A DNA stretch of 64,000 bases from Spartinivicinus marinus (GTDB lineage: Bacteria > Pseudomonadota > Gammaproteobacteria > Pseudomonadales > Zooshikellaceae), in contig NZ_JAPJZK010000001.1 in NCBI RefSeq assembly GCF_026309355.1, positions 3,926,501 to 3,990,500 of the forward strand. The letters run 5' to 3'. Positions 1-64,000 of the stretch are shown here, piece after piece. The position numbers and the translations under genes are program-made. The notes under the pieces were generated by a model that was not told the DNA's origin, ran no database searches, and saw nothing but the letters and a program-made list of their open reading frames with translations. How positions within the stretch are numbered: the first letter of the stretch is position 1; each line of letters starts with the position of its first letter.

Positions 1-98
1 CTATTTGATGCCAACATAGTGGGTAGATAAAGCAGCAACATGATTAAGCAAGCAAAGAAAATGATGCTTATCATTGCTTTAGGTGGAGAAAGATTCAT
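1..98 (-). CDS. N-terminal fragment of a gene leaving the window (putative exported or membrane protein)
   Basis: Reading the minus strand from an ATG at 98 gives an open frame of 32 codons to the window edge. It starts MNLSPPKAMI and continues with a hydrophobic stretch (IIFFACLIMLLLYLPTMLA), as in a signal peptide or membrane anchor. An AAGGG sits about 6 nt upstream of the ATG, inside the end of the repeat at 101-197. The product cannot be identified from this piece, and the frame could be chance. Confidence 0.3.
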   Translation of the reverse strand, partial: MNLSPPKAMISIIFFACLIMLLLYLPTMLASN

Positions 99-100
99 TA

Positions 101-197
101 TATACCCTTCTCGAATAAGTTTTAGGACTCATTATCATCACTAAACTTGCCGTAGTAAGTTAGCCCCCTAAAATTTACTCGCTTTGGCTTTTAGCTA
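101..197 (+). repeat. MITE-like repeat, copy 1 (short form)
   Basis: The left end TATACCCTTCTCGAATAAG matches the ends of the copies at 35950 and 60554 (minus strand). An internal TTATCATCACT matches TTATCATCGCTC of the 60 kb copy, and the right end GCCCCCTAAAA...CGCTTTGGCT matches GCCCCCCTAAAA...CACTTTGGCT there. The central part of the longer copies is missing. No coding capacity is seen. Confidence 0.6.
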
Positions 198-266
198 CAA
201 TATTGCGGGTTAACAGATAGGCTGCATATTATAAGAGCTTATAAGGGGCTGGTATAGTGATTCAGT

Positions 267-283
267 TGCGGCATTTTGCCGCA
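267..283. terminator. Stem-loop downstream of ppk2
   Basis: TGCGGCA and TGCCGCA form a perfect 7-bp stem with a 3-nt loop, just beyond the stop codon of ppk2 (minus strand). There is no clear T-tract, so it may be a weak terminator or a 3' mRNA structure. Confidence 0.3.
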
Positions 284-300
284 TAATCCGGCGTCACTAG

Positions 301-1173
301 TCAGTAAATGTCGGGGACAAAAGTCTGCTCATCATAAGGACGGCGTACATATAATTTTTCAGCTTCAGGCTTGGGAAGGGATATTTTTTCTTGAGGTATT
401 TCTTGATAAGGGATCTGGCTAAGTAGGTGAGCAATGCAATTGAGCCTGGCACGTTTTTTATCGTCTGCATTTACTACATACCAAGGCGCTTGCTTGATAT
501 CGGTATACGCCAGCATTTTATCTTTGGCTTCAGAGTATTTGTGATAACGCCGGTGAGACTCTAAATCCATATTGCTCAGCTTCCAGCGCTTAAGTGGATT
601 ATTGATGCGTGCTTCAAAGCGCCGTTTTTGCTCTGACTCACTCACTGAAAACCAGTACTTAATTAGCGTAATGCCAGAGCGAACCAGCATACGTTCAAAT
701 TCGGGGCAAGAATGGCAAAACTCTAGATATTCTTCCTCGGTACAAAAACCCATCACTTTTTCTACACCTGCTCGGTTATACCAACTACGGTCGAACAACA
801 CAATTTCTCCGGCTGCAGGGAGGTGGGCGACATAGCGTTGAAAATACCACTGGGTTTTTTCCCTTTCAGTGGGAGCTGGTAAAGCGGCAACACGGCAAAC
901 CCGGTGACTTAAGCAGTCAGTGATGCGCTGAATGACACCGCCTTTTCCTGCAGCATCTCGTCCTTCAAATATAACAACAATCTTTAAGCCTTTATCCCTA
1001 ACCCATTCCTGTAGGGTTACTAGCTCAATTTGTAAGTGATGAAGTGCTTTACGATAACGCTTTTTAATCTTCTTACGTGTTTTTTGATCAAGTGGAGTAT
1101 GACTATCAATATTGCGATACAAATAGTGTTTACTGGCAGTGACATTAGTTTGTGATACGGAAGTGTTCCCCAT
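301..1173 (-). CDS. ppk2: Polyphosphate kinase 2 (PPK2)
   Basis: Cytoplasmic kinase of the PPK2 family, which transfers phosphate between polyphosphate and nucleotides. Walker A is GRDAAGKGG at residues 71-79, and the Walker B/lid region is LFDRSWYNRAG near 126-136, both family hallmarks. At 290 aa it is a normal single-domain PPK2. The gene is divergent from the Na/Pi cotransporter gene starting at 1296, which links phosphate uptake to phosphate storage. The direction of the reaction (ADP or GDP phosphorylation) cannot be read from the sequence. Confidence 0.95.
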   Translation of the reverse strand: MGNTSVSQTNVTASKHYLYRNIDSHTPLDQKTRKKIKKRYRKALHHLQIELVTLQEWVRDKGLKIVVIFEGRDAAGKGGVIQRITDCLSHRVCRVAALPAPTEREKTQWYFQRYVAHLPAAGEIVLFDRSWYNRAGVEKVMGFCTEEEYLEFCHSCPEFERMLVRSGITLIKYWFSVSESEQKRRFEARINNPLKRWKLSNMDLESHRRYHKYSEAKDKMLAYTDIKQAPWYVVNADDKKRARLNCIAHLLSQIPYQEIPQEKISLPKPEAEKLYVRRPYDEQTFVPDIY

Positions 1174-1295
1174 TGTACTACCTTTAGTGTATTGGTATGA
1201 ATGTTTGCAGCACTAGTGATATCCATTTATACCATAGTTTAGCAGTAGTATTCTTCAGAGAGTTTGGTCAAGTCAATGCTGAACCTTATGGTAAA

Positions 1296-3137
1296 ATGAT
1301 AAAAAAACTAGCCTTACCAGTAATTATTATTGTTCTAAGCTACAGCTTTTGGCTAAGTAAAGATATTCAATTGATTGCTGCAGGCTTAGCTATTTTTTTA
1401 TATGGAATGATATCGCTTGAAAAAGGGTTTAATACTTTTACTGGCGGCTTAATTGAAAAAATACTGAATGTAGCGACTGATCGAACTTGGAAAAGCTTTA
1501 GTTTTGGTGTGCTAACGACCACCTTAATGCAGTCTAGCTCACTAGTATCTGTATTGACCATTTCTTTTTTAAGCGCGGGCTTATTAGGCTTGGGGCAAGG
1601 GATCGGCATTATTATAGGAGCCAACCTTGGTACAACGACTGGAGCCTGGTTGATAGCTGGGCTTGGTTTAAAAGTCAATATATCTACCTATGCAATGCCA
1701 ATGTTGGTCTTTGGTCTGTTATTTTTGCTACAAACAAGCAGTTATCGAAAAGGTACTGGCTATATTTTGTTGGGTATAGGCTTTATTTTTCTAGGTATTC
1801 ACTATATTAAGGAAGGGTTTGAAGCATTTAGGGGAGGATTTGAATTAACCCAGTATTCAGTTGGAGGGGTAAAGGGGTTAATCATTTTTACATTTGTTGG
1901 TGTTATTGCAACAGTAATAATGCAATCGAGTCATGCCACACTGCTACTTATTATTACGGCGCTTTCTTCAGCACAAGTTAATTATGAGAATGCTCTAGCA
2001 ATCGCTATAGGAGCTAATATAGGGACTACAATAACAGCTATTTTAGGGGCAATGGGAGCTAATGTGCAGGGTAAGCGTCTGGCGTTGGCTCATGTTATTT
2101 TTAACTTACTTACTGGTATAGTGACATTGTTATTGATCAAGCAAGTCATGTATTGCACCGATTTGTTTGCTAATTGGTTAACAATCAGTAGTGATGACTA
2201 TACGTTAAGGTTAGCGTTGTTCCATACTTTATTTAATTTATTAGGTGTATTATTACTATTACCCTTTGTAAGTGTTTTTGCAAAACAATTAGTTAAGTGG
2301 CTGCCTGAAAAGGCTTCTGTTGTTGTAGATTTAACTAGTAAATCAGAGCTCCCTGTTGTTAGAGCTTATTATTTGAATCCTGCCTCTGTTCGATATGCTG
2401 ACAGTGCAATTAGTGCGCTACGAAAGGAGTCTCTAGGTTTGTTTAATAGTACTTTTGAAGTTATTTGTTATGCAATCCAGGTAACAAGCACCGATATTAA
2501 ATCAAACCAAAACCTGGCCAAAATAATCAAAAGATCTCCAATTCGCTTGCAGCAATGGACTGTGGACCATGTTTATAAGCATTTTTTGAAAGGAATTTAT
2601 TCAGATATTATTCGTTTTGTGGGTGATAGTCGTCGTTATATGACTACTGAGCAGGGTAATCAAGCGATAGCCTTAATGCTGGCTGCCAGGCACTTAATTG
2701 ATGCTGTAAAAGATGTAAAACATCTGTCAAAAAATCTGATTATTTATGGGCAGTCAGCAAATAAAGCCGTTCGTGAAGAATATGATATGCTACGGTTTCG
2801 AGTAGCTGAAGTATTGCGTTTGATAAACCAAAACTTTGAGCTAGAAGCTAGTCGCATGTTTTTAAGTCAATCAGAAATGATTAAATTAGAAATAGAAAAG
2901 CAAGATATAGCATATAATGGTGTTTTAGAAGAGTTAATCCGTAACGAAGCGATTGATCCACTTATAGCGAGTTCGCTGCTGAATGATAATAGCTATGTAT
3001 ATGATATTTGTCGACATCTAGTGGAAGGGGCTGTTGTTGCAATGAGTCAGGGGGCCGAAGAGTTGATAATATTGAAGCAAGAAATTGAATTAGACCGTTC
3101 TGAGTTGCAAGAAATTTTAAAAGGATCATCGCTATGA
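1296..3137 (+). CDS. Na+/phosphate cotransporter family protein with PhoU-like C-terminal domain
   Basis: Inner-membrane transporter of the Na/Pi cotransporter (PF02690) family. Two inverted-repeat halves each carry a QSS motif (TLMQSSSLVSVL and VIMQSSHATLLL) and a GANLGTT/GANIGTT signature. The first ~350 residues are hydrophobic; residues beyond about 390 are helical and soluble, like the PhoU domain of YjbB/NptA proteins. I chose ATG 1296 (613 aa) because the frame opens at 1197 with a non-membrane leader. It is divergent from ppk2 and followed closely by a small coiled-coil gene and tatD. Phosphate uptake or export is inferred from the family. Confidence 0.9.
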   Translation: MIKKLALPVIIIVLSYSFWLSKDIQLIAAGLAIFLYGMISLEKGFNTFTGGLIEKILNVATDRTWKSFSFGVLTTTLMQSSSLVSVLTISFLSAGLLGLGQGIGIIIGANLGTTTGAWLIAGLGLKVNISTYAMPMLVFGLLFLLQTSSYRKGTGYILLGIGFIFLGIHYIKEGFEAFRGGFELTQYSVGGVKGLIIFTFVGVIATVIMQSSHATLLLIITALSSAQVNYENALAIAIGANIGTTITAILGAMGANVQGKRLALAHVIFNLLTGIVTLLLIKQVMYCTDLFANWLTISSDDYTLRLALFHTLFNLLGVLLLLPFVSVFAKQLVKWLPEKASVVVDLTSKSELPVVRAYYLNPASVRYADSAISALRKESLGLFNSTFEVICYAIQVTSTDIKSNQNLAKIIKRSPIRLQQWTVDHVYKHFLKGIYSDIIRFVGDSRRYMTTEQGNQAIALMLAARHLIDAVKDVKHLSKNLIIYGQSANKAVREEYDMLRFRVAEVLRLINQNFELEASRMFLSQSEMIKLEIEKQDIAYNGVLEELIRNEAIDPLIASSLLNDNSYVYDICRHLVEGAVVAMSQGAEELIILKQEIELDRSELQEILKGSSL

Positions 3138-3155
3138 GGTTGAGGTTATAGCAAT

Positions 3156-3413
3156 ATGAAACGTAAAGCTAAGCGATGGCTTGCTAAGGTAAAAGCGTTT
3201 TTAGCTAGCCCCCCTCATGAGCAGGCTGAACAGTATCACTCTATAAAAAAAGTGTTAAAAAAGCTAAAAGAACAACAGAAGCAGCTAAAAGCAAAACTGG
3301 TAGAGGAAACCAACCTTAAGCGTAGAGAAGCGCTAGAGGATGAGCTTGAAATTATTAAAAAACAGCGCCATAAAGCTATTGATGAACTGAAGTCATTGAA
3401 AGATAGATGTTGA
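3156..3413 (+). CDS. Small charged coiled-coil protein, unknown function
   Basis: An 85-aa protein rich in Lys and Glu, with heptad-like helix from about residue 25 to the end (KKVLKKLKEQQKQLKAKLVE). It has no signal peptide or recognised domain. It lies 18 bp after the Na/Pi cotransporter gene, and its stop overlaps the tatD start, so the three genes are probably cotranscribed. The tight packing supports a real gene. No function is proposed. Confidence 0.7.
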   Translation: MKRKAKRWLAKVKAFLASPPHEQAEQYHSIKKVLKKLKEQQKQLKAKLVEETNLKRREALEDELEIIKKQRHKAIDELKSLKDRC

Positions 3414-4201
3414 ACAACAAACTTGACACTTATTTTGATAGCCATTGCCATCTTGATTTTAACGAATTTGACCATAATCGGTCTCAGGTGCTGGCGAATT
3501 GCGAACGCCTGCGAGTAAGCTCTATATTTGTTCCTGGTATCAGTGAAAGCGGTTGGCAACGTCAATTAGCTATCATTGAGCAGCAAATGACTAACGTATC
3601 GCTACATTATGGCTTTGGCTTACATCCGTACTTTCTTAATGAGCACGACTCAAATGCGTTAGAGTGCTTAGAGACTATGCTGGCAACACATCAGCCTCTA
3701 GCGGTTGGTGAAATAGGCTTAGACTTTATGCTAGATGAAAATGGTTTTGATAAGCAGTATCGGCTATTACAGAAGCAGTTAGTTATCGCCAAAATAGCAC
3801 AGTTACCCGTTGTGTTACATATACGAAAAGCCTATGACCAGGTGCTAAAGCTACTCAGGCAGGTAAAGTTGAAAGAAGGTGGTATTGTTCATGCGTTTGC
3901 AGGCAGTGAGCAGCAAGCAAAGCATTTTATTGAATTGGGCTTTAAGTTGGGGTTTGGGGGAGCTGTAACCTATACAAGAGCGAGCAAACTGAGAAAGCTA
4001 GTTACTTGCTTGTCTCTGGAGAATATTGTACTTGAAACTGATGCACCTGATATGCTGCCTAGCTTTGTAAAAACTGGCTGTAATTCACCTGAGAACATCC
4101 CTAAAATTGCTGAAATAATAGCAGGTTTAAGGGAAATAGACGTTGGGTCACTTACCAAACAGACTACTCAAAATACAAAACAAGCATTCAACATTAAGTA
4201 A
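3407..4201 (+). CDS. TatD family metal-dependent hydrolase (DNase)
   Basis: Cytoplasmic metallohydrolase of the TatD/YcfH/YjjV type. The metal ligands are visible: DSHCHLD at residues 11-17, the Glu of AVGEIGLDF, the His of VVLHIRKA, the His of GIVHAFAG and the Asp of LETDAPDMLP. The length of 264 aa is typical. The ATG at 3407 overlaps the end of the preceding small gene, indicating translational coupling. These enzymes act as 3'-5' exonucleases in DNA repair; which TatD paralogue it represents is unclear. Confidence 0.93.
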   Translation: MLNNKLDTYFDSHCHLDFNEFDHNRSQVLANCERLRVSSIFVPGISESGWQRQLAIIEQQMTNVSLHYGFGLHPYFLNEHDSNALECLETMLATHQPLAVGEIGLDFMLDENGFDKQYRLLQKQLVIAKIAQLPVVLHIRKAYDQVLKLLRQVKLKEGGIVHAFAGSEQQAKHFIELGFKLGFGGAVTYTRASKLRKLVTCLSLENIVLETDAPDMLPSFVKTGCNSPENIPKIAEIIAGLREIDVGSLTKQTTQNTKQAFNIK

Positions 4202-4239
4202 AATAGCTTGGTTTTAATTATGCATATTGTGTCTGTTGA

Positions 4240-4256
4240 CTCCCACAAGTTGGGAG
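4240..4256. terminator. Stem-loop after tatD
   Basis: CTCCCA/TGGGAG with a 5-nt loop lies 39 bp after the tatD stop and just beyond the stop of the micro-protein gene on the other strand. The T-run is poor. It may serve either convergent gene. Confidence 0.3.
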
Positions 4257-4261
4257 CTAAT

Positions 4262-4399
4262 TTACTTTCCTACTAAGTTTTTTTCTTCTTTTGCTAACTT
4301 GTAGGCTAAAAAATATGCATAGGGTAAAGACAGAATACCAAAAACGTTGTCTATTTCTGACTTCACATACCTGGCAGCGAGCTTAGGCTTGCTATTCAT
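4262..4399 (-). CDS. Micro-protein A (45 aa), paralogue of the gene at 4735-4851
   Basis: Short gene read directly on the minus strand. It starts MNSKPKLAARYVKSEIDNVF, continues GILSLPYAYFLAYKLAKEEK and ends NLVGK-stop. A clean Shine-Dalgarno AGGAG sits 7 nt before the ATG. The downstream neighbour at 4735-4851 encodes a protein with the same core (K-SE-hydrophobic-acidic-N, GILS-x-PYA, YK, EEK), so the frame is under protein-level conservation. The middle is hydrophobic enough for a short amphipathic or membrane helix, flanked by charges. The family is not one I recognise. A toxin, membrane regulator or structural peptide are all possible. Confidence 0.72.
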   Translation of the reverse strand: MNSKPKLAARYVKSEIDNVFGILSLPYAYFLAYKLAKEEKNLVGK

Positions 4400-4734
4400 A
4401 CGCTAACTCCTATTATCACACAGGCACTTAATAAAAAAACAAGTAAACGGCTTAATAATTTAGCCTAGTTTTAGTTGTTATATTGTAATATTTTAACTAG
4501 TTTGCTTGGTTGTGTTTCCTCTTTTGTTACCTAGTTGATATTCTAATTATATTGGTAATTATAGTATTTATGTTGTTAACAGCAAAACATAAGTGGTATT
4601 TTAATCGTGTTGAACTATTTGGTAGCTGGTTAAAGTGCTTATTGGCAATTAATTATTACAAAACTGCACAAAAGAAGAGCTTTTTAGTCTGAAAAGCTTT
4701 CAAAAATTGATAGGTTAAAGCAAATAATTTCAGG

Positions 4735-4851
4735 TTACTTACTACCAAGCAAAACTTTTTCTTCTTGGCGAATTTTATAAAGCAAGTACACTGCATAGGG
4801 TATTGAGAGAATACCCAACATGTTTTCTAGCTCAGATTTGATGCAGTTCAT
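4735..4851 (-). CDS. Micro-protein B (38 aa), paralogue of the gene at 4262-4399
   Basis: Minus-strand gene starting MNCIKSELENMLGILSIPYA, continuing VYLLYKIRQEEKVLLGSK and ending at a TAA at 4735. GGAG lies 8 nt before the ATG. It shares the GILS-[IL]-PYA core and EEK tail with the 45-aa protein downstream but has a shorter N-terminus. DNA similarity is limited to the core, so the duplication is old. The intergap of about 335 bp makes separate transcription likely. Function unknown. Confidence 0.72.
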   Translation of the reverse strand: MNCIKSELENMLGILSIPYAVYLLYKIRQEEKVLLGSK

Positions 4852-5199
4852 ATGGTTTTCTCCACTTAGATCAAGCTTTGCTAGCTAGCTGATATCCCTC
4901 TAAGCTTAACGGCATTAACTAAACAGCTTCTACCTTATTTGACATAAGAGTAAACGATTAGTTTTTACTCACAAACCAATTAACGGTGTTTGTACCCTAT
5001 GGTGTTTAGAAAATGAAGTGGTCACTGACTAGGATATAGCTGCAAAAGCGAGTGATTATCAAGTATTAGAATAAAACGGCTACTATTCTCAATACTAATG
5101 GTTATTATTTGCTTTCTGGTGATACTGTTTTCCATAGAAGGAGACTTGTAAAGCTTGTAGATAGGATTAACAACAAGCTCTACAGCCTAAACTAAGGCA
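4852..5199. other. Intergenic, no feature recognised
   Basis: AT-rich sequence upstream of the micro-protein gene at 4735-4851, presumably holding its promoter. No RNA gene, repeat or convincing frame was found. Confidence 0.4.
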
Positions 5200-5400
5200 G
5201 TGAAGCCTTTTCAGTTCATAGCTGTTCTAGTGATTACCGTTATTGCTGTAAGTTTTACAGTAATGAGTTGTCCTTTTAAGAGGGAAGGAAGCATACACAA
5301 CCCCATATTAGGCATGAATCTCGTTTCTTCGGCTATTAGCAATGCTTTTCTTTTAAGCAGGAGAAAGCGATTCCTTAATAGTCTTAGTTATTATGAATAG
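5200..5400 (+). CDS. Possible small exported protein (66 aa), doubtful
   Basis: The frame starts at GTG with a strongly hydrophobic N-terminus (FQFIAVLVITVIAVSFTVM), like a signal peptide or anchor, then a short basic tail. The only Shine-Dalgarno-like bases (AAGG) are too close to the GTG. No homologue is recognised and no neighbour supports it. It could be a chance frame in an otherwise empty stretch. Confidence 0.25.
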   Translation: MKPFQFIAVLVITVIAVSFTVMSCPFKREGSIHNPILGMNLVSSAISNAFLLSRRKRFLNSLSYYE

Positions 5401-5679
5401 TAAGTATAAACATTCGTGACAAGTCTTAGTGGACTCATACCACATTTAACTAAAATACTTTATCGGACTCAAGTGATTTTTGTACAGTTATAGGTTACTG
5501 GAAAATAAAGCAAGTTTATATTTAGTGATTTTGATATTTGGTGAATTAAAGGCGCTATTTTGAGTTGAATTATTTATTCTTTATAATAAATAGAATACTG
5601 TCGTTTAGGTTTGCTTTGTAAGGCATATAATTTTAGGATAAGTCAGCTGATAAACGATAAAATAACAAGAGAGCATACA

Positions 5680-6639
5680 TTGAATAACTATAATCAACTT
5701 GAGCAAACTGTTCGTCAAAAAGCTTACTTGCATGACTATACTTTTAATTGGCAGTTAGCTCATCCAAAATATTGGGGTATTTGGCTATTAATGGGAGTAT
5801 TGTGGATACTAGCGAAGTTCCCATTATCCTGGCTAAATAATATTGGCCGGCTGTTAGGGCGTTTATTATACAAAATAGGAGGGAGGCGTCTTAATATTGC
5901 TCGGAAAAATCTGGAGCTTTGTTTCCCCAGTCTAACTCAACAACAGCGAGAGTCGTTATTAAAGTGTCATCTTGAGGCAGTTGGGTTTGCCTTGATTGAG
6001 CCTGGTCTCGCTTGGTGGAGTAGTGAAGAAAAGATTAAGCACCTTTGTACTGTTGAAGGTGCCGAGGATATAAAACAGTTGCTTGATCAAGGACAAGGCG
6101 TCCTGTTATGCGGTTTGCATATGACCTCGGTGGAAATGGTTGCTAGAGCATTAGGTCTACAGGTGCCTTATAACCTACTGTATCGTGTTCATGATAACCC
6201 TGTTTATGAGTATGTAAGCGGTAAGTGTCGACAAAAATATCAAGCGAGATTTATTCCTAGAAAACAAGTAAAGGACCTGTTGTACTTCTTACAGAAAGGG
6301 GAATTGGGTGTTATTTTACCTGATAATGATATGGGGCTAAAACGTAGTATTTTTGTGCCTTTTTTTGGTGTGCCTGCAGCGACTATTACTAGCCCTACAG
6401 ATTTTGCAAAACAAACAGGGGCTAAAGTAGCAATGATTTTTTATTCTAGGGACCAGCAAGGACGATATCATATTAAGTGCTCCTCCCCTCTAAATAGCTT
6501 TCCCTCTGAAGACGCTGTAGCAGATATGGCAAGAATTAATAGCTTAATTGAAGGATACATTAAACAGCACCCTGAGCAATATCTTTGGTTGCATCGTCGG
6601 TTTAAAAACAGGCCTGCAGGTGAGGCCAAAATTTACTAA
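5680..6639 (+). CDS. Lysophospholipid/lipid A acyltransferase, LpxL/HtrB family
   Basis: Inner-membrane acyltransferase that adds a secondary acyl chain to a lipid A precursor, or a related acceptor. The catalytic HX4E is at about residues 147-152 (HMTSVE), within LLCGLHMTSVEM. A membrane segment near the N-terminus (WGIWLLMGVLWILAKFPLSW) and the FVPFFG-like motif fit the family. I chose the TTG at 5680 (AAGAGAG 6-7 nt upstream, 319 aa), close to the 306 aa of E. coli LpxL; the frame is open from 5611. It is not near other lipid A genes, so it may be an accessory paralogue. LpxR at 61.5 kb acts on the same lipid. Confidence 0.88.
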   Translation: MNNYNQLEQTVRQKAYLHDYTFNWQLAHPKYWGIWLLMGVLWILAKFPLSWLNNIGRLLGRLLYKIGGRRLNIARKNLELCFPSLTQQQRESLLKCHLEAVGFALIEPGLAWWSSEEKIKHLCTVEGAEDIKQLLDQGQGVLLCGLHMTSVEMVARALGLQVPYNLLYRVHDNPVYEYVSGKCRQKYQARFIPRKQVKDLLYFLQKGELGVILPDNDMGLKRSIFVPFFGVPAATITSPTDFAKQTGAKVAMIFYSRDQQGRYHIKCSSPLNSFPSEDAVADMARINSLIEGYIKQHPEQYLWLHRRFKNRPAGEAKIY

Positions 6640-6717
6640 TAAGTGCTATTTGGGATATAGTGATATTCGATCAATATTCTTGATACTACTGGCTTTAAAC
6701 AAGTATGAGATCTGATT

Positions 6718-6887
6718 TATACTCTTCGTCAATGAGATAAATACCTCCCTGGTATTTATCTGCGGTGAGCTATGCTGTTCCAATTTGATCTTGCCAAATT
6801 GGTTTGGCTTTGTTGCTGTCGCGGAACGCCAAGGATGGTGTGAGTGTGGTTAACTTTTGCATCTAGAAATGACTCATGATGGTATAG
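6718..6887 (+). repeat. MITE-like repeat, copy 2
   Basis: The left end TATACTCTTCGTCAATGA matches TATACTCTTCGCGAATGA at 35950. The right end CATCTAGAAATGACTCATGA matches CACCTAAAAATGATTCGTGA at 36112. The interior differs and holds two perfect hairpins (6735-6761 and 6780-6802). The right end stops only 3 bp before the start codon of the lipoprotein gene at 6891. Confidence 0.55.
6735..6761. other. Perfect 11-bp hairpin inside the repeat
   Basis: AGATAAATACC pairs with GGTATTTATCT around a 5-nt loop. There is no T-tract on the plus strand. It is probably part of the repeat's own fold and would lie in the leader of the lipoprotein mRNA. Confidence 0.45.
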
Positions 6888-6890
6888 TTT

Positions 6891-7565
6891 ATGAAAAGCA
6901 TTTATTTAAAATACTTGGGGGTGTTGGCGCTGAATTCTCTGTTAATAGCTTGTGCTGGTATTCCTATGTTGCTGAAAACAGATCAGTATTGCAAGGCTGA
7001 GGTATGTAATGATATAGCAGTGACTAGATCTTATCCCAAACTGGAGTTTTCGGAACAAACAGAAGTAGTTAAAACACCAGTTTTTAAATTGCAAGTACCA
7101 ATTAATGGTACAATTCATAAGTCAACCCTAACTAAAAAACAAATAGTTTATCCAAACCATACTGGATTGTTGGTTGAACAGGTAGAAGAAAAAGACTTTA
7201 TGCTTGATATTCCAAAAGCTTTTTCAAAAAGTCGATTTAAAGTAAGTGATTATCCAGCCATTATGTTTTTGAATAGATTGCAACAACCTGAGCCTGCAGA
7301 CTATTATGATAGATATATTTGGCGCTTGGCATTAGCCAATAAGGGAAATTATTTTAACTCAGGCCGCTTTTATATAAGTAAAATGAACGATTTTAATTTA
7401 TATCATGCAGAGGTGCAAGTTGGGCCGATTACTGATATGGTGTTTATAACAGTAAAAGATGCACCTGATGTATTATTAAAAATTTATAATTATGGTTTAG
7501 ATAAAGAAGTATTTAATAAAGTATTAGCAAGTGTTGTATCTATTCCAGTGAGGGGCGGTTTTTAA
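6891..7565 (+). CDS. Hypothetical lipoprotein (224 aa)
   Basis: The N-terminus carries a lipoprotein signal with lipobox LLIAC, Cys at residue 21, followed by AG. The rest is soluble, with no recognised domain. Gly after the lipid-Cys region and no Asp at +2 suggest the outer membrane. The gene stands alone. It has no good Shine-Dalgarno, and a repeat copy ends just before the ATG, so its expression may depend on or be damped by the repeat. Function unknown. Confidence 0.75.
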   Translation: MKSIYLKYLGVLALNSLLIACAGIPMLLKTDQYCKAEVCNDIAVTRSYPKLEFSEQTEVVKTPVFKLQVPINGTIHKSTLTKKQIVYPNHTGLLVEQVEEKDFMLDIPKAFSKSRFKVSDYPAIMFLNRLQQPEPADYYDRYIWRLALANKGNYFNSGRFYISKMNDFNLYHAEVQVGPITDMVFITVKDAPDVLLKIYNYGLDKEVFNKVLASVVSIPVRGGF

Positions 7566-7644
7566 GGGGAGTATTTTTAGCTAATTTAGTATTTTAGGCA
7601 GGAGAATAAGAACATAGAAGGGGGGGCATATAAAACAAAGTCGT

Positions 7645-7712
7645 CAGCCATCTCATTAGTATTGCAGCATACAGTTCGCTGCGGGGTACAATGATGACTA
7701 TAGAGATGGCTG
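7645..7712. other. Long inverted repeat, possible structured RNA or terminator
   Basis: CAGCCATCTC (7645-7654) and GAGATGGCTG (7703-7712) are perfect inverted repeats. A second arm pair, GTCGTCA/TGATGAC, overlaps or lies inside. It sits in the 190-bp gap between two convergent genes, so a terminator-like structure is the simplest reading. Confidence 0.4.
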
Positions 7713-7755
7713 TATTGTTCGGCCTAATTTTAAACTGTTCTATGTAGTATAGATT

Positions 7756-8148
7756 TTAAACGGCTTTAGGGCGTTGATAGATTACTTTTCGGTTTTGATC
7801 TTTTAGTTCAAGGCCATTAGCGAGTTCGCTGGTTGCTTCACAATAAGCAAGACCTGTTAAGTGACGTACAGTAGATTTTGCAGATTCAAACCACTCCATG
7901 GGAAAAGAAACTTCTACTTCATTAAATTGACTAAAATCAATACCCTTTTTATCTTCAACTAAAAAGCAAAACAATGGGCATTCATCAATCTTGTTTTTTA
8001 AACCTTGAGCTTCAAGACCATAAACCAAATTTCGAAAGGCTGGGTCTACCTGTTCTACGTTGCTTCTCACTATAGTAGCATTTTGGTTCGCGAGGCCCAA
8101 CTTGGCATCTCTTAAATTTAGTGCGCGTATACAAACGTATTTTCTCAT
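7756..8148 (-). CDS. Hypothetical protein (130 aa)
   Basis: Soluble protein with mixed composition, starting MRKYVCIRALNLRDAKLG and ending QRPKAV. It has no signal peptide, membrane segment or family I recognise. A purine-rich leader (GAAGTGAGAAC) precedes the ATG. A perfect palindrome at 8239-8253, about 90 bp upstream, could be its operator. The neighbours give no functional clue. Confidence 0.6.
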   Translation of the reverse strand: MRKYVCIRALNLRDAKLGLANQNATIVRSNVEQVDPAFRNLVYGLEAQGLKNKIDECPLFCFLVEDKKGIDFSQFNEVEVSFPMEWFESAKSTVRHLTGLAYCEATSELANGLELKDQNRKVIYQRPKAV

Positions 8149-8238
8149 TTAGTTCTCACTTCAGTATTTATATTCAATAATTCATTTCTGTCAGTGGCTA
8201 ACATAAATAAAAGGACAAATTGCGACACTTCATAAATA

Positions 8239-8253
8239 TACCCGTAACGGGTA
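8239..8253. promoter_or_regulatory. Palindrome TACCCGT-A-ACGGGTA, candidate operator
   Basis: Perfect 7-bp half-sites around one base, about 90 bp upstream of the gene ending at 7756. Size and symmetry fit a dimeric repressor site. The binding protein is unknown. Confidence 0.35.
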
Positions 8254-9035
8254 TGGAATATCTTCAACCAAGGTGACACTGAGTTAGGTAAGCTGCTAAC
8301 CTCTGAGCTATAGCTGTAGTGTCAACTTGTTCTGGCTAAGTCTTGGTGACTTTTGAACCAGTAGGATAATCTTTAATTTTTTGAAATGTCTTAATCAGCT
8401 TTAATCGTATTGGACTCTTACTAAGCTATTCTTTTCAATTACTCTGCTCGTTTTGCTTGCCAATTATATTTACACACAAAATTCACTTGCAAAGCACTAC
8501 CATAACAGGGCATGGCTGCTCGACAAGTAAATGAATGCAAAAAAAGCCCAATACCAACAAACATGGGCTGCTTCCTTTTATTAAATACTACCACCGCCTC
8601 GACCGTTGAAAGTACGCAGGGTACCTTAAAGGAACGGAGATTTAGATGCATTAATTGGTCGAGACTAAAGACGCTTTCTGAAATACTACCTCAATACGTT
8701 GCATATGCCAAGTAATTGGCTTCGATCTATTTGCTTGTTAATTAATAACAGCTGTTTGTTGGTAGTTGAAGAAGGGCTTTAAGCTACTTGATCCAGGTTC
8801 ATTGTTTTGCAAATAGAGTGTCATTAGTAAGCAAAGCCTTTATTCTCATCTACACATTCTATGAAACATGTTTGTTTTATAGACAGTTTGTCTAATAACT
8901 AGCTAGTGTGTGGTTATTTAAGGGTTGTTTCTTATATGCTTGAATAAAAGCTATACAACTTAGAGTTGCTTGCTTCTTAATGAACTTGGCAAATGGCGCT
9001 AAGAGCTAAGGCCTTAGAGCTGAAAAATTGCTAGT
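8254..9035. other. Long intergenic stretch with possible RNA structure
   Basis: About 780 bp with no convincing gene. Two overlapping opposite-strand frames here look like chance. Structure is visible at 8545-8579 (AGCCCA/TGGGCT, 23-nt loop) and 8598-8663 (CTCGACC/GGTCGAG). A palindrome CTAAGGCCTTAG lies at 9006-9017 near the ydbL stop. A small RNA is possible but unproven. Confidence 0.3.
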
Positions 9036-9374
9036 TTACTTTTTGATCCACTTTCCAGCTGCTGATTGAACATATTGCCCTGAAGGTGTTTTGGCTATGG
9101 CTTTTTGTCCTGCAAGTTGACTCACTGCATCAAGTGAAATGCCATTTTGGGTGGCGAGTTGCTTATATTTGGCTTTTCTTTTTGCGTTAATCTGCTTAAC
9201 GATTTGTTTGGCTTCAGGATGGCTCTTTACAAGGCCTAGGTAGCCATTTTGTTGTTCGCCAATGAGCCCCTGTTGTTTGGCTTCTTTTAAGTCTAGAGAC
9301 CAGCTGAAAGGCGAGAATAATACAGCTAGTAGTGTGCATAGTAGCAGAGATTGTTTGATTTTTATTTTATCCAT
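9036..9374 (-). CDS. ydbL: YdbL family protein (DUF1318)
   Basis: Periplasmic protein of 112 aa with a cleavable signal peptide (LLLCTLLAVLFSPFSWS). The mature region has the DUF1318 pattern LKEAKQQGLIGEQQNGYLGL and an AIAKTPSGQYVQ segment. It is the last gene of the ydbH-ynbE-ydbL operon and has a good AGGAG before the ATG. In E. coli YdbL works with YdbH and YnbE, probably as a periplasmic factor that controls YdbH-YnbE assembly. Confidence 0.92.
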   Translation of the reverse strand: MDKIKIKQSLLLCTLLAVLFSPFSWSLDLKEAKQQGLIGEQQNGYLGLVKSHPEAKQIVKQINAKRKAKYKQLATQNGISLDAVSQLAGQKAIAKTPSGQYVQSAAGKWIKK

Positions 9375-9382
9375 GGTGGCTC

Positions 9383-9577
9383 CTAAAATAGCTCACTATC
9401 ATCACTGAACACTTTATCAAGCTCTTTATCCAGCTTAACTTTAATCTCATGTTCAATTTTTACATTTAGATTGATGGTAATTGGTTTCTCGGGTGCTGTT
9501 ACTTGTACTTTTGGGGTGCAAGCCGTCAACAGCAGCACTAAGCCTGGAAGATACCTAAGCTTTATTTGCATAATCAA
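9383..9577 (-). CDS. ynbE: YnbE family lipoprotein
   Basis: A 64-aa lipoprotein with lipobox LLTAC (Cys at about residue 20). The rest is a short beta-prone segment (ITINLNVKIEHEIKVKLD), as in YnbE. The start overlaps the ydbH stop by 4 bp (ATGA). In E. coli YnbE is an outer-membrane lipoprotein that stacks on the C-terminus of YdbH to complete an intermembrane bridge. Size, sequence and operon place all agree. Confidence 0.92.
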   Translation of the reverse strand: MIMQIKLRYLPGLVLLLTACTPKVQVTAPEKPITINLNVKIEHEIKVKLDKELDKVFSDDSELF

Positions 9578-12087
9578 TCCTTGGAAGGTCGTTGGAGTTT
9601 CTTTGTAACATTTTCGCCAATATATTGACCTAATTGAACGCTTTTAATCAACAAATAGATATTTTCTTCCTGTTTATAATTAAAGTGTATGCGTTTTCCC
9701 TGGTAAAAGTCAGGGTTTTTTCCGGCAAGGCTGACGGATAGTACTAAGTCGCCATTGGGTGCCAATGCAACATCACTTTCAAGGCGATCATACTGAAAGT
9801 TTGCTAGAGCAGAAAGGGCGAGTTTTAAGCTTTCATTTGAAGCCGATAAGCTTTCAGTTAGAGATGGCTGGTTTACTTTAATCCAACCAGCGCCTGTAGC
9901 TTGTAGTGTGCCATTGTTGATACTGGGTTTATTATTAACAACTTTGATTGGTAGCTTGCCGTTAATTATACCTGATGCTGTAACCGCAGGCTGTTGCTCT
10001 AAAGCAACTAACTTGGCTAAATCAATCGCTTTTACTGATATTGTTATTTGTTGGTTTGAAAAAGGTATCAAGTTGAGTCTAGGAGCTGTAATGGTACCGC
10101 CAAGCAAATTGGCTTTAAGTTGTTTTAGTTGGATTATAGTTTGGTCTGGCTGACTTAGATTACTATTAAATCTAAGTTGTGTGGATATGGTTTCAATAGG
10201 AATACCTATATCAATGAGCTTTACTTTAAGAGAGTTAGGGTGTGAATTGCTTGAAGTGACATGGTTGTTTTTTACTCGAAACTGTAACTCTCCATTAATG
10301 TTATTTAGGTTGTTTTTTTCATACAGTAGGTTGAATTGATTTAATGTAGATAACATTTTGCCTGATATTAACAGGGGATTAAATAGGACTGTACCTGAGA
10401 AACTGTTGCTAAATTGGCCGCTTTGGATTGATAGCGACGTTGGCCAGTTAGGTATTATTGGAGCTAAATAGTTGGCAAGCTGTGCGGCATCACTGACTTT
10501 TAATTGCCAGTTTATAGCTGCTTGTTGTTCTCCCAGTTGCCATTGTAGCTGCTTTGTTAATGTGGCTGTCTGGTCGATTTGCCAGTTACCTTGATATTCA
10601 GTGAGTTGGTTTATAGTTTTTACTTGGTGCTGGCTAGTTATCTTTGGACTTATTGGCTGGCTAAACAGAGTTGGTTGGTTAAGAGTTAGATCAAAAAGTG
10701 TAGACAATTTAAAACTGCTGTCAGGCTTATTTAAGTCAGTTATATCAGCTGATAATTGTTTAATTAACAGTTGCACTGCATTTGCAGCATAAGGTTCAAA
10801 CTCTGCTGTAGTAAGCGAGGCAGTGGCACTATCTGTTAATTGAAAGCTAATACTATTAGCTGCTAGTTGTATATTACCGTTAAGCTGGCCGTTAAACTGA
10901 TTTGTGCTTTCAGTTGCAGGTGCTAACTGGCCATGTAGTTTCGAGTAGACATGCCACTGAGTGAGTTTATTAGTACTTTCTAGTTGGCTAGTCAATTGCA
11001 GTTGGTATTGAGGATGAGTTAAATTTGTACGACATTCTCCTGATAGATTGGCTTGCTGTTGATTAAATTGATAGATAATTTCTAATGGCGATTGGCAGAA
11101 AAATGTAATCTTTTTTGGAGGGAGGAGTAGAGGCTTAGAGGCATTGTTTGCTCCGTTTGTTTGAGTATTAGGAGCTGATGTGCTGTGGAGGTTTGTTGAG
11201 GGATTATTCCAATGAATGTGGGGTATTAATTTAGCTGTGAAAGTGCCTTGCTGTTGCTGCCAGTTAGCGTCAATTGTAATTTCACCCATTGTCGAAGTTG
11301 CTTGATACTGTATTGTACCATTGCCACTGATTCGTTTTAGTTGGCTTTTGTTTAAGAAATCTGCTGTACGAAAGGATTCAGGTAAATTGAGCTTTAAATT
11401 TGCCGTCAGTTGGCTGTTGTCTGGTGTGAGAAAGGTTAATGGCTCACTTATGTCTAGTAGTGATGTTAATGCAGCAGGAATAACGCTGACTTCGTTAATT
11501 AGTTGGTTATTATCGGTTTGCCACTGGGTATTGATGGTAAGAAAAGTTTGCTCATTATGTGTTAAATGTAGCTTGAATTGCGGGCCTGTTTGACTTTGTT
11601 CTAAATAACTAAATAATGATACTGTTGGATGTTGTCGGCGATCAATTGTGAGGTTACTAATTTTCCAGCTAATGGGAATGCCAAGCAGATCATTGATAGA
11701 CCAGGAGGTAAGAGTCGTATCTTCAGAAGCTGTTGGCTTTAGCGCTTTCAGCTGTTCTAGCTGAAGAGTGCTGTCATTCATTGATATTGTTATTTCTAGT
11801 GGTAGCTGGCTATCTGGTAAAAGGTGTAACGATAGTGTGAGCTGTTCAATTTGGATTAACGGTTGTTTGTCATGGTTGTTAGTGTTTATTAAATCAAGGT
11901 TGTTGATATTTAGTTGAAAAGGCCAGTGGGTAGTAATTTTCTGACTATGGATTTGTAAATCATAAGGGGCAATAAAATAGTTAGTCAGTTTTACTAGCCA
12001 AATAGGTGTTGTTAGCCAAGTAGTTAAAATCAGGCTGAATATTAAAGTTAACAGAATTAACAACCATTTAATGGTTTTTAGTATCAT
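9574..12087 (-). CDS. ydbH: YdbH family AsmA-like intermembrane phospholipid transport protein
   Basis: An 837-aa protein anchored by one N-terminal membrane helix (LLILLTLIFSLILTTWLTTP) with a long beta-rich periplasmic body. The C-terminal third, with GTITAPRLNLIPFSN and GIINGKLPIKVVNNKPSI, matches the YdbH/DctA-like domain. YdbH, TamB and YhdP are AsmA-like bridges that move phospholipids to the outer membrane. The order yecA-like, ydbH, ynbE, ydbL on one strand supports the call. There is a low-complexity N/T/S-rich patch near residues 300-320. Confidence 0.92.
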   Translation of the reverse strand: MILKTIKWLLILLTLIFSLILTTWLTTPIWLVKLTNYFIAPYDLQIHSQKITTHWPFQLNINNLDLINTNNHDKQPLIQIEQLTLSLHLLPDSQLPLEITISMNDSTLQLEQLKALKPTASEDTTLTSWSINDLLGIPISWKISNLTIDRRQHPTVSLFSYLEQSQTGPQFKLHLTHNEQTFLTINTQWQTDNNQLINEVSVIPAALTSLLDISEPLTFLTPDNSQLTANLKLNLPESFRTADFLNKSQLKRISGNGTIQYQATSTMGEITIDANWQQQQGTFTAKLIPHIHWNNPSTNLHSTSAPNTQTNGANNASKPLLLPPKKITFFCQSPLEIIYQFNQQQANLSGECRTNLTHPQYQLQLTSQLESTNKLTQWHVYSKLHGQLAPATESTNQFNGQLNGNIQLAANSISFQLTDSATASLTTAEFEPYAANAVQLLIKQLSADITDLNKPDSSFKLSTLFDLTLNQPTLFSQPISPKITSQHQVKTINQLTEYQGNWQIDQTATLTKQLQWQLGEQQAAINWQLKVSDAAQLANYLAPIIPNWPTSLSIQSGQFSNSFSGTVLFNPLLISGKMLSTLNQFNLLYEKNNLNNINGELQFRVKNNHVTSSNSHPNSLKVKLIDIGIPIETISTQLRFNSNLSQPDQTIIQLKQLKANLLGGTITAPRLNLIPFSNQQITISVKAIDLAKLVALEQQPAVTASGIINGKLPIKVVNNKPSINNGTLQATGAGWIKVNQPSLTESLSASNESLKLALSALANFQYDRLESDVALAPNGDLVLSVSLAGKNPDFYQGKRIHFNYKQEENIYLLIKSVQLGQYIGENVTKKLQRPSKD

Positions 12088-12096
12088 CTATTAGTG

Positions 12097-12744
12097 TTAC
12101 CTGTTTCTGCTGGCTGAAGGCGCTTCGATAGCAGTTATTGCATGGTGTAAGTCTAGGCTGAATCGATTAACCGTATCGATTGCTTCTGGTATTTTAGTCA
12201 GTAATAGTAAGCAAAACTTAGTAAAATTCCCTAAATTATTTTCTTGGCATACTTCTTCAGCTATGGTTTGATCAGCAAAAAAACCTAAGATAAAAACGGC
12301 TGTACTGAAATCTTGGTGATCCTCAGCGGTTAAAAAGCTTCGCCAAAGCTCATAGGTCAATAAATATCCTCTCATAAACCCAAGGCTCCATTGATGGAAA
12401 GATGAGGAGGGTAAAAAGTTACTAATGGCGTTAGCGTCAGGAATACAGTTAATTGGGAGCTGATAGGTTAAGTCTAGTACTTGCTGCTGGGTATGGCTAA
12501 ACAAGTCATCTAGAATGCCAATTAGTTGACAGCTTACTGATGAGGCATCTTGCAACTGTACCTTTGGTAGTACTTGATGTTGCCAGCTATTGCCGATGTG
12601 GCTATCTGGGCAGCAACTAATAGCGAATATAAAACCTTCCAGTTGTGATTGACTCATACAGCCCTCATGTTGAGATAAGTACTTTGTTAGCTGATCTTGT
12701 TGGTGTGAATGTTGGGCTGATGATTTCTTATTGTTGAAAGGCAT
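12097..12744 (-). CDS. YecA/UPF0149 family protein
   Basis: A 215-aa protein with the UPF0149 pattern: SQLEGFIFAISCCPD near residue 35, then WSLGFMRGYLLTYELW near residue 125 and a C-terminal helix set. The SEC-C zinc motif of longer YecA proteins is absent, so it resembles the YgfB-like short form. The family's role is not settled. It is 9 bp upstream of ydbH and probably in the same transcript. Confidence 0.75.
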   Translation of the reverse strand: MPFNNKKSSAQHSHQQDQLTKYLSQHEGCMSQSQLEGFIFAISCCPDSHIGNSWQHQVLPKVQLQDASSVSCQLIGILDDLFSHTQQQVLDLTYQLPINCIPDANAISNFLPSSSFHQWSLGFMRGYLLTYELWRSFLTAEDHQDFSTAVFILGFFADQTIAEEVCQENNLGNFTKFCLLLLTKIPEAIDTVNRFSLDLHHAITAIEAPSASRNR

Positions 12745-13299
12745 AAACTGTAGTGGTACTCAACGGGCCGGTAATTGTCGTAGGGTTGTGGTTAAGGCTT
12801 GGGTTATCAAGGGTGTTTGGTAGATCATATTCTAATATAGATATAACAATATAATCTATATCGTGTGCAAAGTGGTTAGGATTAGAGAGATCATTCTGTT
12901 TGCTGGTGAATAAGACAGCAGTACTGAGGGGTAGTCTCAATAAGTCTATTGTTGTAAATAGTGCAAATAAAATTGTTGTGCTTTGTGAATAACGGCAAGA
13001 AATTGACTGACAATTCAAAAAAATGTCATCTAGTGACCAATAGTAATTATCAATCCTATGTAATAACAAACAAATATACAACAAAGGTTGGTTATTTTCT
13101 GGTAAGCTGCTAATTATTTATATATTTCAGAAGGTAATTACTTAGCAAGTAATTGTAATAGATACTATCTTCTTGATTAATAAAATATTTTATGTTAACA
13201 GGGATTATTGTTAGGGCTTACCCTATTTATTTGTGCATGTTGGCTGTGTTATTGCTAAGAAAGTAGGGAATTAAAGATCCTATTTAAGGAGGTTAAATA
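12745..13299. other. Intergenic, divergent promoter region
   Basis: AT-rich region between the yecA-like gene (minus) and the 57-aa gene (plus). A minus-strand open frame through 12728-13084 starts at TTG without Shine-Dalgarno and is judged spurious. The 13085-13299 part should contain the promoter of the 57-aa gene. Confidence 0.4.
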
Positions 13300-13473
13300 A
13301 TGAAACGACTACAAGCAGACTATCTTGATCCAAATAAAATAGGTGTAGTCGAATACCAGCCAATTGATGCACAAGTAGTAGAAACGGCGGGCTTTCATAA
13401 AATCCGTCGTACTATGCAGAGTTTTAGGCGGCGCTTAGCAAAAAGTCAGGAAGTATTACTAAGGTCTCACTAA
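13300..13473 (+). CDS. Small basic protein (57 aa), unknown
   Basis: Short gene with a near-ideal Shine-Dalgarno AAGGAGGT 6 nt before the ATG. The protein begins MKRLQADYLDPNKIGVVEYQ and ends in an Arg/Lys-rich helix (RRTMQSFRRRLAKSQEVLLR). No signal peptide is present. The basic tail suggests nucleic-acid or ribosome binding, but that is only inference. It lies alone, with 690 bp downstream free of genes. Confidence 0.65.
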   Translation: MKRLQADYLDPNKIGVVEYQPIDAQVVETAGFHKIRRTMQSFRRRLAKSQEVLLRSH

Positions 13474-14168
13474 TATAGGTTAAGCAACTGATAAAGTTGT
13501 CATTGCTTGGAGTGGGTTTTGGTGGTCTGTTAATGGTATTGGTTTGTTAAGAGATCACTAATCAAATCTTTTGGCTATGCTTTTTTATCCTCTTATTTTT
13601 GTCTCGATACAGTTTATGTATTGACTGCTTTTCTCTTGGTATTTTGTCGAAAAACACTTTCAGAGAATCTTTAACATATACCAGTATAGTGACTACATTT
13701 GAATTGTCGTACTAAAGTGGTTGGGTAAAACACAGTTCTAGGGTCGTTCCTTGATTACATTGGTATTTATAAAAGACCACTTTTCCAGAAATATCCCGAA
13801 TGGTGTCGGCGCAAAATTAATTTCCATATTATTAGTGTATTGGTTGGTAGCTTAAAGCTATATTATTTTTCTGCTTAAAGCTAAAAATACTCAATGAGTA
13901 TTCTCCTGTTAATTGTAAGCACACTATACTTTATCAGGTGAAAGATAAAGTTGAAAAAGTTGTATGGATATAAGTAATAGTACTTTTATCTGAATATTTT
14001 TAATTGTGCCAAATAGGAAAAATATACCTAATGTTAGGGTATAGCTAAAAGAGTGTTAGGTAAGGCGATTTATAATTGGTTGGATTGCAATACTAGGCAG
14101 TTATTTTGTTGATCGCTATTTATAAATGCGTTTTTTTCACTCTAAGCGAGATATCATGGAGGATAACT
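13474..14168. other. Intergenic leader of the protease gene
   Basis: AT-rich. The only structure seen is a direct repeat GCTTAAAGCTA at 13850-13860 and 13873-13883 (23-bp period, two helical turns), about 290 bp before the protease start. This could be a tandem regulator site. Confidence 0.3.
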
Positions 14169-16055
14169 GTGAAAATACTTAATCAAAAAAAGCTTGTCTG
14201 TGCAGTATCGGTAGGTGTTATTGGTTTTACTTCGCTACTGCAGGTCGAAGCAAGTCAACAGACCAACGATACTTTTTTTAATCCTTCTCCAATAATAATT
14301 GCAGATCGCGTAGCTACACAGTTAGATGTGATGTCTGATAGCAGTATATCAGAGAGCGGTAGGCTGGTTATAACGGAGCCTAATGCCAGCTTTATTAAAG
14401 TTCACTTCAAGCATTTTAATATTCCTGATGGTAGTTATGTAACAGTTTCTAATCCAGAAGGTACGGAGGTTTACCACTACAGTAATAATCATCGAGATAG
14501 TTTTACTTTTGATATTGAGGCTGGTGAAGATGGAGAGAATACATGGGCTAGTATGTCAGTCAATGGCGATACAGCGATTATTGAGTTTCATAATAATGAT
14601 GATCAAAACAATTGGAATGAACAGAAGCATAAATTAATTATTGGTTCCTATTTAAAAGGTTTTCCGCAAGCAGTAATCGAGTCATTGATCGATAGTACAT
14701 TTTCAACTTGTGGCACTAACCAGCGAAAAGATGCTATCTGCTATAAAGATACATTTCCTGTTGAGTATGAGCGAACCCGGCCAGTAGCCAGGCTGGTGAT
14801 GAGCGGCTCGTTATGTACAGCTTGGCGAGTGGGCTCAGATAACCGGGTATTTACCAATAACCACTGTATGAGTACGCAAAGTAAAGTAGCAGCATCTGAG
14901 GTTTGGTTTAATTATCAGCGTACAGGTTGTGGGGGTGGGAGTATGGCAACTACCACCAAAGTGTCGGGAAAACAAATGTTGAAAACCGACTATACCCTGG
15001 ATTATACCTTGTTTACGGTTGATAACTTCAGCGCAGTAAAAAGTTTTGGCTATTACGGTTTAGATATTAGTGAGCCAGTCAATCAAGAAAGAATTTATAT
15101 TGCTCAGCATGGTTCAGGTAATCCGAAAGAGCTGGCGGTAGAGAGTGATAAAAATACGGGTAACCGTTGTCGAGTAGATGTGCCTTCAGCCAATGGTAGG
15201 GGGCAGGGGACTGATTTGGGGTATTTATGCGATACCATTGGTGGTAGTTCAGGATCACCTGTATTAGCGGCAGATACAAATAAAGCAATTGGTTTGCATC
15301 ATTATGGTGGCTGCCCTAATCAAGGGGTAAAAATCAGTAAAATCTGGCCGCAGGTTTCTCAGTATTTTGATGGTAAGGTGCCTGATGGTGATAATGGTGG
15401 GCCCACTAAAAAACCACCGGTTGCAGGGTTTAACTATCAAGTTACTGGGCTAACGGTTAAGTTTGTTAGTACCAGTAAAGACTCTGATGGCAATATCACT
15501 CGTTACAAATGGAATTTTGGTGATGGTAATACCTCGGCTGCAGCAAATCCTACTCATAAATATGCGAAAGCAGGAACCTACACAGCAACTTTAGCAGTAA
15601 CTGACGATGATGGATTAACGGATCAAGCGCAAAAAGGAGTAACAGTATCCGACAGTAGTGGTGTAGGTGTGTTAGTTAAAGGTAAGCCTATTACTAATTT
15701 GGGAGCTAATAAAGGGCAGTGGAGATACTACAAAATTACTGTACCTGCAGGTGCTAAGAGTTTAGTCATTAAAACAGCTGGTGGTACAGGTGATGGTGAC
15801 TTGTATGTCAATGTAGGCAGTAAACCCAGTTTGTCTAAATACACTTGTCGTCCATATTACTATGGTAATAATGAAACCTGTGAAGTGAGTGCAGTAACTA
15901 AGCAAGTAGAATACTTTGTAGGAATTCATGCTTATGCGAATTATAGCGGTGTTACATTGTCAGCAGACTATCAAGAAAATACTTTTGATGAGACAAATTA
16001 TGATTTAATTAACGAAGATTTTTTTACAGAAGCTGGAGAAGGAATAAAAAAATAA
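14169..16055 (+). CDS. Secreted trypsin-like serine protease with PKD and PPC domains
   Basis: Start chosen at GTG 14169, which has GGAGG 6 nt upstream and yields a normal signal peptide (KKLVCAVSVGVIGFTSLLQV); the frame is open from 14106. Of 628 aa, about 190-375 form the protease domain: His232 in TNNHC, Asp278 in TLDYTLF, Ser361 in IGGSSGSPV. A PKD domain (about 394-480, KWNFGDGNT) and a pre-peptidase C-terminal domain (about 500-605, GDGDLYVNVG) follow, both typical of exported enzymes of marine gammaproteobacteria. It probably digests extracellular protein. Secretion route, likely type II, is inferred. Confidence 0.93.
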   Translation: MKILNQKKLVCAVSVGVIGFTSLLQVEASQQTNDTFFNPSPIIIADRVATQLDVMSDSSISESGRLVITEPNASFIKVHFKHFNIPDGSYVTVSNPEGTEVYHYSNNHRDSFTFDIEAGEDGENTWASMSVNGDTAIIEFHNNDDQNNWNEQKHKLIIGSYLKGFPQAVIESLIDSTFSTCGTNQRKDAICYKDTFPVEYERTRPVARLVMSGSLCTAWRVGSDNRVFTNNHCMSTQSKVAASEVWFNYQRTGCGGGSMATTTKVSGKQMLKTDYTLDYTLFTVDNFSAVKSFGYYGLDISEPVNQERIYIAQHGSGNPKELAVESDKNTGNRCRVDVPSANGRGQGTDLGYLCDTIGGSSGSPVLAADTNKAIGLHHYGGCPNQGVKISKIWPQVSQYFDGKVPDGDNGGPTKKPPVAGFNYQVTGLTVKFVSTSKDSDGNITRYKWNFGDGNTSAAANPTHKYAKAGTYTATLAVTDDDGLTDQAQKGVTVSDSSGVGVLVKGKPITNLGANKGQWRYYKITVPAGAKSLVIKTAGGTGDGDLYVNVGSKPSLSKYTCRPYYYGNNETCEVSAVTKQVEYFVGIHAYANYSGVTLSADYQENTFDETNYDLINEDFFTEAGEGIKK

Positions 16056-16066
16056 ACGATTAAAAA

Positions 16067-16141
16067 TGGCTGGGGTGGCAGGATTCGAACCTGCGCATGA
16101 CGGGATCAAAACCCGTTGCCTTACCGCTTGGCGACACCCCA
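16067..16141 (-). tRNA. tRNA-Gln (anticodon TTG)
   Basis: 75 nt including encoded CCA. Read on the minus strand it starts TGGGGTGTCGCCAAGCGG, has anticodon loop TTTTGAT and ends CCACCCCAGCCA. It is identical to the copy at 19872-19946. Confidence 0.97.
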
Positions 16142-16152
16142 TTAGGAAAATT

Positions 16153-16174
16153 AAAGGAGTCAGTTGACTCCTTT
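16153..16174. other. Hairpin between two tRNA genes
   Basis: AAAGGAGTCA and TGACTCCTTT form a perfect 10-bp stem with a 2-nt loop between tRNA-Met and tRNA-Gln. It may be an RNase processing site in a tRNA-Met/tRNA-Gln precursor, or a partial terminator. Confidence 0.5.
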
Positions 16175-16180
16175 GTAAAC

Positions 16181-16257
16181 TGGTAGCTACGAGTGGATTT
16201 GAACCACTGACCCCAGCATTATGAATGCTGTGCTCTAACCAACTGAGCTACGTAGCC
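16181..16257 (-). tRNA. tRNA-Met, elongator (anticodon CAT)
   Basis: 77 nt with encoded CCA. On the minus strand it begins GGCTACGTAGCTCAGTTGG, has anticodon loop TTCATAA and ends GTAGCTACCA. The paired first acceptor base and lack of the three GC anticodon-stem pairs mark it as elongator, not initiator. Confidence 0.95.
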
Positions 16258-16271
16258 AGGAAGTGCGGCGT

Positions 16272-16317
16272 ATTTTCAGGATTTAGGCCTTTGTTGTCAA
16301 CCCTTTATCCTGAAAAT
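16272..16317. terminator. Stem-loop after ychF
   Basis: ATTTTCAGGAT and ATCCTGAAAAT are perfect 11-bp arms with a 24-nt loop, directly after the ychF stop on the minus strand. The T-tract is short. Confidence 0.45.
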
Positions 16318-16318
16318 T

Positions 16319-17410
16319 TTATACATTAAAGCGGAAGTGAATGACATCGCCATCAGCAACGATATAATCTTTCCCTTCTAAACGCCATTTACCTGCCTCT
16401 TTTGCTCCTTGCTCGCCATTGCAGTCCACATAGTCGTTATATCCAATGACTTCTGCACGAATAAAGCCTTTTTCAAAGTCAGTGTGGATGACACCAGCGG
16501 ATTGTGGAGCTGTAGCACCTACCTTAGTAGTCCAAGCTCTGACCTCTTTAACACCGGCCGTAAAATAGGTTTGTAGCCCTAAAAGCTGGTAACCCGCTCG
16601 AATCACACGATCAAGACCAGCCTCAGTCATGCCAAGGTCAGCTAAAAACTCAGTCTTTTCTTCATCTTCAAGCTCGGCAATTTCCGCTTCTAGCTTGTTG
16701 CAGATAGGAACAACTACTGCCCCTTCATTAGCGGCAATTGATTTAACGGTGTCCAAATGAGGGTTGTCTTCAAAACCATCTTCATCCACATTGGCAATAT
16801 ACATCACTGGTTTTGTTGTTAGCAGATGAAACTGCCTAACTTCAGCTTTTTCGTCATCAGTGAGTGCTAATGATCGAACCGGATGTCCTTCATTAAGGTG
16901 AGGAACCAGCTTTTCAAGTAAAGCTTTTTGTTTGATCGATTCTTTGTCACCACTTTTGGCAACCCGGGCAACTCGTTGTAGTTGTTTTTCAACGCTTTCT
17001 AGGTCTGCCAATGCCAGCTCAGTATTAATTACATCAATATCGGCCGCAGGATTTACCTGGCTGCTGACATGGACCACATTGCTGTCTTCAAAGCAACGAA
17101 CCACATGAGCAATCGCATCAGTCTCTCGAATATTTGCAAGAAACTGGTTACCTAACCCTTCACCCTTAGAAGCCCCTTCAACTAACCCGGCAATATCCAC
17201 AAACTCCATGGTAGTGGCGACTACTTTCTGTGGATTGACGATAGCCGCTAGCTTATCGAGACGGGGGTCTGGCATAGGGACTACGCCGGCATTTGGTTCA
17301 ATGGTGCAAAAAGGAAAGTTTTCTGCGCCAATTCCGGCTTTGGTTAATGCATTGAATAGAGTGGATTTGCCAACATTAGGCAAGCCAACAATACCGCACT
17401 TGAAACCCAT
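16319..17410 (-). CDS. ychF: Ribosome-associated ATPase YchF
   Basis: Obg-family P-loop protein of 363 aa, the usual length. G1 is GLPNVGKST near residues 9-17, G3 is DIAGLVEGA, and G4 is the non-canonical NVDE in YIANVDEDG, which explains ATP rather than GTP preference in this family. A C-terminal TGS-like domain is present. It lies next to pth, as in most gammaproteobacteria, and binds the ribosome during stress responses. Confidence 0.97.
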
Positions 17411-17432
17411 AATGTGTAAACCTGTTTGTTTT

Positions 17433-18038
17433 TTAGCTGGCTTTAAACGAGTGCAATTGTTGAACGGCTGCTGACCAAGCGCCAGTTAAGGCTTCAGGAA
17501 TGGTGTCTATTGCCGTATTAATAGCATCGTCGATGAGTTGCTGATCTGTCTGAGGAGGCTTGCTAAGCACGTAATTAACCACTTGCTTACTATGGCCTGG
17601 ATGGCCAATTCCAATACGTAAGCGGGCAAAATCACGACAATTGCCAAGTTTAGCAATGATATCTCTTAGCCCGTTATGGCCACCATGACCACCGCCTTGC
17701 TTATAGCGTGCAGTGCCAGGAGGAATATCAAGCTCGTCGTGGGCAACCAGAATGGCTTGGGGAGGGATTTTATAAAAGTTGGCCAGTGTTCCAACCGCTT
17801 GGCCGCTGAGATTCATATAGGTGGTTGGAATCAATAATCGAATAGCTTGCCCGGCAATAGTCACCTGTCCCAGCTCCCCTGAAAACTTTTTGTCAGAACG
17901 GAGGCTGGCGCCATAGCGGCGTGCTAGCATTTCAACAAACATTGCCCCTGCATTGTGCCGAGTATCTTCATACTCAGCACCAGGGTTGCCCAATCCAACA
18001 ACCAGCTGGATGGGCTCGCTTTGTGTTGCTTTCGCCAC
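17433..18038 (-). CDS. pth: Peptidyl-tRNA hydrolase
   Basis: Releases tRNA from peptidyl-tRNA dropped by the ribosome. [17 protein letters not shown] carries the catalytic His at about residue 28, and [10 protein letters not shown] carries the conserved Asp. At 201 aa it is full length. It starts 3 bp after the rplY stop and precedes ychF, so rplY-pth-ychF is one operon. Confidence 0.97.
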
Positions 18039-18041
18039 GGC

Positions 18042-18665
18042 TTATGCTTCGCTTTCGCCTTCTTCGGCTTCTTCGTCAGCACCACCACGAGGTGTTTGAA
18101 TGTTAGCAATGGCTAAGTCATGGTTTTCACCATGAGCCAGCTCAACTAGCTCTACACCTTTAGGTAGTTTGATGTCAGATAAGTGAAGGATCTGGCCTAG
18201 GTCAACATCACTCATGTCAACTTCAATAAACTCTGGCAAGTCAGCAGGTAAACAGCGTACTTCAACTTCAATTGCGTTGTGAGTAATAGCTCCGCCTTTC
18301 TTAACGCCAGCACACTTATCTTCATTAATGAAGTGTAAAGGTACATGGGTGGTTAGTTTGTGATCAGCAGTAACACGTAAGAAGTCAGCGTGTAAAATAA
18401 TGTCTTTCGCTGGGTGGCGTTGAAGGTCTTTTAAGATAACTTCATGCTTCTCGCCTGCAACATCAAGCGTCAGAATATGAGAGTAGAAAGCTTCGTTCTC
18501 GAGCGCTTTTAAGATATCTTTTTGCAGAATTGTAATGCTTTCTGGCGCTTTTTCAGCACCGTAAATAACGGCTGGAGCTTTGCCAGCTTCACGACGTAGG
18601 CGGCGGCTCGCACCTTTCCCTATGTCGGTACGCTTTTCTGCAACTAAAGTAAATTCGTTAGACAT
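18042..18665 (-). CDS. rplY: 50S ribosomal protein L25 (Ctc form)
   Basis: 207-aa long form of L25. The N-terminal 5S rRNA-binding domain ([17 protein letters not shown]) is followed by the TL5/CTC beta domain and an acidic tail ([13 protein letters not shown]). The long form is normal in pseudomonads. It is first in an operon with pth and ychF. Confidence 0.97.
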
Positions 18666-18804
18666 GTGAATCTCCTAATAAACCCTAAGCTACTTTGCGA
18701 CCAAGCAGTTAAGGGTTGTGGTTGAAAAAATGCTTGTATTAAGCAGGCGCGGATCATAGCGCATTTTTTAGCTACTGTCTGCAAAGACAAGTTAAGCATT
18801 TATA

Positions 18805-18831
18805 AAAAAACGGTCAAAGTGACCGTTTTTT
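18805..18831 (-). terminator. Rho-independent terminator of prs
   Basis: AAAAAACGGTCA / TGACCGTTTTTT with a 3-nt loop, 34 bp beyond the prs stop. On the minus strand the stem is followed by a run of T. It separates prs from rplY. Confidence 0.85.
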
Positions 18832-18864
18832 GAGTGTCTATTTTTCTTGAGGTTTTTTGAAGGC

Positions 18865-19806
18865 TTAACGAAAGATAGCGCTGATTGATTCCTCATTAGA
18901 AATCCGTCGAACCGACTCTGCAATCAGTGGTGACATATCCAGCTGGCGAATTTTAGGGCAATTTCTGCTGGCATCACTTAATGGGATAGTGTTAGTAACA
19001 ACTAGTTCGTCCAGCTCAGAATGGTTAATATTTTCCAAGGCGCGGCCAGATAAAACCGGGTGAACACAGTAGGCGTATACTTTAGAAGCGCCGCGCTCTT
19101 TAAGTACTTTAGCGGCTTGGCATAAGGTGCCAGCAGTATCAACCATGTCATCAACCAGAATGCAGGTACGTTCTTCAACATCACCAATGATGTTCATCAC
19201 TTCAGCCTGATTGGCTGCTGGGCGACGCTTGTCGATAATGGCCAAATCAGCATTGAGGCGTTTGGCTACGGCACGGGCTCTTACTACGCCACCAATATCA
19301 GGAGAAACCACCATCGTATTCTCATAACGCTGACTTTCAATATCATCTAGCAAAATAGGAGAGCCATAGATGTTATCAACAGGAATATCAAAGAAGCCTT
19401 GAATTTGGTCTGCGTGTAAGTCAGCAGTCAATACTCGGTCAATACCAACAGCAGCCATCATATCAGCAACTACCTTAGCGCTAATCGGCACCCGAGAAGA
19501 GCGTGGCCGACGATCTTGTCGTGCGTAGCCAAAGTAGGGCACTACAGCTGTGATTCGTTGTGCTGATGAGCGGCGCAGGGCATCAGCCATGACTATCAGC
19601 TCCATCAGATTGTCATTGGTAGGGGCGCAAGTAGATTGAATAATAAAAACGTCTTTACCTCGCACGTTTTCATTAATTTCTACAGCCACTTCGCCATCAC
19701 TGAATCGACCAACATAAGCACTACCCATAGGGATATTCAGATGGTCAACAACCTTTTGTACGAGACCCGGGTTGGAGTTACCCGCGAACACCATCATCTT
19801 GGACAC
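18865..19806 (-). CDS. prs: Ribose-phosphate pyrophosphokinase (PRPP synthase)
   Basis: Makes PRPP from ribose 5-phosphate and ATP for nucleotide, His and Trp synthesis. The PRPP loop is [13 protein letters not shown] and the ATP-binding region is [12 protein letters not shown] chose GTG 19806 (AGGTAA upstream, 313 aa; E. coli 315 aa) because the longer open frame runs back through the tRNA-Gln gene. PRPP is used by hpt and upp at 50 kb and probably by the UbiA-type enzyme at 54 kb. Confidence 0.97.
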
Positions 19807-19871
19807 GGTAATTACCTTTTTTTGAGGGCTTGGATGAGTTTGGACGGTTTTTTGAGGAATGTGAAATTTAA

Positions 19872-19946
19872 TGGCTGGGGTGGCAGGATTCGAACCTGCG
19901 CATGACGGGATCAAAACCCGTTGCCTTACCGCTTGGCGACACCCCA
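19872..19946 (-). tRNA. tRNA-Gln (anticodon TTG), second copy
   Basis: 75 nt, base-for-base identical to 16067-16141, lying between ispE and prs. From memory a tRNA-Gln in this spot is conserved in Pseudomonas, so this is likely the ancestral copy. Confidence 0.97.
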
Positions 19947-19979
19947 ATTGCATACGATTGGATGGGTGCGTTTTATATG

Positions 19980-20837
19980 CTATTTCGAGAGGCTTTGCAA
20001 GCATCGATGTAACATTGACTGGTTGCTACCCTTAGTAATAAAGCCTTGCATACCATTAGGTAATTGAGCAAAAGCTTTCGCTGCATCTGAATGACAATCA
20101 AAAGGTACAAATAAACACGCACCTGTGCCTGTCATCCTTACGGGGCCGAGATTATTCAGAAATTGAAAACATTTATCAACCCCAGGATATAAATTTCTTA
20201 CTAAAAATTCACAATCATTATGGCACCGATTAGCTAAAAAATCCTCGAAGGTAACAGGAGCCGTGCTTCTTGGCAGGTTTGGGTGATTAAAAATTTTTGC
20301 GGTGCTGACATGACAGTCAGGTGCCAGTAACAAATACCAAAGCTCCTTTGGTGTAACTGGGGTTAACTTTTCACCAATGCCCTCTGCCCAGGCAGCAAAA
20401 CCATGAATAAAAATAGGCACATCAGCACCAAGAGTGATACCTAATTCAGCTAGTTGAGATAATGACCAGTTTAGTTGCCACAGCTTATTTAGTGCTAATA
20501 AAGTGGTTGCAGCATTAGAACTGCCACCACCCACGCCACCACCAATGGGTAATTTTTTATCCAACAGAATATCTATTCCCTGGCTGATTTGAGCGGCTTG
20601 TTGCAGAGTAGCAGCTGCTTTATAGACCAGGTTATCTTCAGCTTTAAAAGGCAGATCACTTGTCAGCTGAATTTTTGCGTCTGTACGGAGTGAAAAGGTT
20701 AGCTCATCGGCTAACTCAATAAACTGAAATAATGTTTGCAGCTGGTGGTAGCCATCTGCTCGCCTGTCAGTGATATGTAAAAATAAATTAAGCTTGCCTG
20801 GTGAGGGCAGTTGAATCTTATTTAATTCAGAGCTCAT
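19980..20837 (-). CDS. ispE: 4-diphosphocytidyl-2-C-methyl-D-erythritol kinase
   Basis: GHMP kinase of the MEP isoprenoid pathway. The glycine-rich ATP motif [15 protein letters not shown] is at residues 96-110, Lys15 lies in [10 protein letters not shown] and the catalytic Asp139 in LGADVPIF. Length 285 aa is typical. Its ATG overlaps the lolB stop by 4 bp, so translation is coupled. Confidence 0.97.
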
Positions 20838-21460
20838 TGCGACAGTTGCCAGTCTTTAATTACAAAAGTTAACTTTAACTGCTTACTAAAAAAGCGCACT
20901 TTGCCAGGCATCCAGGTGTCGCCTACTTGCTGGTAACGGTCGTAATGAATCGTCCAATTAGCTTGCTGAAGTTTGGCAAGCAATCCTTGTGGGTTAAGGC
21001 TGATGGTTTGGTTGCCTTGTGGTGCAGGAATGCCTCTTACCCAGAATTTAAGGTTGGAAACGGGAAGGTTCCAGCCAAGCTCATTACGCATTAACTGCTC
21101 TGGTGTATTGGCAAAATAACGGCCATGATCGGCAGTGTTGAGTTCAACATGGCCAGGCTCGCCATTGAGTTTGGCGATACTTTGGCCTAGAGGGCCTGAA
21201 AGTACAATCGTGAATCTATTGTGCTGTTGTTGCCAGTCAATATAAGCGCTGTTGGAGTCTTCTGGGGTTCGGATACCCAGTTTTCCGTTAAGGTGCCAGT
21301 TTTTCATGCCTTTAATAAAAGCCAAGTGCTGCTTCCAGCTGGCTGCCTGATCTTTTACTACAGGGGGTTTATCAGCAAAAGGGTCAGGGATTTGGGGTAA
21401 CCAGCTACAACCTGGTAACCATAAAAAACTGATTAAGAAAATAAGGGTTCTTTTATTCAC
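20834..21460 (-). CDS. lolB: Outer-membrane lipoprotein receptor LolB
   Basis: Lipoprotein of 208 aa with lipobox WLPGC (Cys18). It accepts lipoproteins from LolA and inserts them in the outer membrane. Conserved pieces include WHLNGKLGIRTPEDSNSAYI and the WTIHYDRYQQ region. It sits directly upstream of ispE, the usual gammaproteobacterial order. Confidence 0.95.
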   Translation of the reverse strand: MNKRTLIFLISFLWLPGCSWLPQIPDPFADKPPVVKDQAASWKQHLAFIKGMKNWHLNGKLGIRTPEDSNSAYIDWQQQHNRFTIVLSGPLGQSIAKLNGEPGHVELNTADHGRYFANTPEQLMRNELGWNLPVSNLKFWVRGIPAPQGNQTISLNPQGLLAKLQQANWTIHYDRYQQVGDTWMPGKVRFFSKQLKLTFVIKDWQLSQ

Positions 21461-21531
21461 AAAATCTTCACTGTATTCATTGCGATAAGTTTTATGATGC
21501 GATAGAGGGCGAGTTGTTCAAACTAATACGG

Positions 21532-21564
21532 CCCTTGCAGTGCTTGGCGATAAGTCTGCAAGGG
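21532..21564. terminator. Stem-loop between the TPR gene and lolB
   Basis: CCCTTGCAG / CTGCAAGGG, 9 perfect bp with a 15-nt loop, 13 bp after the TPR gene stop. No T-tract follows, so it may attenuate rather than stop transcription into lolB. Confidence 0.4.
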
Positions 21565-21576
21565 ATCACACAAATG

Positions 21577-23301
21577 TCAAGGCTTGCCTGTTAACCGGCG
21601 CATTGTTTTTTTGATGATTTCACTGGAAGGCTGTTCCTTGAGTGCTTCGTTCCAAATGCTGAGCGCCTCCTCTTGCTTGCCACTGGTCCATAATACTTCG
21701 CCTAAATGAGCAGCTACTTCATGGTCTGGAAATGCTTGATATGCTTGCCTGAGGAATTTAATCGCATCCTCTAAATTTCCCAATTTGAACTCAATCCAGC
21801 CCATGCTATCCACTACAGCAGGATCATTGGGTGTCAGCTGGTAAGCTTTGGTAATAAGCTCTTTGGCCTCTTGGTAGCGATTAGTGCGGTCAGCCAGGGT
21901 ATACCCAAGCGCATTTAATGCTAATGCATGGTTGGGTTGGACAGATATAATTTTCCGTAGGTCTTTTTCCAGCTTGTCAATTTGATTGAGTTTTTCTGAA
22001 ATCATTGCTCTGGCATAAAGTAGGCGAGTATGAGATTTATGCTTTTTGAGTGCTTGATTTAGCAGCTTCCGAGCATCTTTATATCGCTTTTGCTGAGCTA
22101 GCACTTCAGATTCAATAATGTATAGCTCTGGCGCGAACTTTGGGTAGGCTTGACGAGCAGCTTTAAGACGCTTTCTTGCCTCCGCGGACTCACCTTGTTT
22201 AGTTAGGAGTAATGCTATCCTTTTAAATGCATCAAATAAATACTGGCCAGGTTTGATTTGCTCAAAATGGTGAATGGCTGCCTGAGGGGTATTTTGTTGT
22301 TCAGCAATAGCGCCTAAGTAGTAGTGAGCAACGTCATTACGTTTATTAGTAGCTAATAGCTTTTGAAAGTAACGCTTTGCTTGATCGTAGAGTTTGCTTT
22401 CAAAGCTAATAATGCTGAGTGAATAGAGTAACGTATCATCATCAGGTGTTTGAGAAACCAAATACTCAAACTGTTGTTTAGCTTTGGTGAGCTGATTGGC
22501 CTGAATTAATAAACGAGCATAAAGTAATCTAATACGGCGATTATCTGGATGTTTTTTAATTTGCTTCTCAAGAAAATCAAGTGCCTGCTGGTCTTTTTTT
22601 AAAGCAGATAACAGCCGACCTTTAAGGATAAGCGCTCTAGTATAATTAGGTTGCTTGGCAATAACTTGGTTGGTTAATGGCAGGGCTTCTTCATGGCGCT
22701 CACTTTGGTGAAGCAGTGTTGCTTGGCCAAATTTTATTTCTAGGTTATTAGGGTATTCTTTTGCAATGGTGTCATAGGTGGCCAGCAGCTTGTCGCGGTC
22801 ATCCTGGGTTAAGTTAATAGCGTTGATAGCGAGAATATCAAATTTAGTTTCACCACCGTTTTTCTCCAGTAGCTCTCTCATTCGCTCTGCTGCAGCATTG
22901 AGCTGACCTGCTTTACCAAGCTCAATGGCATTGGCTTGAATCGCTTGGGAGTTGTCTGGATCATTATTAGCCCAAATAGTTGACGCAATTAGCGCACCGC
23001 GAGACTCTCCTAAGTATTGGGAAATTTGATAGGCACGCTCTGCCACGCCAGGGTCTTGTGTTTTATGTGCTTCACGAAGGTAATTGCCTAGAGTGATATC
23101 TAATTGGCCGCGATTAGCAGCCACTTCTGCTACGAGGAGTGCAAAGAGGGTATCCTTGCTAATGGGGGTGGTGGCTTCAGTAGCAGGCTCAACGGTTGCC
23201 TGATTATTGGTGTTATTTTGTGGTTTAATACCTGAGCAGCCAAATAAGCTGATAATCAGCCCTGAGGCAAGAAAGTGTTTGACGCGAAAGTAGTTATTCA
23301 T
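21577..23301 (-). CDS. Tetratricopeptide repeat lipoprotein (PA4667-like)
   Basis: 574-aa lipoprotein with lipobox SLFGC (Cys22) followed by a Q/T/N-rich linker, then continuous TPR helices from about residue 60 to the end (for example ALNALGYTLADRTNRYQEAK). The position before lolB-ispE-prs matches P. aeruginosa PA4667. It is probably an outer-membrane scaffold or assembly factor facing the periplasm. The exact partner is unknown. Confidence 0.88.
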   Translation of the reverse strand: MNNYFRVKHFLASGLIISLFGCSGIKPQNNTNNQATVEPATEATTPISKDTLFALLVAEVAANRGQLDITLGNYLREAHKTQDPGVAERAYQISQYLGESRGALIASTIWANNDPDNSQAIQANAIELGKAGQLNAAAERMRELLEKNGGETKFDILAINAINLTQDDRDKLLATYDTIAKEYPNNLEIKFGQATLLHQSERHEEALPLTNQVIAKQPNYTRALILKGRLLSALKKDQQALDFLEKQIKKHPDNRRIRLLYARLLIQANQLTKAKQQFEYLVSQTPDDDTLLYSLSIISFESKLYDQAKRYFQKLLATNKRNDVAHYYLGAIAEQQNTPQAAIHHFEQIKPGQYLFDAFKRIALLLTKQGESAEARKRLKAARQAYPKFAPELYIIESEVLAQQKRYKDARKLLNQALKKHKSHTRLLYARAMISEKLNQIDKLEKDLRKIISVQPNHALALNALGYTLADRTNRYQEAKELITKAYQLTPNDPAVVDSMGWIEFKLGNLEDAIKFLRQAYQAFPDHEVAAHLGEVLWTSGKQEEALSIWNEALKEQPSSEIIKKTMRRLTGKP

Positions 23302-23887
23302 CTATTTGCAATACCTGGTAACAATACTTGGCCACTTGCCTGGCAATGGCAACAAAGCGAATTGCCCAACTCTAAAGTATCTTGAATGGATACGCTATGA
23401 TCTTGATTTGAAATGAAGGTGGTGTCTCACAATAGCGTCGTATAAATACACTTCAACTGTTTTAGCCTGGATATTTCACCAGACTACAAGAGAATGCCTG
23501 CAGTGTAGTGAAATGAAGTCGTATGTCCGTATCAATTTTTCCTTAAATTGGTTTAACAGGTTTAAGCGTGTGCTGGCTAAAACAGATGGTGCAGTACTAA
23601 CGGTAATAACACCTGCATTTCTTTCTATTACTGTAGACAAGATTAGCGATAAACCTGTTCCTTTATATCTATGATTGCATGAAATTTGTAGGGAAATATT
23701 ATCTACTCTCTTCTTATCAGCGCTTTTTCGTTACCCTAATGTTAAGTTAGATAAAATTTAACCATCACAGTAAGGATATTTGCACTTAAGCTGTATTAGT
23801 AGGAGAATTCCCTGCTTTGAAGGCAGCTACAACATACCTTGTGGCTCCAACCCGCTGATAGTTGATGGTGATATTGATAGTTTTATT
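23302..23887. other. Divergent promoter region between the TPR gene and hemA
   Basis: About 585 bp between divergent genes, so it must hold promoters for both. No RNA gene or clear operator was recognised. The hemA frame is open from 23780, but that leader does not resemble HemA. Confidence 0.35.
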
Positions 23888-25162
23888 ATGGGGTTTCTTG
23901 CGCTTGGCATAAATCATCAGACTGCCTCAGTTGCTTTTCGAGAGAAGGTGGCTTTTGCCCCTGAGCACTTGGCAGATGCTCTTCAGAGTATTCAAAAGCT
24001 TTCATCGGTTAATGAAGTCGCCATTCTTTCAACGTGTAATCGTACCGAGATCTACTGTGAGGTGGTCCCAGGGCAAGACCAGCCACTGCTTGCCTGGTGG
24101 GCAAATTATCAACAATTAGCCGTAACCGAAATTGCTGATTCAATTTATCAGTATTGGGATGAATCAGCTGTTCAGCACATGATGCGAGTAGCCAGTGGGC
24201 TGGACTCTATGGTGTTAGGTGAACCCCAAATCTTGGGGCAGTTAAAGTCGGCTTATGCCCAGGCACAAGCCGCTGGCACGGTGGGTTTTGGGCTAAGCCG
24301 CTGGTTTGAAAGTGCCTTTGCAACCGCAAAGCAAGTGAGAACCCAAACTGCGATTGGTGAAAGCCCTGTATCTGTTGCCTATGCTGCGGTAGCATTAGCG
24401 CGCCAGATATTTGGAGAGATTAGCCAAAGCCAGGCCCTTTTAATTGGAGCGGGCGAAACCATTGAGCTGGTCGCTAGGCACCTATCTGAGGTTGGTATTG
24501 CAGGGCTGACTATAGCTAACCGAACGTTGGCTAATGCAGAACTACTGGCAAGCCAGTTTACTCAAGCAACGCCTGCAAGCTTGAGTAATTTGCCTGACCT
24601 ATTACCCAATGCTGACATTGTAATTGCCTCTACAGCGAGTCAATTACCTGTATTAGGTAAAGGAGCTGTAGAGCGCGCGCTTAAGCTGCGTAAGCATCGG
24701 CCTATTTTCATGGTAGATATTGCAGTACCACGTGATATAGAACCACAGGTAGCTACTTTGGCTGATATTTATTTATATACCGTTGATGATTTGCGAGAAG
24801 TCATCGAAGAGAATTTAAAAAACCGTCAGACAGCAGCGGTAGAGGCAGAAAACTTAGTCCTTAATGGCTCTGCTGCTTTTATGAGTCGAATGAGGGAGCT
24901 AACGGCAGTTGAGGTGCTCAAGCAATTTCGTACTAAAGTAGAGCTGCTAAGCCAGGAAGAATTGGCCAAGGCGCGTAAGAAATTGGCCAATGGTGCTGAC
25001 CCTGAACAAGTGCTGGCTCGATTTGCTAAAGCCATAACCAATAAATTGCTGCATGGTCCTAGTGTCCAAATTAAACAAGCAGGTGCAGCGGGACAGCTGG
25101 ATCGAATAGAGTGGGTAAAACAGCTTTTTGAGATTGATCAATTAACTGATAAGAAGTCATGA
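23888..25162 (+). CDS. hemA: Glutamyl-tRNA reductase
   Basis: First committed step of the C5 heme pathway: reduces glutamyl-tRNA to glutamate-1-semialdehyde. The N-terminus [20 protein letters not shown] and catalytic Cys50 in [10 protein letters not shown] are diagnostic; the NADPH domain holds [17 protein letters not shown] start it at ATG 23888 (424 aa), where family similarity begins. Its stop overlaps prfA by 4 bp. hemH at 29.5 kb completes heme synthesis. Confidence 0.97.
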
Positions 25163-26244
25163 AACCATCCATATTAGCTAAATTAGAAAACTTAACTGAG
25201 CGCTATGAAGAGCTAGCTGCGCTGTTAAGTGATGCTGAGGTCATCACTGACCAAGACAAGTTTCGTAAGTTTTCCAAAGAGTACGCTGAAATCGAACCAG
25301 TGGTAAAAACTTTTGCGCGTTATCAGCAGGCAAAAGAAGATCGTGCTGAGGCTGAGCAGTGGTTAACAGGGGATGACCCTGAAATGAAGATGATGGCTGA
25401 GGATGAAATAGCGACAGCCAATGACGCCATTGAAACTCTTGATTTAGAGCTACAAACCTTACTGTTACCCAAAGACCCTAATGACTCCCACAATATATTT
25501 TTAGAAATTCGGGCCGGAACGGGTGGAGATGAAGCTGCCATTTTTGCTGGTGACCTGTTTAGAATGTACTCCCGTTTTGCTGAGCGGTGTAGTTGGAAGG
25601 TGGAAGTGGTCAGTGCCAATGAAGGTGAGCATGGTGGTTTTAAAGAAATCATCAGTCGTGTAGTAGGCGATGGTGTTTACGGTAAATTAAAATTTGAGTC
25701 AGGTGCCCATCGGGTACAGCGTGTGCCAGAAACAGAGTCTCAAGGTCGAATTCATACTTCTGCTTGTACAGTGGCCATCATGCCTGAACCAGACGAAGTA
25801 GAAAATATTGAAATTAATAAAGCGGATTTGCGAATTGATACTTATCGTGCCTCTGGTGCGGGAGGTCAGCACGTAAACAAAACTGACTCTGCTATTCGAA
25901 TCACTCACTTACCAACAGGGATTGTGGTGGAGTGTCAGGATGAGCGCTCTCAGCATAAAAACCGGGCCAAGGCGATGTCTTTATTAGCAGCAAAGCTAAA
26001 CTCGGCAGCGCAAGATGCCGCTCAGCAACAGGTAGCTGATCAGCGGAAAAGTCTAGTAGGTAGTGGCGATCGCTCTGAAAGAATTCGAACCTATAACTAT
26101 CCACAAGGCCGGGTAACAGACCACCGGATTAACTTAACCCTCTACAAACTACCTGAAGTGATGGAAGGGGATGTGAGCCCGGTGATTGATCCATTAATTC
26201 AAGAGTATCAGGCTGAGTTGTTAGCCAAAATGTCTGAAGAGTAA
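25159..26244 (+). CDS. prfA: Peptide chain release factor 1
   Basis: Reads UAA and UAG and releases the nascent protein. GGQ is at residues 235-237 ([10 protein letters not shown]). The PxT stop-codon recognition motif is PET at 190-192, where E. coli has PAT. Length 361 aa matches the family. It is coupled to hemA upstream and to prmC 1 bp downstream, whose product methylates the GGQ glutamine. Confidence 0.97.
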
Positions 26245-26245
26245 A

Positions 26246-27091
26246 ATGAAGTCTATCAGTGAGCTGCAACAGCTAGCAAGCTCTCAACTTGCTGTTGCTA
26301 GCCCATCCCCCCAAGAAGATGTAGAGCAACTACTTTGTCATGTGCTGCAAAAGCCACGCAGTTACTTGTTTACCTGGCCAGATCAACAGCTTACGGCTGA
26401 GCAGCAAACCACATTTGATAACTGCTTATTTCAGCGCTTAAAGGGTAAACCCATTGCTTACATTACAGGGTCTCGTGGTTTTTGGCAGTTTGAGTTAGAA
26501 GTCAGTGAAGCAACCCTGATTCCTCGACCTGATACTGAAATCCTGGTTGAGCAGGTACTGGCCGTAGCTGATGCTAATCAGTCTTTACATGTCATTGATT
26601 TGGGTACAGGTACTGGTGCAATTGCTTTAGCATTGGCCTATGAACGGCCAAACTGGCAAGTCACAGGCGTTGATTTGTTACCAGAAGCAGTTGAGCTGGC
26701 GGCACGTAATGGGAAGCGCTTAGGTTTAACTAATGTTCAATTCTTTGCTGGTCATTGGTTTGAAGCACTACCAGAAACGATTGGCCAGTTTGATCTGGTG
26801 GTGAGTAACCCTCCTTATATCCCAGCAGATGACCCTCACTTGCAGCAAGGCGATGTTCGGTTTGAACCAAAGTCTGCATTGGTTGCTGAGCAACGAGGCC
26901 TAGCCGCTATCAACGAAATTGCTAAAAATGCTTCAGACTTTTTAAAGCCTGGTGGTTATCTGTTTTTTGAGCATGGTTATGATCAGGCGACAGCTGTCAG
27001 AGAAATTTTAGCAGGGTTCAATTATCAAGCGATTCAATGTAAGCAAGATCTAGGAAAAAACGACCGAATTACCTTTGCTCTGTATTGCTAA
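26246..27091 (+). CDS. prmC: Release factor glutamine methyltransferase
   Basis: SAM-dependent N5-glutamine methyltransferase for RF1 and RF2. The SAM motif DLGTGTGAIAL is at 118-128 and the catalytic NPPY at 188-191. The N-terminal helical domain binds the release factor. It follows prfA directly, an arrangement widely conserved. Confidence 0.96.
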   Translation: MKSISELQQLASSQLAVASPSPQEDVEQLLCHVLQKPRSYLFTWPDQQLTAEQQTTFDNCLFQRLKGKPIAYITGSRGFWQFELEVSEATLIPRPDTEILVEQVLAVADANQSLHVIDLGTGTGAIALALAYERPNWQVTGVDLLPEAVELAARNGKRLGLTNVQFFAGHWFEALPETIGQFDLVVSNPPYIPADDPHLQQGDVRFEPKSALVAEQRGLAAINEIAKNASDFLKPGGYLFFEHGYDQATAVREILAGFNYQAIQCKQDLGKNDRITFALYC

Positions 27092-27260
27092 TTATCACCA
27101 AATCAAAGTAGCGAACCTATATAAGGCCATTATTCTATTTCTGCTAGCTTATGCGTCATTTCTAACTCATAAGGCCTAAATGGTGACAGGCGTATTATAT
27201 TCTCGCTACCCTGGAAAGCATTAATATAACCTTGCTATCACTCTGACGGGTAAAATTTAA

Positions 27261-28034
27261 ATGGAACCAATAACAGGCAAAACGCTAACTGACCAGGAGT
27301 TATTACGCTATAGCCGACATATTATGCTACCTGAGCTGGATATTGAAGGTCAGCAGCGACTTAAAGCAGCTAAAGTATTAATAGTGGGGCTGGGTGGGCT
27401 TGGTTGCCCTGTTGCAATGTACTTAGCGGCAGCAGGGGTGGGTGAGTTATTGCTAATGGACTTTGATCAGGTTGAGTTAACTAATTTACAGCGGCAAATT
27501 GCCTATAACCAGTCAGCCATTGGTAAGCCTAAAGCAGAAGCACTAGCTGAAACCTTGCGTGGTATGAATTCTGACTGCGTAGCTACTCCTATTGTTGAAA
27601 AAGCAAGCCAAGATAACCTGCTACAGTGGATCACCACAGCTGATTTGGTAATTGATGCTACTGATAACTTTGCTGTGCGGTTTGCAATTAATACGGCTTG
27701 TGTTCAGGCAATGTGCCCATTGGTGTCAGGGGCAGCAATTGGCTTACAAGGGCAGGTGACAGTATTTGATAGTCGACAACCAGCGTCTCCCTGCTATCGT
27801 TGTCTTTACTCACCAGAGGGAGAAGATCAGTTACGCTGTGCAGAAACCGGTGTACTGGGGCCTATGGTTGGTTTGGTTGGCACAATTCAAGCTATTGAAG
27901 CCATAAAAGTGATTACAGGTATTGGAGAACCATTGTTGGGTAAGCTGTTACTGGTTGATGGGAAGGTTATGGAGTTTCGAACTATTAAAATGGCAGCAGA
28001 TCCTGCCTGTCCAGTGTGTGCGGATAGTTGTTAA
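27261..28034 (+). CDS. moeB: Molybdopterin-synthase adenylyltransferase MoeB / ThiF-HesA family
   Basis: E1-like enzyme that adenylates the C-terminal Gly of a ubiquitin-like sulfur carrier. The nucleotide loop is GLGGLGCPV at 43-51. Zinc Cys pairs are CYRC and CPVC, and RCAETGVLGP contains the conserved Cys. Length 257 aa has no rhodanese domain, so MoeB or ThiF fits. Position after prmC agrees with P. aeruginosa moeB (from memory). No other molybdopterin gene is in the window, so thiamine use cannot be excluded. Confidence 0.88.
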   Translation: MEPITGKTLTDQELLRYSRHIMLPELDIEGQQRLKAAKVLIVGLGGLGCPVAMYLAAAGVGELLLMDFDQVELTNLQRQIAYNQSAIGKPKAEALAETLRGMNSDCVATPIVEKASQDNLLQWITTADLVIDATDNFAVRFAINTACVQAMCPLVSGAAIGLQGQVTVFDSRQPASPCYRCLYSPEGEDQLRCAETGVLGPMVGLVGTIQAIEAIKVITGIGEPLLGKLLLVDGKVMEFRTIKMAADPACPVCADSC

Positions 28035-28242
28035 TAATAGCTGTGTGGCTGCTTTTGAGTCAGCCTCGATGAGCTTATCTGGCTTTAAGTGATTTTGTTA
28101 ATTACCTGGATAAGATTAGTATATTTAATTTATTCAGCTGAAACTGGTACATTGATATACCACACTAGAGTTGGATATGTATTTATAATAACCAATACTA
28201 GCTAAGTGTTTTGCTTTAAAGTCGAATAGGTAAAAAGATTAA

Positions 28243-29451
28243 ATGCAATTTAAACTCTCAGACGATATCAAAGATTTTTTAAAGAAAGAGTCCGCTAGCG
28301 GGATTTTGCTAATGATTGCAACTGCGCTGGCGTTGATTTTTGCTAATACCCCCCTTGTCGGTCTTTATGATTTGTTTTTATCTGTACCTGTTGGCGTCAA
28401 AGTGGGTGCGCTGGAAATAGATAAACCACTTTTGTTGTGGATTAATGACGGCCTGATGGCTGTATTTTTCCTACTAATTGGCTTAGAGGTAAAGCGAGAG
28501 TTTATTGCGGGTGAGTTGGCTTCTCCAGCTAAGATTGCCTTGCCTGCAGTAGCTGCGTTGGGAGGAATGGTTGTTCCAGCACTGGTTTATTGCTGGTTTA
28601 ACTGGGGAGATAATACTGCTCTGCAAGGCTGGGCTATTCCTACTGCAACTGATATTGCTTTTGCTTTGGGTATTCTTGCTTTGTTGGGTAACCGAGTGCC
28701 GCCTTCGCTCAAAGTATTTTTAATGGCATTGGCAATAATAGACGACTTGGGTGCAATTATTATTATTGCACTGTTTTATACGGAAGGCTTATCAGTAATG
28801 TCAGCCTCTTTAGCAGGAATTTGCTTTCTAATCTTAGTAACCCTTAATCGATTAAAAGTCAGTAGGATAACCCCTTATATCGTAGTGGGTATTATTATGT
28901 GGATTTGTGTACTGAAGTCAGGGGTACATGCCACACTTGCCGGGGTTCTGCTAGCATTTACTCTTCCTATGGAATGTCAAAAGCGACCAGGGCACTCGCC
29001 GCTCAAGACGGTTGAGCATGAACTTCACCATTGGGTCGCTTATGCTATTTTGCCTATTTTTGCCTTTGCTAATGCGGGTGTAGGTTTGTCACTAACTGAT
29101 GTGCAACAAATGGGAGATCCTGTGCCACTGGGCGTTATTGCTGGGCTATTTGTTGGTAAGCAGGTTGGTGTATTTTTGTTCTCTGCGCTGGCGATAAAGT
29201 TGGGGTTAGGTAAGTTACCCACTCATGCCAGTTGGCTGCAACTTTACGCGGTAGCTGTGTTGTGTGGCGTTGGTTTTACCATGAGTTTATTTATTGGCAC
29301 ATTAGCGTTTCAGCATGCAGGACCAGACTACTTAACAACGGACCGGATTGGCATATTAATGGGGTCTGTGGTGTCTGCTGTATGGGGATATGTAATTTTT
29401 CGGTTTTTGGCTAAGAGTAATGTTCCTGCAAGCCAGCCGTCAGTTAACTAA
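28243..29451 (+). CDS. nhaA: Na+/H+ antiporter NhaA
   Basis: Inner-membrane antiporter exchanging Na+ for 2 H+, with about 12 membrane helices in 402 aa. The transport aspartates are Asp137 ([11 protein letters not shown]) and Asp167-Asp168 (AIIDDLGAI), matching E. coli D133, D163 and D164. The N-terminal amphipathic helix ([14 protein letters not shown]) is present. This fits a salt-exposed organism. Confidence 0.97.
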
Positions 29452-29476
29452 ATAACCACAAAAGGTGTAATGTCCG

Positions 29477-30517
29477 ATGATAAGCCAAGCTGTATTACTG
29501 GTTAATTTGGGCTCACCTGACTCGCCACAAGAAAAAGATGTCAGGCAATATTTAAAGCAGTTTTTAATGGATCCTTATGTGGTTGATTTACCTGGTTGGT
29601 TACGGTGGCTGATAGTTAACTGCTTGGTGCTGCCCTCACGACCAAAGCAGTCAGCAGAAGCCTATCAGAGTATATGGTGGCCTGATGGGTCACCACTTGT
29701 AGTGCTTACCCAGCGTTTAACCGATAAGCTAACAAAGGAAGTGGATTGCCCCGTGCATTTTGCTATGCGTTATGGCGAGCCTGCAATGGAGAAAGAGATA
29801 CTACAGCTCGCTAAAACGGGGATTGAAGAGCTGCTATTGGTGCCACTTTATCCTCATTATGCAATGTCTACTGTGAAGACTTGTATTGAGGAGGCTAGGC
29901 GAGTGCTTGCCAAGCATCACCTGAGTCTTAAGGTTCGGTTACACCCAGTATTTTTTGGTCATGAGCAATATATTTCTGCTTTGGAAGAGGTGACTAAGCC
30001 TTATATCGAAAAGCCCTTTGATCATTTGCTGTTTAGCTATCATGGACTACCGGAGCGGCATTTACGCAAAGATGATCCAACAGGTAGTTATTGTCTGTCT
30101 AAGCCTGACTGTTGTCAGCAGCCTCATCAAGCCCATCAAACCTGCTATCGAGCCCAGGTTTATAAAACAGCAGAACTATTAACTAATAAGTTGGGTTTAA
30201 AAGAAGAGCAATACTCTGTTGCTTTTCAGTCTCGGCTTGGTCGGGATAAATGGCTAACGCCTTATACAAGTGAGAGGCTCGTTGAGCTTGCTCAACAAGG
30301 AGTAAAGCGGTTGCTCGTTATTTGCCCATCATTTGTTGCTGATTGTTTAGAAACACTAGAAGAAATTGGTATGCAGGGCAAAGAAGCTTTTATTGAAGCT
30401 GGAGGTGAATCATTAACCTTGGTCCCTTGCTTAAATGATGATGCGGAGTGGGTAGGTGTGCTAACCGATTGGTTGAAGCAATCATGGGATCACTACCCAC
30501 AGCTAGATAAAATGTAA
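29477..30517 (+). CDS. hemH: Ferrochelatase
   Basis: Inserts Fe2+ into protoporphyrin IX, the last step of heme synthesis. The catalytic His189 lies in FSYHGLPERHL, and the C-terminal Glu is in CLETLEEIG. Cysteines in SKPDCCQQPHQAHQTCYRA are the kind of cluster seen in some bacterial ferrochelatases; whether they bind [2Fe-2S] is unknown. It lies 25 bp after nhaA and is probably cotranscribed. Confidence 0.96.
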   Translation: MISQAVLLVNLGSPDSPQEKDVRQYLKQFLMDPYVVDLPGWLRWLIVNCLVLPSRPKQSAEAYQSIWWPDGSPLVVLTQRLTDKLTKEVDCPVHFAMRYGEPAMEKEILQLAKTGIEELLLVPLYPHYAMSTVKTCIEEARRVLAKHHLSLKVRLHPVFFGHEQYISALEEVTKPYIEKPFDHLLFSYHGLPERHLRKDDPTGSYCLSKPDCCQQPHQAHQTCYRAQVYKTAELLTNKLGLKEEQYSVAFQSRLGRDKWLTPYTSERLVELAQQGVKRLLVICPSFVADCLETLEEIGMQGKEAFIEAGGESLTLVPCLNDDAEWVGVLTDWLKQSWDHYPQLDKM

Positions 30518-30538
30518 TTTGTTTTTGTAAAGGTACCC

Positions 30539-31120
30539 TTAACCTGATCTTAGGAATTTGACTAGAGCTTGGTCGCTAAACATTCGGTCTAGTACATTAT
30601 TAATAATACCGTTGACGATTTCTTCATTTTTGGTTTCAGAGGGTGCTTTTACTACTTTATGTTTTGCTGTTGACTGGTAGCGACCATGATAAACACGATC
30701 GCCGAATTTAACTTCAGCTCGGGCAACTGCATTGATATTGACTTCTGTCACGTAGTTTTGAGCGGGTGTGCTGTAATCAATTTTATCAATGTAGACAGTA
30801 AAACGGACAGCAGGGTTATTTGGATCTAGTTGCATTTCCATTTTTAGTAAAGCCTGCTCAACAGCATGCTTAACTGCCAGAGTAATATCATTTTTGATGG
30901 TTAATGTACTGGTTTTATCATAAATACCACCACGAGTGCCCAATACTTTGCTTAAGCGATCATCGACAACAGATACATTAACGGTATTTTTTACTACTGG
31001 CACTTTAACAGGCAGGGTAATATTTGGTGCAACTTCCACTTGTTGTGGGCTTAGTGCACAACCACCAGTTACGATAAGCGTTGATAATAAGGCAGTATGA
31101 ACAAGTTTTTTTATCATCAT
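30539..31120 (-). CDS. YajG family lipoprotein
   Basis: 193-aa lipoprotein with lipobox VTGGC (Cys21). The mature region has the YajG/DUF pattern VNVSVVDDRLSKVLGTRGG followed by a beta-rich domain (VRFTVYIDKIDYS). Members sit in the outer membrane facing the periplasm; function is not settled. It ends 21 bp from hemH, convergent. Confidence 0.82.
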   Translation of the reverse strand: MMIKKLVHTALLSTLIVTGGCALSPQQVEVAPNITLPVKVPVVKNTVNVSVVDDRLSKVLGTRGGIYDKTSTLTIKNDITLAVKHAVEQALLKMEMQLDPNNPAVRFTVYIDKIDYSTPAQNYVTEVNINAVARAEVKFGDRVYHGRYQSTAKHKVVKAPSETKNEEIVNGIINNVLDRMFSDQALVKFLRSG

Positions 31121-31242
31121 AGACTCATTATTGCTATTAGTTCACTACAGAGCTTGAGTTTTATTGTAACCCATTAGCTTTAAAAGGCTTATTTAATATC
31201 TCTAGAAATTAGAACTTTTAAAGGCTACTAAGGTAAATCCAA

Positions 31243-32319
31243 TTATTGGGTTTTTGTTGAGCTGTTAGCATTCTCATTTTCTTGCAGCTGATTAAGTTTG
31301 CTAATAAAGCGTTTAGCCCTGCTTATGTGGTTGTTCAACTCTTCATTATGTGGTGCTAGTTCAATTAAAGGCTGCCAGATAGCTAACGCGCCTTCGGGGT
31401 CACCAGTACTATAGAGCTCAATCCCTTTTTGAGTTTGTTTTTTTACATAAACACTTATTGCTTGTTTAAGCTGATTATGTTGCTTACGAGTGCGATAATA
31501 AGGTTGAGATTGTTGTATTTCATTGAGTAGCAGCTGTGCTTCTTTAAACTGCTGGTGTTGTACTGCTTCGTTAAATTTTTCATATAACTCAATGCGTTTA
31601 ACTTTTGTCAGAGCGAGTATTTTATAGTCGTTAGTGTTGTTTACATTTTGGTTGTCTGCTACAGGTGTCAGGCTACTTTCTGTTGAATTAGCTGTTTTTT
31701 TATTGCTACTGGCTTTTGTGCTTTGATGGGCTTTAGTGAGTTCATCCAAAGTGCTATTGATAAGTGCTAAGTGCTCAGTGTCTGCACTTTTATAGGGTAA
31801 TTTGTTAGCCATTTCCAGGCACTCTTTGCCTCGTTGTGGCCGGGCTACTGCAATTGCTGCTTCAGCACACTCAACTAGAAAGCGATGTAAATCTCCTTGC
31901 TTGCTCATAGCTTGTTGAAGCTTCGTTCGTACAGTCGGGTTGTTTGGGTCAGCAGCTGCCATGCCTTGTAATAACTTGATTTCTTCACTTAATACAGAGG
32001 CTTGTAGCAAGTAAAGACGATTTTGTAACTTGGTAATGTGGATGTTGCGTTGATCTAAGGTATTTTGGTAAGCCATCTGTAGGGCTTCATCATCTGGCTG
32101 TAACTCTTTCGCTCGTTGATAATAGGCGAGCGCATCACTCCATTGCTGTCGTTGAATGGCTTGCTCAGCTTTTTCCTTAAGCTCTTCTACATCATTGATT
32201 TGTGCAAGTTTGGCTGGAGGAATAGAGACTGAAGGTAACAGAACGCCCTTATTTAGTTGGCAGCCAGCCATGAATAGACTGATCGCTAAAATACAACAAC
32301 TGGCTATCTGTTTCTTCAT
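31243..32319 (-). CDS. TPR-type lipoprotein, partner of the adenylate cyclase
   Basis: 358-aa lipoprotein with lipobox LFMAGC (Cys20). A TPR-like pair (DALAYYQRAKELQPDDEALQ) lies near residues 60-85, a charged S/T/N-rich linker near 195-230, and another helical repeat (GDPEGALAIWQPLIELAPHN) near 310. It overlaps the cyclase stop by one base (TAATG), so the two are translated together. A periplasmic sensor or scaffold role for the cyclase is inferred. Confidence 0.78.
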   Translation of the reverse strand: MKKQIASCCILAISLFMAGCQLNKGVLLPSVSIPPAKLAQINDVEELKEKAEQAIQRQQWSDALAYYQRAKELQPDDEALQMAYQNTLDQRNIHITKLQNRLYLLQASVLSEEIKLLQGMAAADPNNPTVRTKLQQAMSKQGDLHRFLVECAEAAIAVARPQRGKECLEMANKLPYKSADTEHLALINSTLDELTKAHQSTKASSNKKTANSTESSLTPVADNQNVNNTNDYKILALTKVKRIELYEKFNEAVQHQQFKEAQLLLNEIQQSQPYYRTRKQHNQLKQAISVYVKKQTQKGIELYSTGDPEGALAIWQPLIELAPHNEELNNHISRAKRFISKLNQLQENENANSSTKTQ

Positions 32320-33863
32320 TAGTTGGCAAGCCCCTTTAGCATGTTATACAACACTTTTTTCGCAGCCCCTTGATATTTAGGGCGTAAGTTCTTTACCCGG
32401 TAGGTATCAATGGTTGCAGACTTACCTTTAACAGACAAGCTGCCATGATGCTGGCAAACGATTTTAGAGTTTACGGACGAATGATCATGAATGGAAGCAG
32501 GAATCATGATCTGCCCGGCTTGTGCTTTATCACATAAACGCGATGCAATATTTACAGCATCACCAATTACGGTATATTCCATACGCTCTTTTGCCCCTAA
32601 AAAACCGGCCAGCATCATGCCATCATTTAAACCAATGCGAACATTAACTGGAAATAGCCCTTTTTGTTTACGCTCTTGGTTTAGCTTTAATACCAGTTGC
32701 TGGATAGTCACTGCACAAGCTACTGCGTTAAAACGGTGGTCAGGATCACTTTTGGGGGTGCCAAATACGATCATGGCACAGTCGCCAATAAATTTATCCA
32801 CAATGCCATTAAATGCATTGGCACAATGGAAGAAATAACTGAAATACTCGTTTAAAAACATGGCTACGGCTGGTGGCGTCAGTTTTTCAGAAAGGCTGGT
32901 AAAGCCGACTATATCGACAAACATCACAGTGGCTTCTACTTGGTGACCACCAATTTCAACCTCTTCGAGCTTATCCAGCATTTGCTTGGCAACGTCTTTT
33001 GCCATGACTTTGCCAAAGACATCTTCCAACTGAGACTTTTGATCAATACCTTGGCCGAGCTGTTGAAGGCTTTTAAGCAAAAAACCTAATTCATCTTCAC
33101 TGATCCGATTATTTTTATAATCGCCTTTATTCAAAGCATCACTTGCGACATCCATTAAGTGATGAATAGGACGGGACAGACGCCTTCCCATGACAATCGC
33201 AATGAAACTCATGGCAATGGATAAAAGAATGGTGGCGAGAATAATGCCATTGGCTGAAGAGCGTGCCACTTCAAGCATTTTTACCTGGCTGAAACTGACC
33301 ATGGCATAGCCTGCGACTACTTCTTGAAACTGAATGGGGCTGATATACGACACCATATCCGTGTACTTGCGCCTGCTGGTGCGTTGTTTCCACTCCAGAC
33401 GATAGGTGCCATCGGTTAACTCTGCTGCTTTCAAGGTAGAATGACTACCATCAACAGGAACAGAGGTAATCAGTCCTTGTTTCACCAATACGTCACTGGT
33501 ATTGGTGAAAATAGCAACACCTTTAATATCGGGTTCGCTACTAAGATTATTGGCTAAAACTTTTAGGCCAACTACATCATCAGTAAATACGGGCTCTTGG
33601 GCAGCAGCAGCAAGCTGGTTTACGATGGTTGTACCGAAGTCATCGACCTGGCTTTTCATTAGATGGTATTGGTTGGTAGTAATGATGCTACCTAAGATCA
33701 CCATGCCAATGGTAACTGTTATGGTAAGAATCAGTGCTAGTTTATAGGCAATAGGTACCCTGGTGCGCATTTTACCGAACATTAATCGACTGGATGTTTG
33801 ATGAGCAGAAGTTGCTGGCATGAAATGAGTTGATAGCCTCTTAGTGATTCCCTGAAAGCCCAT
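32319..33863 (-). CDS. Membrane-bound class III adenylate cyclase
   Basis: 514 aa. A membrane helix at about 40-62, a periplasmic sensor region at 65-200, a second helix at 205-226, HAMP at 227-280, and the cyclase domain from 300. Metal Asp317 (MFVDIVGF) and Asp361 (KFIGDCAM), the adenine-selecting Lys357, and the transition-state pair N/R in GDAVNIASRL are all present, so it should be active and make cAMP. ATGs at residues 28 and 32 are alternative starts. It is cotranscribed with the TPR lipoprotein. Confidence 0.9.
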   Translation of the reverse strand: MGFQGITKRLSTHFMPATSAHQTSSRLMFGKMRTRVPIAYKLALILTITVTIGMVILGSIITTNQYHLMKSQVDDFGTTIVNQLAAAAQEPVFTDDVVGLKVLANNLSSEPDIKGVAIFTNTSDVLVKQGLITSVPVDGSHSTLKAAELTDGTYRLEWKQRTSRRKYTDMVSYISPIQFQEVVAGYAMVSFSQVKMLEVARSSANGIILATILLSIAMSFIAIVMGRRLSRPIHHLMDVASDALNKGDYKNNRISEDELGFLLKSLQQLGQGIDQKSQLEDVFGKVMAKDVAKQMLDKLEEVEIGGHQVEATVMFVDIVGFTSLSEKLTPPAVAMFLNEYFSYFFHCANAFNGIVDKFIGDCAMIVFGTPKSDPDHRFNAVACAVTIQQLVLKLNQERKQKGLFPVNVRIGLNDGMMLAGFLGAKERMEYTVIGDAVNIASRLCDKAQAGQIMIPASIHDHSSVNSKIVCQHHGSLSVKGKSATIDTYRVKNLRPKYQGAAKKVLYNMLKGLAN

Positions 33864-34502
33864 GAAACTGTCGCAAAACTAATGCACTCATAATGTGTTG
33901 TGACAACCTCTTATGCCAGCAGCCACTACAAGCAATGTCGTAGCAGCTGGCTGTAAGTTAAAGCAGCAGTAAACTACTGGTGTCACAAATCATTTGCAAG
34001 TTGGGCTACATTTTACGAGCTAAGTAAGCTTAGTGCTGCTGAATTAGAGCGAACACATTCAAAAATTTCAAAGTTTTGTCAGACTTGTTTAGAAACTGAT
34101 GAGTCTTTCAATGACCTTTAGTGACATAAGGTTTAATTCATCATTGCAAGTTATGGGCAATATTTTTGTAAAAAATAATTATATCAGCCCATTATTAAAA
34201 AAATTAGCTATAATGTTTGCCCCGTGAGTATTGGTCTGGTGTAAGCGAGTAACTGCCGATTTTAGCTTTATGTTGAAATGTCTATCAGGCAGTCACAAGG
34301 TTACTTTAGAAAGCTTGACCGGCTGAACTCCACAAGCAGGTATATACTGCTATTGCTTGGATGAAAAATAGACGCTGACGATGCTCTGGGGTTAACTGCT
34401 TTGCTTGCTGATACTTGCTTTGGTTATCAGTACTGATTTACCGGGATGCACGTCAGAAGAGTTTTAACTTACTTATTACTCCTTAGAGAGCAATTACCCG
34501 TT
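33864..34502. other. Divergent promoter region between cyclase and mqo
   Basis: Gene-free 640 bp. A TATAAT at 34209-34214 could be a -10 box for mqo, giving a long leader of almost 300 nt; no good -35 was found. No riboswitch was recognised in the leader. Confidence 0.3.
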
Positions 34503-35834
34503 ATGACAGTAAAGACGTACGATGTGCTCATTGTTGGTGGTGGTGTTTCAGGAACCGCATTACTCTATGAGCTAGCCAAGTTTACTGACCTAAAGAGCAT
34601 TTGCCTGGTTGAAAAATACCACGAGTTGGCTCAAGTTAGCTCTAAAGGCAGTAATAACAGCCAGACTATTCACTGTGGTGACATTGAAACCAACTACACC
34701 CTTGAAAAAGCAGCAGTTGTTAAACGGGCTGCGGACATGGTGCGTAATTACGCTATCAAGCTGCCTGAGGAAGAACGTGACCAAATAATCTTCAAATACC
34801 CTAAAATGGTGCTTGGAGTGGGAGAGAAGGAAACATCTTTCTTGCGACAGCGTTATGAGGTGTTTAAAGAGCTTTTTCCAAACTTAAAGCTGTTGGAAAA
34901 AGAGGCTATTGCTGAAATTGAACCCAATGTGGTGAAAATCAATGGCGTAGAGCGCCCAGAGCCATTAGTGGCATTGGCGGCTACTGACGAGTATACAGCA
35001 ATAGATTTTGCAGCCTTATCAAAATCCTTTGTTAAACAAGTGGAGAAGGATACTGATAAGGATATTGATATTCGCTTAGGCACAAAAGTAACCGAAATTA
35101 AGAAAGTTGGTGATAATCATCAGGTTGTTACTGATAGAGGAACTTTCGAAGCTCGTTTTGTTGTTGTATGCGCCTGTGGACACAGCTTGCTATTAGCCCA
35201 GCAAATGGGATATGGAATGAACTTCTCTTGTATGCCAATGGCAGGTAGCTTTTACTTCACCCCAAAAGTACTCAACGGCAAGGTTTATACGGTGCAGAAT
35301 GATAAGCTGCCATTTGCGGCGATTCATGGTGACCCTGATGTGCTTGTGCCAGGTAAAACTCGATTTGGGCCTACTGCATTGCTATTACCAATGCTTGAGC
35401 GCTTTAATTACAAGACCATTCCAGAGTTTTTTAAGGTGCTGCGTTTAGATGGCGCTGTGTTTAAAGTATTTTGGGATTTATTCAAAGTTAAAGACATTCG
35501 TAACTACATTCTGAAGAACATCTTATTTGAAGTCCCATACTTGCGTCGCCGGTTATTTTTAAAAGATGCACAAAAGATAGTGCCTTCACTTGAGCTGAAA
35601 GATGTGCGTTTTGCAAAAGGCTTTGGCGGAGTTAGACCACAGTTGATAGATAAAGAGCAAAAGCAACTGTTGATGGGAGAAGCCAAAATCACTAAGCCAG
35701 GGATTATCTTTAATATGACACCATCACCTGGTGGTACCAGCTGTCTTGATAATGCAGAAAAGGATATTCAGGAAATTGTTAAGCATTTAGGTTGTCAGTT
35801 TGATGAAGAAGCATTTAAAGAAGCTTTGTTGTAA
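34503..35834 (+). CDS. mqo: Malate:quinone oxidoreductase-like FAD enzyme
   Basis: Membrane-associated flavoprotein that oxidises malate to oxaloacetate and reduces quinone. The FAD loop is VGGGVSGTAL at residues 11-20, and SNNSQTIHCGDIETNYT is the Mqo signature. The 443-aa length and signature resemble the shorter Campylobacter/Helicobacter-type Mqo more than the ~500-aa enterobacterial form. ATG 34503 was chosen because the FAD motif then starts normally; an upstream in-frame ATG lies at 34446. A mqo gene occupies this part of the P. aeruginosa map (PA4640, from memory). Confidence 0.87.
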   Translation: MTVKTYDVLIVGGGVSGTALLYELAKFTDLKSICLVEKYHELAQVSSKGSNNSQTIHCGDIETNYTLEKAAVVKRAADMVRNYAIKLPEEERDQIIFKYPKMVLGVGEKETSFLRQRYEVFKELFPNLKLLEKEAIAEIEPNVVKINGVERPEPLVALAATDEYTAIDFAALSKSFVKQVEKDTDKDIDIRLGTKVTEIKKVGDNHQVVTDRGTFEARFVVVCACGHSLLLAQQMGYGMNFSCMPMAGSFYFTPKVLNGKVYTVQNDKLPFAAIHGDPDVLVPGKTRFGPTALLLPMLERFNYKTIPEFFKVLRLDGAVFKVFWDLFKVKDIRNYILKNILFEVPYLRRRLFLKDAQKIVPSLELKDVRFAKGFGGVRPQLIDKEQKQLLMGEAKITKPGIIFNMTPSPGGTSCLDNAEKDIQEIVKHLGCQFDEEAFKEALL

Positions 35835-35858
35835 TTGTTAACCTATTAGCTAACTAAT

Positions 35859-35906
35859 TAGCAGAAGCTCGCTAAATGTAAAGCAAAGGGCTTCTGCTAT
35901 TTTTTT
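35859..35906 (+). terminator. Rho-independent terminator of mqo
   Basis: TAGCAGAAGC / GCTTCTGCTA (10 bp, 21-nt loop) followed by seven T, 25 bp after the mqo stop. Confidence 0.85.
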
Positions 35907-35949
35907 AGTTGCCTATAAATACTTTTTAAATAATTGCAAGCAAAGTAAG

Positions 35950-36140
35950 TATACTCTTCGCGAATGATTTTTATACCCCTAGGGCACAAGGGTTTTGTTA
36001 CCATCGCTCACCCAAGTCATTTAGTTTATCTAAACTCCTGGGGCTTCATCGCTCGGTGGCCTTGCCTAAATAATCCTTCGCTGTGAGTGAGTATATATTA
36101 CTTTATTTTTACACCTAAAAATGATTCGTGATGGGTATGA
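35950..36140 (+). repeat. MITE-like repeat, copy 3 (full length)
   Basis: The left end TATACTCTTCGCGAATGATT and the complement of the right end TATCATACCCATCACGAATC are imperfect terminal inverted repeats. Internal CTGGGGCTTCATCGCTCGG matches ATGGGGCTTCATCACTTGA on the minus strand of the 60.4 kb copy. It is non-coding. A second, internal right-type end (CCTAAATAATCCTTCGCTG) at 36065-36083 suggests nested or composite structure. Confidence 0.7.
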
Positions 36141-36601
36141 TAAAGTTTAATTAATTATTATTTATTGGTTGTAAACTTGTTTCTTTTTTAGTTGAGTTGT
36201 CTTTCTGTAAAATAAAATAAAAGTAAGTGTTTGCTTTATTGAGCTTGCTTATTTTTAACCTTCTACCACAAGTATAGTGTTTTGTACTTTCGTCAGTTTA
36301 AGGATAAAATTCACCTTATCTCATTCGCTTTTTGAGCTGCTAACTTCTTTGGTTGTTTGTTATATTACGGTTAAAAGAACAGGATAATATTTTGTAGTGA
36401 GTATTAGTTGACTTTTCAACTGATTTTTCTGGTAGTCTGTGAACTATATGCAGGCTAATCTAGATGTGGAGTATACGTAGAGTATAGTTGTTAGTCTGCA
36501 AGTATTTACGATGTAAATAAAATTATACTTATGAGTTACGAAAAAATAAGAGATTCACTATTAAGAGAACACAAACAATATAATAGTAAGTGAGGCTCTC
36601 A
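36141..36601. other. Intergenic leader of the ATP-grasp genes
   Basis: About 460 bp of very AT-rich DNA between the repeat and the ATP-grasp/GNAT gene; it presumably contains that gene's promoter. Nothing else was recognised. Confidence 0.35.
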
Positions 36602-38419
36602 ATGCAACGGCAGGGAATTTCTAACGCGATCGCAGGCAAAAGAATATTAGTGTTGCCTGGACAAGCGTTAGGTAATATCGGAGCAATTCGTTCGCTTGGC
36701 AGAGCTGGTTGCATGGTTTTTGTTGCTTCTTCCCAGTCTCGTGCACTGGGCTTTTACTCCCGTTTTGTATTTAAAACAACTGTTGCACCTGAGTTCAGTT
36801 CAGCAGGATTTATATCCTGGTTTTCCAGATATGTAAGCTATAACAATATCGAATTGGTAATGCCTTGTGAGCCACTCATCTTGGCTTTATTGCCTGATTG
36901 GGATGCTTTTAAGCACTTGTTTGCAGTGCCCTATGCTCAAGCTCTGTTAGCAAGAGCTTTTAGTAAAGCCCAGACAATACAGCATTTTATTGATAGTGGT
37001 GTGAGTGACAATCTGCCTGAGTCGAAAGTTATTTCATCAATCGAAGCGCTAATGTCGGATACTGAGTTGACGTGCTTTAGGTATCCTTGTTTTGTAAAAG
37101 TTGATGAAGTTGACTTAATTCAAGAGGGGGCTCCAACTGCATACTCTAGTGCCGTTCGGAAATGCCAAACCTATGCAGATGTAATTAGTGTTGTTCGAGC
37201 TTTTTTACAAACACATAGACATGTTTTGATTCAAGCATTTGCTCCAGGGAAAGGAGCTGGAGTCAATGTATTAATATGGCAAGGTAAGGTTATTACGACA
37301 CTTGCTAACGTTTGTGATCGGGAGTCTCCTTATACTGGTGGGCTGGGTGCAATCAGATCGGTGATTGAACACCCTGAAATGGAAGCTGATGCCCTTGCTA
37401 AATTACAGGCTATGGATTGGCAGGGAGTTGCTATGGTTGAGTACCGGCTGGATCAAACGACAGGGCAATTCTTTTTTATGGAAGTTAATGCGCGTATTTG
37501 GGCCGCGATGCATTTGGCTTTGTTTGCAGGGGCTGATTTCCCAAGGTATCTGGCTGAGTGCCATTTTGGCGCGACACCTGACATACCCAATCAATATACT
37601 TCAGTTCGTTGTCGTTGGGATTACCCTGCCGACTTAGGACATGTAGTATCGGTGTTAAAGAGTAATGAATTTTCTGCATGGCAAAAGTTGTGCTCTTTTT
37701 TATCCTTTTTTTATTTGTATCTTGATCCAACATTACACCATGACTTAATTTTTCCTGGCGATAGCAAGTTATTTTTGCGTCAAAAATGGGAAATTATTCG
37801 AAGTGGGCGTTTGGGAAAACTGTATTTCCAAGGGGTGAAACTATTACATAAGCTGCTCAAACAGCCTGCATTATCATGGATTTTTCAGCGTCATGAGCTA
37901 GCGGTTTATCGCTTAGAGTTAGATAAGGAAAAAGCCTGCTTTCAACGCACTTCTCATGTGAAACTGCTTAGTGAGGACGAGCTTCAATTGCTTGAGGCTT
38001 GGGAAGATTGGCAAGATGTTGAGGAATTAAGACGAGATTTTCAACATCGCATGAGTGAAGGAGAGTTAATGTTCGGAGTCGTTGAGAACCAGAAAATTCT
38101 TGCCTTTGCCTGGTTAATCCCTCAAGCAAAAGCCTCTTTATTCCCACTGGTTAGGCGGCATTTTCACTATCCTGAAGGTTCTGCAGTTATATACAACGTT
38201 TATACATCACCCATGGCAAGAGGAAGAGGTTTATACAGAGCAGTATTACATGCATGCATCACCTATGCAGTTAATAAGCTCAATTTAAAGTACATTTATC
38301 AGGCAATTGAGCCAACAAATAAAATACCAATAATGATGGCTGATAAAATTGGTTTTCAAGAGCAAAAGCGGTTTAAGTATCTTTGTTTGTTAGGTGGGCA
38401 GACCGTTAAGGAAAGCTAG
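36602..38419 (+). CDS. ATP-grasp ligase fused to a GNAT acetyltransferase domain
   Basis: 605 aa from ATG 36602 (GAGG 6 nt upstream); a GTG at 36590 is possible. Residues 1-110 form a pre-ATP-grasp Rossmann-like part (RILVLPGQALGNIGAIRSLG). Residues about 110-330 are ATP-grasp, ending with the metal-binding MEVNARIWAAM. After a helical linker, residues about 470-600 have a GNAT fold with the acetyl-CoA-type loop ARGRGLYRAVLH. ATP-grasp enzymes join a carboxylate to an amine or thiol, and GNAT domains acylate amines, so one protein could both ligate and cap a small product. Substrate unknown. Confidence 0.82.
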   Translation: MQRQGISNAIAGKRILVLPGQALGNIGAIRSLGRAGCMVFVASSQSRALGFYSRFVFKTTVAPEFSSAGFISWFSRYVSYNNIELVMPCEPLILALLPDWDAFKHLFAVPYAQALLARAFSKAQTIQHFIDSGVSDNLPESKVISSIEALMSDTELTCFRYPCFVKVDEVDLIQEGAPTAYSSAVRKCQTYADVISVVRAFLQTHRHVLIQAFAPGKGAGVNVLIWQGKVITTLANVCDRESPYTGGLGAIRSVIEHPEMEADALAKLQAMDWQGVAMVEYRLDQTTGQFFFMEVNARIWAAMHLALFAGADFPRYLAECHFGATPDIPNQYTSVRCRWDYPADLGHVVSVLKSNEFSAWQKLCSFLSFFYLYLDPTLHHDLIFPGDSKLFLRQKWEIIRSGRLGKLYFQGVKLLHKLLKQPALSWIFQRHELAVYRLELDKEKACFQRTSHVKLLSEDELQLLEAWEDWQDVEELRRDFQHRMSEGELMFGVVENQKILAFAWLIPQAKASLFPLVRRHFHYPEGSAVIYNVYTSPMARGRGLYRAVLHACITYAVNKLNLKYIYQAIEPTNKIPIMMADKIGFQEQKRFKYLCLLGGQTVKES

Positions 38420-38475
38420 CTAAATTACCCTGGATCTTTGATATTTATTGAGAGCTTTGGGTTAGGGAGTTAATT

Positions 38476-39507
38476 ATGGTTCAGAAAATAGTCGATGTCA
38501 CTTCAAGCTTGAATGCCTTTTCAAAACAAAACCAGGTAAGTTTTTTCTATGTATTATGGCGGTTTATCATCTGTTATTTGAAAGGGTTTGGTCTGAAGGA
38601 ATTTCTGTCTTACCCACTGTTATATGAGATCCCTGCAAATCTTATTCGTTATCGAGAATATTCAATTTTTGAAAAACGTGTTAACCCTAGAAGTACTGGA
38701 ATAGTTGAGTTTGATAAGTGGATTCAGTCGTGTGTCTGGAAGGCAAATAATATTCCTCATGTTAAAACCTACGGCTTTATGGGGCCAAGAGCATCTGTGT
38801 ATCAATTGGGTGAAAGGACGCTGGTGAACAAAAAAATTAGTGAGGTGTTAGAATTAATACCCTGCCCATTTGTTATTAAGCCAGCTGGTGGAGGGCATGG
38901 AGATGGATTTGATATTGTTGATGAATATGATAAACAATCTAACATAGTACAACTGCGATCAGGTAAAAGAATAAGTGTAGAAGACTTTCAGCGTGAATAT
39001 TTTTCAAAGTGCGATTGGATATTTCAAGAGTTGGTAGTGCAGCATGAAACGTTAAAGCAAATTAATTCATCATCAGTCAATACCGCTAGAATTCTTACGG
39101 CAACCAATGAAAAAGGTGAGTTTATACTATTGGATGGCATGATGAAATTTGGAACTGCTGGGTCAATGATCGATAATATGGGAGCTGGCGGTATAGGGTG
39201 TCATATTGATGACAATGGAAAGCTAAGTAAGGGGTATTCTGTAAACGGCAACAAAATTTTTGAATGTCATCCTGACTCAGGCATTAGCTTGACGGGTATT
39301 ACTATTCCATTTTATCAAGAAGTGATCGATACCGTAAAAACAGCACACTCGTGTTTACCACGCCCTCAGTTTTTAGGCTGGGATGTGGCCATTACACCAA
39401 ATGGTCCTGTCATCGTTGAAGTTAATTCATTTATGGCTGTTTATGTAAATCAAAAGCATGATAATGGTTATCGCCAGACTGGCTTGAAAGAGTTTTTGGA
39501 GGGGTAG
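38476..39507 (+). CDS. Sugar-transfer-associated ATP-grasp protein
   Basis: 343 aa with the ATPgrasp_ST (PF14397-like) pattern: CPFVIKPAGGGHGDGFDIV near residue 130, SVNTARILTATNEKG, and GWDVAITPNGPVIVEVNS near 300 with the metal-binding Asp and Glu. GGGAG precedes the ATG. It lies 56 bp after the ATP-grasp/GNAT gene on the same strand, so the two likely act in one pathway. Family members occur with capsule and sugar-transfer genes. Substrate is not known. Confidence 0.82.
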   Translation: MVQKIVDVTSSLNAFSKQNQVSFFYVLWRFIICYLKGFGLKEFLSYPLLYEIPANLIRYREYSIFEKRVNPRSTGIVEFDKWIQSCVWKANNIPHVKTYGFMGPRASVYQLGERTLVNKKISEVLELIPCPFVIKPAGGGHGDGFDIVDEYDKQSNIVQLRSGKRISVEDFQREYFSKCDWIFQELVVQHETLKQINSSSVNTARILTATNEKGEFILLDGMMKFGTAGSMIDNMGAGGIGCHIDDNGKLSKGYSVNGNKIFECHPDSGISLTGITIPFYQEVIDTVKTAHSCLPRPQFLGWDVAITPNGPVIVEVNSFMAVYVNQKHDNGYRQTGLKEFLEG

Positions 39508-39989
39508 TACTACTTATAAATTTATTTTAATAAAATTTCGGTTTTCGCTATTACTGAGTGGTTATAGGGTTGGTTTGCGCAATCACTTATTAACGATAGC
39601 CTATTATATTAGTAAGTTGGTACTAAATTAGTTGTTTATTAAGTAGGGCTCATAATTTACCTATCAGAGCTTTTATTTACTCTTTACTCCCCCCTTTCAT
39701 CTTATTAGTCTGACACCTGATGAGATTGACAAAAATCACATAAAAGATGTTAGATTGATCGACAACTTTTGTTTAGTACAAAAGTAGCACGTGTATAATG
39801 TAACAATTTGTTTATTTTTGGCTAAAATTTAACTATCGTTATGTAAACTTTTTTTTCTGTTGTAAAAATAGTTTAATACAAAAAAAGTATTGGTCTGTCC
39901 ATGATACGCAGGAAGTATAATAAGTGAGTGACTAGTGACCAATTTAAAAAAATACTAATAAAACAAGTACTTAACTATTAGGAGTCAGT
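39508..39989. promoter_or_regulatory. opp operon control region
   Basis: 482 bp before oppA. A perfect palindrome ACTTTTGT-TTAGT-ACAAAAGT at 39765-39785 is a good operator candidate, about 205 bp before the oppA ATG. The rest is AT-rich, and no leader peptide or riboswitch was identified. Confidence 0.45.
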
Positions 39990-41615
39990 ATGAAAACTAA
40001 ACGGCTTGCTTTGTCGGCTATTTCTGCTTCTTTTCTTGCAGGAGTGCTTAGTGTTTCTTCAGTACAGTCAGCAGAGGTACCTGCTGGTGTAAAATTGGCT
40101 AAAAAACAGGAAATTGTTCGAGTGAATGGCTCTGAGCCCTCATCTCTTGATCCACAAAAGATAGAAGGTGTACCTGGTGCTTATGTAACTCGTGATCTAT
40201 TTGAAGGTTTGGTCAGTGATAGCCCTGGTGGTGGTACAGTACCTGGTATAGCAGAAAGCTGGTCAGCAGATAAAACCAAGACAATCTATACCTTTAAGAT
40301 TAGAAAAAATGCAAAATGGTCTAATGGTGATCCAATTACGGCTCATGACTTTGTTTATTCATTCCAGCGGGCTGTAGACCCTAAATTGGCATCTAACTAT
40401 TCCTGGTACATGGAGCTGGCTGAGATTAAAAATGCATCAGCAATTATTAAGGGGAAAAAGAAGCCTTCTGAGTTAGCTGTTCGTGCAGTTGATGATTATA
40501 CCTTTGAGGTCACATTAAATAAGGCTATACCCTACTTTGTTCGGATGATGGCTCATTACACCACTTTCCCTGTACATAAGGCAACAATCGAAAAGTATGG
40601 TAATAAATGGACACTACCCAGTAATATTGTTTCAAGTGGTGCCTATAAGCTGAAAGACTGGGCTGTAAATGAGCGCATTGTACTTGAACGTAATAGCCAC
40701 TACTGGAATGATAAAGAAACAGTAATTAATAAGGTCACTTATTTACCAATTGTTGATAGAAATACAGAGCTTAACCGTTACCGTGCAGGTGATGTGGATA
40801 TGGGCTATGAGCGGATAGCCTTAGAGCATTTCAGACGTTTGAAAAAAGAAATTCCCAATGAAGTAAAGGTTACAGGAAGAGCGTCTATTTACTATTATGC
40901 TTTTAATAATAAACGCAAGCCGTTTAATGATGTTCGAGTAAGAAAAGCATTGTCGTTAGCTATTGACCGCGATGTAGTTGCGAGCAAAATATTAGGCCAG
41001 GGACAAATCCCCACCTTTAACTTTACCCCAAATAACTTAGATGGCTTTGTACCGCCAGCAAATCCCTATGCCAAAATGACCCAACAACAGAGGGATGCAG
41101 AAGCAATTAAGCTGCTGAAAGAAGTGGGTTTTGGTAAAGATAAACCGTTATCATTTACTTTGTTGTATAACACAGATGATAACCACAAAAAAATTGCAAT
41201 TGCTATTTCTTCAATGTGGAAGAAAAAGCTAGGTGCAAAAGTTAACTTAGAAAATCAAGAGTGGAAAACTTATTTAGATAATAAACGACTAGGTAATTAT
41301 GATGTGGCCCGTGCAGGCTGGAATGGTGACTATAACGAAGCCTCAACGATGCTTGATTTGCTCACTTCAAATAACTCACTAAATGGCTCACAATACCGTA
41401 ATAAAGAATATGATGCGCTATTAGCCAAAGCAAAAACAGCTGAAAACCCATCTGAGTATTATACTAAAGCAGAAGCCATTATTGCCCGAGACATGCCAGT
41501 AGCCCCTATTTATCAGGATGTCACTACACGACTGATTAAGCCATATGTGGGTGGATATAAAGGGAATCCTTTAGATAATACCTATACGAAAAATTATTAT
41601 ATAATCGCTCATTAA
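39990..41615 (+). CDS. oppA: Oligopeptide ABC transporter substrate-binding protein
   Basis: 541-aa periplasmic binding protein (SBP_bac_5) with a 28-residue signal peptide ending VQSA. Typical pieces are EPSSLDPQKIEGVPGAYVTR and the HDFVYSFQRAVDPKLAS core. An AGGAG lies just before the ATG. It is followed by oppBCDF, giving a complete importer for oligopeptides. Confidence 0.95.
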   Translation: MKTKRLALSAISASFLAGVLSVSSVQSAEVPAGVKLAKKQEIVRVNGSEPSSLDPQKIEGVPGAYVTRDLFEGLVSDSPGGGTVPGIAESWSADKTKTIYTFKIRKNAKWSNGDPITAHDFVYSFQRAVDPKLASNYSWYMELAEIKNASAIIKGKKKPSELAVRAVDDYTFEVTLNKAIPYFVRMMAHYTTFPVHKATIEKYGNKWTLPSNIVSSGAYKLKDWAVNERIVLERNSHYWNDKETVINKVTYLPIVDRNTELNRYRAGDVDMGYERIALEHFRRLKKEIPNEVKVTGRASIYYYAFNNKRKPFNDVRVRKALSLAIDRDVVASKILGQGQIPTFNFTPNNLDGFVPPANPYAKMTQQQRDAEAIKLLKEVGFGKDKPLSFTLLYNTDDNHKKIAIAISSMWKKKLGAKVNLENQEWKTYLDNKRLGNYDVARAGWNGDYNEASTMLDLLTSNNSLNGSQYRNKEYDALLAKAKTAENPSEYYTKAEAIIARDMPVAPIYQDVTTRLIKPYVGGYKGNPLDNTYTKNYYIIAH

Positions 41616-41640
41616 TACTAGCATAATAACTTACTAACCT

Positions 41641-41672
41641 AATCCCTTAGTATCTTTATGTACTAAGGGATT
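41641..41672 (+). other. Stem-loop between oppA and oppB
   Basis: AATCCCTTAGTA / TACTAAGGGATT, a perfect 12-bp stem with an 8-nt loop and no strong T-run. It probably stabilises the oppA mRNA 3' end or partly terminates, giving more binding protein than membrane subunits, as is common in such operons. Confidence 0.75.
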
Positions 41673-41701
41673 GATATAATAATAAGTGAGCGAGAGTAGC
41701 A

Positions 41702-42625
41702 ATGCTTAAGTTAATTGTTAGGCGGTTTGGTGTCGCAATACCGACCTTATTGGTATTAATTACAGTTTCATTTATTTTGATGCATGCCGCACCTGGTAGC
41801 CCTTTTTCTTCTGAACGTACTTTACCCGCTGAAGTATTAGCCAATATTGAAGCTAAATACCATTTAAATGAGCCTTTATGGAAGCAGTATTTCATCTATT
41901 TAGGTAATTTAATACAAGGTGATTTAGGCCCATCATTTAAGTATAAAGACTTCACTGTTAATGAACTACTAGCCCAGGGTTTTCCTGTTTCGGCTAAGTT
42001 AGGGCTTGTATCTTTTATTGTTGCAGTGGTATTTGGTGTTGCTTTTGGAGTGGTTGCTGCATTAAGGCAAAATACTTGGATCGATTACACTAGTATGACT
42101 ATTGCCATGACAGGCGTTGTTATTCCCAGCTTTGTCTTGGCGCCATTGTTAATTTTAATCTTTGCCATATTTTATAAAGTACTACCAGCTGGTGGTTGGA
42201 ATGATGGCAGCTTTAAATACTTAATCTTGCCCGTTATTGCCATGTCTACTCATTATATCTCTGCGATCGCTAGGATTATGCGGGGCAGTATGATCGAGGT
42301 ATTGCATAGCAATTTTATTCGAACTGCGAAAGCAAAAGGGTTACCTGCTCGCCAAATTATTTTTAAGCATGCATTACGCCCTGCATTATTGCCAGTCGTG
42401 TCGTATTTAGGGCCTGCTTTTGTAGGGATTATTACTGGATCAGTCGTCATTGAAACTATTTTTGGTTTAGGTGGTATAGGTCAGTTATTTGTTAACGGGG
42501 CACTTAACCGAGACTACTCTATGGTAATGGGGCTGACAATTGTTGTAGGGGTGCTTACTATCATGTTTAACGCGATAGTAGATATTTTATATGCAGTGAT
42601 AGACCCAAAAATACGTTATTCCTAA
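41702..42625 (+). CDS. oppB: Oligopeptide ABC transporter permease OppB
   Basis: 307-aa inner-membrane permease with about six helices. It starts in the family manner (MLKLIVRRFGVAIPTLLVLI) and carries the EAA loop around RTAKAKGLPARQIIFKHALR, which docks on the ATPases. It is second in the operon and pairs with OppC. Confidence 0.95.
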   Translation: MLKLIVRRFGVAIPTLLVLITVSFILMHAAPGSPFSSERTLPAEVLANIEAKYHLNEPLWKQYFIYLGNLIQGDLGPSFKYKDFTVNELLAQGFPVSAKLGLVSFIVAVVFGVAFGVVAALRQNTWIDYTSMTIAMTGVVIPSFVLAPLLILIFAIFYKVLPAGGWNDGSFKYLILPVIAMSTHYISAIARIMRGSMIEVLHSNFIRTAKAKGLPARQIIFKHALRPALLPVVSYLGPAFVGIITGSVVIETIFGLGGIGQLFVNGALNRDYSMVMGLTIVVGVLTIMFNAIVDILYAVIDPKIRYS

Positions 42626-42655
42626 GAAAATAATAAAATACTACGAGAGATAGTC

Positions 42656-43564
42656 ATGCTTGCTTTAACAAAAAAAATTGAGTCTTTACAGCAGGCTGCA
42701 GCAGATGCTGATGTAAAAGGCCGTAGCCTGTGGGAAGACGCCTGGCGCCGTTTTATTTCCAATAAAGCCGCAATTGTCAGCCTAATTATTTTGTTGCTGA
42801 TTAGTATCATGACCATCGTTGGCCCATTTTTAAGTGAGTTTGCTTACGATGATACTGATTGGTTGGCAATGAATGCTGCACCCTCTGTTGAAACAGGACA
42901 TTACTTTGGTACTGATCCCCTTGGCCGTGATTTATTTGTACGAGTCATGATGGGAGGACAAATATCCCTGATGGTAGGGGTAATGGGCAGCTTGGTTGCT
43001 GTGGTAGTAGGTACCTTGTATGGCGCTGTTTCCGGTTTTGTAGGAGGGAAGCTGGATAGCTTTATGATGCGTACATTAGAAGTACTCAGCTCATTTCCTT
43101 TTATGTTTTTTGTTATTTTATTAGTTACCTTTTTTGGGCGCAATATACTCCTGATTTTTGTTGCTATTGGTATGGTGTCCTGGCTTGATATGGCCAGGAT
43201 TGTTAGAGGCCAAACCCTCAGCCTGAAAAACAAGGAATTTATAGAGGCCGCTCATGCCTGTGGTGTTAGAACTAATAAAATAGTTACTCGACACATAGTG
43301 CCTAATGTGTTGGGGGTGGTTGTCGTATATGCTACTTTGCTGGTGCCTAGCATGATTTTATTTGAATCCTTTTTAAGTTATTTAGGGCTAGGAATTCAGG
43401 AGCCACAGACCAGTTGGGGAGCACTTATTTCTGAAGGGGCAAAAACCATGGATATCACTCTATGGCAGCTGCTATTTCCAGCCAGTTTTCTCGTGCTGAC
43501 GCTATTTTGTTTTAACTTTGTGGGTGATGGATTAAGAGATGCATTGGATCCTAAGGATCGCTAG
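42656..43564 (+). CDS. oppC: Oligopeptide ABC transporter permease OppC
   Basis: 302-aa permease with the OppC N-terminal segment (LWEDAWRRFISNKAAIVSLI), a FGTDPLGRDLFVRVM loop and the EAA loop EAAHACGVRTNKIVTRH. It completes the transmembrane pore with OppB. Confidence 0.95.
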   Translation: MLALTKKIESLQQAAADADVKGRSLWEDAWRRFISNKAAIVSLIILLLISIMTIVGPFLSEFAYDDTDWLAMNAAPSVETGHYFGTDPLGRDLFVRVMMGGQISLMVGVMGSLVAVVVGTLYGAVSGFVGGKLDSFMMRTLEVLSSFPFMFFVILLVTFFGRNILLIFVAIGMVSWLDMARIVRGQTLSLKNKEFIEAAHACGVRTNKIVTRHIVPNVLGVVVVYATLLVPSMILFESFLSYLGLGIQEPQTSWGALISEGAKTMDITLWQLLFPASFLVLTLFCFNFVGDGLRDALDPKDR

Positions 43565-43575
43565 GGGGTGTTAGC

Positions 43576-44586
43576 ATGAGTTTATTAGATGTACAAGATT
43601 TACGGGTGGCGTTTGAAACACCTGATGGCATGGTGACAGCCGTAAATAGCTTGAATTTTGCGTTATCTGAAGGTGAAACCTTGGGTATTGTAGGAGAGTC
43701 TGGCTCAGGTAAAAGTCAAACTGCTTTTGCTTTAATGGGACTACTTGCCAAAAATGGTCATACATCAGGTAAAGCCTTATTTAATGACAAAGATGTTTTG
43801 CAATTAACCAGTGCAGAGCTGAATAAAATCAGAGCTGAACAAATTGCGATGATTTTTCAGGATCCTATGACATCGCTTAACCCTTATATGAAAGTGGGAA
43901 AACAGCTAGCTGAAGTGTTAATTTTACATAAAGGCATGGATAAAAAGTCGGCTAGGGCTGAGTCAATTCGCATGCTAGAAGCTGTGCATATTCCTGAAGC
44001 CCATAAGCGCATTGATATGTACCCTCATGAGTTTTCAGGAGGAATGCGTCAGCGGGTGATGATTGCAATGGCATTATTATGTCGCCCTAAGCTGTTGATT
44101 GCTGATGAGCCAACTACGGCGCTTGACGTAACTGTACAGGCTCAGATATTAACTCTATTAAATGAGCTAAAACAGGAGTTTAACACGGCGATCATTATGA
44201 TCACCCATGACTTGGGTGTTGTAGCAGGGCTTTGTGATAAAGTCCTTGTGATGTATGCGGGGCGTACGATGGAATATGGTGCGGTGAATGATGTGTTCTA
44301 CCAGCCAACTCACCCTTATACTAAAGGTTTATTAGCATCAATACCTGATTTAGTGGCAGACCAAGCGGAGTTGCCAACAATTCCAGGTAATCCACCCAAT
44401 TTATTAAATTTACCTCAAGGCTGTCCATTCCAAGAGCGCTGTGGTTATGTTTTTGATCGTTGTCGACAGATATCACCTGAACTTGAAACATTTGATGGTT
44501 ATCGACAAAGAGCTTGTCATTTACAGCAAGAAGCAGTGAATCAAAAAACTGAGCAGCAAGTAATTAGGCAAGAGGTGATAGTATGA
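43576..44586 (+). CDS. oppD: Oligopeptide ABC transporter ATPase OppD
   Basis: 336-aa ATPase. Walker A is GESGSGKSQ, the signature is FSGGMRQRV and Walker B is LLIADEPTTALDV. The C-terminal oligopeptide-transporter tail has the Cys pattern GCPFQERCGYVFDRC, which can hold an Fe-S cluster in this family. It overlaps oppF by 4 bp. Confidence 0.95.
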   Translation: MSLLDVQDLRVAFETPDGMVTAVNSLNFALSEGETLGIVGESGSGKSQTAFALMGLLAKNGHTSGKALFNDKDVLQLTSAELNKIRAEQIAMIFQDPMTSLNPYMKVGKQLAEVLILHKGMDKKSARAESIRMLEAVHIPEAHKRIDMYPHEFSGGMRQRVMIAMALLCRPKLLIADEPTTALDVTVQAQILTLLNELKQEFNTAIIMITHDLGVVAGLCDKVLVMYAGRTMEYGAVNDVFYQPTHPYTKGLLASIPDLVADQAELPTIPGNPPNLLNLPQGCPFQERCGYVFDRCRQISPELETFDGYRQRACHLQQEAVNQKTEQQVIRQEVIV

Positions 44587-45587
44587 TGGCAGCGTCTGAA
44601 AAAGTGATAGTAAAAGTTAGAGACCTCAAGGTTCACTTTAAAGTTGATCATAAAGGTGGCTGGCCATGGCAACCAAAGCCAACTTTAAAAGCGGTAGATG
44701 GAGTGAGTTTTGATATATATGAGGGTGAAACTTTAGGCGTTGTTGGTGAATCTGGCTGTGGAAAGTCCAGCTTAGCCAGGGCCTTGATTGGTTTAATACC
44801 TGCGCACTCTGGCTCTGTTTTATGGCTAGGACAAGATCTTACTCAGTTAAATCGGGATGAATTGAGAGAAAAACGACAGGATTTACAGTTCATTTTTCAG
44901 GATCCATTAGCTTCTCTTAACCCCAGAATGACGATTGGTGAAATTATTGCCGAACCATTACAAACCTTTTACCCAGACATGAGTAAACGTCAGATAGAAG
45001 AAAAAGTTAAAGCCATGATGGGTAAGGTAGGTTTATTACCCAACGTGGTTAACCGTTACCCTCATGAATTTTCTGGTGGTCAGTGTCAACGGGTCGGTAT
45101 TGCCAGGGCATTAATTTTAGAGCCTAAGCTAGTGGTTTGTGATGAACCTGTGAGTGCATTAGATGTATCTATCCAAGCACAAGTAGTTAACTTACTTAAA
45201 GAGCTTCAACGAGAAATGAAGCTTTCTCTAGTGTTTATCGCTCATGACTTAAGTGTGGTTAAACACATCAGTGATCGGGTCATGGTCATGTACTTAGGGA
45301 ATGTGGTGGAGCTGGCCAGTAGTAAAGAATTATATAGTAAGCCAATGCACCCTTATACTCAGGCATTATTGTCAGCGGTGCCATTGGCTGATCCTGAAAA
45401 AGAAAGAGATAAACAGGCGCAAATTTTAGTTGGTGATTTACCGTCCCCCATTAATCCACCTAAAGGATGTGTTTTTTGCACTCGCTGCCCTATAGCAGAA
45501 GAGCGTTGTCAACAACAACGACCCACTTTGCAAACTATTAATAGTCATCAGGTGTCTTGCTTAAAAGTAAACGGTGGGAACTGTTAA
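44583..45587 (+). CDS. oppF: Oligopeptide ABC transporter ATPase OppF
   Basis: 334-aa ATPase pairing with OppD. Walker A is GESGCGKSS, the signature FSGGQCQRV and Walker B LVVCDEPVSALDV. The C-terminal tail has CVFCTRCPIAEERC. It is the last gene of the operon. Confidence 0.95.
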   Translation: MMAASEKVIVKVRDLKVHFKVDHKGGWPWQPKPTLKAVDGVSFDIYEGETLGVVGESGCGKSSLARALIGLIPAHSGSVLWLGQDLTQLNRDELREKRQDLQFIFQDPLASLNPRMTIGEIIAEPLQTFYPDMSKRQIEEKVKAMMGKVGLLPNVVNRYPHEFSGGQCQRVGIARALILEPKLVVCDEPVSALDVSIQAQVVNLLKELQREMKLSLVFIAHDLSVVKHISDRVMVMYLGNVVELASSKELYSKPMHPYTQALLSAVPLADPEKERDKQAQILVGDLPSPINPPKGCVFCTRCPIAEERCQQQRPTLQTINSHQVSCLKVNGGNC

Positions 45588-45609
45588 GTAGTAGTTGGTA
45601 ACTCTTAAG

Positions 45610-45648
45610 AGCACTGAATGTTTAATCAATGATCAAATATTCAGTGCT
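45610..45648. terminator. Bidirectional terminator between oppF and the PP-loop gene
   Basis: AGCACTGAAT / ATTCAGTGCT (10 bp, 19-nt loop) lies between two convergent genes only 69 bp apart. T-tracts are weak on both sides. Confidence 0.6.
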
Positions 45649-45656
45649 AATTGATA

Positions 45657-46832
45657 TTAGCTAACCCAGTCAATCCTTACACGATAACTGCGCCATGAGG
45701 CATTAGAAAATTTATCTAATGCTTTTTTAGTTAAATTAAATGTTAAAAGATGAGCTAATTTATGGCTATGAAATTTAACCAAATAAAGCCACATTAGCCG
45801 CCTTAATTTTATTTCAATATTTCGGTTATTTGTTTTTTGACTTAGATCGATTAGCTCTTGAATGAAATTTTCTGCCACAACGTTGTTTGGTTTTAAATAT
45901 TTTAGGTGATTAATAATATTAATATCTGGGAAAGCATTCGTTGACTTATTAATTAACTCAAACACTAGTAATGTTCGAATACACTTAGAACACTGTCCAC
46001 AGTTATGATCAACATATCTCCAGCATACTTGTAAGTCATCATGAAATTTTTCTTTTTTGATGATAGCCAGTGTTTTATCAACACGAGATGCTTGCAATCC
46101 ATCATGAAAAACAGCGGTTTTTTCACTACTCCACATCGGATCAACTAATGGATGAGAGCCCCAAGGAATTAAGAAGTTATATGTAAATGAAGAAGGAATA
46201 TATACTTTAGCTAAAGGCAAACTTATCCCAAGTGATGCCATCGTAATGCCATGTTGAAATTCATTGGAAATTTTCTTTTCGTTAATATATTCGCGAATAT
46301 TGTTTTTTATTACAACTAATGTTTTGTTGTGTTTTTTTGCAATATTATTAAGTTTTTCTATGATGGTTTGGTGCTGGTCGGCTGGGTCAAATTGATCAAA
46401 TCCGGTTAAAAAAATGAGATAGTCTATATCGTCTAAGTGTGAAATTAGAGTAAAAGTACTATCAACTCCACCAGAAAAAAAACTACCAGCCTTTAAGGAG
46501 GTAGTTTTATTAGTAGTTATATTTTCTATGGTATCTGTATGTATCTTGATAGGATGCAATTTAGGATTCCAGTTGTGGTATATTTGCTGGATATCATGAA
46601 TTTTTGTTAAGAGTAAGGGAGATATAGTTAATGGCGCTTCAATTATAATATCTTGCTGGCTTACCATCGCTTCTAGAAGAGCTGCACCTAAAAACATCTC
46701 ACCAGGTGATGGTGGGGATATAGCTTTTGGTATCTCAAACCAAATTACATCATTATTTAGTTTGGCTGAATGGCGTACGCTACTATCTGAACATTCTGTA
46801 ACATAGTCAGAAATTACTAGCTGTTTTTTCAT
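45657..46832 (-). CDS. PP-loop ATPase, QueC/AsnB-like, unknown substrate
   Basis: 391 aa with the pyrophosphate loop SGGVDST at residues 120-126, so it should adenylate a substrate. The zinc-like site HNCGQCSKCIRT (Cys278, Cys281, Cys284) resembles the C-terminal Cys cluster of QueC-type enzymes. The N-terminal 110 residues match nothing I know. It faces oppF and lies downstream of a Wzx-like flippase gene on the same strand, which hints at modification of a surface glycan or of a natural product. Function open. Confidence 0.7.
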   Translation of the reverse strand: MKKQLVISDYVTECSDSSVRHSAKLNNDVIWFEIPKAISPPSPGEMFLGAALLEAMVSQQDIIIEAPLTISPLLLTKIHDIQQIYHNWNPKLHPIKIHTDTIENITTNKTTSLKAGSFFSGGVDSTFTLISHLDDIDYLIFLTGFDQFDPADQHQTIIEKLNNIAKKHNKTLVVIKNNIREYINEKKISNEFQHGITMASLGISLPLAKVYIPSSFTYNFLIPWGSHPLVDPMWSSEKTAVFHDGLQASRVDKTLAIIKKEKFHDDLQVCWRYVDHNCGQCSKCIRTLLVFELINKSTNAFPDINIINHLKYLKPNNVVAENFIQELIDLSQKTNNRNIEIKLRRLMWLYLVKFHSHKLAHLLTFNLTKKALDKFSNASWRSYRVRIDWVS

Positions 46833-47117
46833 AATATGCCATCTCCTGTCTAATATTCAGCAAGCTATAAGTGATTAAGATTGTCACAGACTGTTATATA
46901 TGCCCCTTTAACAGTAACCATTTTGTATTTTTATTTAAACATACCTATAAAACACACTAAGTGTAGCAATAATATAATTTGCTTGATGAGCGCAAGACAG
47001 TTACTAAGTATAAAAATACATGAGAGGCATATGCTTGTAAGTGTTTACAATATTTATGCTTTTTACTATAGCTGCATCAAGGAGTCATCACAAGGTAGGA
47101 GGTAAAGAGAAGACGAC

Positions 47118-48644
47118 TTATGTACTGAGTCTCAACTTTAGTGCAGATAGCTTAGGCTTAATCAATTGAATGATAATGCTTTCTGCGCCTGTTGTTTTTG
47201 AGCAGTAAGAAGCGTTTTCGCTACTATAGGTAAAATACCATAAGCTAAAATGACAGGCACTATAAACAATCATACCAATAAGGGACATCACAGACATAGC
47301 CAGGAAGTCCATGAAAAAGTTATATTGTAATGGAAACCATTTTGTTAACACTAACAAAGAAGCCATCAGTAAAACAGCTGATAAAGCTGTTCGGGTTAAT
47401 GGCCAAAGTAATTGAAAGACTGGTAAGGAGAGTAATCGACAACTGATGACTAAACTTAACGTTGTACTGAGGATAGCCGTTATAAGAATACTAAGCAGTG
47501 CTTCTGCTATATAACCTTGTACAATAAAGTAGCTGAATAAAGAAATTCTGATTGCACCTTGAATGAATAGAATAGCAGTTACTATGTGAGGTTTTGCTAG
47601 AGCATAATAGATTGATAGAGTTGCTCCTGTGACTAATGAAAATGCTCCAGAAAGACAAAAAATCTTTAACATCCATGATTCACTTAGCCATTTTTCGCCT
47701 AATAAAGTGATAACAAAGTGTTCATTTAGTGCTGCAAGTGTAGTTGCTATTGGTACACCAAAAAATGCAATCATAGCAATACTATTAAGAAAGACTTGAG
47801 CTAATTGGGGTTTGTTATCTGTTAGCTTTGAATAGCCAGGAAATAACGCTTTCTGTATAGGGAGTACTAACTCAACAGTAGTAATATCAGAAATCTCCTT
47901 CATCATTGAATAGTTTCCAAGTACTTTGGTATTGAGTGAGCTTCCAACAATTAGCATCATCAAGCGATTATTTGCATAGAGCAGAATATTTGTAAATAGC
48001 ATCCATTTTGAAAAATTTAACAAACTACGCCAACTCTTCAAGGAAAGAGAAGGGCGATAGTTACTCATAACAAAACTGAGAATCAGTCCTGCTAAGCAGT
48101 TTGTAATCATACCAAAAATTAGAGCCCAATAAGACTTTAATAAAAGGCCTGCAACCACTGTTACTAAAAACGATAGAATTTTTTTGCCGAATTCAAAGTT
48201 AAACTCTTTCTTTAGATTTAGCTCTTTACGAAAATTCACGACACCAATGTTAGTGAACCCTTGTATGATGGCCATGACTGCTAGGCAAAGAAAAATTGCA
48301 ACTAGCTGGGGTTCATTAAACAGGCTTGCGATAGGGTAGCAACCAATCAGTAGGCCTATTGCAATGAATAGCCCCATTAGAATATTTAAGCTCCATGCCG
48401 TATTGTAGTCGTCTTTAGTCGCTTGTTGGTTTTGTATTAACGGTAAATCGAAGTTAAAAGTAGTGACAACATCCAAAATGGCATAAAAGCTCATAGCAAG
48501 TGCAACAATTCCGTAATCTTCAGGAACAAGTAGCCTTGCCATAATAAACAAGCTAACAATGCTTAACAGGCGAACACACAGTCTTAGGACTACCATCCAA
48601 ACTGCTCCAATGCCCATTTTTTTTGTAATATCGGTGTTGCTCAT
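47118..48644 (-). CDS. Wzx-like oligosaccharide flippase (MOP superfamily)
   Basis: 508-aa integral membrane protein with about 12-14 helices. The N-terminus MGIGAVWMVVLRLCVRLLSI and the region EDYGIVALAMSFYAILDVV are typical of polysaccharide exporters. It would flip a lipid-linked glycan repeat to the periplasm. No glycosyltransferase or polymerase lies beside it; only the PP-loop gene follows on the same strand 285 bp later. Confidence 0.87.
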   Translation of the reverse strand: MSNTDITKKMGIGAVWMVVLRLCVRLLSIVSLFIMARLLVPEDYGIVALAMSFYAILDVVTTFNFDLPLIQNQQATKDDYNTAWSLNILMGLFIAIGLLIGCYPIASLFNEPQLVAIFLCLAVMAIIQGFTNIGVVNFRKELNLKKEFNFEFGKKILSFLVTVVAGLLLKSYWALIFGMITNCLAGLILSFVMSNYRPSLSLKSWRSLLNFSKWMLFTNILLYANNRLMMLIVGSSLNTKVLGNYSMMKEISDITTVELVLPIQKALFPGYSKLTDNKPQLAQVFLNSIAMIAFFGVPIATTLAALNEHFVITLLGEKWLSESWMLKIFCLSGAFSLVTGATLSIYYALAKPHIVTAILFIQGAIRISLFSYFIVQGYIAEALLSILITAILSTTLSLVISCRLLSLPVFQLLWPLTRTALSAVLLMASLLVLTKWFPLQYNFFMDFLAMSVMSLIGMIVYSACHFSLWYFTYSSENASYCSKTTGAESIIIQLIKPKLSALKLRLST

Positions 48645-48990
48645 GTATACAAAATATGACTTATTGTTAGTTGGTTTATTATTAAGTAAGGTTTTGTTTA
48701 ATATAACATAGGCTATCTATACTTTATAGAATTTTAAAAATCACTATGACAATTAATAGTAGTTTTTATTAACTTTAATTGTTGGTAATGTTTTTTAGTG
48801 AGAGATGTAAAATTTTTTACAATATATTTTTAAGGGTTAATATTATTGTGGATACATAGAGTATTTTCTTTGGGTAGATAGTATGTAAGTTACTACTTTT
48901 TTATTAATAACTGTTAGCTTGATTTATAATTATTTGTTGTAATTCATTTTTGGTATTAATCTTTTGGGCATAACTAGCTGCTGAATGTAG
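48645..48990. other. Intergenic leader of the flippase gene
   Basis: Very AT-rich, probably containing the flippase promoter. Nothing else recognised. Confidence 0.35.
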
Positions 48991-49053
48991 TTTTCGCGAA
49001 TGAATGTTAAGGCAAACTTTTATATGATTAGCCCAAAAATCATTCGCGGAAAA
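48991..49053. repeat. MITE-like repeat, copy 4 (minimal, terminal inverted repeats)
   Basis: TTTTCGCGAATGA at 48991-49003 and TCATTCGCGGAAAA at 49040-49053 are near-perfect inverted arms. On the minus strand the right arm reads CGCGAATGATTTTT, a 14-bp identity with the left end of the copy at 35950. Only 36 bp lie between the arms. Confidence 0.65.
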
Positions 49054-49057
49054 TAGC

Positions 49058-49348
49058 TTAGCTGGCACCTGCCTGCTTCAGTGCGTTTATATACACACTA
49101 GCTTGTTGGTGGCTGCTAATGGTTGTTAGGAAGGTTTCACCTTCTTTATTTGTGGCATTGATGTTATGGCCTGCAGCAATAAAAAACGTTAAGAATCGAC
49201 TAAAATCATCCTCACGTAATGCTCGGTAAGCGTTGGTCAGCATGTGGTAGTCATTATTGGTGCCATCATGAGATTGAATGGTTAAAAGCCCTTTTAGACG
49301 TTCATCAGATACATCTTCGCCAATAACTTTTTGCTTATCTTTTTTCAC
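49058..49348 (-). CDS. PA4642 family protein (hypothetical)
   Basis: 96-aa protein starting MKKDKQKVIGEDVSDERLKG, the start pattern of the PA4642 family as I recall it, with an ankyrin-like helical C-terminus (AGHNINATNKEGETFL). No catalytic residues are evident. Its place near hpt and upp matches the P. aeruginosa order, which supports the call. Role unknown. Confidence 0.78.
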   Translation of the reverse strand: MKKDKQKVIGEDVSDERLKGLLTIQSHDGTNNDYHMLTNAYRALREDDFSRFLTFFIAAGHNINATNKEGETFLTTISSHQQASVYINALKQAGAS

Positions 49349-49525
49349 TGAAATACACCTGCTAAAACAAAGTCAACAGGGTAAATTTTACCAGGCTTAT
49401 GGGAAGTAGGCTATGACAGGCTGAAAAGAATACAACAGGGATAAGCGTATGGCTTGAATATTAGTTGCCTAAGTAAGGTAGCTAATACTCAAGCCATATA
49501 TTTTAAATGGTGAGCAATATGGTTA

Positions 49526-50080
49526 TTAGTGGCCTTTCAAAGCATAAATGCCTGGTGCATTACGCCAGTAGCCTTTATAGTCCATACCATATCCAAATAT
49601 ATAGCGATCTTCTATTTGTAAGCCAATATAGTCAGCATCAAGACTCACCCCTTTTCTATCATGCTTTTTCTCAACCAGCACGGCAGTGATTACTGATTTG
49701 GCCCCAGCTTTTTGGCAATACTCAACAATTGCTGCAAGAGTATGTCCTTCATCTAAGATATCATCGATGATTAGAACATTGCGATCTTCCATTTCGGTAT
49801 TTGGCTTAACAAGCCAATTTAACTCTCCTCCCCGAGTTTCATTACGGTAGCGAGTTGCATGGATATAATCTATCTGTAAAGGGAAGTTCAGCTTGGTCAA
49901 TAGTTTACCACTGGTGACAAGTCCGCCATTCATAATGCAGAAAACCAGTGGATTACTGTTAGCCAGATCAGCTGTGATGGCTTGTCCCATGCGGTCGATG
50001 GCTGCTTCAACTTCTGCATCATCATATAAGCAGTCTGCTTCAGCATACACCTCTTTAATATGGTCAAGATCAACAGGCAT
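49526..50080 (-). CDS. hpt: Hypoxanthine-guanine phosphoribosyltransferase
   Basis: Purine salvage: hypoxanthine or guanine plus PRPP to IMP or GMP. The PRPP loop is VLIIDDILDEGHTL. ATG 50080 (184 aa, GAGG about 9 nt upstream) is preferred to the open frame from 50137, which would add a hydrophobic leader absent from the family. The neighbour on the opposite strand is upp. Confidence 0.95.
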   Translation of the reverse strand: MPVDLDHIKEVYAEADCLYDDAEVEAAIDRMGQAITADLANSNPLVFCIMNGGLVTSGKLLTKLNFPLQIDYIHATRYRNETRGGELNWLVKPNTEMEDRNVLIIDDILDEGHTLAAIVEYCQKAGAKSVITAVLVEKKHDRKGVSLDADYIGLQIEDRYIFGYGMDYKGYWRNAPGIYALKGH

Positions 50081-50137
50081 GAATGGGGACCTCACTAAGC
50101 GTTGGATAAGTATGAAATACAATAGCCAAAATGACAT

Positions 50138-50159
50138 ATCAGAAACTTAGGTTTCTGAT
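50138..50159. other. Hairpin in the hpt/upp divergent region
   Basis: ATCAGAAAC / GTTTCTGAT, 9 bp with a 4-nt loop, 57 bp before the hpt start. Either a 5' mRNA hairpin for hpt or an operator. The rest of 50081-50517 shows no gene; both promoters should be here. Confidence 0.35.
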
Positions 50160-50517
50160 GAGCTTGTTACTAGTGTAATGCGCCTAACAGTAACCAGCGA
50201 TTTTACCCTGAGTTTGGTGCCATACACTAGATATAAAGGGCGCAACCATACTAAGGATTAACCAATTGAGCAAGCTTTTTCTTGGAGCTAATGACAACGG
50301 TCTGATTGTTCTAATAATACAGTAGAAGTGGCATCTATTGAGCTGAACGAATATGTGCAGTTAAACCAACGAGTATTGTTGTATGTCTTCATACCTGTAT
50401 TAATTGCAGTCAAAAAGGCTTTAAGAAACTTGAGTGAGGGGTAAACCTCACTTAGTATGAAGCACGACATGATGAGCACTATGATAAGTAATTGATTAAT
50501 AACAAGCAGAGTGAAAC

Positions 50518-51144
50518 ATGAAAGTCCATGAGATTAAGCATCCTTTGGTACAGCATAAACTTGGTTTAATGCGTAAAGAAGGGATTAGTACCAAGGGATT
50601 CCGTGGGTTAGCGAGTGAAGTGGGATGTTTGCTTACTTATGAAGCAACAAAAGACTTGCCTCTAGAAGATAAGGTGATTGCAGGTTGGGCAGGGAATGTG
50701 ACGGTTAAGCAAATAAAAGGCAAGAAAATCACTGTGGTGCCTATTTTACGTGCAGGTCTTGGTATGTTGGATGGTGTATTAGAGCTTATTCCCAACGCCA
50801 AGGTTAGTGTGGTAGGACTTTACCGTAATGAAGAAACCTTAGAGCCTGTACCTTACTTTGAAAAGTTGGTCAGTAATATTGATGAGCGTATGGCGCTGAT
50901 AGTGGACCCTATGTTAGCAACAGGGGGCTCAATGGTGGCTACTATAGAAATGCTAAAAAAAGCCGGTTGCCATGAAATTAGGGTATTAGTATTGGTTGCA
51001 GCACCTGAAGGTATCAAAAAAGTAACAGATGCTCACCCTGATGTAGAAATATTTACAGCATCTGTTGATGAGAAGCTTAATGAAAGTGGTTATATTATTC
51101 CTGGCCTAGGAGATGCTGGAGATAAGATTTTTGGTACTAAGTAA
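50518..51144 (+). CDS. upp: Uracil phosphoribosyltransferase
   Basis: Pyrimidine salvage: uracil plus PRPP to UMP. 208 aa with the PRPP motif [11 protein letters not shown] and the uracil-site region [12 protein letters not shown], all conserved. It is divergent from hpt and has a terminator at 51155. Confidence 0.97.
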
Positions 51145-51154
51145 GATGTAAAAG

Positions 51155-51186
51155 CCTGCAGCGAAAGATATACTTTTCGTTGCAGG
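51155..51186 (+). terminator. Terminator of upp
   Basis: CCTGCAGCGAAA pairs with TTTCGTTGCAGG (12 bp, one G-U), 10 bp after the upp stop, then a short T-run. Confidence 0.7.
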
Positions 51187-51201
51187 ATTTTAGAATAGTT
51201 A

Positions 51202-52923
51202 TTATCCGCCTGTTTTTGGAGAGTTGGTAATCTTTCTACCAATAATTGGTAAATTATTTGAAATTTTTATTGGTCCGTCCGCTATATTGCCTAGATTGCG
51301 ATAAACTATAAGCTCTTTTTCCTGGGCATTATAATTAGAGGGCATTTTAAACCGCTTAACTTCTTTAAACTTATCGCTTCTAAGAACATTTTGTAGCTTA
51401 GCCATTTGATCCAGATCTACCCAAAAATTGGGTTGGGCTACAATGTAGTGAACACCCATTTTATTAATTAAATCATTTATTTCAACTTCACTGTAGCTTT
51501 GTTGTTTAACCCCTAGTGATCGTCGGACTGCAACCTCCAATAACAGCTTGTCTGCACGCAAAATATTTATGTCAGGGCGATTTGATTTGGCTCGCATATT
51601 AAAAATAAATGAGCCATCACGGTAGCCAGAGAATAATACATTACTGTTGTCTGGTGTAACTTCGGCTATATAGTCAACAACATCGCTGTAACCATCTACA
51701 TAATGTACTGGGCGTGAAATAGTGGTTATGGTCAGGGTTAATACCCCAATTAAAATGCAGCTTGTGGCAGCCCATAGTTCTTTATTTTTAAATAGTTTAT
51801 TTTGAAGAGCTCTGTTTTGAAGAGCTCTGTTTTGAAAAGCCCTGTTTTGAAACAAACCTCTTTGAACTAACTTGTTTTGAAATAAATAATGGCACGAAAA
51901 GCCAGCAAATAGAGCGATAGGAAGAAGCAAATAGATACTGTGTCTAGTCTCTTTTAAATCGATAGATGAGTAAAACAGGTATCCTACTATCAACCATGAG
52001 ATTAAAAATAAACTATTATGAATATTGGGTTGAGTAGTGAATGGTGAGAGCCATAGTATAAGAAAAACAGTTGAGATAAGTAGTACAGGCCAACCAACTT
52101 GTGCTGGAAATTGTAATGCATACCAAATCCAGCCGTCAATTGATAGTCTTGAAACAATAGCATCACTAATACCCATTGCAGATTGAACATTTGTTTGCCC
52201 AAACTCAATTGTTAAATATACTAATGGTAAAATTCCTATAATTGCTAGCCCTGCAATGATATAGCTATGTTTATCTCTAATTAGTGAGTATCCTCTGGCA
52301 CTTATTAAGGCAATTAAGTAAGGCAAACAAACAAATGCAATAGAAAGTTTTGTATATATGCCTAGCACTAGTAAGGCAATACTTAGGTATAAGTATGAAA
52401 TACGTTGTTCACGAGTGTATCTGACTAAGAAATAGCTACTCCATACTAAAAAGGCAAAAGCAGGTATTTCTAACATTATCTGACGGCCCCAGTAGGCTAT
52501 TTCTGGAGAAGCGATAATCATGAGTGCTACACCAAAAGATAATGGTGCTGTTAACCATTGGCGAGCTAAAAAATAACATCCACAAGCAAAAAATACATAA
52601 CATATGAAAAGTACAAATAAAGCGGTTTCTTGAGAAACTCCAAAAATTGCATAAAAAGGTGCTAATAAGAAGGAGAAAAGTGGTGGGTAAAATAAAATCG
52701 TGAGAGCTGGGTATTGTGAATAATAATCATAAGCATAAGTGACAGGATCATAAAATGGAGCTGCTCCAATAAAGTCCATTACAAAAGCACCATTTAATGC
52801 ATGGCGTGGTGAATCTGGCCATGAAAAAGCACCGCCAGCAGGTGCTCCCGTCAAAAATAAAAAAGCAACTATGAAGCAAAGTAAAATACAAAAAATGGTG
52901 CTTTGATATTGTCTAAACTTCAT
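51202..52923 (-). CDS. GT39-like (ArnT/PMT-type) membrane glycosyltransferase
   Basis: 573 aa with about ten membrane helices. The first periplasmic loop holds the acidic motif WPDSPRHALNG, then YPALTILFYPPLF, as in lipid-linked sugar transferases of the GT-C type. A periplasmic C-terminal domain (about 400-573) follows. Residues about 347-377 carry a tandem pentapeptide repeat (FQNRAFQNRALQNRALQNK) not expected in the family. Together with the SMR-like and HAD-UbiA genes upstream it may use a polyprenyl-phosphate sugar donor. Confidence 0.8.
   Translation of the reverse strand: MKFRQYQSTIFCILLCFIVAFLFLTGAPAGGAFSWPDSPRHALNGAFVMDFIGAAPFYDPVTYAYDYYSQYPALTILFYPPLFSFLLAPFYAIFGVSQETALFVLFICYVFFACGCYFLARQWLTAPLSFGVALMIIASPEIAYWGRQIMLEIPAFAFLVWSSYFLVRYTREQRISYLYLSIALLVLGIYTKLSIAFVCLPYLIALISARGYSLIRDKHSYIIAGLAIIGILPLVYLTIEFGQTNVQSAMGISDAIVSRLSIDGWIWYALQFPAQVGWPVLLISTVFLILWLSPFTTQPNIHNSLFLISWLIVGYLFYSSIDLKETRHSIYLLLPIALFAGFSCHYLFQNKLVQRGLFQNRAFQNRALQNRALQNKLFKNKELWAATSCILIGVLTLTITTISRPVHYVDGYSDVVDYIAEVTPDNSNVLFSGYRDGSFIFNMRAKSNRPDINILRADKLLLEVAVRRSLGVKQQSYSEVEINDLINKMGVHYIVAQPNFWVDLDQMAKLQNVLRSDKFKEVKRFKMPSNYNAQEKELIVYRNLGNIADGPIKISNNLPIIGRKITNSPKTGG
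51795..51885. repeat. Tandem 15-bp repeat inside the glycosyltransferase gene
   Basis: The unit TCTGTTTTGAAGAGC is repeated about three times exactly or nearly so, with decayed copies on both sides. The unit is a multiple of three, so each copy adds five residues (Q-N-R-A-L type) without breaking the frame. Copy number is likely unstable by slippage. Confidence 0.8.
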
Positions 52924-52989
52924 CTTTATATACCCATCATAAATTATTTTTAGGCGTAAAAATAAAGTGGCATATACTCACGAGTATAC

Positions 52990-53364
52990 TCATGCTGATT
53001 TACCAACTAACACACACCCACAAGCAATAAGAACTGTTCCGAACACTCGGGTTGGTGTTAATGTTTCATTAAGTAGTAATGCGCTAAAAGCCATTGTCAC
53101 CAAGAAGCTGACACCAACAAATGGATAGGCGACAGACAGCTCCACTTTTGATAGTACCCATAACCACATGGCAACACTTAATCCATAAATTATTAACCCT
53201 ACCCAAATAAAAGGAGATATTGCAGCAGCCAGTAGTGATTCAGTAATACTACTTTGCAAAGCAGAGGCCATAGTGGGCTTAGTTACTCCTAGCTTAAATG
53301 CGAGTTGAGCACAAGCAGATAGTGTTACGGTTAGTAAAGTTAAACTGAGAACAAGATATGTCAT
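52990..53364 (-). CDS. SMR/EamA-type small membrane transporter, ArnE/F-like
   Basis: 124 aa with four membrane helices. The pattern ACAQLAFKLGVTKP near the start and the VELSVAYPFVGVSFLVT region match the half-size EmrE/ArnE/ArnF group. It is 12 bp downstream of the HAD-UbiA gene on the same strand and upstream of the GT39 gene. Flipping of a polyprenyl-phosphate sugar is inferred from context. Confidence 0.82.
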   Translation of the reverse strand: MTYLVLSLTLLTVTLSACAQLAFKLGVTKPTMASALQSSITESLLAAAISPFIWVGLIIYGLSVAMWLWVLSKVELSVAYPFVGVSFLVTMAFSALLLNETLTPTRVFGTVLIACGCVLVGKSA

Positions 53365-53376
53365 ATAATAACCTTA

Positions 53377-54825
53377 CTATATTTGAAAGTACTTAGCTGA
53401 AAGTACAACAATAAGAAATCCTAGCCCCACAAGCTGGCTGACTCTGTCTTTTATTGCAAATACAATCGGGTCGTCAGCTATTTTTCCTCGTCGTGCACCA
53501 ACCCATACACGATTACCCCAATAAAGAATTAAAAAACAAAGTATCCATAGCAATTGAGGGCTTTGATATAAACTGATCACTTCTTCGCTATTAATATAAA
53601 GTGAGAGAACTAACACTGAGGCTGTTATATTAGCGATACCTAGGGTAAACATTGTTTCCTGATCAGAAACACTATAGCCTCGCCCAATAGCTTTATTCAC
53701 ACTGTGATTAGTGGCCTCAGAAAGGGAATAAAGTTCAATATAGCGTTTTAGATAGGCCAAACTAACAAAAATAAAAATTGAAAAGCTGAGTAACCAAGAT
53801 GATAAGGCAACACCAATAGCTACTGATCCAGCGACAATACGTGTTGTGTATAGAATAGCAAGTGTCATTACATCAGCAGTTGATACTTGTTTAATGATAA
53901 ATGAGTAAGCATTGATGGCAATGTAATAAAAAATAAGTATTATGAAAAAGGATAAAGGAAGCAGTAACCAGGCAAGTATAAAAGAAAGTAAAGGTAAAAT
54001 AATGGCGCTTGCTATGCCAATCGACAGCGGTAGGGTGCCGGCAGCTAATGGTCTAAATCGCTTGGTGCTATGGCTGCGATCAGCTTCTAAATCTAGCATG
54101 TCGTTTAAAAAATAACCTCCGGAGGCACAAATACTAAAGCAGAAAAAAGCAATTAGAGCAGAAAATGCAGTTGCTGGCTCATAGTAACTGTGGGAGGTAA
54201 ATAAAGGTACAAACACTAACAGGTTTTTAACCCACTGATGTATTCGCATTGCTTTGATGAAGGCAATGCCTGTTGACTGAGTGTGGGTAATAATTTTTTC
54301 TGCTTTCCCATTACGTCTAGCTTTTTCTATATCTTTAATGGGTGCATCTACAAATATGTTTGAATATGCTTTCTGCCAAATGGGACGATCAGCTAAACTG
54401 TCTCCAGCATAAATAAAATCATCGCTCCCGACTATGCTCTGTATGCTTGCTAGTTTATTAGTACCTTTAAGGTTATTTGTGCTATCAGATGCAATCACTT
54501 GATCGAAAATACCAAGGTACTTAGCAACTGTATTTGCAAAGGTTTGGTTTGATGCTGTAGCTAGAATCAGTCGTTTGCCTTGTTTTTTTTGTACTTTTAA
54601 GTAGTCGACTAGCTCAGTTGTATAAGGAAGGCTTTCAACATTGATTTCAACTAAATTGGCTACTTTTGCTTTAGCTAGCTGTCTTCCTTGGAGTAACCAA
54701 AAAAAAATTTGAAAAATATAAAGTGGCTTTTGTTTGATAAGCTTTAGTATGGACTCAAGAAATAAATCGGTACGTATGAGTGTACCATCTAGGTCAACAA
54801 AAATATATTTAACTTCTTTATTCAT
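53377..54825 (-). CDS. HAD phosphatase-UbiA prenyltransferase fusion, DPPR-synthase-like
   Basis: 482 aa from ATG 54825. Residues 1-190 form a HAD phosphatase (DLDGT at 11-15, ATAS, GDSLAD). Residues about 190-480 form a UbiA membrane domain with RIHQWVKNLLV, NDMLDLEADRSH-STKRFRP and LKRYIEL. These last motifs resemble decaprenyl-phosphate 5-phosphoribosyltransferase of mycobacteria (Rv3806c, from memory) more than UbiA for ubiquinone. The predicted pair of reactions is transfer of phosphoribose from PRPP to a polyprenyl phosphate, then removal of the 5-phosphate by the HAD part. Confidence 0.85.
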   Translation of the reverse strand: MNKEVKYIFVDLDGTLIRTDLFLESILKLIKQKPLYIFQIFFWLLQGRQLAKAKVANLVEINVESLPYTTELVDYLKVQKKQGKRLILATASNQTFANTVAKYLGIFDQVIASDSTNNLKGTNKLASIQSIVGSDDFIYAGDSLADRPIWQKAYSNIFVDAPIKDIEKARRNGKAEKIITHTQSTGIAFIKAMRIHQWVKNLLVFVPLFTSHSYYEPATAFSALIAFFCFSICASGGYFLNDMLDLEADRSHSTKRFRPLAAGTLPLSIGIASAIILPLLSFILAWLLLPLSFFIILIFYYIAINAYSFIIKQVSTADVMTLAILYTTRIVAGSVAIGVALSSWLLSFSIFIFVSLAYLKRYIELYSLSEATNHSVNKAIGRGYSVSDQETMFTLGIANITASVLVLSLYINSEEVISLYQSPQLLWILCFLILYWGNRVWVGARRGKIADDPIVFAIKDRVSQLVGLGFLIVVLSAKYFQI

Positions 54826-55196
54826 GATTAATACTCGCAGGCTGACCACTTTGGATTTTCATAAAAATGATTTCTTGCAGGCATGTCACTGCTGTAGATA
54901 TAAAGTTATTTCTATAAAAATAGAAATAATTGGTTGATGAGTATTGAGTACTTATTGAGGTGCTCCTTAATTTTTTTATGATTGATGTGTAGTCTACAAG
55001 ATAATTTCGGCCAGTTAAACTAATACTTTTGCTTAGTTGTTTGTTATTAATATAGCCGATAGATATTAACTGTGTATTTGTGACGAGTTGCTTGTTGAGC
55101 AGTGTTAGCGATCAGTGCATTAATAAAACTGTATTTTATTAATGCGCTGATCCTATTAAAGTTGAGGTGATATATTTTTATTGCTTTTGTATTTAT
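54826..55196. other. Intergenic with long hairpin (55111-55151)
   Basis: ATCAGTGCATTAATAAAA pairs with TTTTATTAATGCGCTGAT (18 bp, one G-U) around CTGTA, 46 bp beyond the aldehyde dehydrogenase stop; probably that operon's 3' terminator. The rest should hold the promoter for the HAD-UbiA gene. Confidence 0.55.
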
Positions 55197-56780
55197 CTAA
55201 TGATTAATATTATGTCTACTTTTTTTGGCTTCGCTCTCTAGTGCCATACCAATTTTGGCAAGCCTGATAAGCTTTGACCAAGAGGATGTAAATAAAGTGT
55301 CAATTAACTGTTGGAATAGTTGATATTTTTTTAAGGTATAAGGATACCAGTTAGGTTCGATTTTATTTGACTGCTTGTCAACTAAAATGGATTTACTTCT
55401 AGTAAATGCAAGCAAACCTTCCTTACCTTTTGCTCGACCGAAGCCACTCTGTTTAACACCTCCAAAGGGCAAAGCAGGGTTTCCCTCAGTTAACATAACG
55501 TTATTAATGGAAACTGCACCCACCTGAAGGGCACTAGCCATTCGTTTGGCTCTGCTAAGGTCTCGACTCCAGATACTTGCACTGAGGCCATAGGGTAATT
55601 GATTTAACTGCGTGACTAACTGTTTTTCATTAGAAAATGGCAATAAAGCAATAACAGGGCCAAAGGTTTCTTCTTTATATAGTTTCATCTCTGGTGAAAT
55701 ATTGGTAATTAGGGTAGGTGGAAAAAACCGCCCCTTTTCATTAAAGGTGTTTCCCCCTGTAATGATAGTTGCCCCTTTTTCAATAGCATCATCCAACTGT
55801 TGTTTGACAATATCTAGTTGAAAATCAGTTGTCATTGCGCCTATATCAGCATCTCCTTGATCCCCTGTGTTAATCACTAACTGTTGTATTTGGGTAGTTA
55901 GCTGTTTGCTAAACTGTTCGAAAATATCCTCATGAACACATAATAACTCTACTGATGTACAGGATTGTCCTGCATTAGTGAGCCCTCCCCATAATGCGCC
56001 TGCTACCGTACGCTGAATATCAACATCAGGGAAAACCACCATCGCATCTTTGCCTCCCAACTCCAAATCGACGGGGATGATATGCTGAGCTGCTTTTTTG
56101 AGAATCGCCTTTCCGGTACGAGTACTTCCTGTAAAAAAAATTTTATCTGGTTTTTCATCAATCAATCTTTCAGCAGTAACACCTGAGCCATAGATGACTT
56201 TTAGGTTTTGTTTTAGTAGAGGGGATACGGCACAAATTTCTTCGATCAGGCCGGTAAGCGGTGTATGCTCAGAAGGTTTAAAGATAATACTGTTTCCAGC
56301 AAGAAATGCTCCGGTAATAAAAGTCATTGCAATATGAAAAGGGTAATTCCAGGGAGCAATCACTAATACCGTTCCATAAGGTTCATGTTGAATATAAGAT
56401 TTCTTGCCAAGTAATGAAATGGGGGTCGAGACTTTATATGCTTTAAGAATTTTGTGAGCGTGGGCCTTATTCCAATGTAAATTATCTAATACTCCCAGTA
56501 CCTCTGAAACAAGGGCATCTGTTCTAGATTTACCTGTGTCTTTGACAATTCTATTGCAAATTAATTCTTTACTGGACTTTATGTGATCGATGATCTTATC
56601 AACTTCTGCTGCACGTTGACGAATTGAAAATTGCTGTAAATCCAATTGAGCTGCTCTCAGTGCGTGATAGATATCTTTGATTGGAGCCGCATCAGTTTCT
56701 TGAATTGTCAGTGGCTTTCTTAATTTAAAATAGTCATCCGTTGGGTGGCTCGGTTGCTGGGATGGAGATTTAGTAGACAT
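55197..56780 (-). CDS. Aldehyde dehydrogenase family protein (coniferyl-aldehyde type)
   Basis: 527 aa. NAD-binding VIAPWNYPFHIAM and FTGSTRTGKAIL, catalytic Glu in LELGGKD, catalytic Cys in NAGQSCTSVE. The overall form resembles class 3/coniferyl aldehyde dehydrogenases, which oxidise fatty or aromatic aldehydes to acids; the C-terminal tail is helical and may bind membranes. It lies 3 bp after the small subunit gene and downstream of the GMC oxidoreductase, so alcohol to aldehyde to acid is the likely pathway. Confidence 0.92.
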   Translation of the reverse strand: MSTKSPSQQPSHPTDDYFKLRKPLTIQETDAAPIKDIYHALRAAQLDLQQFSIRQRAAEVDKIIDHIKSSKELICNRIVKDTGKSRTDALVSEVLGVLDNLHWNKAHAHKILKAYKVSTPISLLGKKSYIQHEPYGTVLVIAPWNYPFHIAMTFITGAFLAGNSIIFKPSEHTPLTGLIEEICAVSPLLKQNLKVIYGSGVTAERLIDEKPDKIFFTGSTRTGKAILKKAAQHIIPVDLELGGKDAMVVFPDVDIQRTVAGALWGGLTNAGQSCTSVELLCVHEDIFEQFSKQLTTQIQQLVINTGDQGDADIGAMTTDFQLDIVKQQLDDAIEKGATIITGGNTFNEKGRFFPPTLITNISPEMKLYKEETFGPVIALLPFSNEKQLVTQLNQLPYGLSASIWSRDLSRAKRMASALQVGAVSINNVMLTEGNPALPFGGVKQSGFGRAKGKEGLLAFTRSKSILVDKQSNKIEPNWYPYTLKKYQLFQQLIDTLFTSSWSKLIRLAKIGMALESEAKKSRHNINH

Positions 56781-56783
56781 GAG

Positions 56784-57233
56784 CTAGCTTTCCTGATTAT
56801 TTTTTATAATAACGTTGCTTTGAGTGATTGGCTGACAACTGACATGGTAGTTGATTGCATCATAAACACGACTAGTGTTCTGGTATGGGTCTGTGAGGTT
56901 GCTGTAATACAAACTGAAAATAAGGCCTTTCACTCCCCAAAAGCCTAAACGACATTGCTGACCGATAAAGCCTGGGATATGGCTGAGAGTGTTTAATGAG
57001 CTGATAAAAAGAGGAATACAGCGAGAGGGTAGAAATGATAGACAAGTTAATAGATTTTTCAATTCCTTAATATTTTGCTTAGAGGTAAAGTCTAATACTT
57101 CGTCAATATGATGTAAGCAGCCTGTTTCACTAAAGGAAGGCAACTGTCCGTAACCTGGGGCAAGTATATCTCCCACTTGCTGTAATACATCAAGTTGACG
57201 AGTTGATAATTGATGGGAAATGACGGATTTCAT
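56784..57233 (-). CDS. Small protein between GMC oxidoreductase and aldehyde dehydrogenase
   Basis: 149 aa, mostly helical, no signal peptide. The start pattern (LSTRQLDVLQQVGDILAPGY) and length resemble gluconate 2-dehydrogenase subunit 3-type accessory proteins, but no Tat signal is present. It is 83 bp downstream of the GMC gene and 3 bp upstream of the ALDH gene. A small subunit or chaperone of the GMC enzyme is inferred. Confidence 0.65.
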   Translation of the reverse strand: MKSVISHQLSTRQLDVLQQVGDILAPGYGQLPSFSETGCLHHIDEVLDFTSKQNIKELKNLLTCLSFLPSRCIPLFISSLNTLSHIPGFIGQQCRLGFWGVKGLIFSLYYSNLTDPYQNTSRVYDAINYHVSCQPITQSNVIIKNNQES

Positions 57234-57316
57234 AGTATTGTTTTTATAGGAAAATGATTATAGATATATTAAAAAATTTTTTATATGTAATGTAGATAGA
57301 ACTTTGTAGATAGAAC

Positions 57317-58765
57317 TTATAGTGCTTCTTCTAACCAAGTTGGCTGTTTAGAGTGAGTAGTAACAGGTTGATAGCCAGCTAAGTCTAAAATAACCTGACT
57401 TGCCTTATGTGCTAAGGCCATTACTGATAACGAAGGGTTAATGCCTGGTGCACAAGGAAAAATGGAGCTATCGACCACATGAATATTGTCGTAACCAAAT
57501 AATTGAAAGTTTTCGTTAATGACTGCCTGGTTGGGATCGATACCAATTGTACAGCCACCCATTAAATGTAATCCAATGGGCATGTGTGGCTTATAGATGA
57601 CATTAGGACGAAGACTAGAGAAAATATTATAGATTTGCTCTATACCTGCATTGACCTTCTGCTGGTCAAGGTCAGATAAAACCTTATGGATTCTGAGCTG
57701 GCCTTTTCTAGTGAGCTTGATTTGGCCAGCGTTTTCATCTTGGATAGCCACTTCAATACAAGCAAGGTGACGATAGCGCTGCATAAACTGGTGATGAGAA
57801 ATTCCATAACCAGATTTCATCATAGCGGTGGCAATAGGGCCACCAAATACATTTTCTAGTTTAAAACCTTGTTGGCGAAACCTAGGGTCTGCTGATTTTA
57901 ATGCTTGAAATGCACCTTTATGGGCATCGACAGGCTCGGGCATATCTGCAAATACCATGTGCTGTGGATGACAGAAAAAGCCTTTTCCTAGAGCAGGCAA
58001 AGATTGACCAAAACCAGATTTTAATAACAACTCAGTGCTGCCTATAGCTCCAGCAGCTACGATAACACGTTTAGCCCTTACCTGAAGGGGATGATTATTT
58101 TTAGTTCCATAAACAACAACTTGTGGTTTACCATAGATAATTTGCTGAACCTGAGCCTGGTCAATTAAATGAACGTTTTGTTGCAATGCTTTAGGTAAAA
58201 AAGTGACAGTCATGCTTTGCTTAGACTGGCGATTACAACCGCCTAAACAGACAATGCAGTCATTGGCTTTATGATTATGACACTGGTTTTGTCCTCGCCG
58301 TAGTGGTGCATACTTTAATTGGTTACTCTCAAAGCCTTTCGCATAGAGGTGAGCATTTCCATTCCAGTATTGTTTAGGAATTACTTCAAGTCTAAGATGT
58401 TGTTCGATTTGACAGTAATGCTGATTTAATTCTTGAGAGTTAAACCAACTGATGCCTGAATGCTGTTTAAAATTATCGATAGCTATTTGATCGAATCGAT
58501 CAAGTAAGCATTGATTTACAACGGTGCCTCCACCAACTACTTTACCTCTTAAAAAGAGTAGGTTTGCCTGATGATTTAACTCCATACCACCTTGCCAGAA
58601 TAGTCGACTGTTAGCGTGTAGTTCATTAGTAGGGTACTGACCTGCAGGGATATTTTTACCTGCTTCGAGTAAGCAGACACTTGCACCAGACTGGCTTAAA
58701 AAATAACTTAAGACACTACCCGCAGCACCAGTGCCAATAATGGCAAAGTCATATAGTTGATTCAT
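57317..58765 (-). CDS. GMC family FAD oxidoreductase
   Basis: 482 aa. The FAD loop is IIGTGAAGSVLSYFL near residue 9, followed by LLEAG. The GMC C-terminal part has HLMGGCTIGIDP and a terminal NPSLSVMALAHKAS with the usual active-site region. A Cys/His cluster CHNHKANDCIVCLGGC near residues 160-175 is typical of a Cys-rich GMC subgroup that includes long-chain alcohol oxidases. With the next two genes it likely oxidises an alcohol or sterol-like substrate. Confidence 0.88.
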   Translation of the reverse strand: MNQLYDFAIIGTGAAGSVLSYFLSQSGASVCLLEAGKNIPAGQYPTNELHANSRLFWQGGMELNHQANLLFLRGKVVGGGTVVNQCLLDRFDQIAIDNFKQHSGISWFNSQELNQHYCQIEQHLRLEVIPKQYWNGNAHLYAKGFESNQLKYAPLRRGQNQCHNHKANDCIVCLGGCNRQSKQSMTVTFLPKALQQNVHLIDQAQVQQIIYGKPQVVVYGTKNNHPLQVRAKRVIVAAGAIGSTELLLKSGFGQSLPALGKGFFCHPQHMVFADMPEPVDAHKGAFQALKSADPRFRQQGFKLENVFGGPIATAMMKSGYGISHHQFMQRYRHLACIEVAIQDENAGQIKLTRKGQLRIHKVLSDLDQQKVNAGIEQIYNIFSSLRPNVIYKPHMPIGLHLMGGCTIGIDPNQAVINENFQLFGYDNIHVVDSSIFPCAPGINPSLSVMALAHKASQVILDLAGYQPVTTHSKQPTWLEEAL

Positions 58766-59237
58766 GATAATATTGTTCTTATTTTTTTATCAGTTATAAA
58801 ATTGTAAATTTGGCACTTTAGTTCAGTCAAAAAAATAAAGCTATCTTTAAATTTAGTCTGAATGGAATATCTTTTATGACAGTTTTATATAGTCTATTTA
58901 TTCGTGATTGATTTTGAGGTGCTTGTAGCTTCATTTTCTAATCAATGGCCTCTCCCACAATTTTGGCTATCGTTTTAACCTTTCTTAAGTGGATATACAA
59001 CTAAAACCACCTAACTAACCAGCTTCAACTGTCTTATCGGGTATAAGTGCTACTGAATTATTATTATTTTTATAAGGAGCTTGTTTGCATATTTTACATA
59101 GGGTGTAAAGTTTGTGCTGATAGTAAACGTAATACGTTGAAATAATTTAACTTTTTAGGGTTGGTACCTTACATGCAATAGAGGATGCACGTAGGCGGCT
59201 TGAAAAGCTATCGTTAATATCCTTGAGGGAAATCCTG
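58766..59237. other. Intergenic, divergent promoter region
   Basis: About 470 bp between the GMC gene and the PEP-CTERM gene. ATTCGTGATTGATTTTGAGG near 58900 resembles an end of the MITE-like family, but the partner end is not clear, so a decayed copy is only possible. No gene seen. Confidence 0.3.
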
Positions 59238-60119
59238 ATGAAGTTAAAATCCTTAGTTACAGCGACCTTATTAGCAGGCGGCATGGTTACATCACTCAGT
59301 ACATCTGCTGCATTATTAACGTTTGATTTAATTGATGGTGGTGAATTTATAAATGCAGTGAATACCAATGGCGACCCTATTCCTGCAACTAATAGTACTA
59401 ATGCAACTCAGACTATCAGTCGCATCTCATGGGGGGGGTCGAATGGTGACTCGAGTAGTTTAGAGTTAACTACTGAGAACCATGTGGAACTTAACTCAGC
59501 AGGTACTTCTGCTCTGTTATCAACCATTAAACATGTAAACAATCCAATCCCTGCACCAACCTTAGATTCTGGGCAAATTTATGGTGTTTTGGAAATGGAT
59601 AGCATGGGTACTTTAAGCACAGCCCATTATAAATTACCAGGTAGTCCAACCTTGGCTGATGTGGCCAATGCGGTATTTACTGAGGCTGGTACGTCATTAC
59701 CAGGAGGCGCTGATATCGATAATACCATTGCTAGTTTATTTAACTTCACTTTTATGGAAACACTAAACTTTCCAGGTGGTGATTGTGACTTTGGGTTGAA
59801 TGGTGACTTGACTCCTCCTTGTGATGATAAATTTATGTCAACACTATTTGGTGGTATTCCAATTCCCATTCAAATTAAGTTACTCATCAATTCAGAAGCT
59901 TACATGCTAACCATTTTCAATACTATTAATGATCCTACCGGTGACATTAATAATGCAATCCTGAGTGTGAATGGTATGGCTGAGTTTATCACTGATGAAG
60001 AAAATATGACTAGTTTGTATACCTTCGCTCAACTAATGTATGTACCTGAGCCTGCCACTTTAGGTATTTTAGGATTAGGCTTGTTAGGTATGGCATCAAG
60101 GAGAAAAATGCTAAGCTAA
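59238..60119 (+). CDS. PEP-CTERM sorting domain protein
   Basis: 293 aa from ATG 59238 (GAGGG about 9 nt upstream). A signal peptide (LKSLVTATLLAGGMVTSLS) and a C-terminal VPEPATLGILGLGLLG followed by a basic tail (ASRRKMLS) are the signature of proteins sorted by exosortase. The middle is acidic, low in charge and N/T/S-rich, with no known domain. No exosortase gene lies in this window. It is probably an extracellular-matrix or surface protein. Confidence 0.9.
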   Translation: MKLKSLVTATLLAGGMVTSLSTSAALLTFDLIDGGEFINAVNTNGDPIPATNSTNATQTISRISWGGSNGDSSSLELTTENHVELNSAGTSALLSTIKHVNNPIPAPTLDSGQIYGVLEMDSMGTLSTAHYKLPGSPTLADVANAVFTEAGTSLPGGADIDNTIASLFNFTFMETLNFPGGDCDFGLNGDLTPPCDDKFMSTLFGGIPIPIQIKLLINSEAYMLTIFNTINDPTGDINNAILSVNGMAEFITDEENMTSLYTFAQLMYVPEPATLGILGLGLLGMASRRKMLS

Positions 60120-60140
60120 AGTTGAAAGGTAATTTATCAA

Positions 60141-60169
60141 AAGCGCAGTGTGAACTGCGCTTTTTTTAT
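60141..60169 (+). terminator. Rho-independent terminator of the PEP-CTERM gene
   Basis: AAGCGCAGT / ACTGCGCTT (9 bp, 4-nt loop) followed by seven T, 22 bp after the stop. Confidence 0.9.
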
Positions 60170-60424
60170 GTTTTTATTCTAATCATTGCGTAGCTGTACT
60201 TATTATTGGTTGAATCCCCTTATTTTAGAGTGCGCTTTTTGTTTTATTTAAATGTGGGTCACATATAATAACTATACAAATAATGCAGTTTTTATTTTGA
60301 TGATTCGGTTGTTAGCCAGTACGCTTCTATTTTTTATACTCTTCTCAATACTAAACGGTTTGTTTCCCCATACCTGATAGCCTGTGAATAAAACAGCCTG
60401 TATAGATAGTTGCCTATAGAAAAA

Positions 60425-60554
60425 CTATAGCCAAAGTGAATGGTTTTTAGGGGGGCCGTCAAGTGATGAAGCCCCATGAGTTTATATTTTTATAAATGAT
60501 TAGGGTGAAGAGCGATGATAACAAGCTCTAAAAATCATTCAAGAAGGATATATA
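60425..60554 (-). repeat. MITE-like repeat, copy 5
   Basis: Read on the minus strand it starts TATATATCCTTCTTGAATGA, has ATGGGGCTTCATCACTTGAC inside and ends ACTTTGGCTATAG. It aligns along most of its length with the copy at 35950 in the opposite orientation. It lies about 30 bp before the small secreted-protein gene at 60582. Between it and the terminator at 60169 no gene was seen. Confidence 0.7.
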
Positions 60555-60581
60555 CACCGCTTGCTGATGGGAGAGTGACTG

Positions 60582-60920
60582 GTGACTAAACAAAACAAGT
60601 GCAGACTGCCTTGGCTTAGTGGACTATCACTAGTCAGCGGCATTGGTTTGGCAGTATTTGCTGCGAATGTAAAAGCTGATATGGTGCCAGCCAAACCCCA
60701 GTTAAGAGAATGGTATTTTCCCACACAATTACCACAGAACCCTGAGGGCAATAAAGTAAAAGTTGGCTGGGATATCTGGTATGGCAATAAAGGTGACCAC
60801 TGGAAGGTTAAAGTAAATGATCAAATAATCCATAATGTTAAATTATCCTCATTTGATTCAGCTAATAAACATCAACATGATGAAGCAGAGGTGTTACTCG
60901 CAACGGCAGGCGAATACTGA
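60582..60920 (+). CDS. Secreted fragment resembling a chitinase N-terminal domain, probably truncated
   Basis: 112 aa from GTG with GGGAG upstream and a full signal peptide ending NVKA. The mature part has an Ig/FnIII-like strand pattern (VKVGWDIWYGNKGDHWKVKV) like the chitinase A N-terminal domain; the likeness is weak. The frame stops at GEY. Dropping one T at 60917 would continue GEYDVV, the next expected strand, before another stop. So it may be the remnant of a larger enzyme, or a short protein still made. Confidence 0.4.
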   Translation: MTKQNKCRLPWLSGLSLVSGIGLAVFAANVKADMVPAKPQLREWYFPTQLPQNPEGNKVKVGWDIWYGNKGDHWKVKVNDQIIHNVKLSSFDSANKHQHDEAEVLLATAGEY

Positions 60921-61367
60921 TGTGGTCGCACCCAGTTAGTCCAACTAAAATTGCTGAAACTGGCGTAAGTATTAATAATCATGATGCTTCTCATTATGGT
61001 AATAATCCAAATGGTACTTTAGCGAAAAATTTCATCAAACTTAAACGTTGATTTATGGGGCGTTTGTTGTATTTGGTTAATGCGCTTAAAAATAGGCCTG
61101 AAGGTAGTAGCACTATGCTTGATAATACCTTAATTATGGTATGTTCAGAGCTTGGTGATGGAGCACGCCATGATCACAACAATATGCCATTTTTTGTTAA
61201 TCGGTGGAGCTGGTGGTGACTTAACTACAGGAAGATATTTAAAATACAAAGAAGAAGCTCATACTAAACTCTTGGTTTCAATTGCTAATACAATGGGCGT
61301 TAAGCTAGATAAGTTTGGTTATGACGGTCATGGTAAGGGAGGTTTGCCTAATTTGTTTAAAAGCTAG
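60920..61367 (+). pseudogene. Remnant of a DUF1552 family secreted protein
   Basis: Reading from 60920 gives KIAETGVSINNHDASHYGNN, the HDxSHxG pattern of DUF1552 proteins. An in-frame TGA at 61049 replaces an expected Trp, and the frame continues FMGRLLYLVNALKNRPEG and LDNTLIMVCSELGDG. Near 61181 a run of six T shifts the frame; with five T it would continue to GGAGGDLTTGRYLKYKEEAH and GGLPNLFKS-stop. The N-terminal two thirds are missing. Two independent lesions plus truncation mean the gene is dead, unless the T-run is a sequencing error. Confidence 0.8.
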
Positions 61368-61508
61368 TTATGTTCATGATTGGCAAAGGAGCTGTTTGAT
61401 GGGGGCTTATATTTTGCTGTTTTGCTTGGAAAGGTAATTAGGCTTATACATCGCAAGCCGTCTTATGCAAGACCCATCAAATTGTACAGGCACCATGAAC
61501 ATTTTATA

Positions 61509-62558
61509 TTAAAAAAACTGCCAAAAAGATATAGATAACGAGCCATAGCTATGAGAATGAGGTTGTTTTTTAAATTCCCTAGTACGAAAGACTCTGGCAA
61601 AAGAAATTTTGACATTTTCTACTGTTACACTAAGACCTACAGAGGCATCTGCAACCCATAATTCTTTATCAACAGAATGGCTGTCTCTGAAAGTGTTCCC
61701 ATCGAGAAAAATATCTCTAATTACAAAACGAGAATCAACAGAAGCAAACATATGAATACCAAACCCATTGTTTAGTACCCACCCCTTACCTGGAGCGCTA
61801 TTATCACCTCCAGGGCGTACTGATGAAGTACCAAAGTCATCAGGGATCTTCCAACCTCCTCGTACTGAAAACCCGGTATTTAAATAGGTTGCAACATTGC
61901 CCACAGCGCCACCTGCGTGTAATATGACATCATAACCAATGCCATAATTAGCGGTTTGTGAAATAAACTTATGCTTATGTTCATAAAGCGCGATCAGTCC
62001 AGGTTCATTTTTCAGCTGATTATCCCAACCATTAGACTTTTCAAGCCCTCTTAAGTCATGAATAAAGTCCTGAGTTTCATGAGCTAAAGCAAGGGGGCCA
62101 ACTACTCCCAGATTTAACTCAATTGTGTCAAGTTGGTGCTCTGAACGAGCATGATAAGCAGTACCAAAATAAAGCCAGCCAGCGTAAGGTCGTTGATCTT
62201 CAATCAGTGTCTTACTATCAATATCTTCGGGAGTGTACATGACTTGAGCAAAAGATATGACAATATTATGATTGACTTTTATTTTTGGATGAAAAAAAGT
62301 CAGCTGTTGGTTAATATGAGTAAACCAGTCAGGAAGCTGATCATCTTCCTCGAAACTTTGTAAATTGGGTGAAACTAGAGAAAACTTGATACCATTGGTA
62401 TAGTTTTGATCGGTTTCAGTAAACAAGTCGTTTTCAAAGTAGATATTACCTGTCCAGAGTTTTTTCTGTTGAGCTGCACCTATTGCTGCTGAAGACAATA
62501 AGATAGAAATTATGAATATATCTATTATTTTATTGTTATACCAAAAATTCATTTTCAA
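61509..62558 (-). CDS. lpxR: Lipid A 3'-O-deacylase LpxR family protein
   Basis: 349-aa outer-membrane beta-barrel with a signal peptide (IIDIFIISILLSSAAIGAA). The family core is seen: YFENDLFTETDQNYTNG with the active-site Asn/Asp, EDQRPYAGWLYFG, and the catalytic His in LALAHETQDFIH. It ends in an aromatic residue (FWQFF), as outer-membrane barrels do. It would remove a 3' acyloxyacyl chain from lipid A and so alter surface recognition. Its promoter region is shared with terD-like gene at 62659. Confidence 0.9.
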   Translation of the reverse strand: MKMNFWYNNKIIDIFIISILLSSAAIGAAQQKKLWTGNIYFENDLFTETDQNYTNGIKFSLVSPNLQSFEEDDQLPDWFTHINQQLTFFHPKIKVNHNIVISFAQVMYTPEDIDSKTLIEDQRPYAGWLYFGTAYHARSEHQLDTIELNLGVVGPLALAHETQDFIHDLRGLEKSNGWDNQLKNEPGLIALYEHKHKFISQTANYGIGYDVILHAGGAVGNVATYLNTGFSVRGGWKIPDDFGTSSVRPGGDNSAPGKGWVLNNGFGIHMFASVDSRFVIRDIFLDGNTFRDSHSVDKELWVADASVGLSVTVENVKISFARVFRTREFKKQPHSHSYGSLSISFWQFF

Positions 62559-62658
62559 TGTTTACGCTGCTGATATAAGTCAATTATAGTAAGAATATCA
62601 AAAATAGTTAAAATAGATGTTATTTAAAACTTAAGGGTATAAATAGAAGGAGTTGTAT

Positions 62659-63864
62659 ATGACTCAGACGCTGCAACCAGGTGGTAATATTCTACTTGAG
62701 GCATTTTCAGGAACGGTGATAGTAAGTCATAAAATTGATCAAAAATTAGACATTAATTTAACAGCATTCATCCTGAGCGGTTCTGGAAAAGTATTGAATG
62801 ATAGTGGGGTTGTATTTTTTAATCAGCCTTCTGACCCTGCGAGTGTGGCGGTTTTTTCACCGCCTAAAGATGTAGGAGAGCAAAGAAAGCATCAGATTGA
62901 TTTTGATTTATCCAAAGCGCCTACAAACATTGCTAAGGTGTCAATTACGTTAACTGAAGACCATCATAATGGATTTGCGTTAGCTAGTAACTTAAAAGCT
63001 GAAGTGCATGCCGGTGGTCAGGTAGTGGAATTAGTTCCTGCCAGCTTTAGTTCAGAAAATGGCATTATTGTATTGGAGCTATATGTTAGAAATAACCAGG
63101 CAAAAGCAAGGGCAATCTGGCAAGGGTTTGCATCAGGATTAGCTGGGTTATGCGAGCATTATGGCGTTGAAGTTCAAGACAGCCCTAGTGAGCCAGCAAA
63201 GATAGAAACAAAAGCGGCCCAACAACCAGCAAATTCTTCCAGTTCGCTAGCTATTAACCTTGAAAAAGCAAGTGGCAAAATAGACTTGGTTAAGGGACAA
63301 AAACCAATTGTAATAGAAAAAACAGCAGAAATTACGGCTTCTATATCATGGCGTAGTGGTACAGATTATGATGTTTATGCGTTAGTTTATACTACAGAGG
63401 GTAAACAGATTGATGTTGCAATGTTTGGAGCAGATGGCATTCCACCCCTACAAAATTACCAAAATGGTGCTATTGAACATTTGGGGGATGTTGGTAGGGG
63501 GAAAAGTAAAGTAAAGACAGAAACCATTAAAATTAGGCTAACAGAAAATATACTGGCTGTTGTCCCCGTTGCCTATTCAGCCCAATCAAATGGTACTGGT
63601 TCATTTCGTCGCTACAAGGTATCAATGTTAATTGATAATCATAGTGGTACAACGGTAAATATTGATGCTAATAATGCCAATAAGGATAACAGGGTATACA
63701 CTTGTGTTCCTGGTATAATAATGAACACTGTAGATGGTATAGTAATAAAGCCTGTTGAATATTACAGCTCTCCTGGTTCAGAGCGTCGCCCGAAACTTAG
63801 GATGGGGGAAGATGGCTTCGTTGATGTTGATATGGATGCTGGTCCAGTCAATGACTTTAAATAA
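62659..63864 (+). CDS. TerD/TerA-like protein with two stress domains
   Basis: 401 aa from ATG 62659 (AAGGAG 6 nt upstream). Residues 1-185 form a TerD-type domain (DINLTAFILSGSGKVLNDSG, VFFNQPSDPASVA), and residues about 200-401 form a second domain like the TerA/TerF C-terminal part (SWRSGTDYDVYALVYTTEG). The Ca2+-binding Asp pair of classical TerD is partly lost in the first domain. TerD proteins act in tellurite and general stress resistance at the membrane. No other ter gene is seen up to the window end. Confidence 0.85.
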   Translation: MTQTLQPGGNILLEAFSGTVIVSHKIDQKLDINLTAFILSGSGKVLNDSGVVFFNQPSDPASVAVFSPPKDVGEQRKHQIDFDLSKAPTNIAKVSITLTEDHHNGFALASNLKAEVHAGGQVVELVPASFSSENGIIVLELYVRNNQAKARAIWQGFASGLAGLCEHYGVEVQDSPSEPAKIETKAAQQPANSSSSLAINLEKASGKIDLVKGQKPIVIEKTAEITASISWRSGTDYDVYALVYTTEGKQIDVAMFGADGIPPLQNYQNGAIEHLGDVGRGKSKVKTETIKIRLTENILAVVPVAYSAQSNGTGSFRRYKVSMLIDNHSGTTVNIDANNANKDNRVYTCVPGIIMNTVDGIVIKPVEYYSSPGSERRPKLRMGEDGFVDVDMDAGPVNDFK

Positions 63865-63891
63865 TAAATCATTATTCTTATGAACTATTAG

Positions 63892-64000
63892 TCTGAGATT
63901 CCCGGTGTTAAAAAGGAGGATATTCACTTAACACTTGAAAATGGCACATTAACGTTAGAAGCTGAAACCAAACAGGAAGGTAAGGAGGAAAGAGAAGGTA
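63892..64000 (+). pseudogene. 5'-truncated Hsp20 (small heat-shock protein) fragment, runs past the window
   Basis: The frame reads SEIPGVKKEDIHLTLENGTL and on to EAETKQEGKEEREG, the start of an alpha-crystallin domain. A TAG lies immediately upstream at 63889, and no start codon precedes EIPGV, so the usual first 40 or so residues are absent. It begins 25 bp after the terD-like stop. Either a truncated remnant or, less likely, an unusual internal start. Confidence 0.7.

Follow-up and report, generated by a model that had tools for sequence, protein, structure and literature searches.

A three-gene cassette in the 64,000-nucleotide stretch of Spartinivicinus marinus DNA analysed here (the window) quite probably encodes a stand-alone three-component pentofuranose system, by which polyprenyl-phosphate-ribofuranose would be made, flipped and transferred to a surface glycan. 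PRPP would be converted to polyprenyl-phosphate-linked ribose by the UbiA part of a HAD-UbiA fusion protein, and removal of the 5-phosphate by the fused HAD domain would yield polyprenyl-phosphate-ribofuranose. An ArnE/F-like transporter, probably a dimer, would then flip this lipid to the periplasmic face, where a GT-C enzyme would move the sugar onto a surface glycan. This route from PRPP through polyprenyl-phosphate-ribose and flipping to transfer had been put forward in the original prediction and is supported by the evidence below; within it, we infer the activity, the lipid, the flipping, the sugar identity and the acceptor.

Cassette layout and genomic setting

The cassette comprises the following features:

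51151..55236, no strand: insert spanning the whole cassette, 4,086 bp versus 188 bp in the congener G002, with both flanks aligning
53377..54825, minus strand: HAD-UbiA fusion (482 aa), predicted polyprenyl-phosphate phosphoribosyltransferase (PPPRS) with a fused 5-phosphatase (PRP domain)
54274..54825, minus strand: N-terminal HAD phosphatase domain, residues 1 to ~184 (Pfam HAD, residue counts, Foldseek matches to phosphoserine phosphatases)
53380..54273, minus strand: C-terminal UbiA-fold phosphoribosyltransferase domain, residues ~185-482 (phmmer and Foldseek matches to 8j8j)
52990..53364, minus strand: SMR/EamA half-transporter, ArnE/ArnF-like (124 aa; Pfam EamA, NCBIfam models)
51202..52923, minus strand: GT-C type glycosyltransferase with a PMT_2 domain (573 aa; Pfam PMT_2)

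All three genes are open frames on the minus strand, separated by gaps of 12 and 66 bp, exactly as the predicted arrangement of three minus-strand genes with short gaps had it. The fusion starts with an ATG at 54825; further upstream, at 54849, there is a GTG in frame. In Spartinivicinus ruber (G002), all three genes are missing and 188 bp are found instead between the same neighbours, while the congener G001 has kept all three with identities of 90, 95 and 90%. The three genes thus behave as one unit, and the cassette is an all-or-none insert in the genus Spartinivicinus across the three species compared. It is set apart from polysaccharide genes; one neighbour is an aldehyde dehydrogenase gene, and the other is putatively upp.

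The GC content of the cassette is 0.358 compared to 0.394 for the window, with the SMR gene (0.403) not being low, and its GC3 values of 0.26-0.28 lie below the 0.32-0.37 of the five neighbouring genes measured. Promoter and terminator scans gave counts near the shuffled background (18 versus a mean of 15.8, and 5 versus 2.8, respectively). The low GC and GC3, the SMR gene excepted, together with the absence from one congener and a variable in-frame tandem repeat in the GT-C gene, could be read as signs of a decayed or non-functional island. However, all frames are open, the catalytic residues are kept and G001 retains the three genes at 90-95% identity, which makes decay very improbable.

Family, fold and residues of the HAD-UbiA fusion

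Both domains of the fusion were recognized by Pfam above the curated cut-offs (UbiA 51 bits, HAD 39.6 bits), and the NCBIfam model NF006088 matched it with 576.5 bits at a cut-off of 351. The next-best NCBIfam matches were three decaprenyl-phosphate phosphoribosyltransferase models with 157, 140 and 133 bits, under their own cut-offs of 207, 234 and 474. A phmmer search of the PDB with the 490-aa frame returned 8j8j (DPPR synthase; E-value 2.7e-33, residues 184-485) and no other UbiA structure at E<=1. The same structure ranked first when the AlphaFold2 model of the fusion (pLDDT 93.6) was searched with Foldseek, with a TM-score by target of 0.83 at 28% identity, while other UbiA folds reached 0.63-0.72; the structural comparison suggested with the original prediction thus sides with DPPR synthase. 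In a tree of UbiA domains, 12 PPPRS domains split from 17 rows of UbiA-family paralogues with a support of 100/100, although its bootstrap had not settled and rows L022 and L030, with branches near 10, are probably wrong frames. All four lines of evidence (profile, PDB sequence search, fold and tree) place the UbiA part with mycobacterial DPPR synthase.

The motifs on which the prediction of a DPPR-synthase-like enzyme had been built are all present, namely RIHQWVKN (194-201), NDMLDLEADRSH (241-252), KRFRP (255-259) and LKRYIEL (359-365), and the family patterns of Rv3806c, NDxxDxEADRxHxTKRFRP and KRYxEL, are thereby found together with the 8j8j fold. All 93 of the rows compared share residues N241, D242, D245, D249, R250, K255, R258 and R361, and 92 of 93 share E364, the window included in both counts. 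The fused HAD domain keeps D11, D13, T90, K124 and D142/D146 by residue counts over the 93 rows; we take their catalytic roles from family knowledge and from analogy with D18 of Citrobacter youngae ORF15. Sequence, fold and tree therefore assign the fusion as a putative PPPRS of the DPPR-synthase type, with an N-terminal HAD (PRP) domain as in ORF15. The idea of an Rv3806c-like fusion that would dephosphorylate its own product gains support from the DPPR-synthase grouping, the HAD residues and, by analogy, the Citrobacter biochemistry.

An ordinary UbiA prenyltransferase (for 4-hydroxybenzoate, heme O or another acceptor) with an unrelated HAD fusion would also explain the broad UbiA Pfam match and the weak matches to the heme O and 4-hydroxybenzoate models (28 and 21 bits; 20.7 bits for 4-hydroxybenzoate octaprenyltransferase). 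However, the DPPR-synthase models reach 133-157 bits, and frames of ~300 aa elsewhere in the genome give another two matches to the UbiA family. With 8j8j on top of both the sequence and the fold matches and the tree split at 100/100, neither model nor tree places the domain among such enzymes, the outcome that would have spoken against the original prediction. This reading is contradicted by these results and keeps next to no probability.

Transporter and glycosyltransferase

The small gene beside the synthase (52990-53364) encodes a candidate lipid-donor transporter. Its product exceeds the curated Pfam cut-off for EamA (31.2 bits) and matches the ArnF and ArnE models with 48 and 31 bits, under their cut-offs of 99 and 92; these matches bear out the predicted ArnE/F-like half flippase. 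It is 69% identical to the partner of the L069 PPPRS, which is the nearest PPPRS outside the genus among the relatives listed. The protein is likely the flippase of polyprenyl-phosphate-ribose.

With regards to the third gene, the proposed glycosyltransferase partner was recovered as a PMT_2 (GT-C) protein by Pfam (64 bits, cut-off 26.1). Since the structure model, built from two sequences, was poor (pLDDT 43.6), the GT-C fold beside the synthase is predicted from this match. The protein is likely a periplasmic pentofuranosyltransferase. Nine multi-TM proteins of 401-618 aa encoded next to other epimerase-free synthases, and a further one from near L069, were compared with it by blastp; the best E-value was 0.07, and 0.04 for the G001 copy. 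At L069, the SMR gene is present, whereas its 20.5 kb yielded no homologue of the cassette GT-C. In a phylum sample of 398 genomes, 11 more contained distant relatives of the GT-C, and their loci, taken with flanks of up to 1.5 kb, had no PPPRS, SMR or Dpr match; a tblastn search of plasmids with the GT-C gave one 23% match only. Judged by these comparisons, the cassette GT-C is rare and unlike the nine multi-TM proteins at other epimerase-free synthases.

The closest GT-C relative outside the genus, in Methyloprofundus (42%), adjoins DprE1 in a DprE1-plus-aminotransferase locus; this GT-C lineage is therefore also found alongside a donor that may be something other than plain ribose. A more tentative proposal, possible but doubtful, sees in the cassette a self-contained and mobile module for ribofuranosylation that would act on the surface glycan of its host, whichever this may be. 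Its GT-C would found a family distinct from GT136, and the lineage would serve non-ribose donors too, as the Methyloprofundus locus may make an amino-pentofuranose.

Epimerase genes and the identity of the sugar

No DprE1/DprE2 genes were seen in the window, as had been noted before, and the genome-wide check, with one query each, gave weak matches only: 31% over 138 aa as the best for DprE1 and 25% over 190 aa for DprE2, with nine weak DprE2-like SDRs (best 2.7e-7). By these queries, orthologues for an Araf (DprE1/DprE2) pathway were not found in the genome. The only ALO match in the genome, an ALO/FAD_binding_4 protein (G000:C1:4976380), was rejected as DprE1 because it has lactone-oxidase domains (ALO, GULLO2-like) and its gene adjoins an RPE65-family gene, with no PPPRS beside it. 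Since the genome yielded no good match to DprE1/DprE2 and the cassette contains no epimerase gene, D-ribofuranose itself is the most likely sugar.

The neighbourhoods of related synthases were compared in the best 80 of at least 579 confirmed relatives, which are not a random sample. Counts were taken from tblastn because the ORF caller failed on high-GC loci, giving 'no PPPRS orf' in 17 of 80. Among the loci seen, DprE1 lies within 4 kb of the synthase in 64 of 93 rows, and both DprE1 and DprE2 occur in 10 of the 11 listed loci from the order of the host. DprE1 labels (matches >100 bits within 4 kb on fetched loci, one row set aside as a contig edge) change at least 11 times on the tree of 93 synthases, five of these changes being forced by well-supported branches; this tree was inferred by a fast search and carries SH-aLRT support values only, and no rows were dropped for stops or length. 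An SMR match directly follows the synthase in 8 of 27 epimerase-free loci (tblastn, among loci listed), and the triad is thus not universal among them. Scans of viral_contigs with the fusion protein and with alignment A1 gave no relative, and tblastn of phages with the fusion gave one unannotated 6.6-kb record (residues 178-480, 29% identity). As a separate observation, some relatives carry an operon of a DPPR-type synthase, DprE1 and an aminotransferase in which DprE2 was not detectable; it may be more novel than the cassette.

Alternatively, the same machinery could act with an epimerase/reductase encoded elsewhere that converts lipid-linked ribose to xylofuranose or arabinofuranose before flipping. 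In Citrobacter, one SDR, ORF13, is enough to turn Ribf into the Xylf of C. youngae O2, and the GT-C takes both (PMC11127046); the weak DprE2-like SDRs of the host genome and the DprE1 beside the closest outside GT-C relative point the same way. However, the genome has no good DprE1 match, its ALO protein having been set aside above, and DprE1, where present, usually lies near the synthase (<=4 kb). This alternative is unlikely, and D-ribofuranose is preferred.

Comparison with known systems

Kelly et al. described a three-component design with a fused phosphatase in Citrobacter youngae O1/O2 in 2024 (PMC11127046). In that system, the HAD-UbiA protein ORF15 produced farnesyl-P-Ribf (m/z 435) from PRPP, with the leaky D18A variant giving mainly the 5-phosphate (m/z 513), and the GT-C protein ORF12, of CAZy family GT136 and with a CBM domain, transferred the sugar, while the role of the ArnE-like ORF14, labelled MATE family by the authors, was assigned without an assay (PMC11127046). 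The cassette shares the HAD (PRP)-UbiA (PPPRS) domain order, the small ArnE-like transporter and the GT-C protein, and the N/D/D/D and R/E residues are conserved in both synthases. Like the cassette, C. youngae O1 is without an epimerase. However, its genes lie in the O-antigen locus, whereas the cassette sits between the putative upp and the aldehyde dehydrogenase gene. As the biochemistry of the C. youngae HAD-UbiA protein has been published, the pathway is already described, and the cassette is a well-supported new example of it.

The mycobacterial Rv3806c/DPA pathway (8j8j) has in common with the cassette a UbiA-fold phosphoribosyltransferase, the substrates PRPP and polyprenyl phosphate, and the NDxxDxEADRxHxTKRFRP motif. 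In mycobacteria, however, the phosphatase is the separate Rv3807c, whereas the cassette has a fused HAD domain and an ArnE/F-like transporter in a genome where no DprE1/DprE2 was found (one query each). For Pseudomonas aeruginosa PA7, PSPA7_6246 was named as the PPPRS of D-Araf pilin glycosylation (PMC11127046). This protein likewise comes from a Gram-negative bacterium and has been proposed to act as the PPPRS for a lipid-linked pentofuranose, but it belongs to an Araf pathway and is without a fused HAD. ArnE/ArnF with ArnT (lipid A aminoarabinose) follow a similar logic of small transporter, GT-C and lipid-linked pentose, although the cassette transporter stays under the cut-offs of both Arn models. 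The donor of ArnT is made by a route unrelated to that of the cassette.

The pathway was defined as recently as 2024, and the cassette extends it by a free-standing, gained-or-lost example at a distance from O-antigen genes. Within this marine genus, two examined species with the cassette and a third with the empty site offer a natural with/without comparison for the sugar and its acceptor, and the comparative set bears on PRPP-derived lipid-linked ribose as a hub for different pentofuranoses.

Gene organization and genomic context

The cassette consists of three consecutive minus-strand frames with spacings of 12 and 66 bp, and the HAD, UbiA, EamA and PMT_2 matches each exceeded the curated Pfam cut-off. 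Family scans placed a flippase gene nearby.

54825-53377, minus strand: HAD-UbiA fusion, 482 aa (open frame; Pfam HAD + UbiA)
53364-52990, minus strand: SMR/EamA transporter, 124 aa (open frame; Pfam EamA)
52923-51202, minus strand: GT-C glycosyltransferase, 573 aa (open frame; Pfam PMT_2)
47118-48644: MOP-type flippase, 2.5 kb past the GT-C gene

The closely spaced three-gene set of the original prediction was confirmed, as was an ArnE/F-like putative half flippase beside the fusion; the best NCBIfam models for the transporter were ArnF (48 bits) and ArnE (31 bits), both below their cut-offs of 99 and 92.

Within the 6.88-Mb host genome, where the window spans G000:C1:3926501-3990500, the scanned neighbours comprise an aldehyde dehydrogenase, a GMC oxidoreductase, a hypoxanthine-guanine phosphoribosyltransferase and the MOP-type flippase. 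The congener G001 holds all three cassette genes in unchanged order and location (90, 95 and 90% identity), while in Spartinivicinus ruber 188 bp replaces window positions 51151-55236 (4,086 bp), with flanks alignable on both sides. The cassette behaves as a single gained or lost unit. Its GC content is 0.358 versus 0.394 for the window and its GC3 0.26-0.28 versus 0.32-0.37 in five neighbouring genes. The GC contrast is modest, with values of 0.362 for the MOP gene and 0.403 for the SMR gene of the cassette.

The gene at 50518-51144, which we take to be upp, converges on the GT-C gene, and an inverted repeat (CCTGCAGCGAAA...TTTCGTTGCAGG, 51155-51186) was seen by eye between them; it could be a shared terminator and is absent from the terminator-scan list. 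Adjoining the MOP gene, the protein at 45657-46832 has weak, sub-cut-off similarity to QatC/QueC (16 bits) and DUF6395 (17.7 bits); the gap between both genes is 0.29 kb in the window versus approximately 2.1 kb in S. ruber. A THxN-family PEP-CTERM protein is encoded at 59223-60119 (NF038125, 99.5 bits, cut-off 85), in a region that is partly alignable in S. ruber as well, the congener without the cassette.

The UbiA domain and the HAD residues

The fusion scored 576.5 bits against NF006088 (cut-off 351), a model titled merely 'UbiA family prenyltransferase'. The next three NCBIfam models were decaprenyl-phosphate phosphoribosyltransferases (157, 140 and 133 bits, all under their own cut-offs), compared with 21 bits for the 4-hydroxybenzoate and 28 bits for the heme O model. 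A PDB sequence search returned two decaprenyl-phosphate phosphoribosyltransferase entries, 8j8j (2.7e-33) and 8j8k (1.3e-22), which were the sole UbiA structures at E≤1. For an AlphaFold2 model built from 43 sequences (mean pLDDT 93.6), the top Foldseek match was 8j8j, with a TM by target of 0.83 compared with 0.63-0.72 for other UbiA folds; the N-terminal part resembled phosphoserine-phosphatase-like HAD structures. In a tree that included two paralogue rows of poor quality, 12 polyprenyl-phosphate phosphoribosyltransferase (PPPRS) domains separated from 17 rows of other UbiA-family matches at 100/100. Structure and phylogeny hence side with the proposed DPPR-synthase-like domain.

Across 93 rows (the window, 12 relatives and the best 80 of at least 579 confirmed relatives), N241, D242, D245, D249, R250, K255, R258 and R361 are invariant and E364 differs in one; HAD residues D13, K124 and D146 are constant, and D11 differs in one. 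By motif, the conserved residues correspond to N247, D248, D251, D255, R366, E369 and HAD D18 of ORF15, the Citrobacter youngae fusion. Kelly et al. 2024 (PMC11127046) mutated all seven, with R366A and E369A still active and D18A leaky.

Epimerases and the identity of the sugar

In C. youngae O1/O2, alpha-pentofuranose side chains are added by a system that joins a HAD-UbiA fusion to a putative lipid-donor transporter, small and ArnE-like, and a GT-C (GT136) (PMC11127046). ORF15 converts PRPP to farnesyl-P-ribofuranose, ORF13, an SDR, converts the donor to xylofuranose, and arabinofuranose is accompanied by DprE1/E2 homologues (PMC11127046). The window cassette shares the three parts with this system and has no epimerase.

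In a set of 56 genomes around the host, 13 passed the family cut-off, its own and G001 included; DprE1 and DprE2 adjoin the synthase in 10 of the remaining 11 loci, and L048 is without both. Over the 93 synthases, DprE1 lay within 4 kb in 64, was missing from that span in 28 and met a contig edge in one (best 80 of at least 579, 12 relatives and the window). On their tree this label needs 11 changes, of which supported branches force at least five; shuffled labels needed 24.8 on average. The group of the window synthase contains G001 and one Sneathiella MAG (56% identity) and nothing else (SH-aLRT 100%). HAD position 142 is D in 20 of 28 epimerase-free rows versus 8 of 65 others, as raw row counts that ignore kinship. 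An SMR match directly follows the synthase in 8 of 27 epimerase-free loci (tblastn; 26 of the best 80 plus L048); the others may have diverged transporters or none, a possible example of the former being a frame in L130 that encodes 112 aa and four predicted TM segments.

Checking the host genome for dprE1/dprE2 with one query each gave weak matches alone (at best 31% over 138 aa and 25% over 190 aa), at the level that generic FAD and SDR proteins would give. Because of this, arabinose seems unlikely as the cassette sugar. Xylose could still be made via an SDR encoded away from the cassette, in the manner of ORF13. The earlier biochemical reading, lipid-linked ribose made from PRPP, flipped and transferred, is supported. 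Elsewhere in the host genome (G000:C1:4976380-4977240; L034:8237-9886), the gene for an ALO/GULO-type flavin oxidase adjoins two others, one for an RPE65-family protein and one that is multihaem-cytochrome-like.

The GT-C and the acceptor

No other genome of the 369 in the class sample matched the GT-C at 1e-20; at 1e-15, distant relatives (22-29% identity) appeared in 11 further genomes of the 398 in the phylum sample, with no synthase genes within short flanks. The single good relative outside the genus (42% over 542 aa) is in the Methyloprofundus MAG locus L140, where it directly follows the genes for PPPRS, DprE1 and an aminotransferase. Next to other epimerase-free synthases, nine multi-TM proteins showed nothing significant against the GT-C (lowest E 0.07, or 0.04 with the G001 copy); among four scanned with Pfam, two match PMT_2 (L096, L098) and two match no family (L087, L130). 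The GT-C gene contains an in-frame tandem repeat at 51800-51851 (15 bp x 3.5 copies), a stretch aligned with a 20-aa gap for G001 and a 32-aa gap for Methyloprofundus.

The host genome encodes four Wzy_C proteins, one of which is the O-ligase in an XrtA exosortase locus that also has glycosyltransferases. PPPRS and an EamA transporter lie together within the XrtA/PEP-CTERM exopolysaccharide locus of a plasmid from Vibrio alfacsensis (L168:8010-9799), where DprE1/DprE2 gave no match across the 17.4 kb examined. In L140, an exosortase gene lies 1.8 kb upstream of the synthase; one exosortase query matched 2 of 92 synthase loci (best 80 of at least 579 plus 12 relatives). Our guess for the acceptor is an XrtA-type exopolysaccharide or glycoprotein.

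Aminotransferase-containing loci

Members of one class III aminotransferase subfamily, 64-70% identical, accompany PPPRS and DprE1 in ten loci (L140:2739-8723, L085:10001-15802, L094:5345-12732, L167:8001-13689 and L178-L183); one DprE2 query found no match there, and SMR and extended SDR genes are also present in all but L140. Such loci make up 3 of the 92 from the synthase searches (best 80 of at least 579 plus 12 relatives) and include the sole plasmid record matched at 1e-100. Searched alone in 398 genomes, the aminotransferase matched six (three genera), all six with PPPRS and DprE1. The DprE1 keto product could be aminated to a lipid-linked amino-pentofuranose. Alternatively, the enzyme may be of the hopanoid HpnO type; its nearest named models, PigE and putrescine aminotransferase, are far under their cut-offs. 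For amination of the DprE1 product, a literature search joining DprE1 to aminotransferase or amino-sugar polyprenyl chemistry returned no matching paper that mentions DprE1. The L178 synthase (L178:13601-14464) matches from query residue 188, and a fused HAD part is absent from its tblastn matches.

Relation to the published pathway

Judged by titles, our literature search found no paper treating this pathway other than Kelly et al. 2024, who call the three-part design widespread (PMC11127046). As the pathway was already published in 2024, the novelty is lower than first estimated. The cassette is a further example of it; its GT-C is rare, and species that have or lack the cassette offer a clear comparison.
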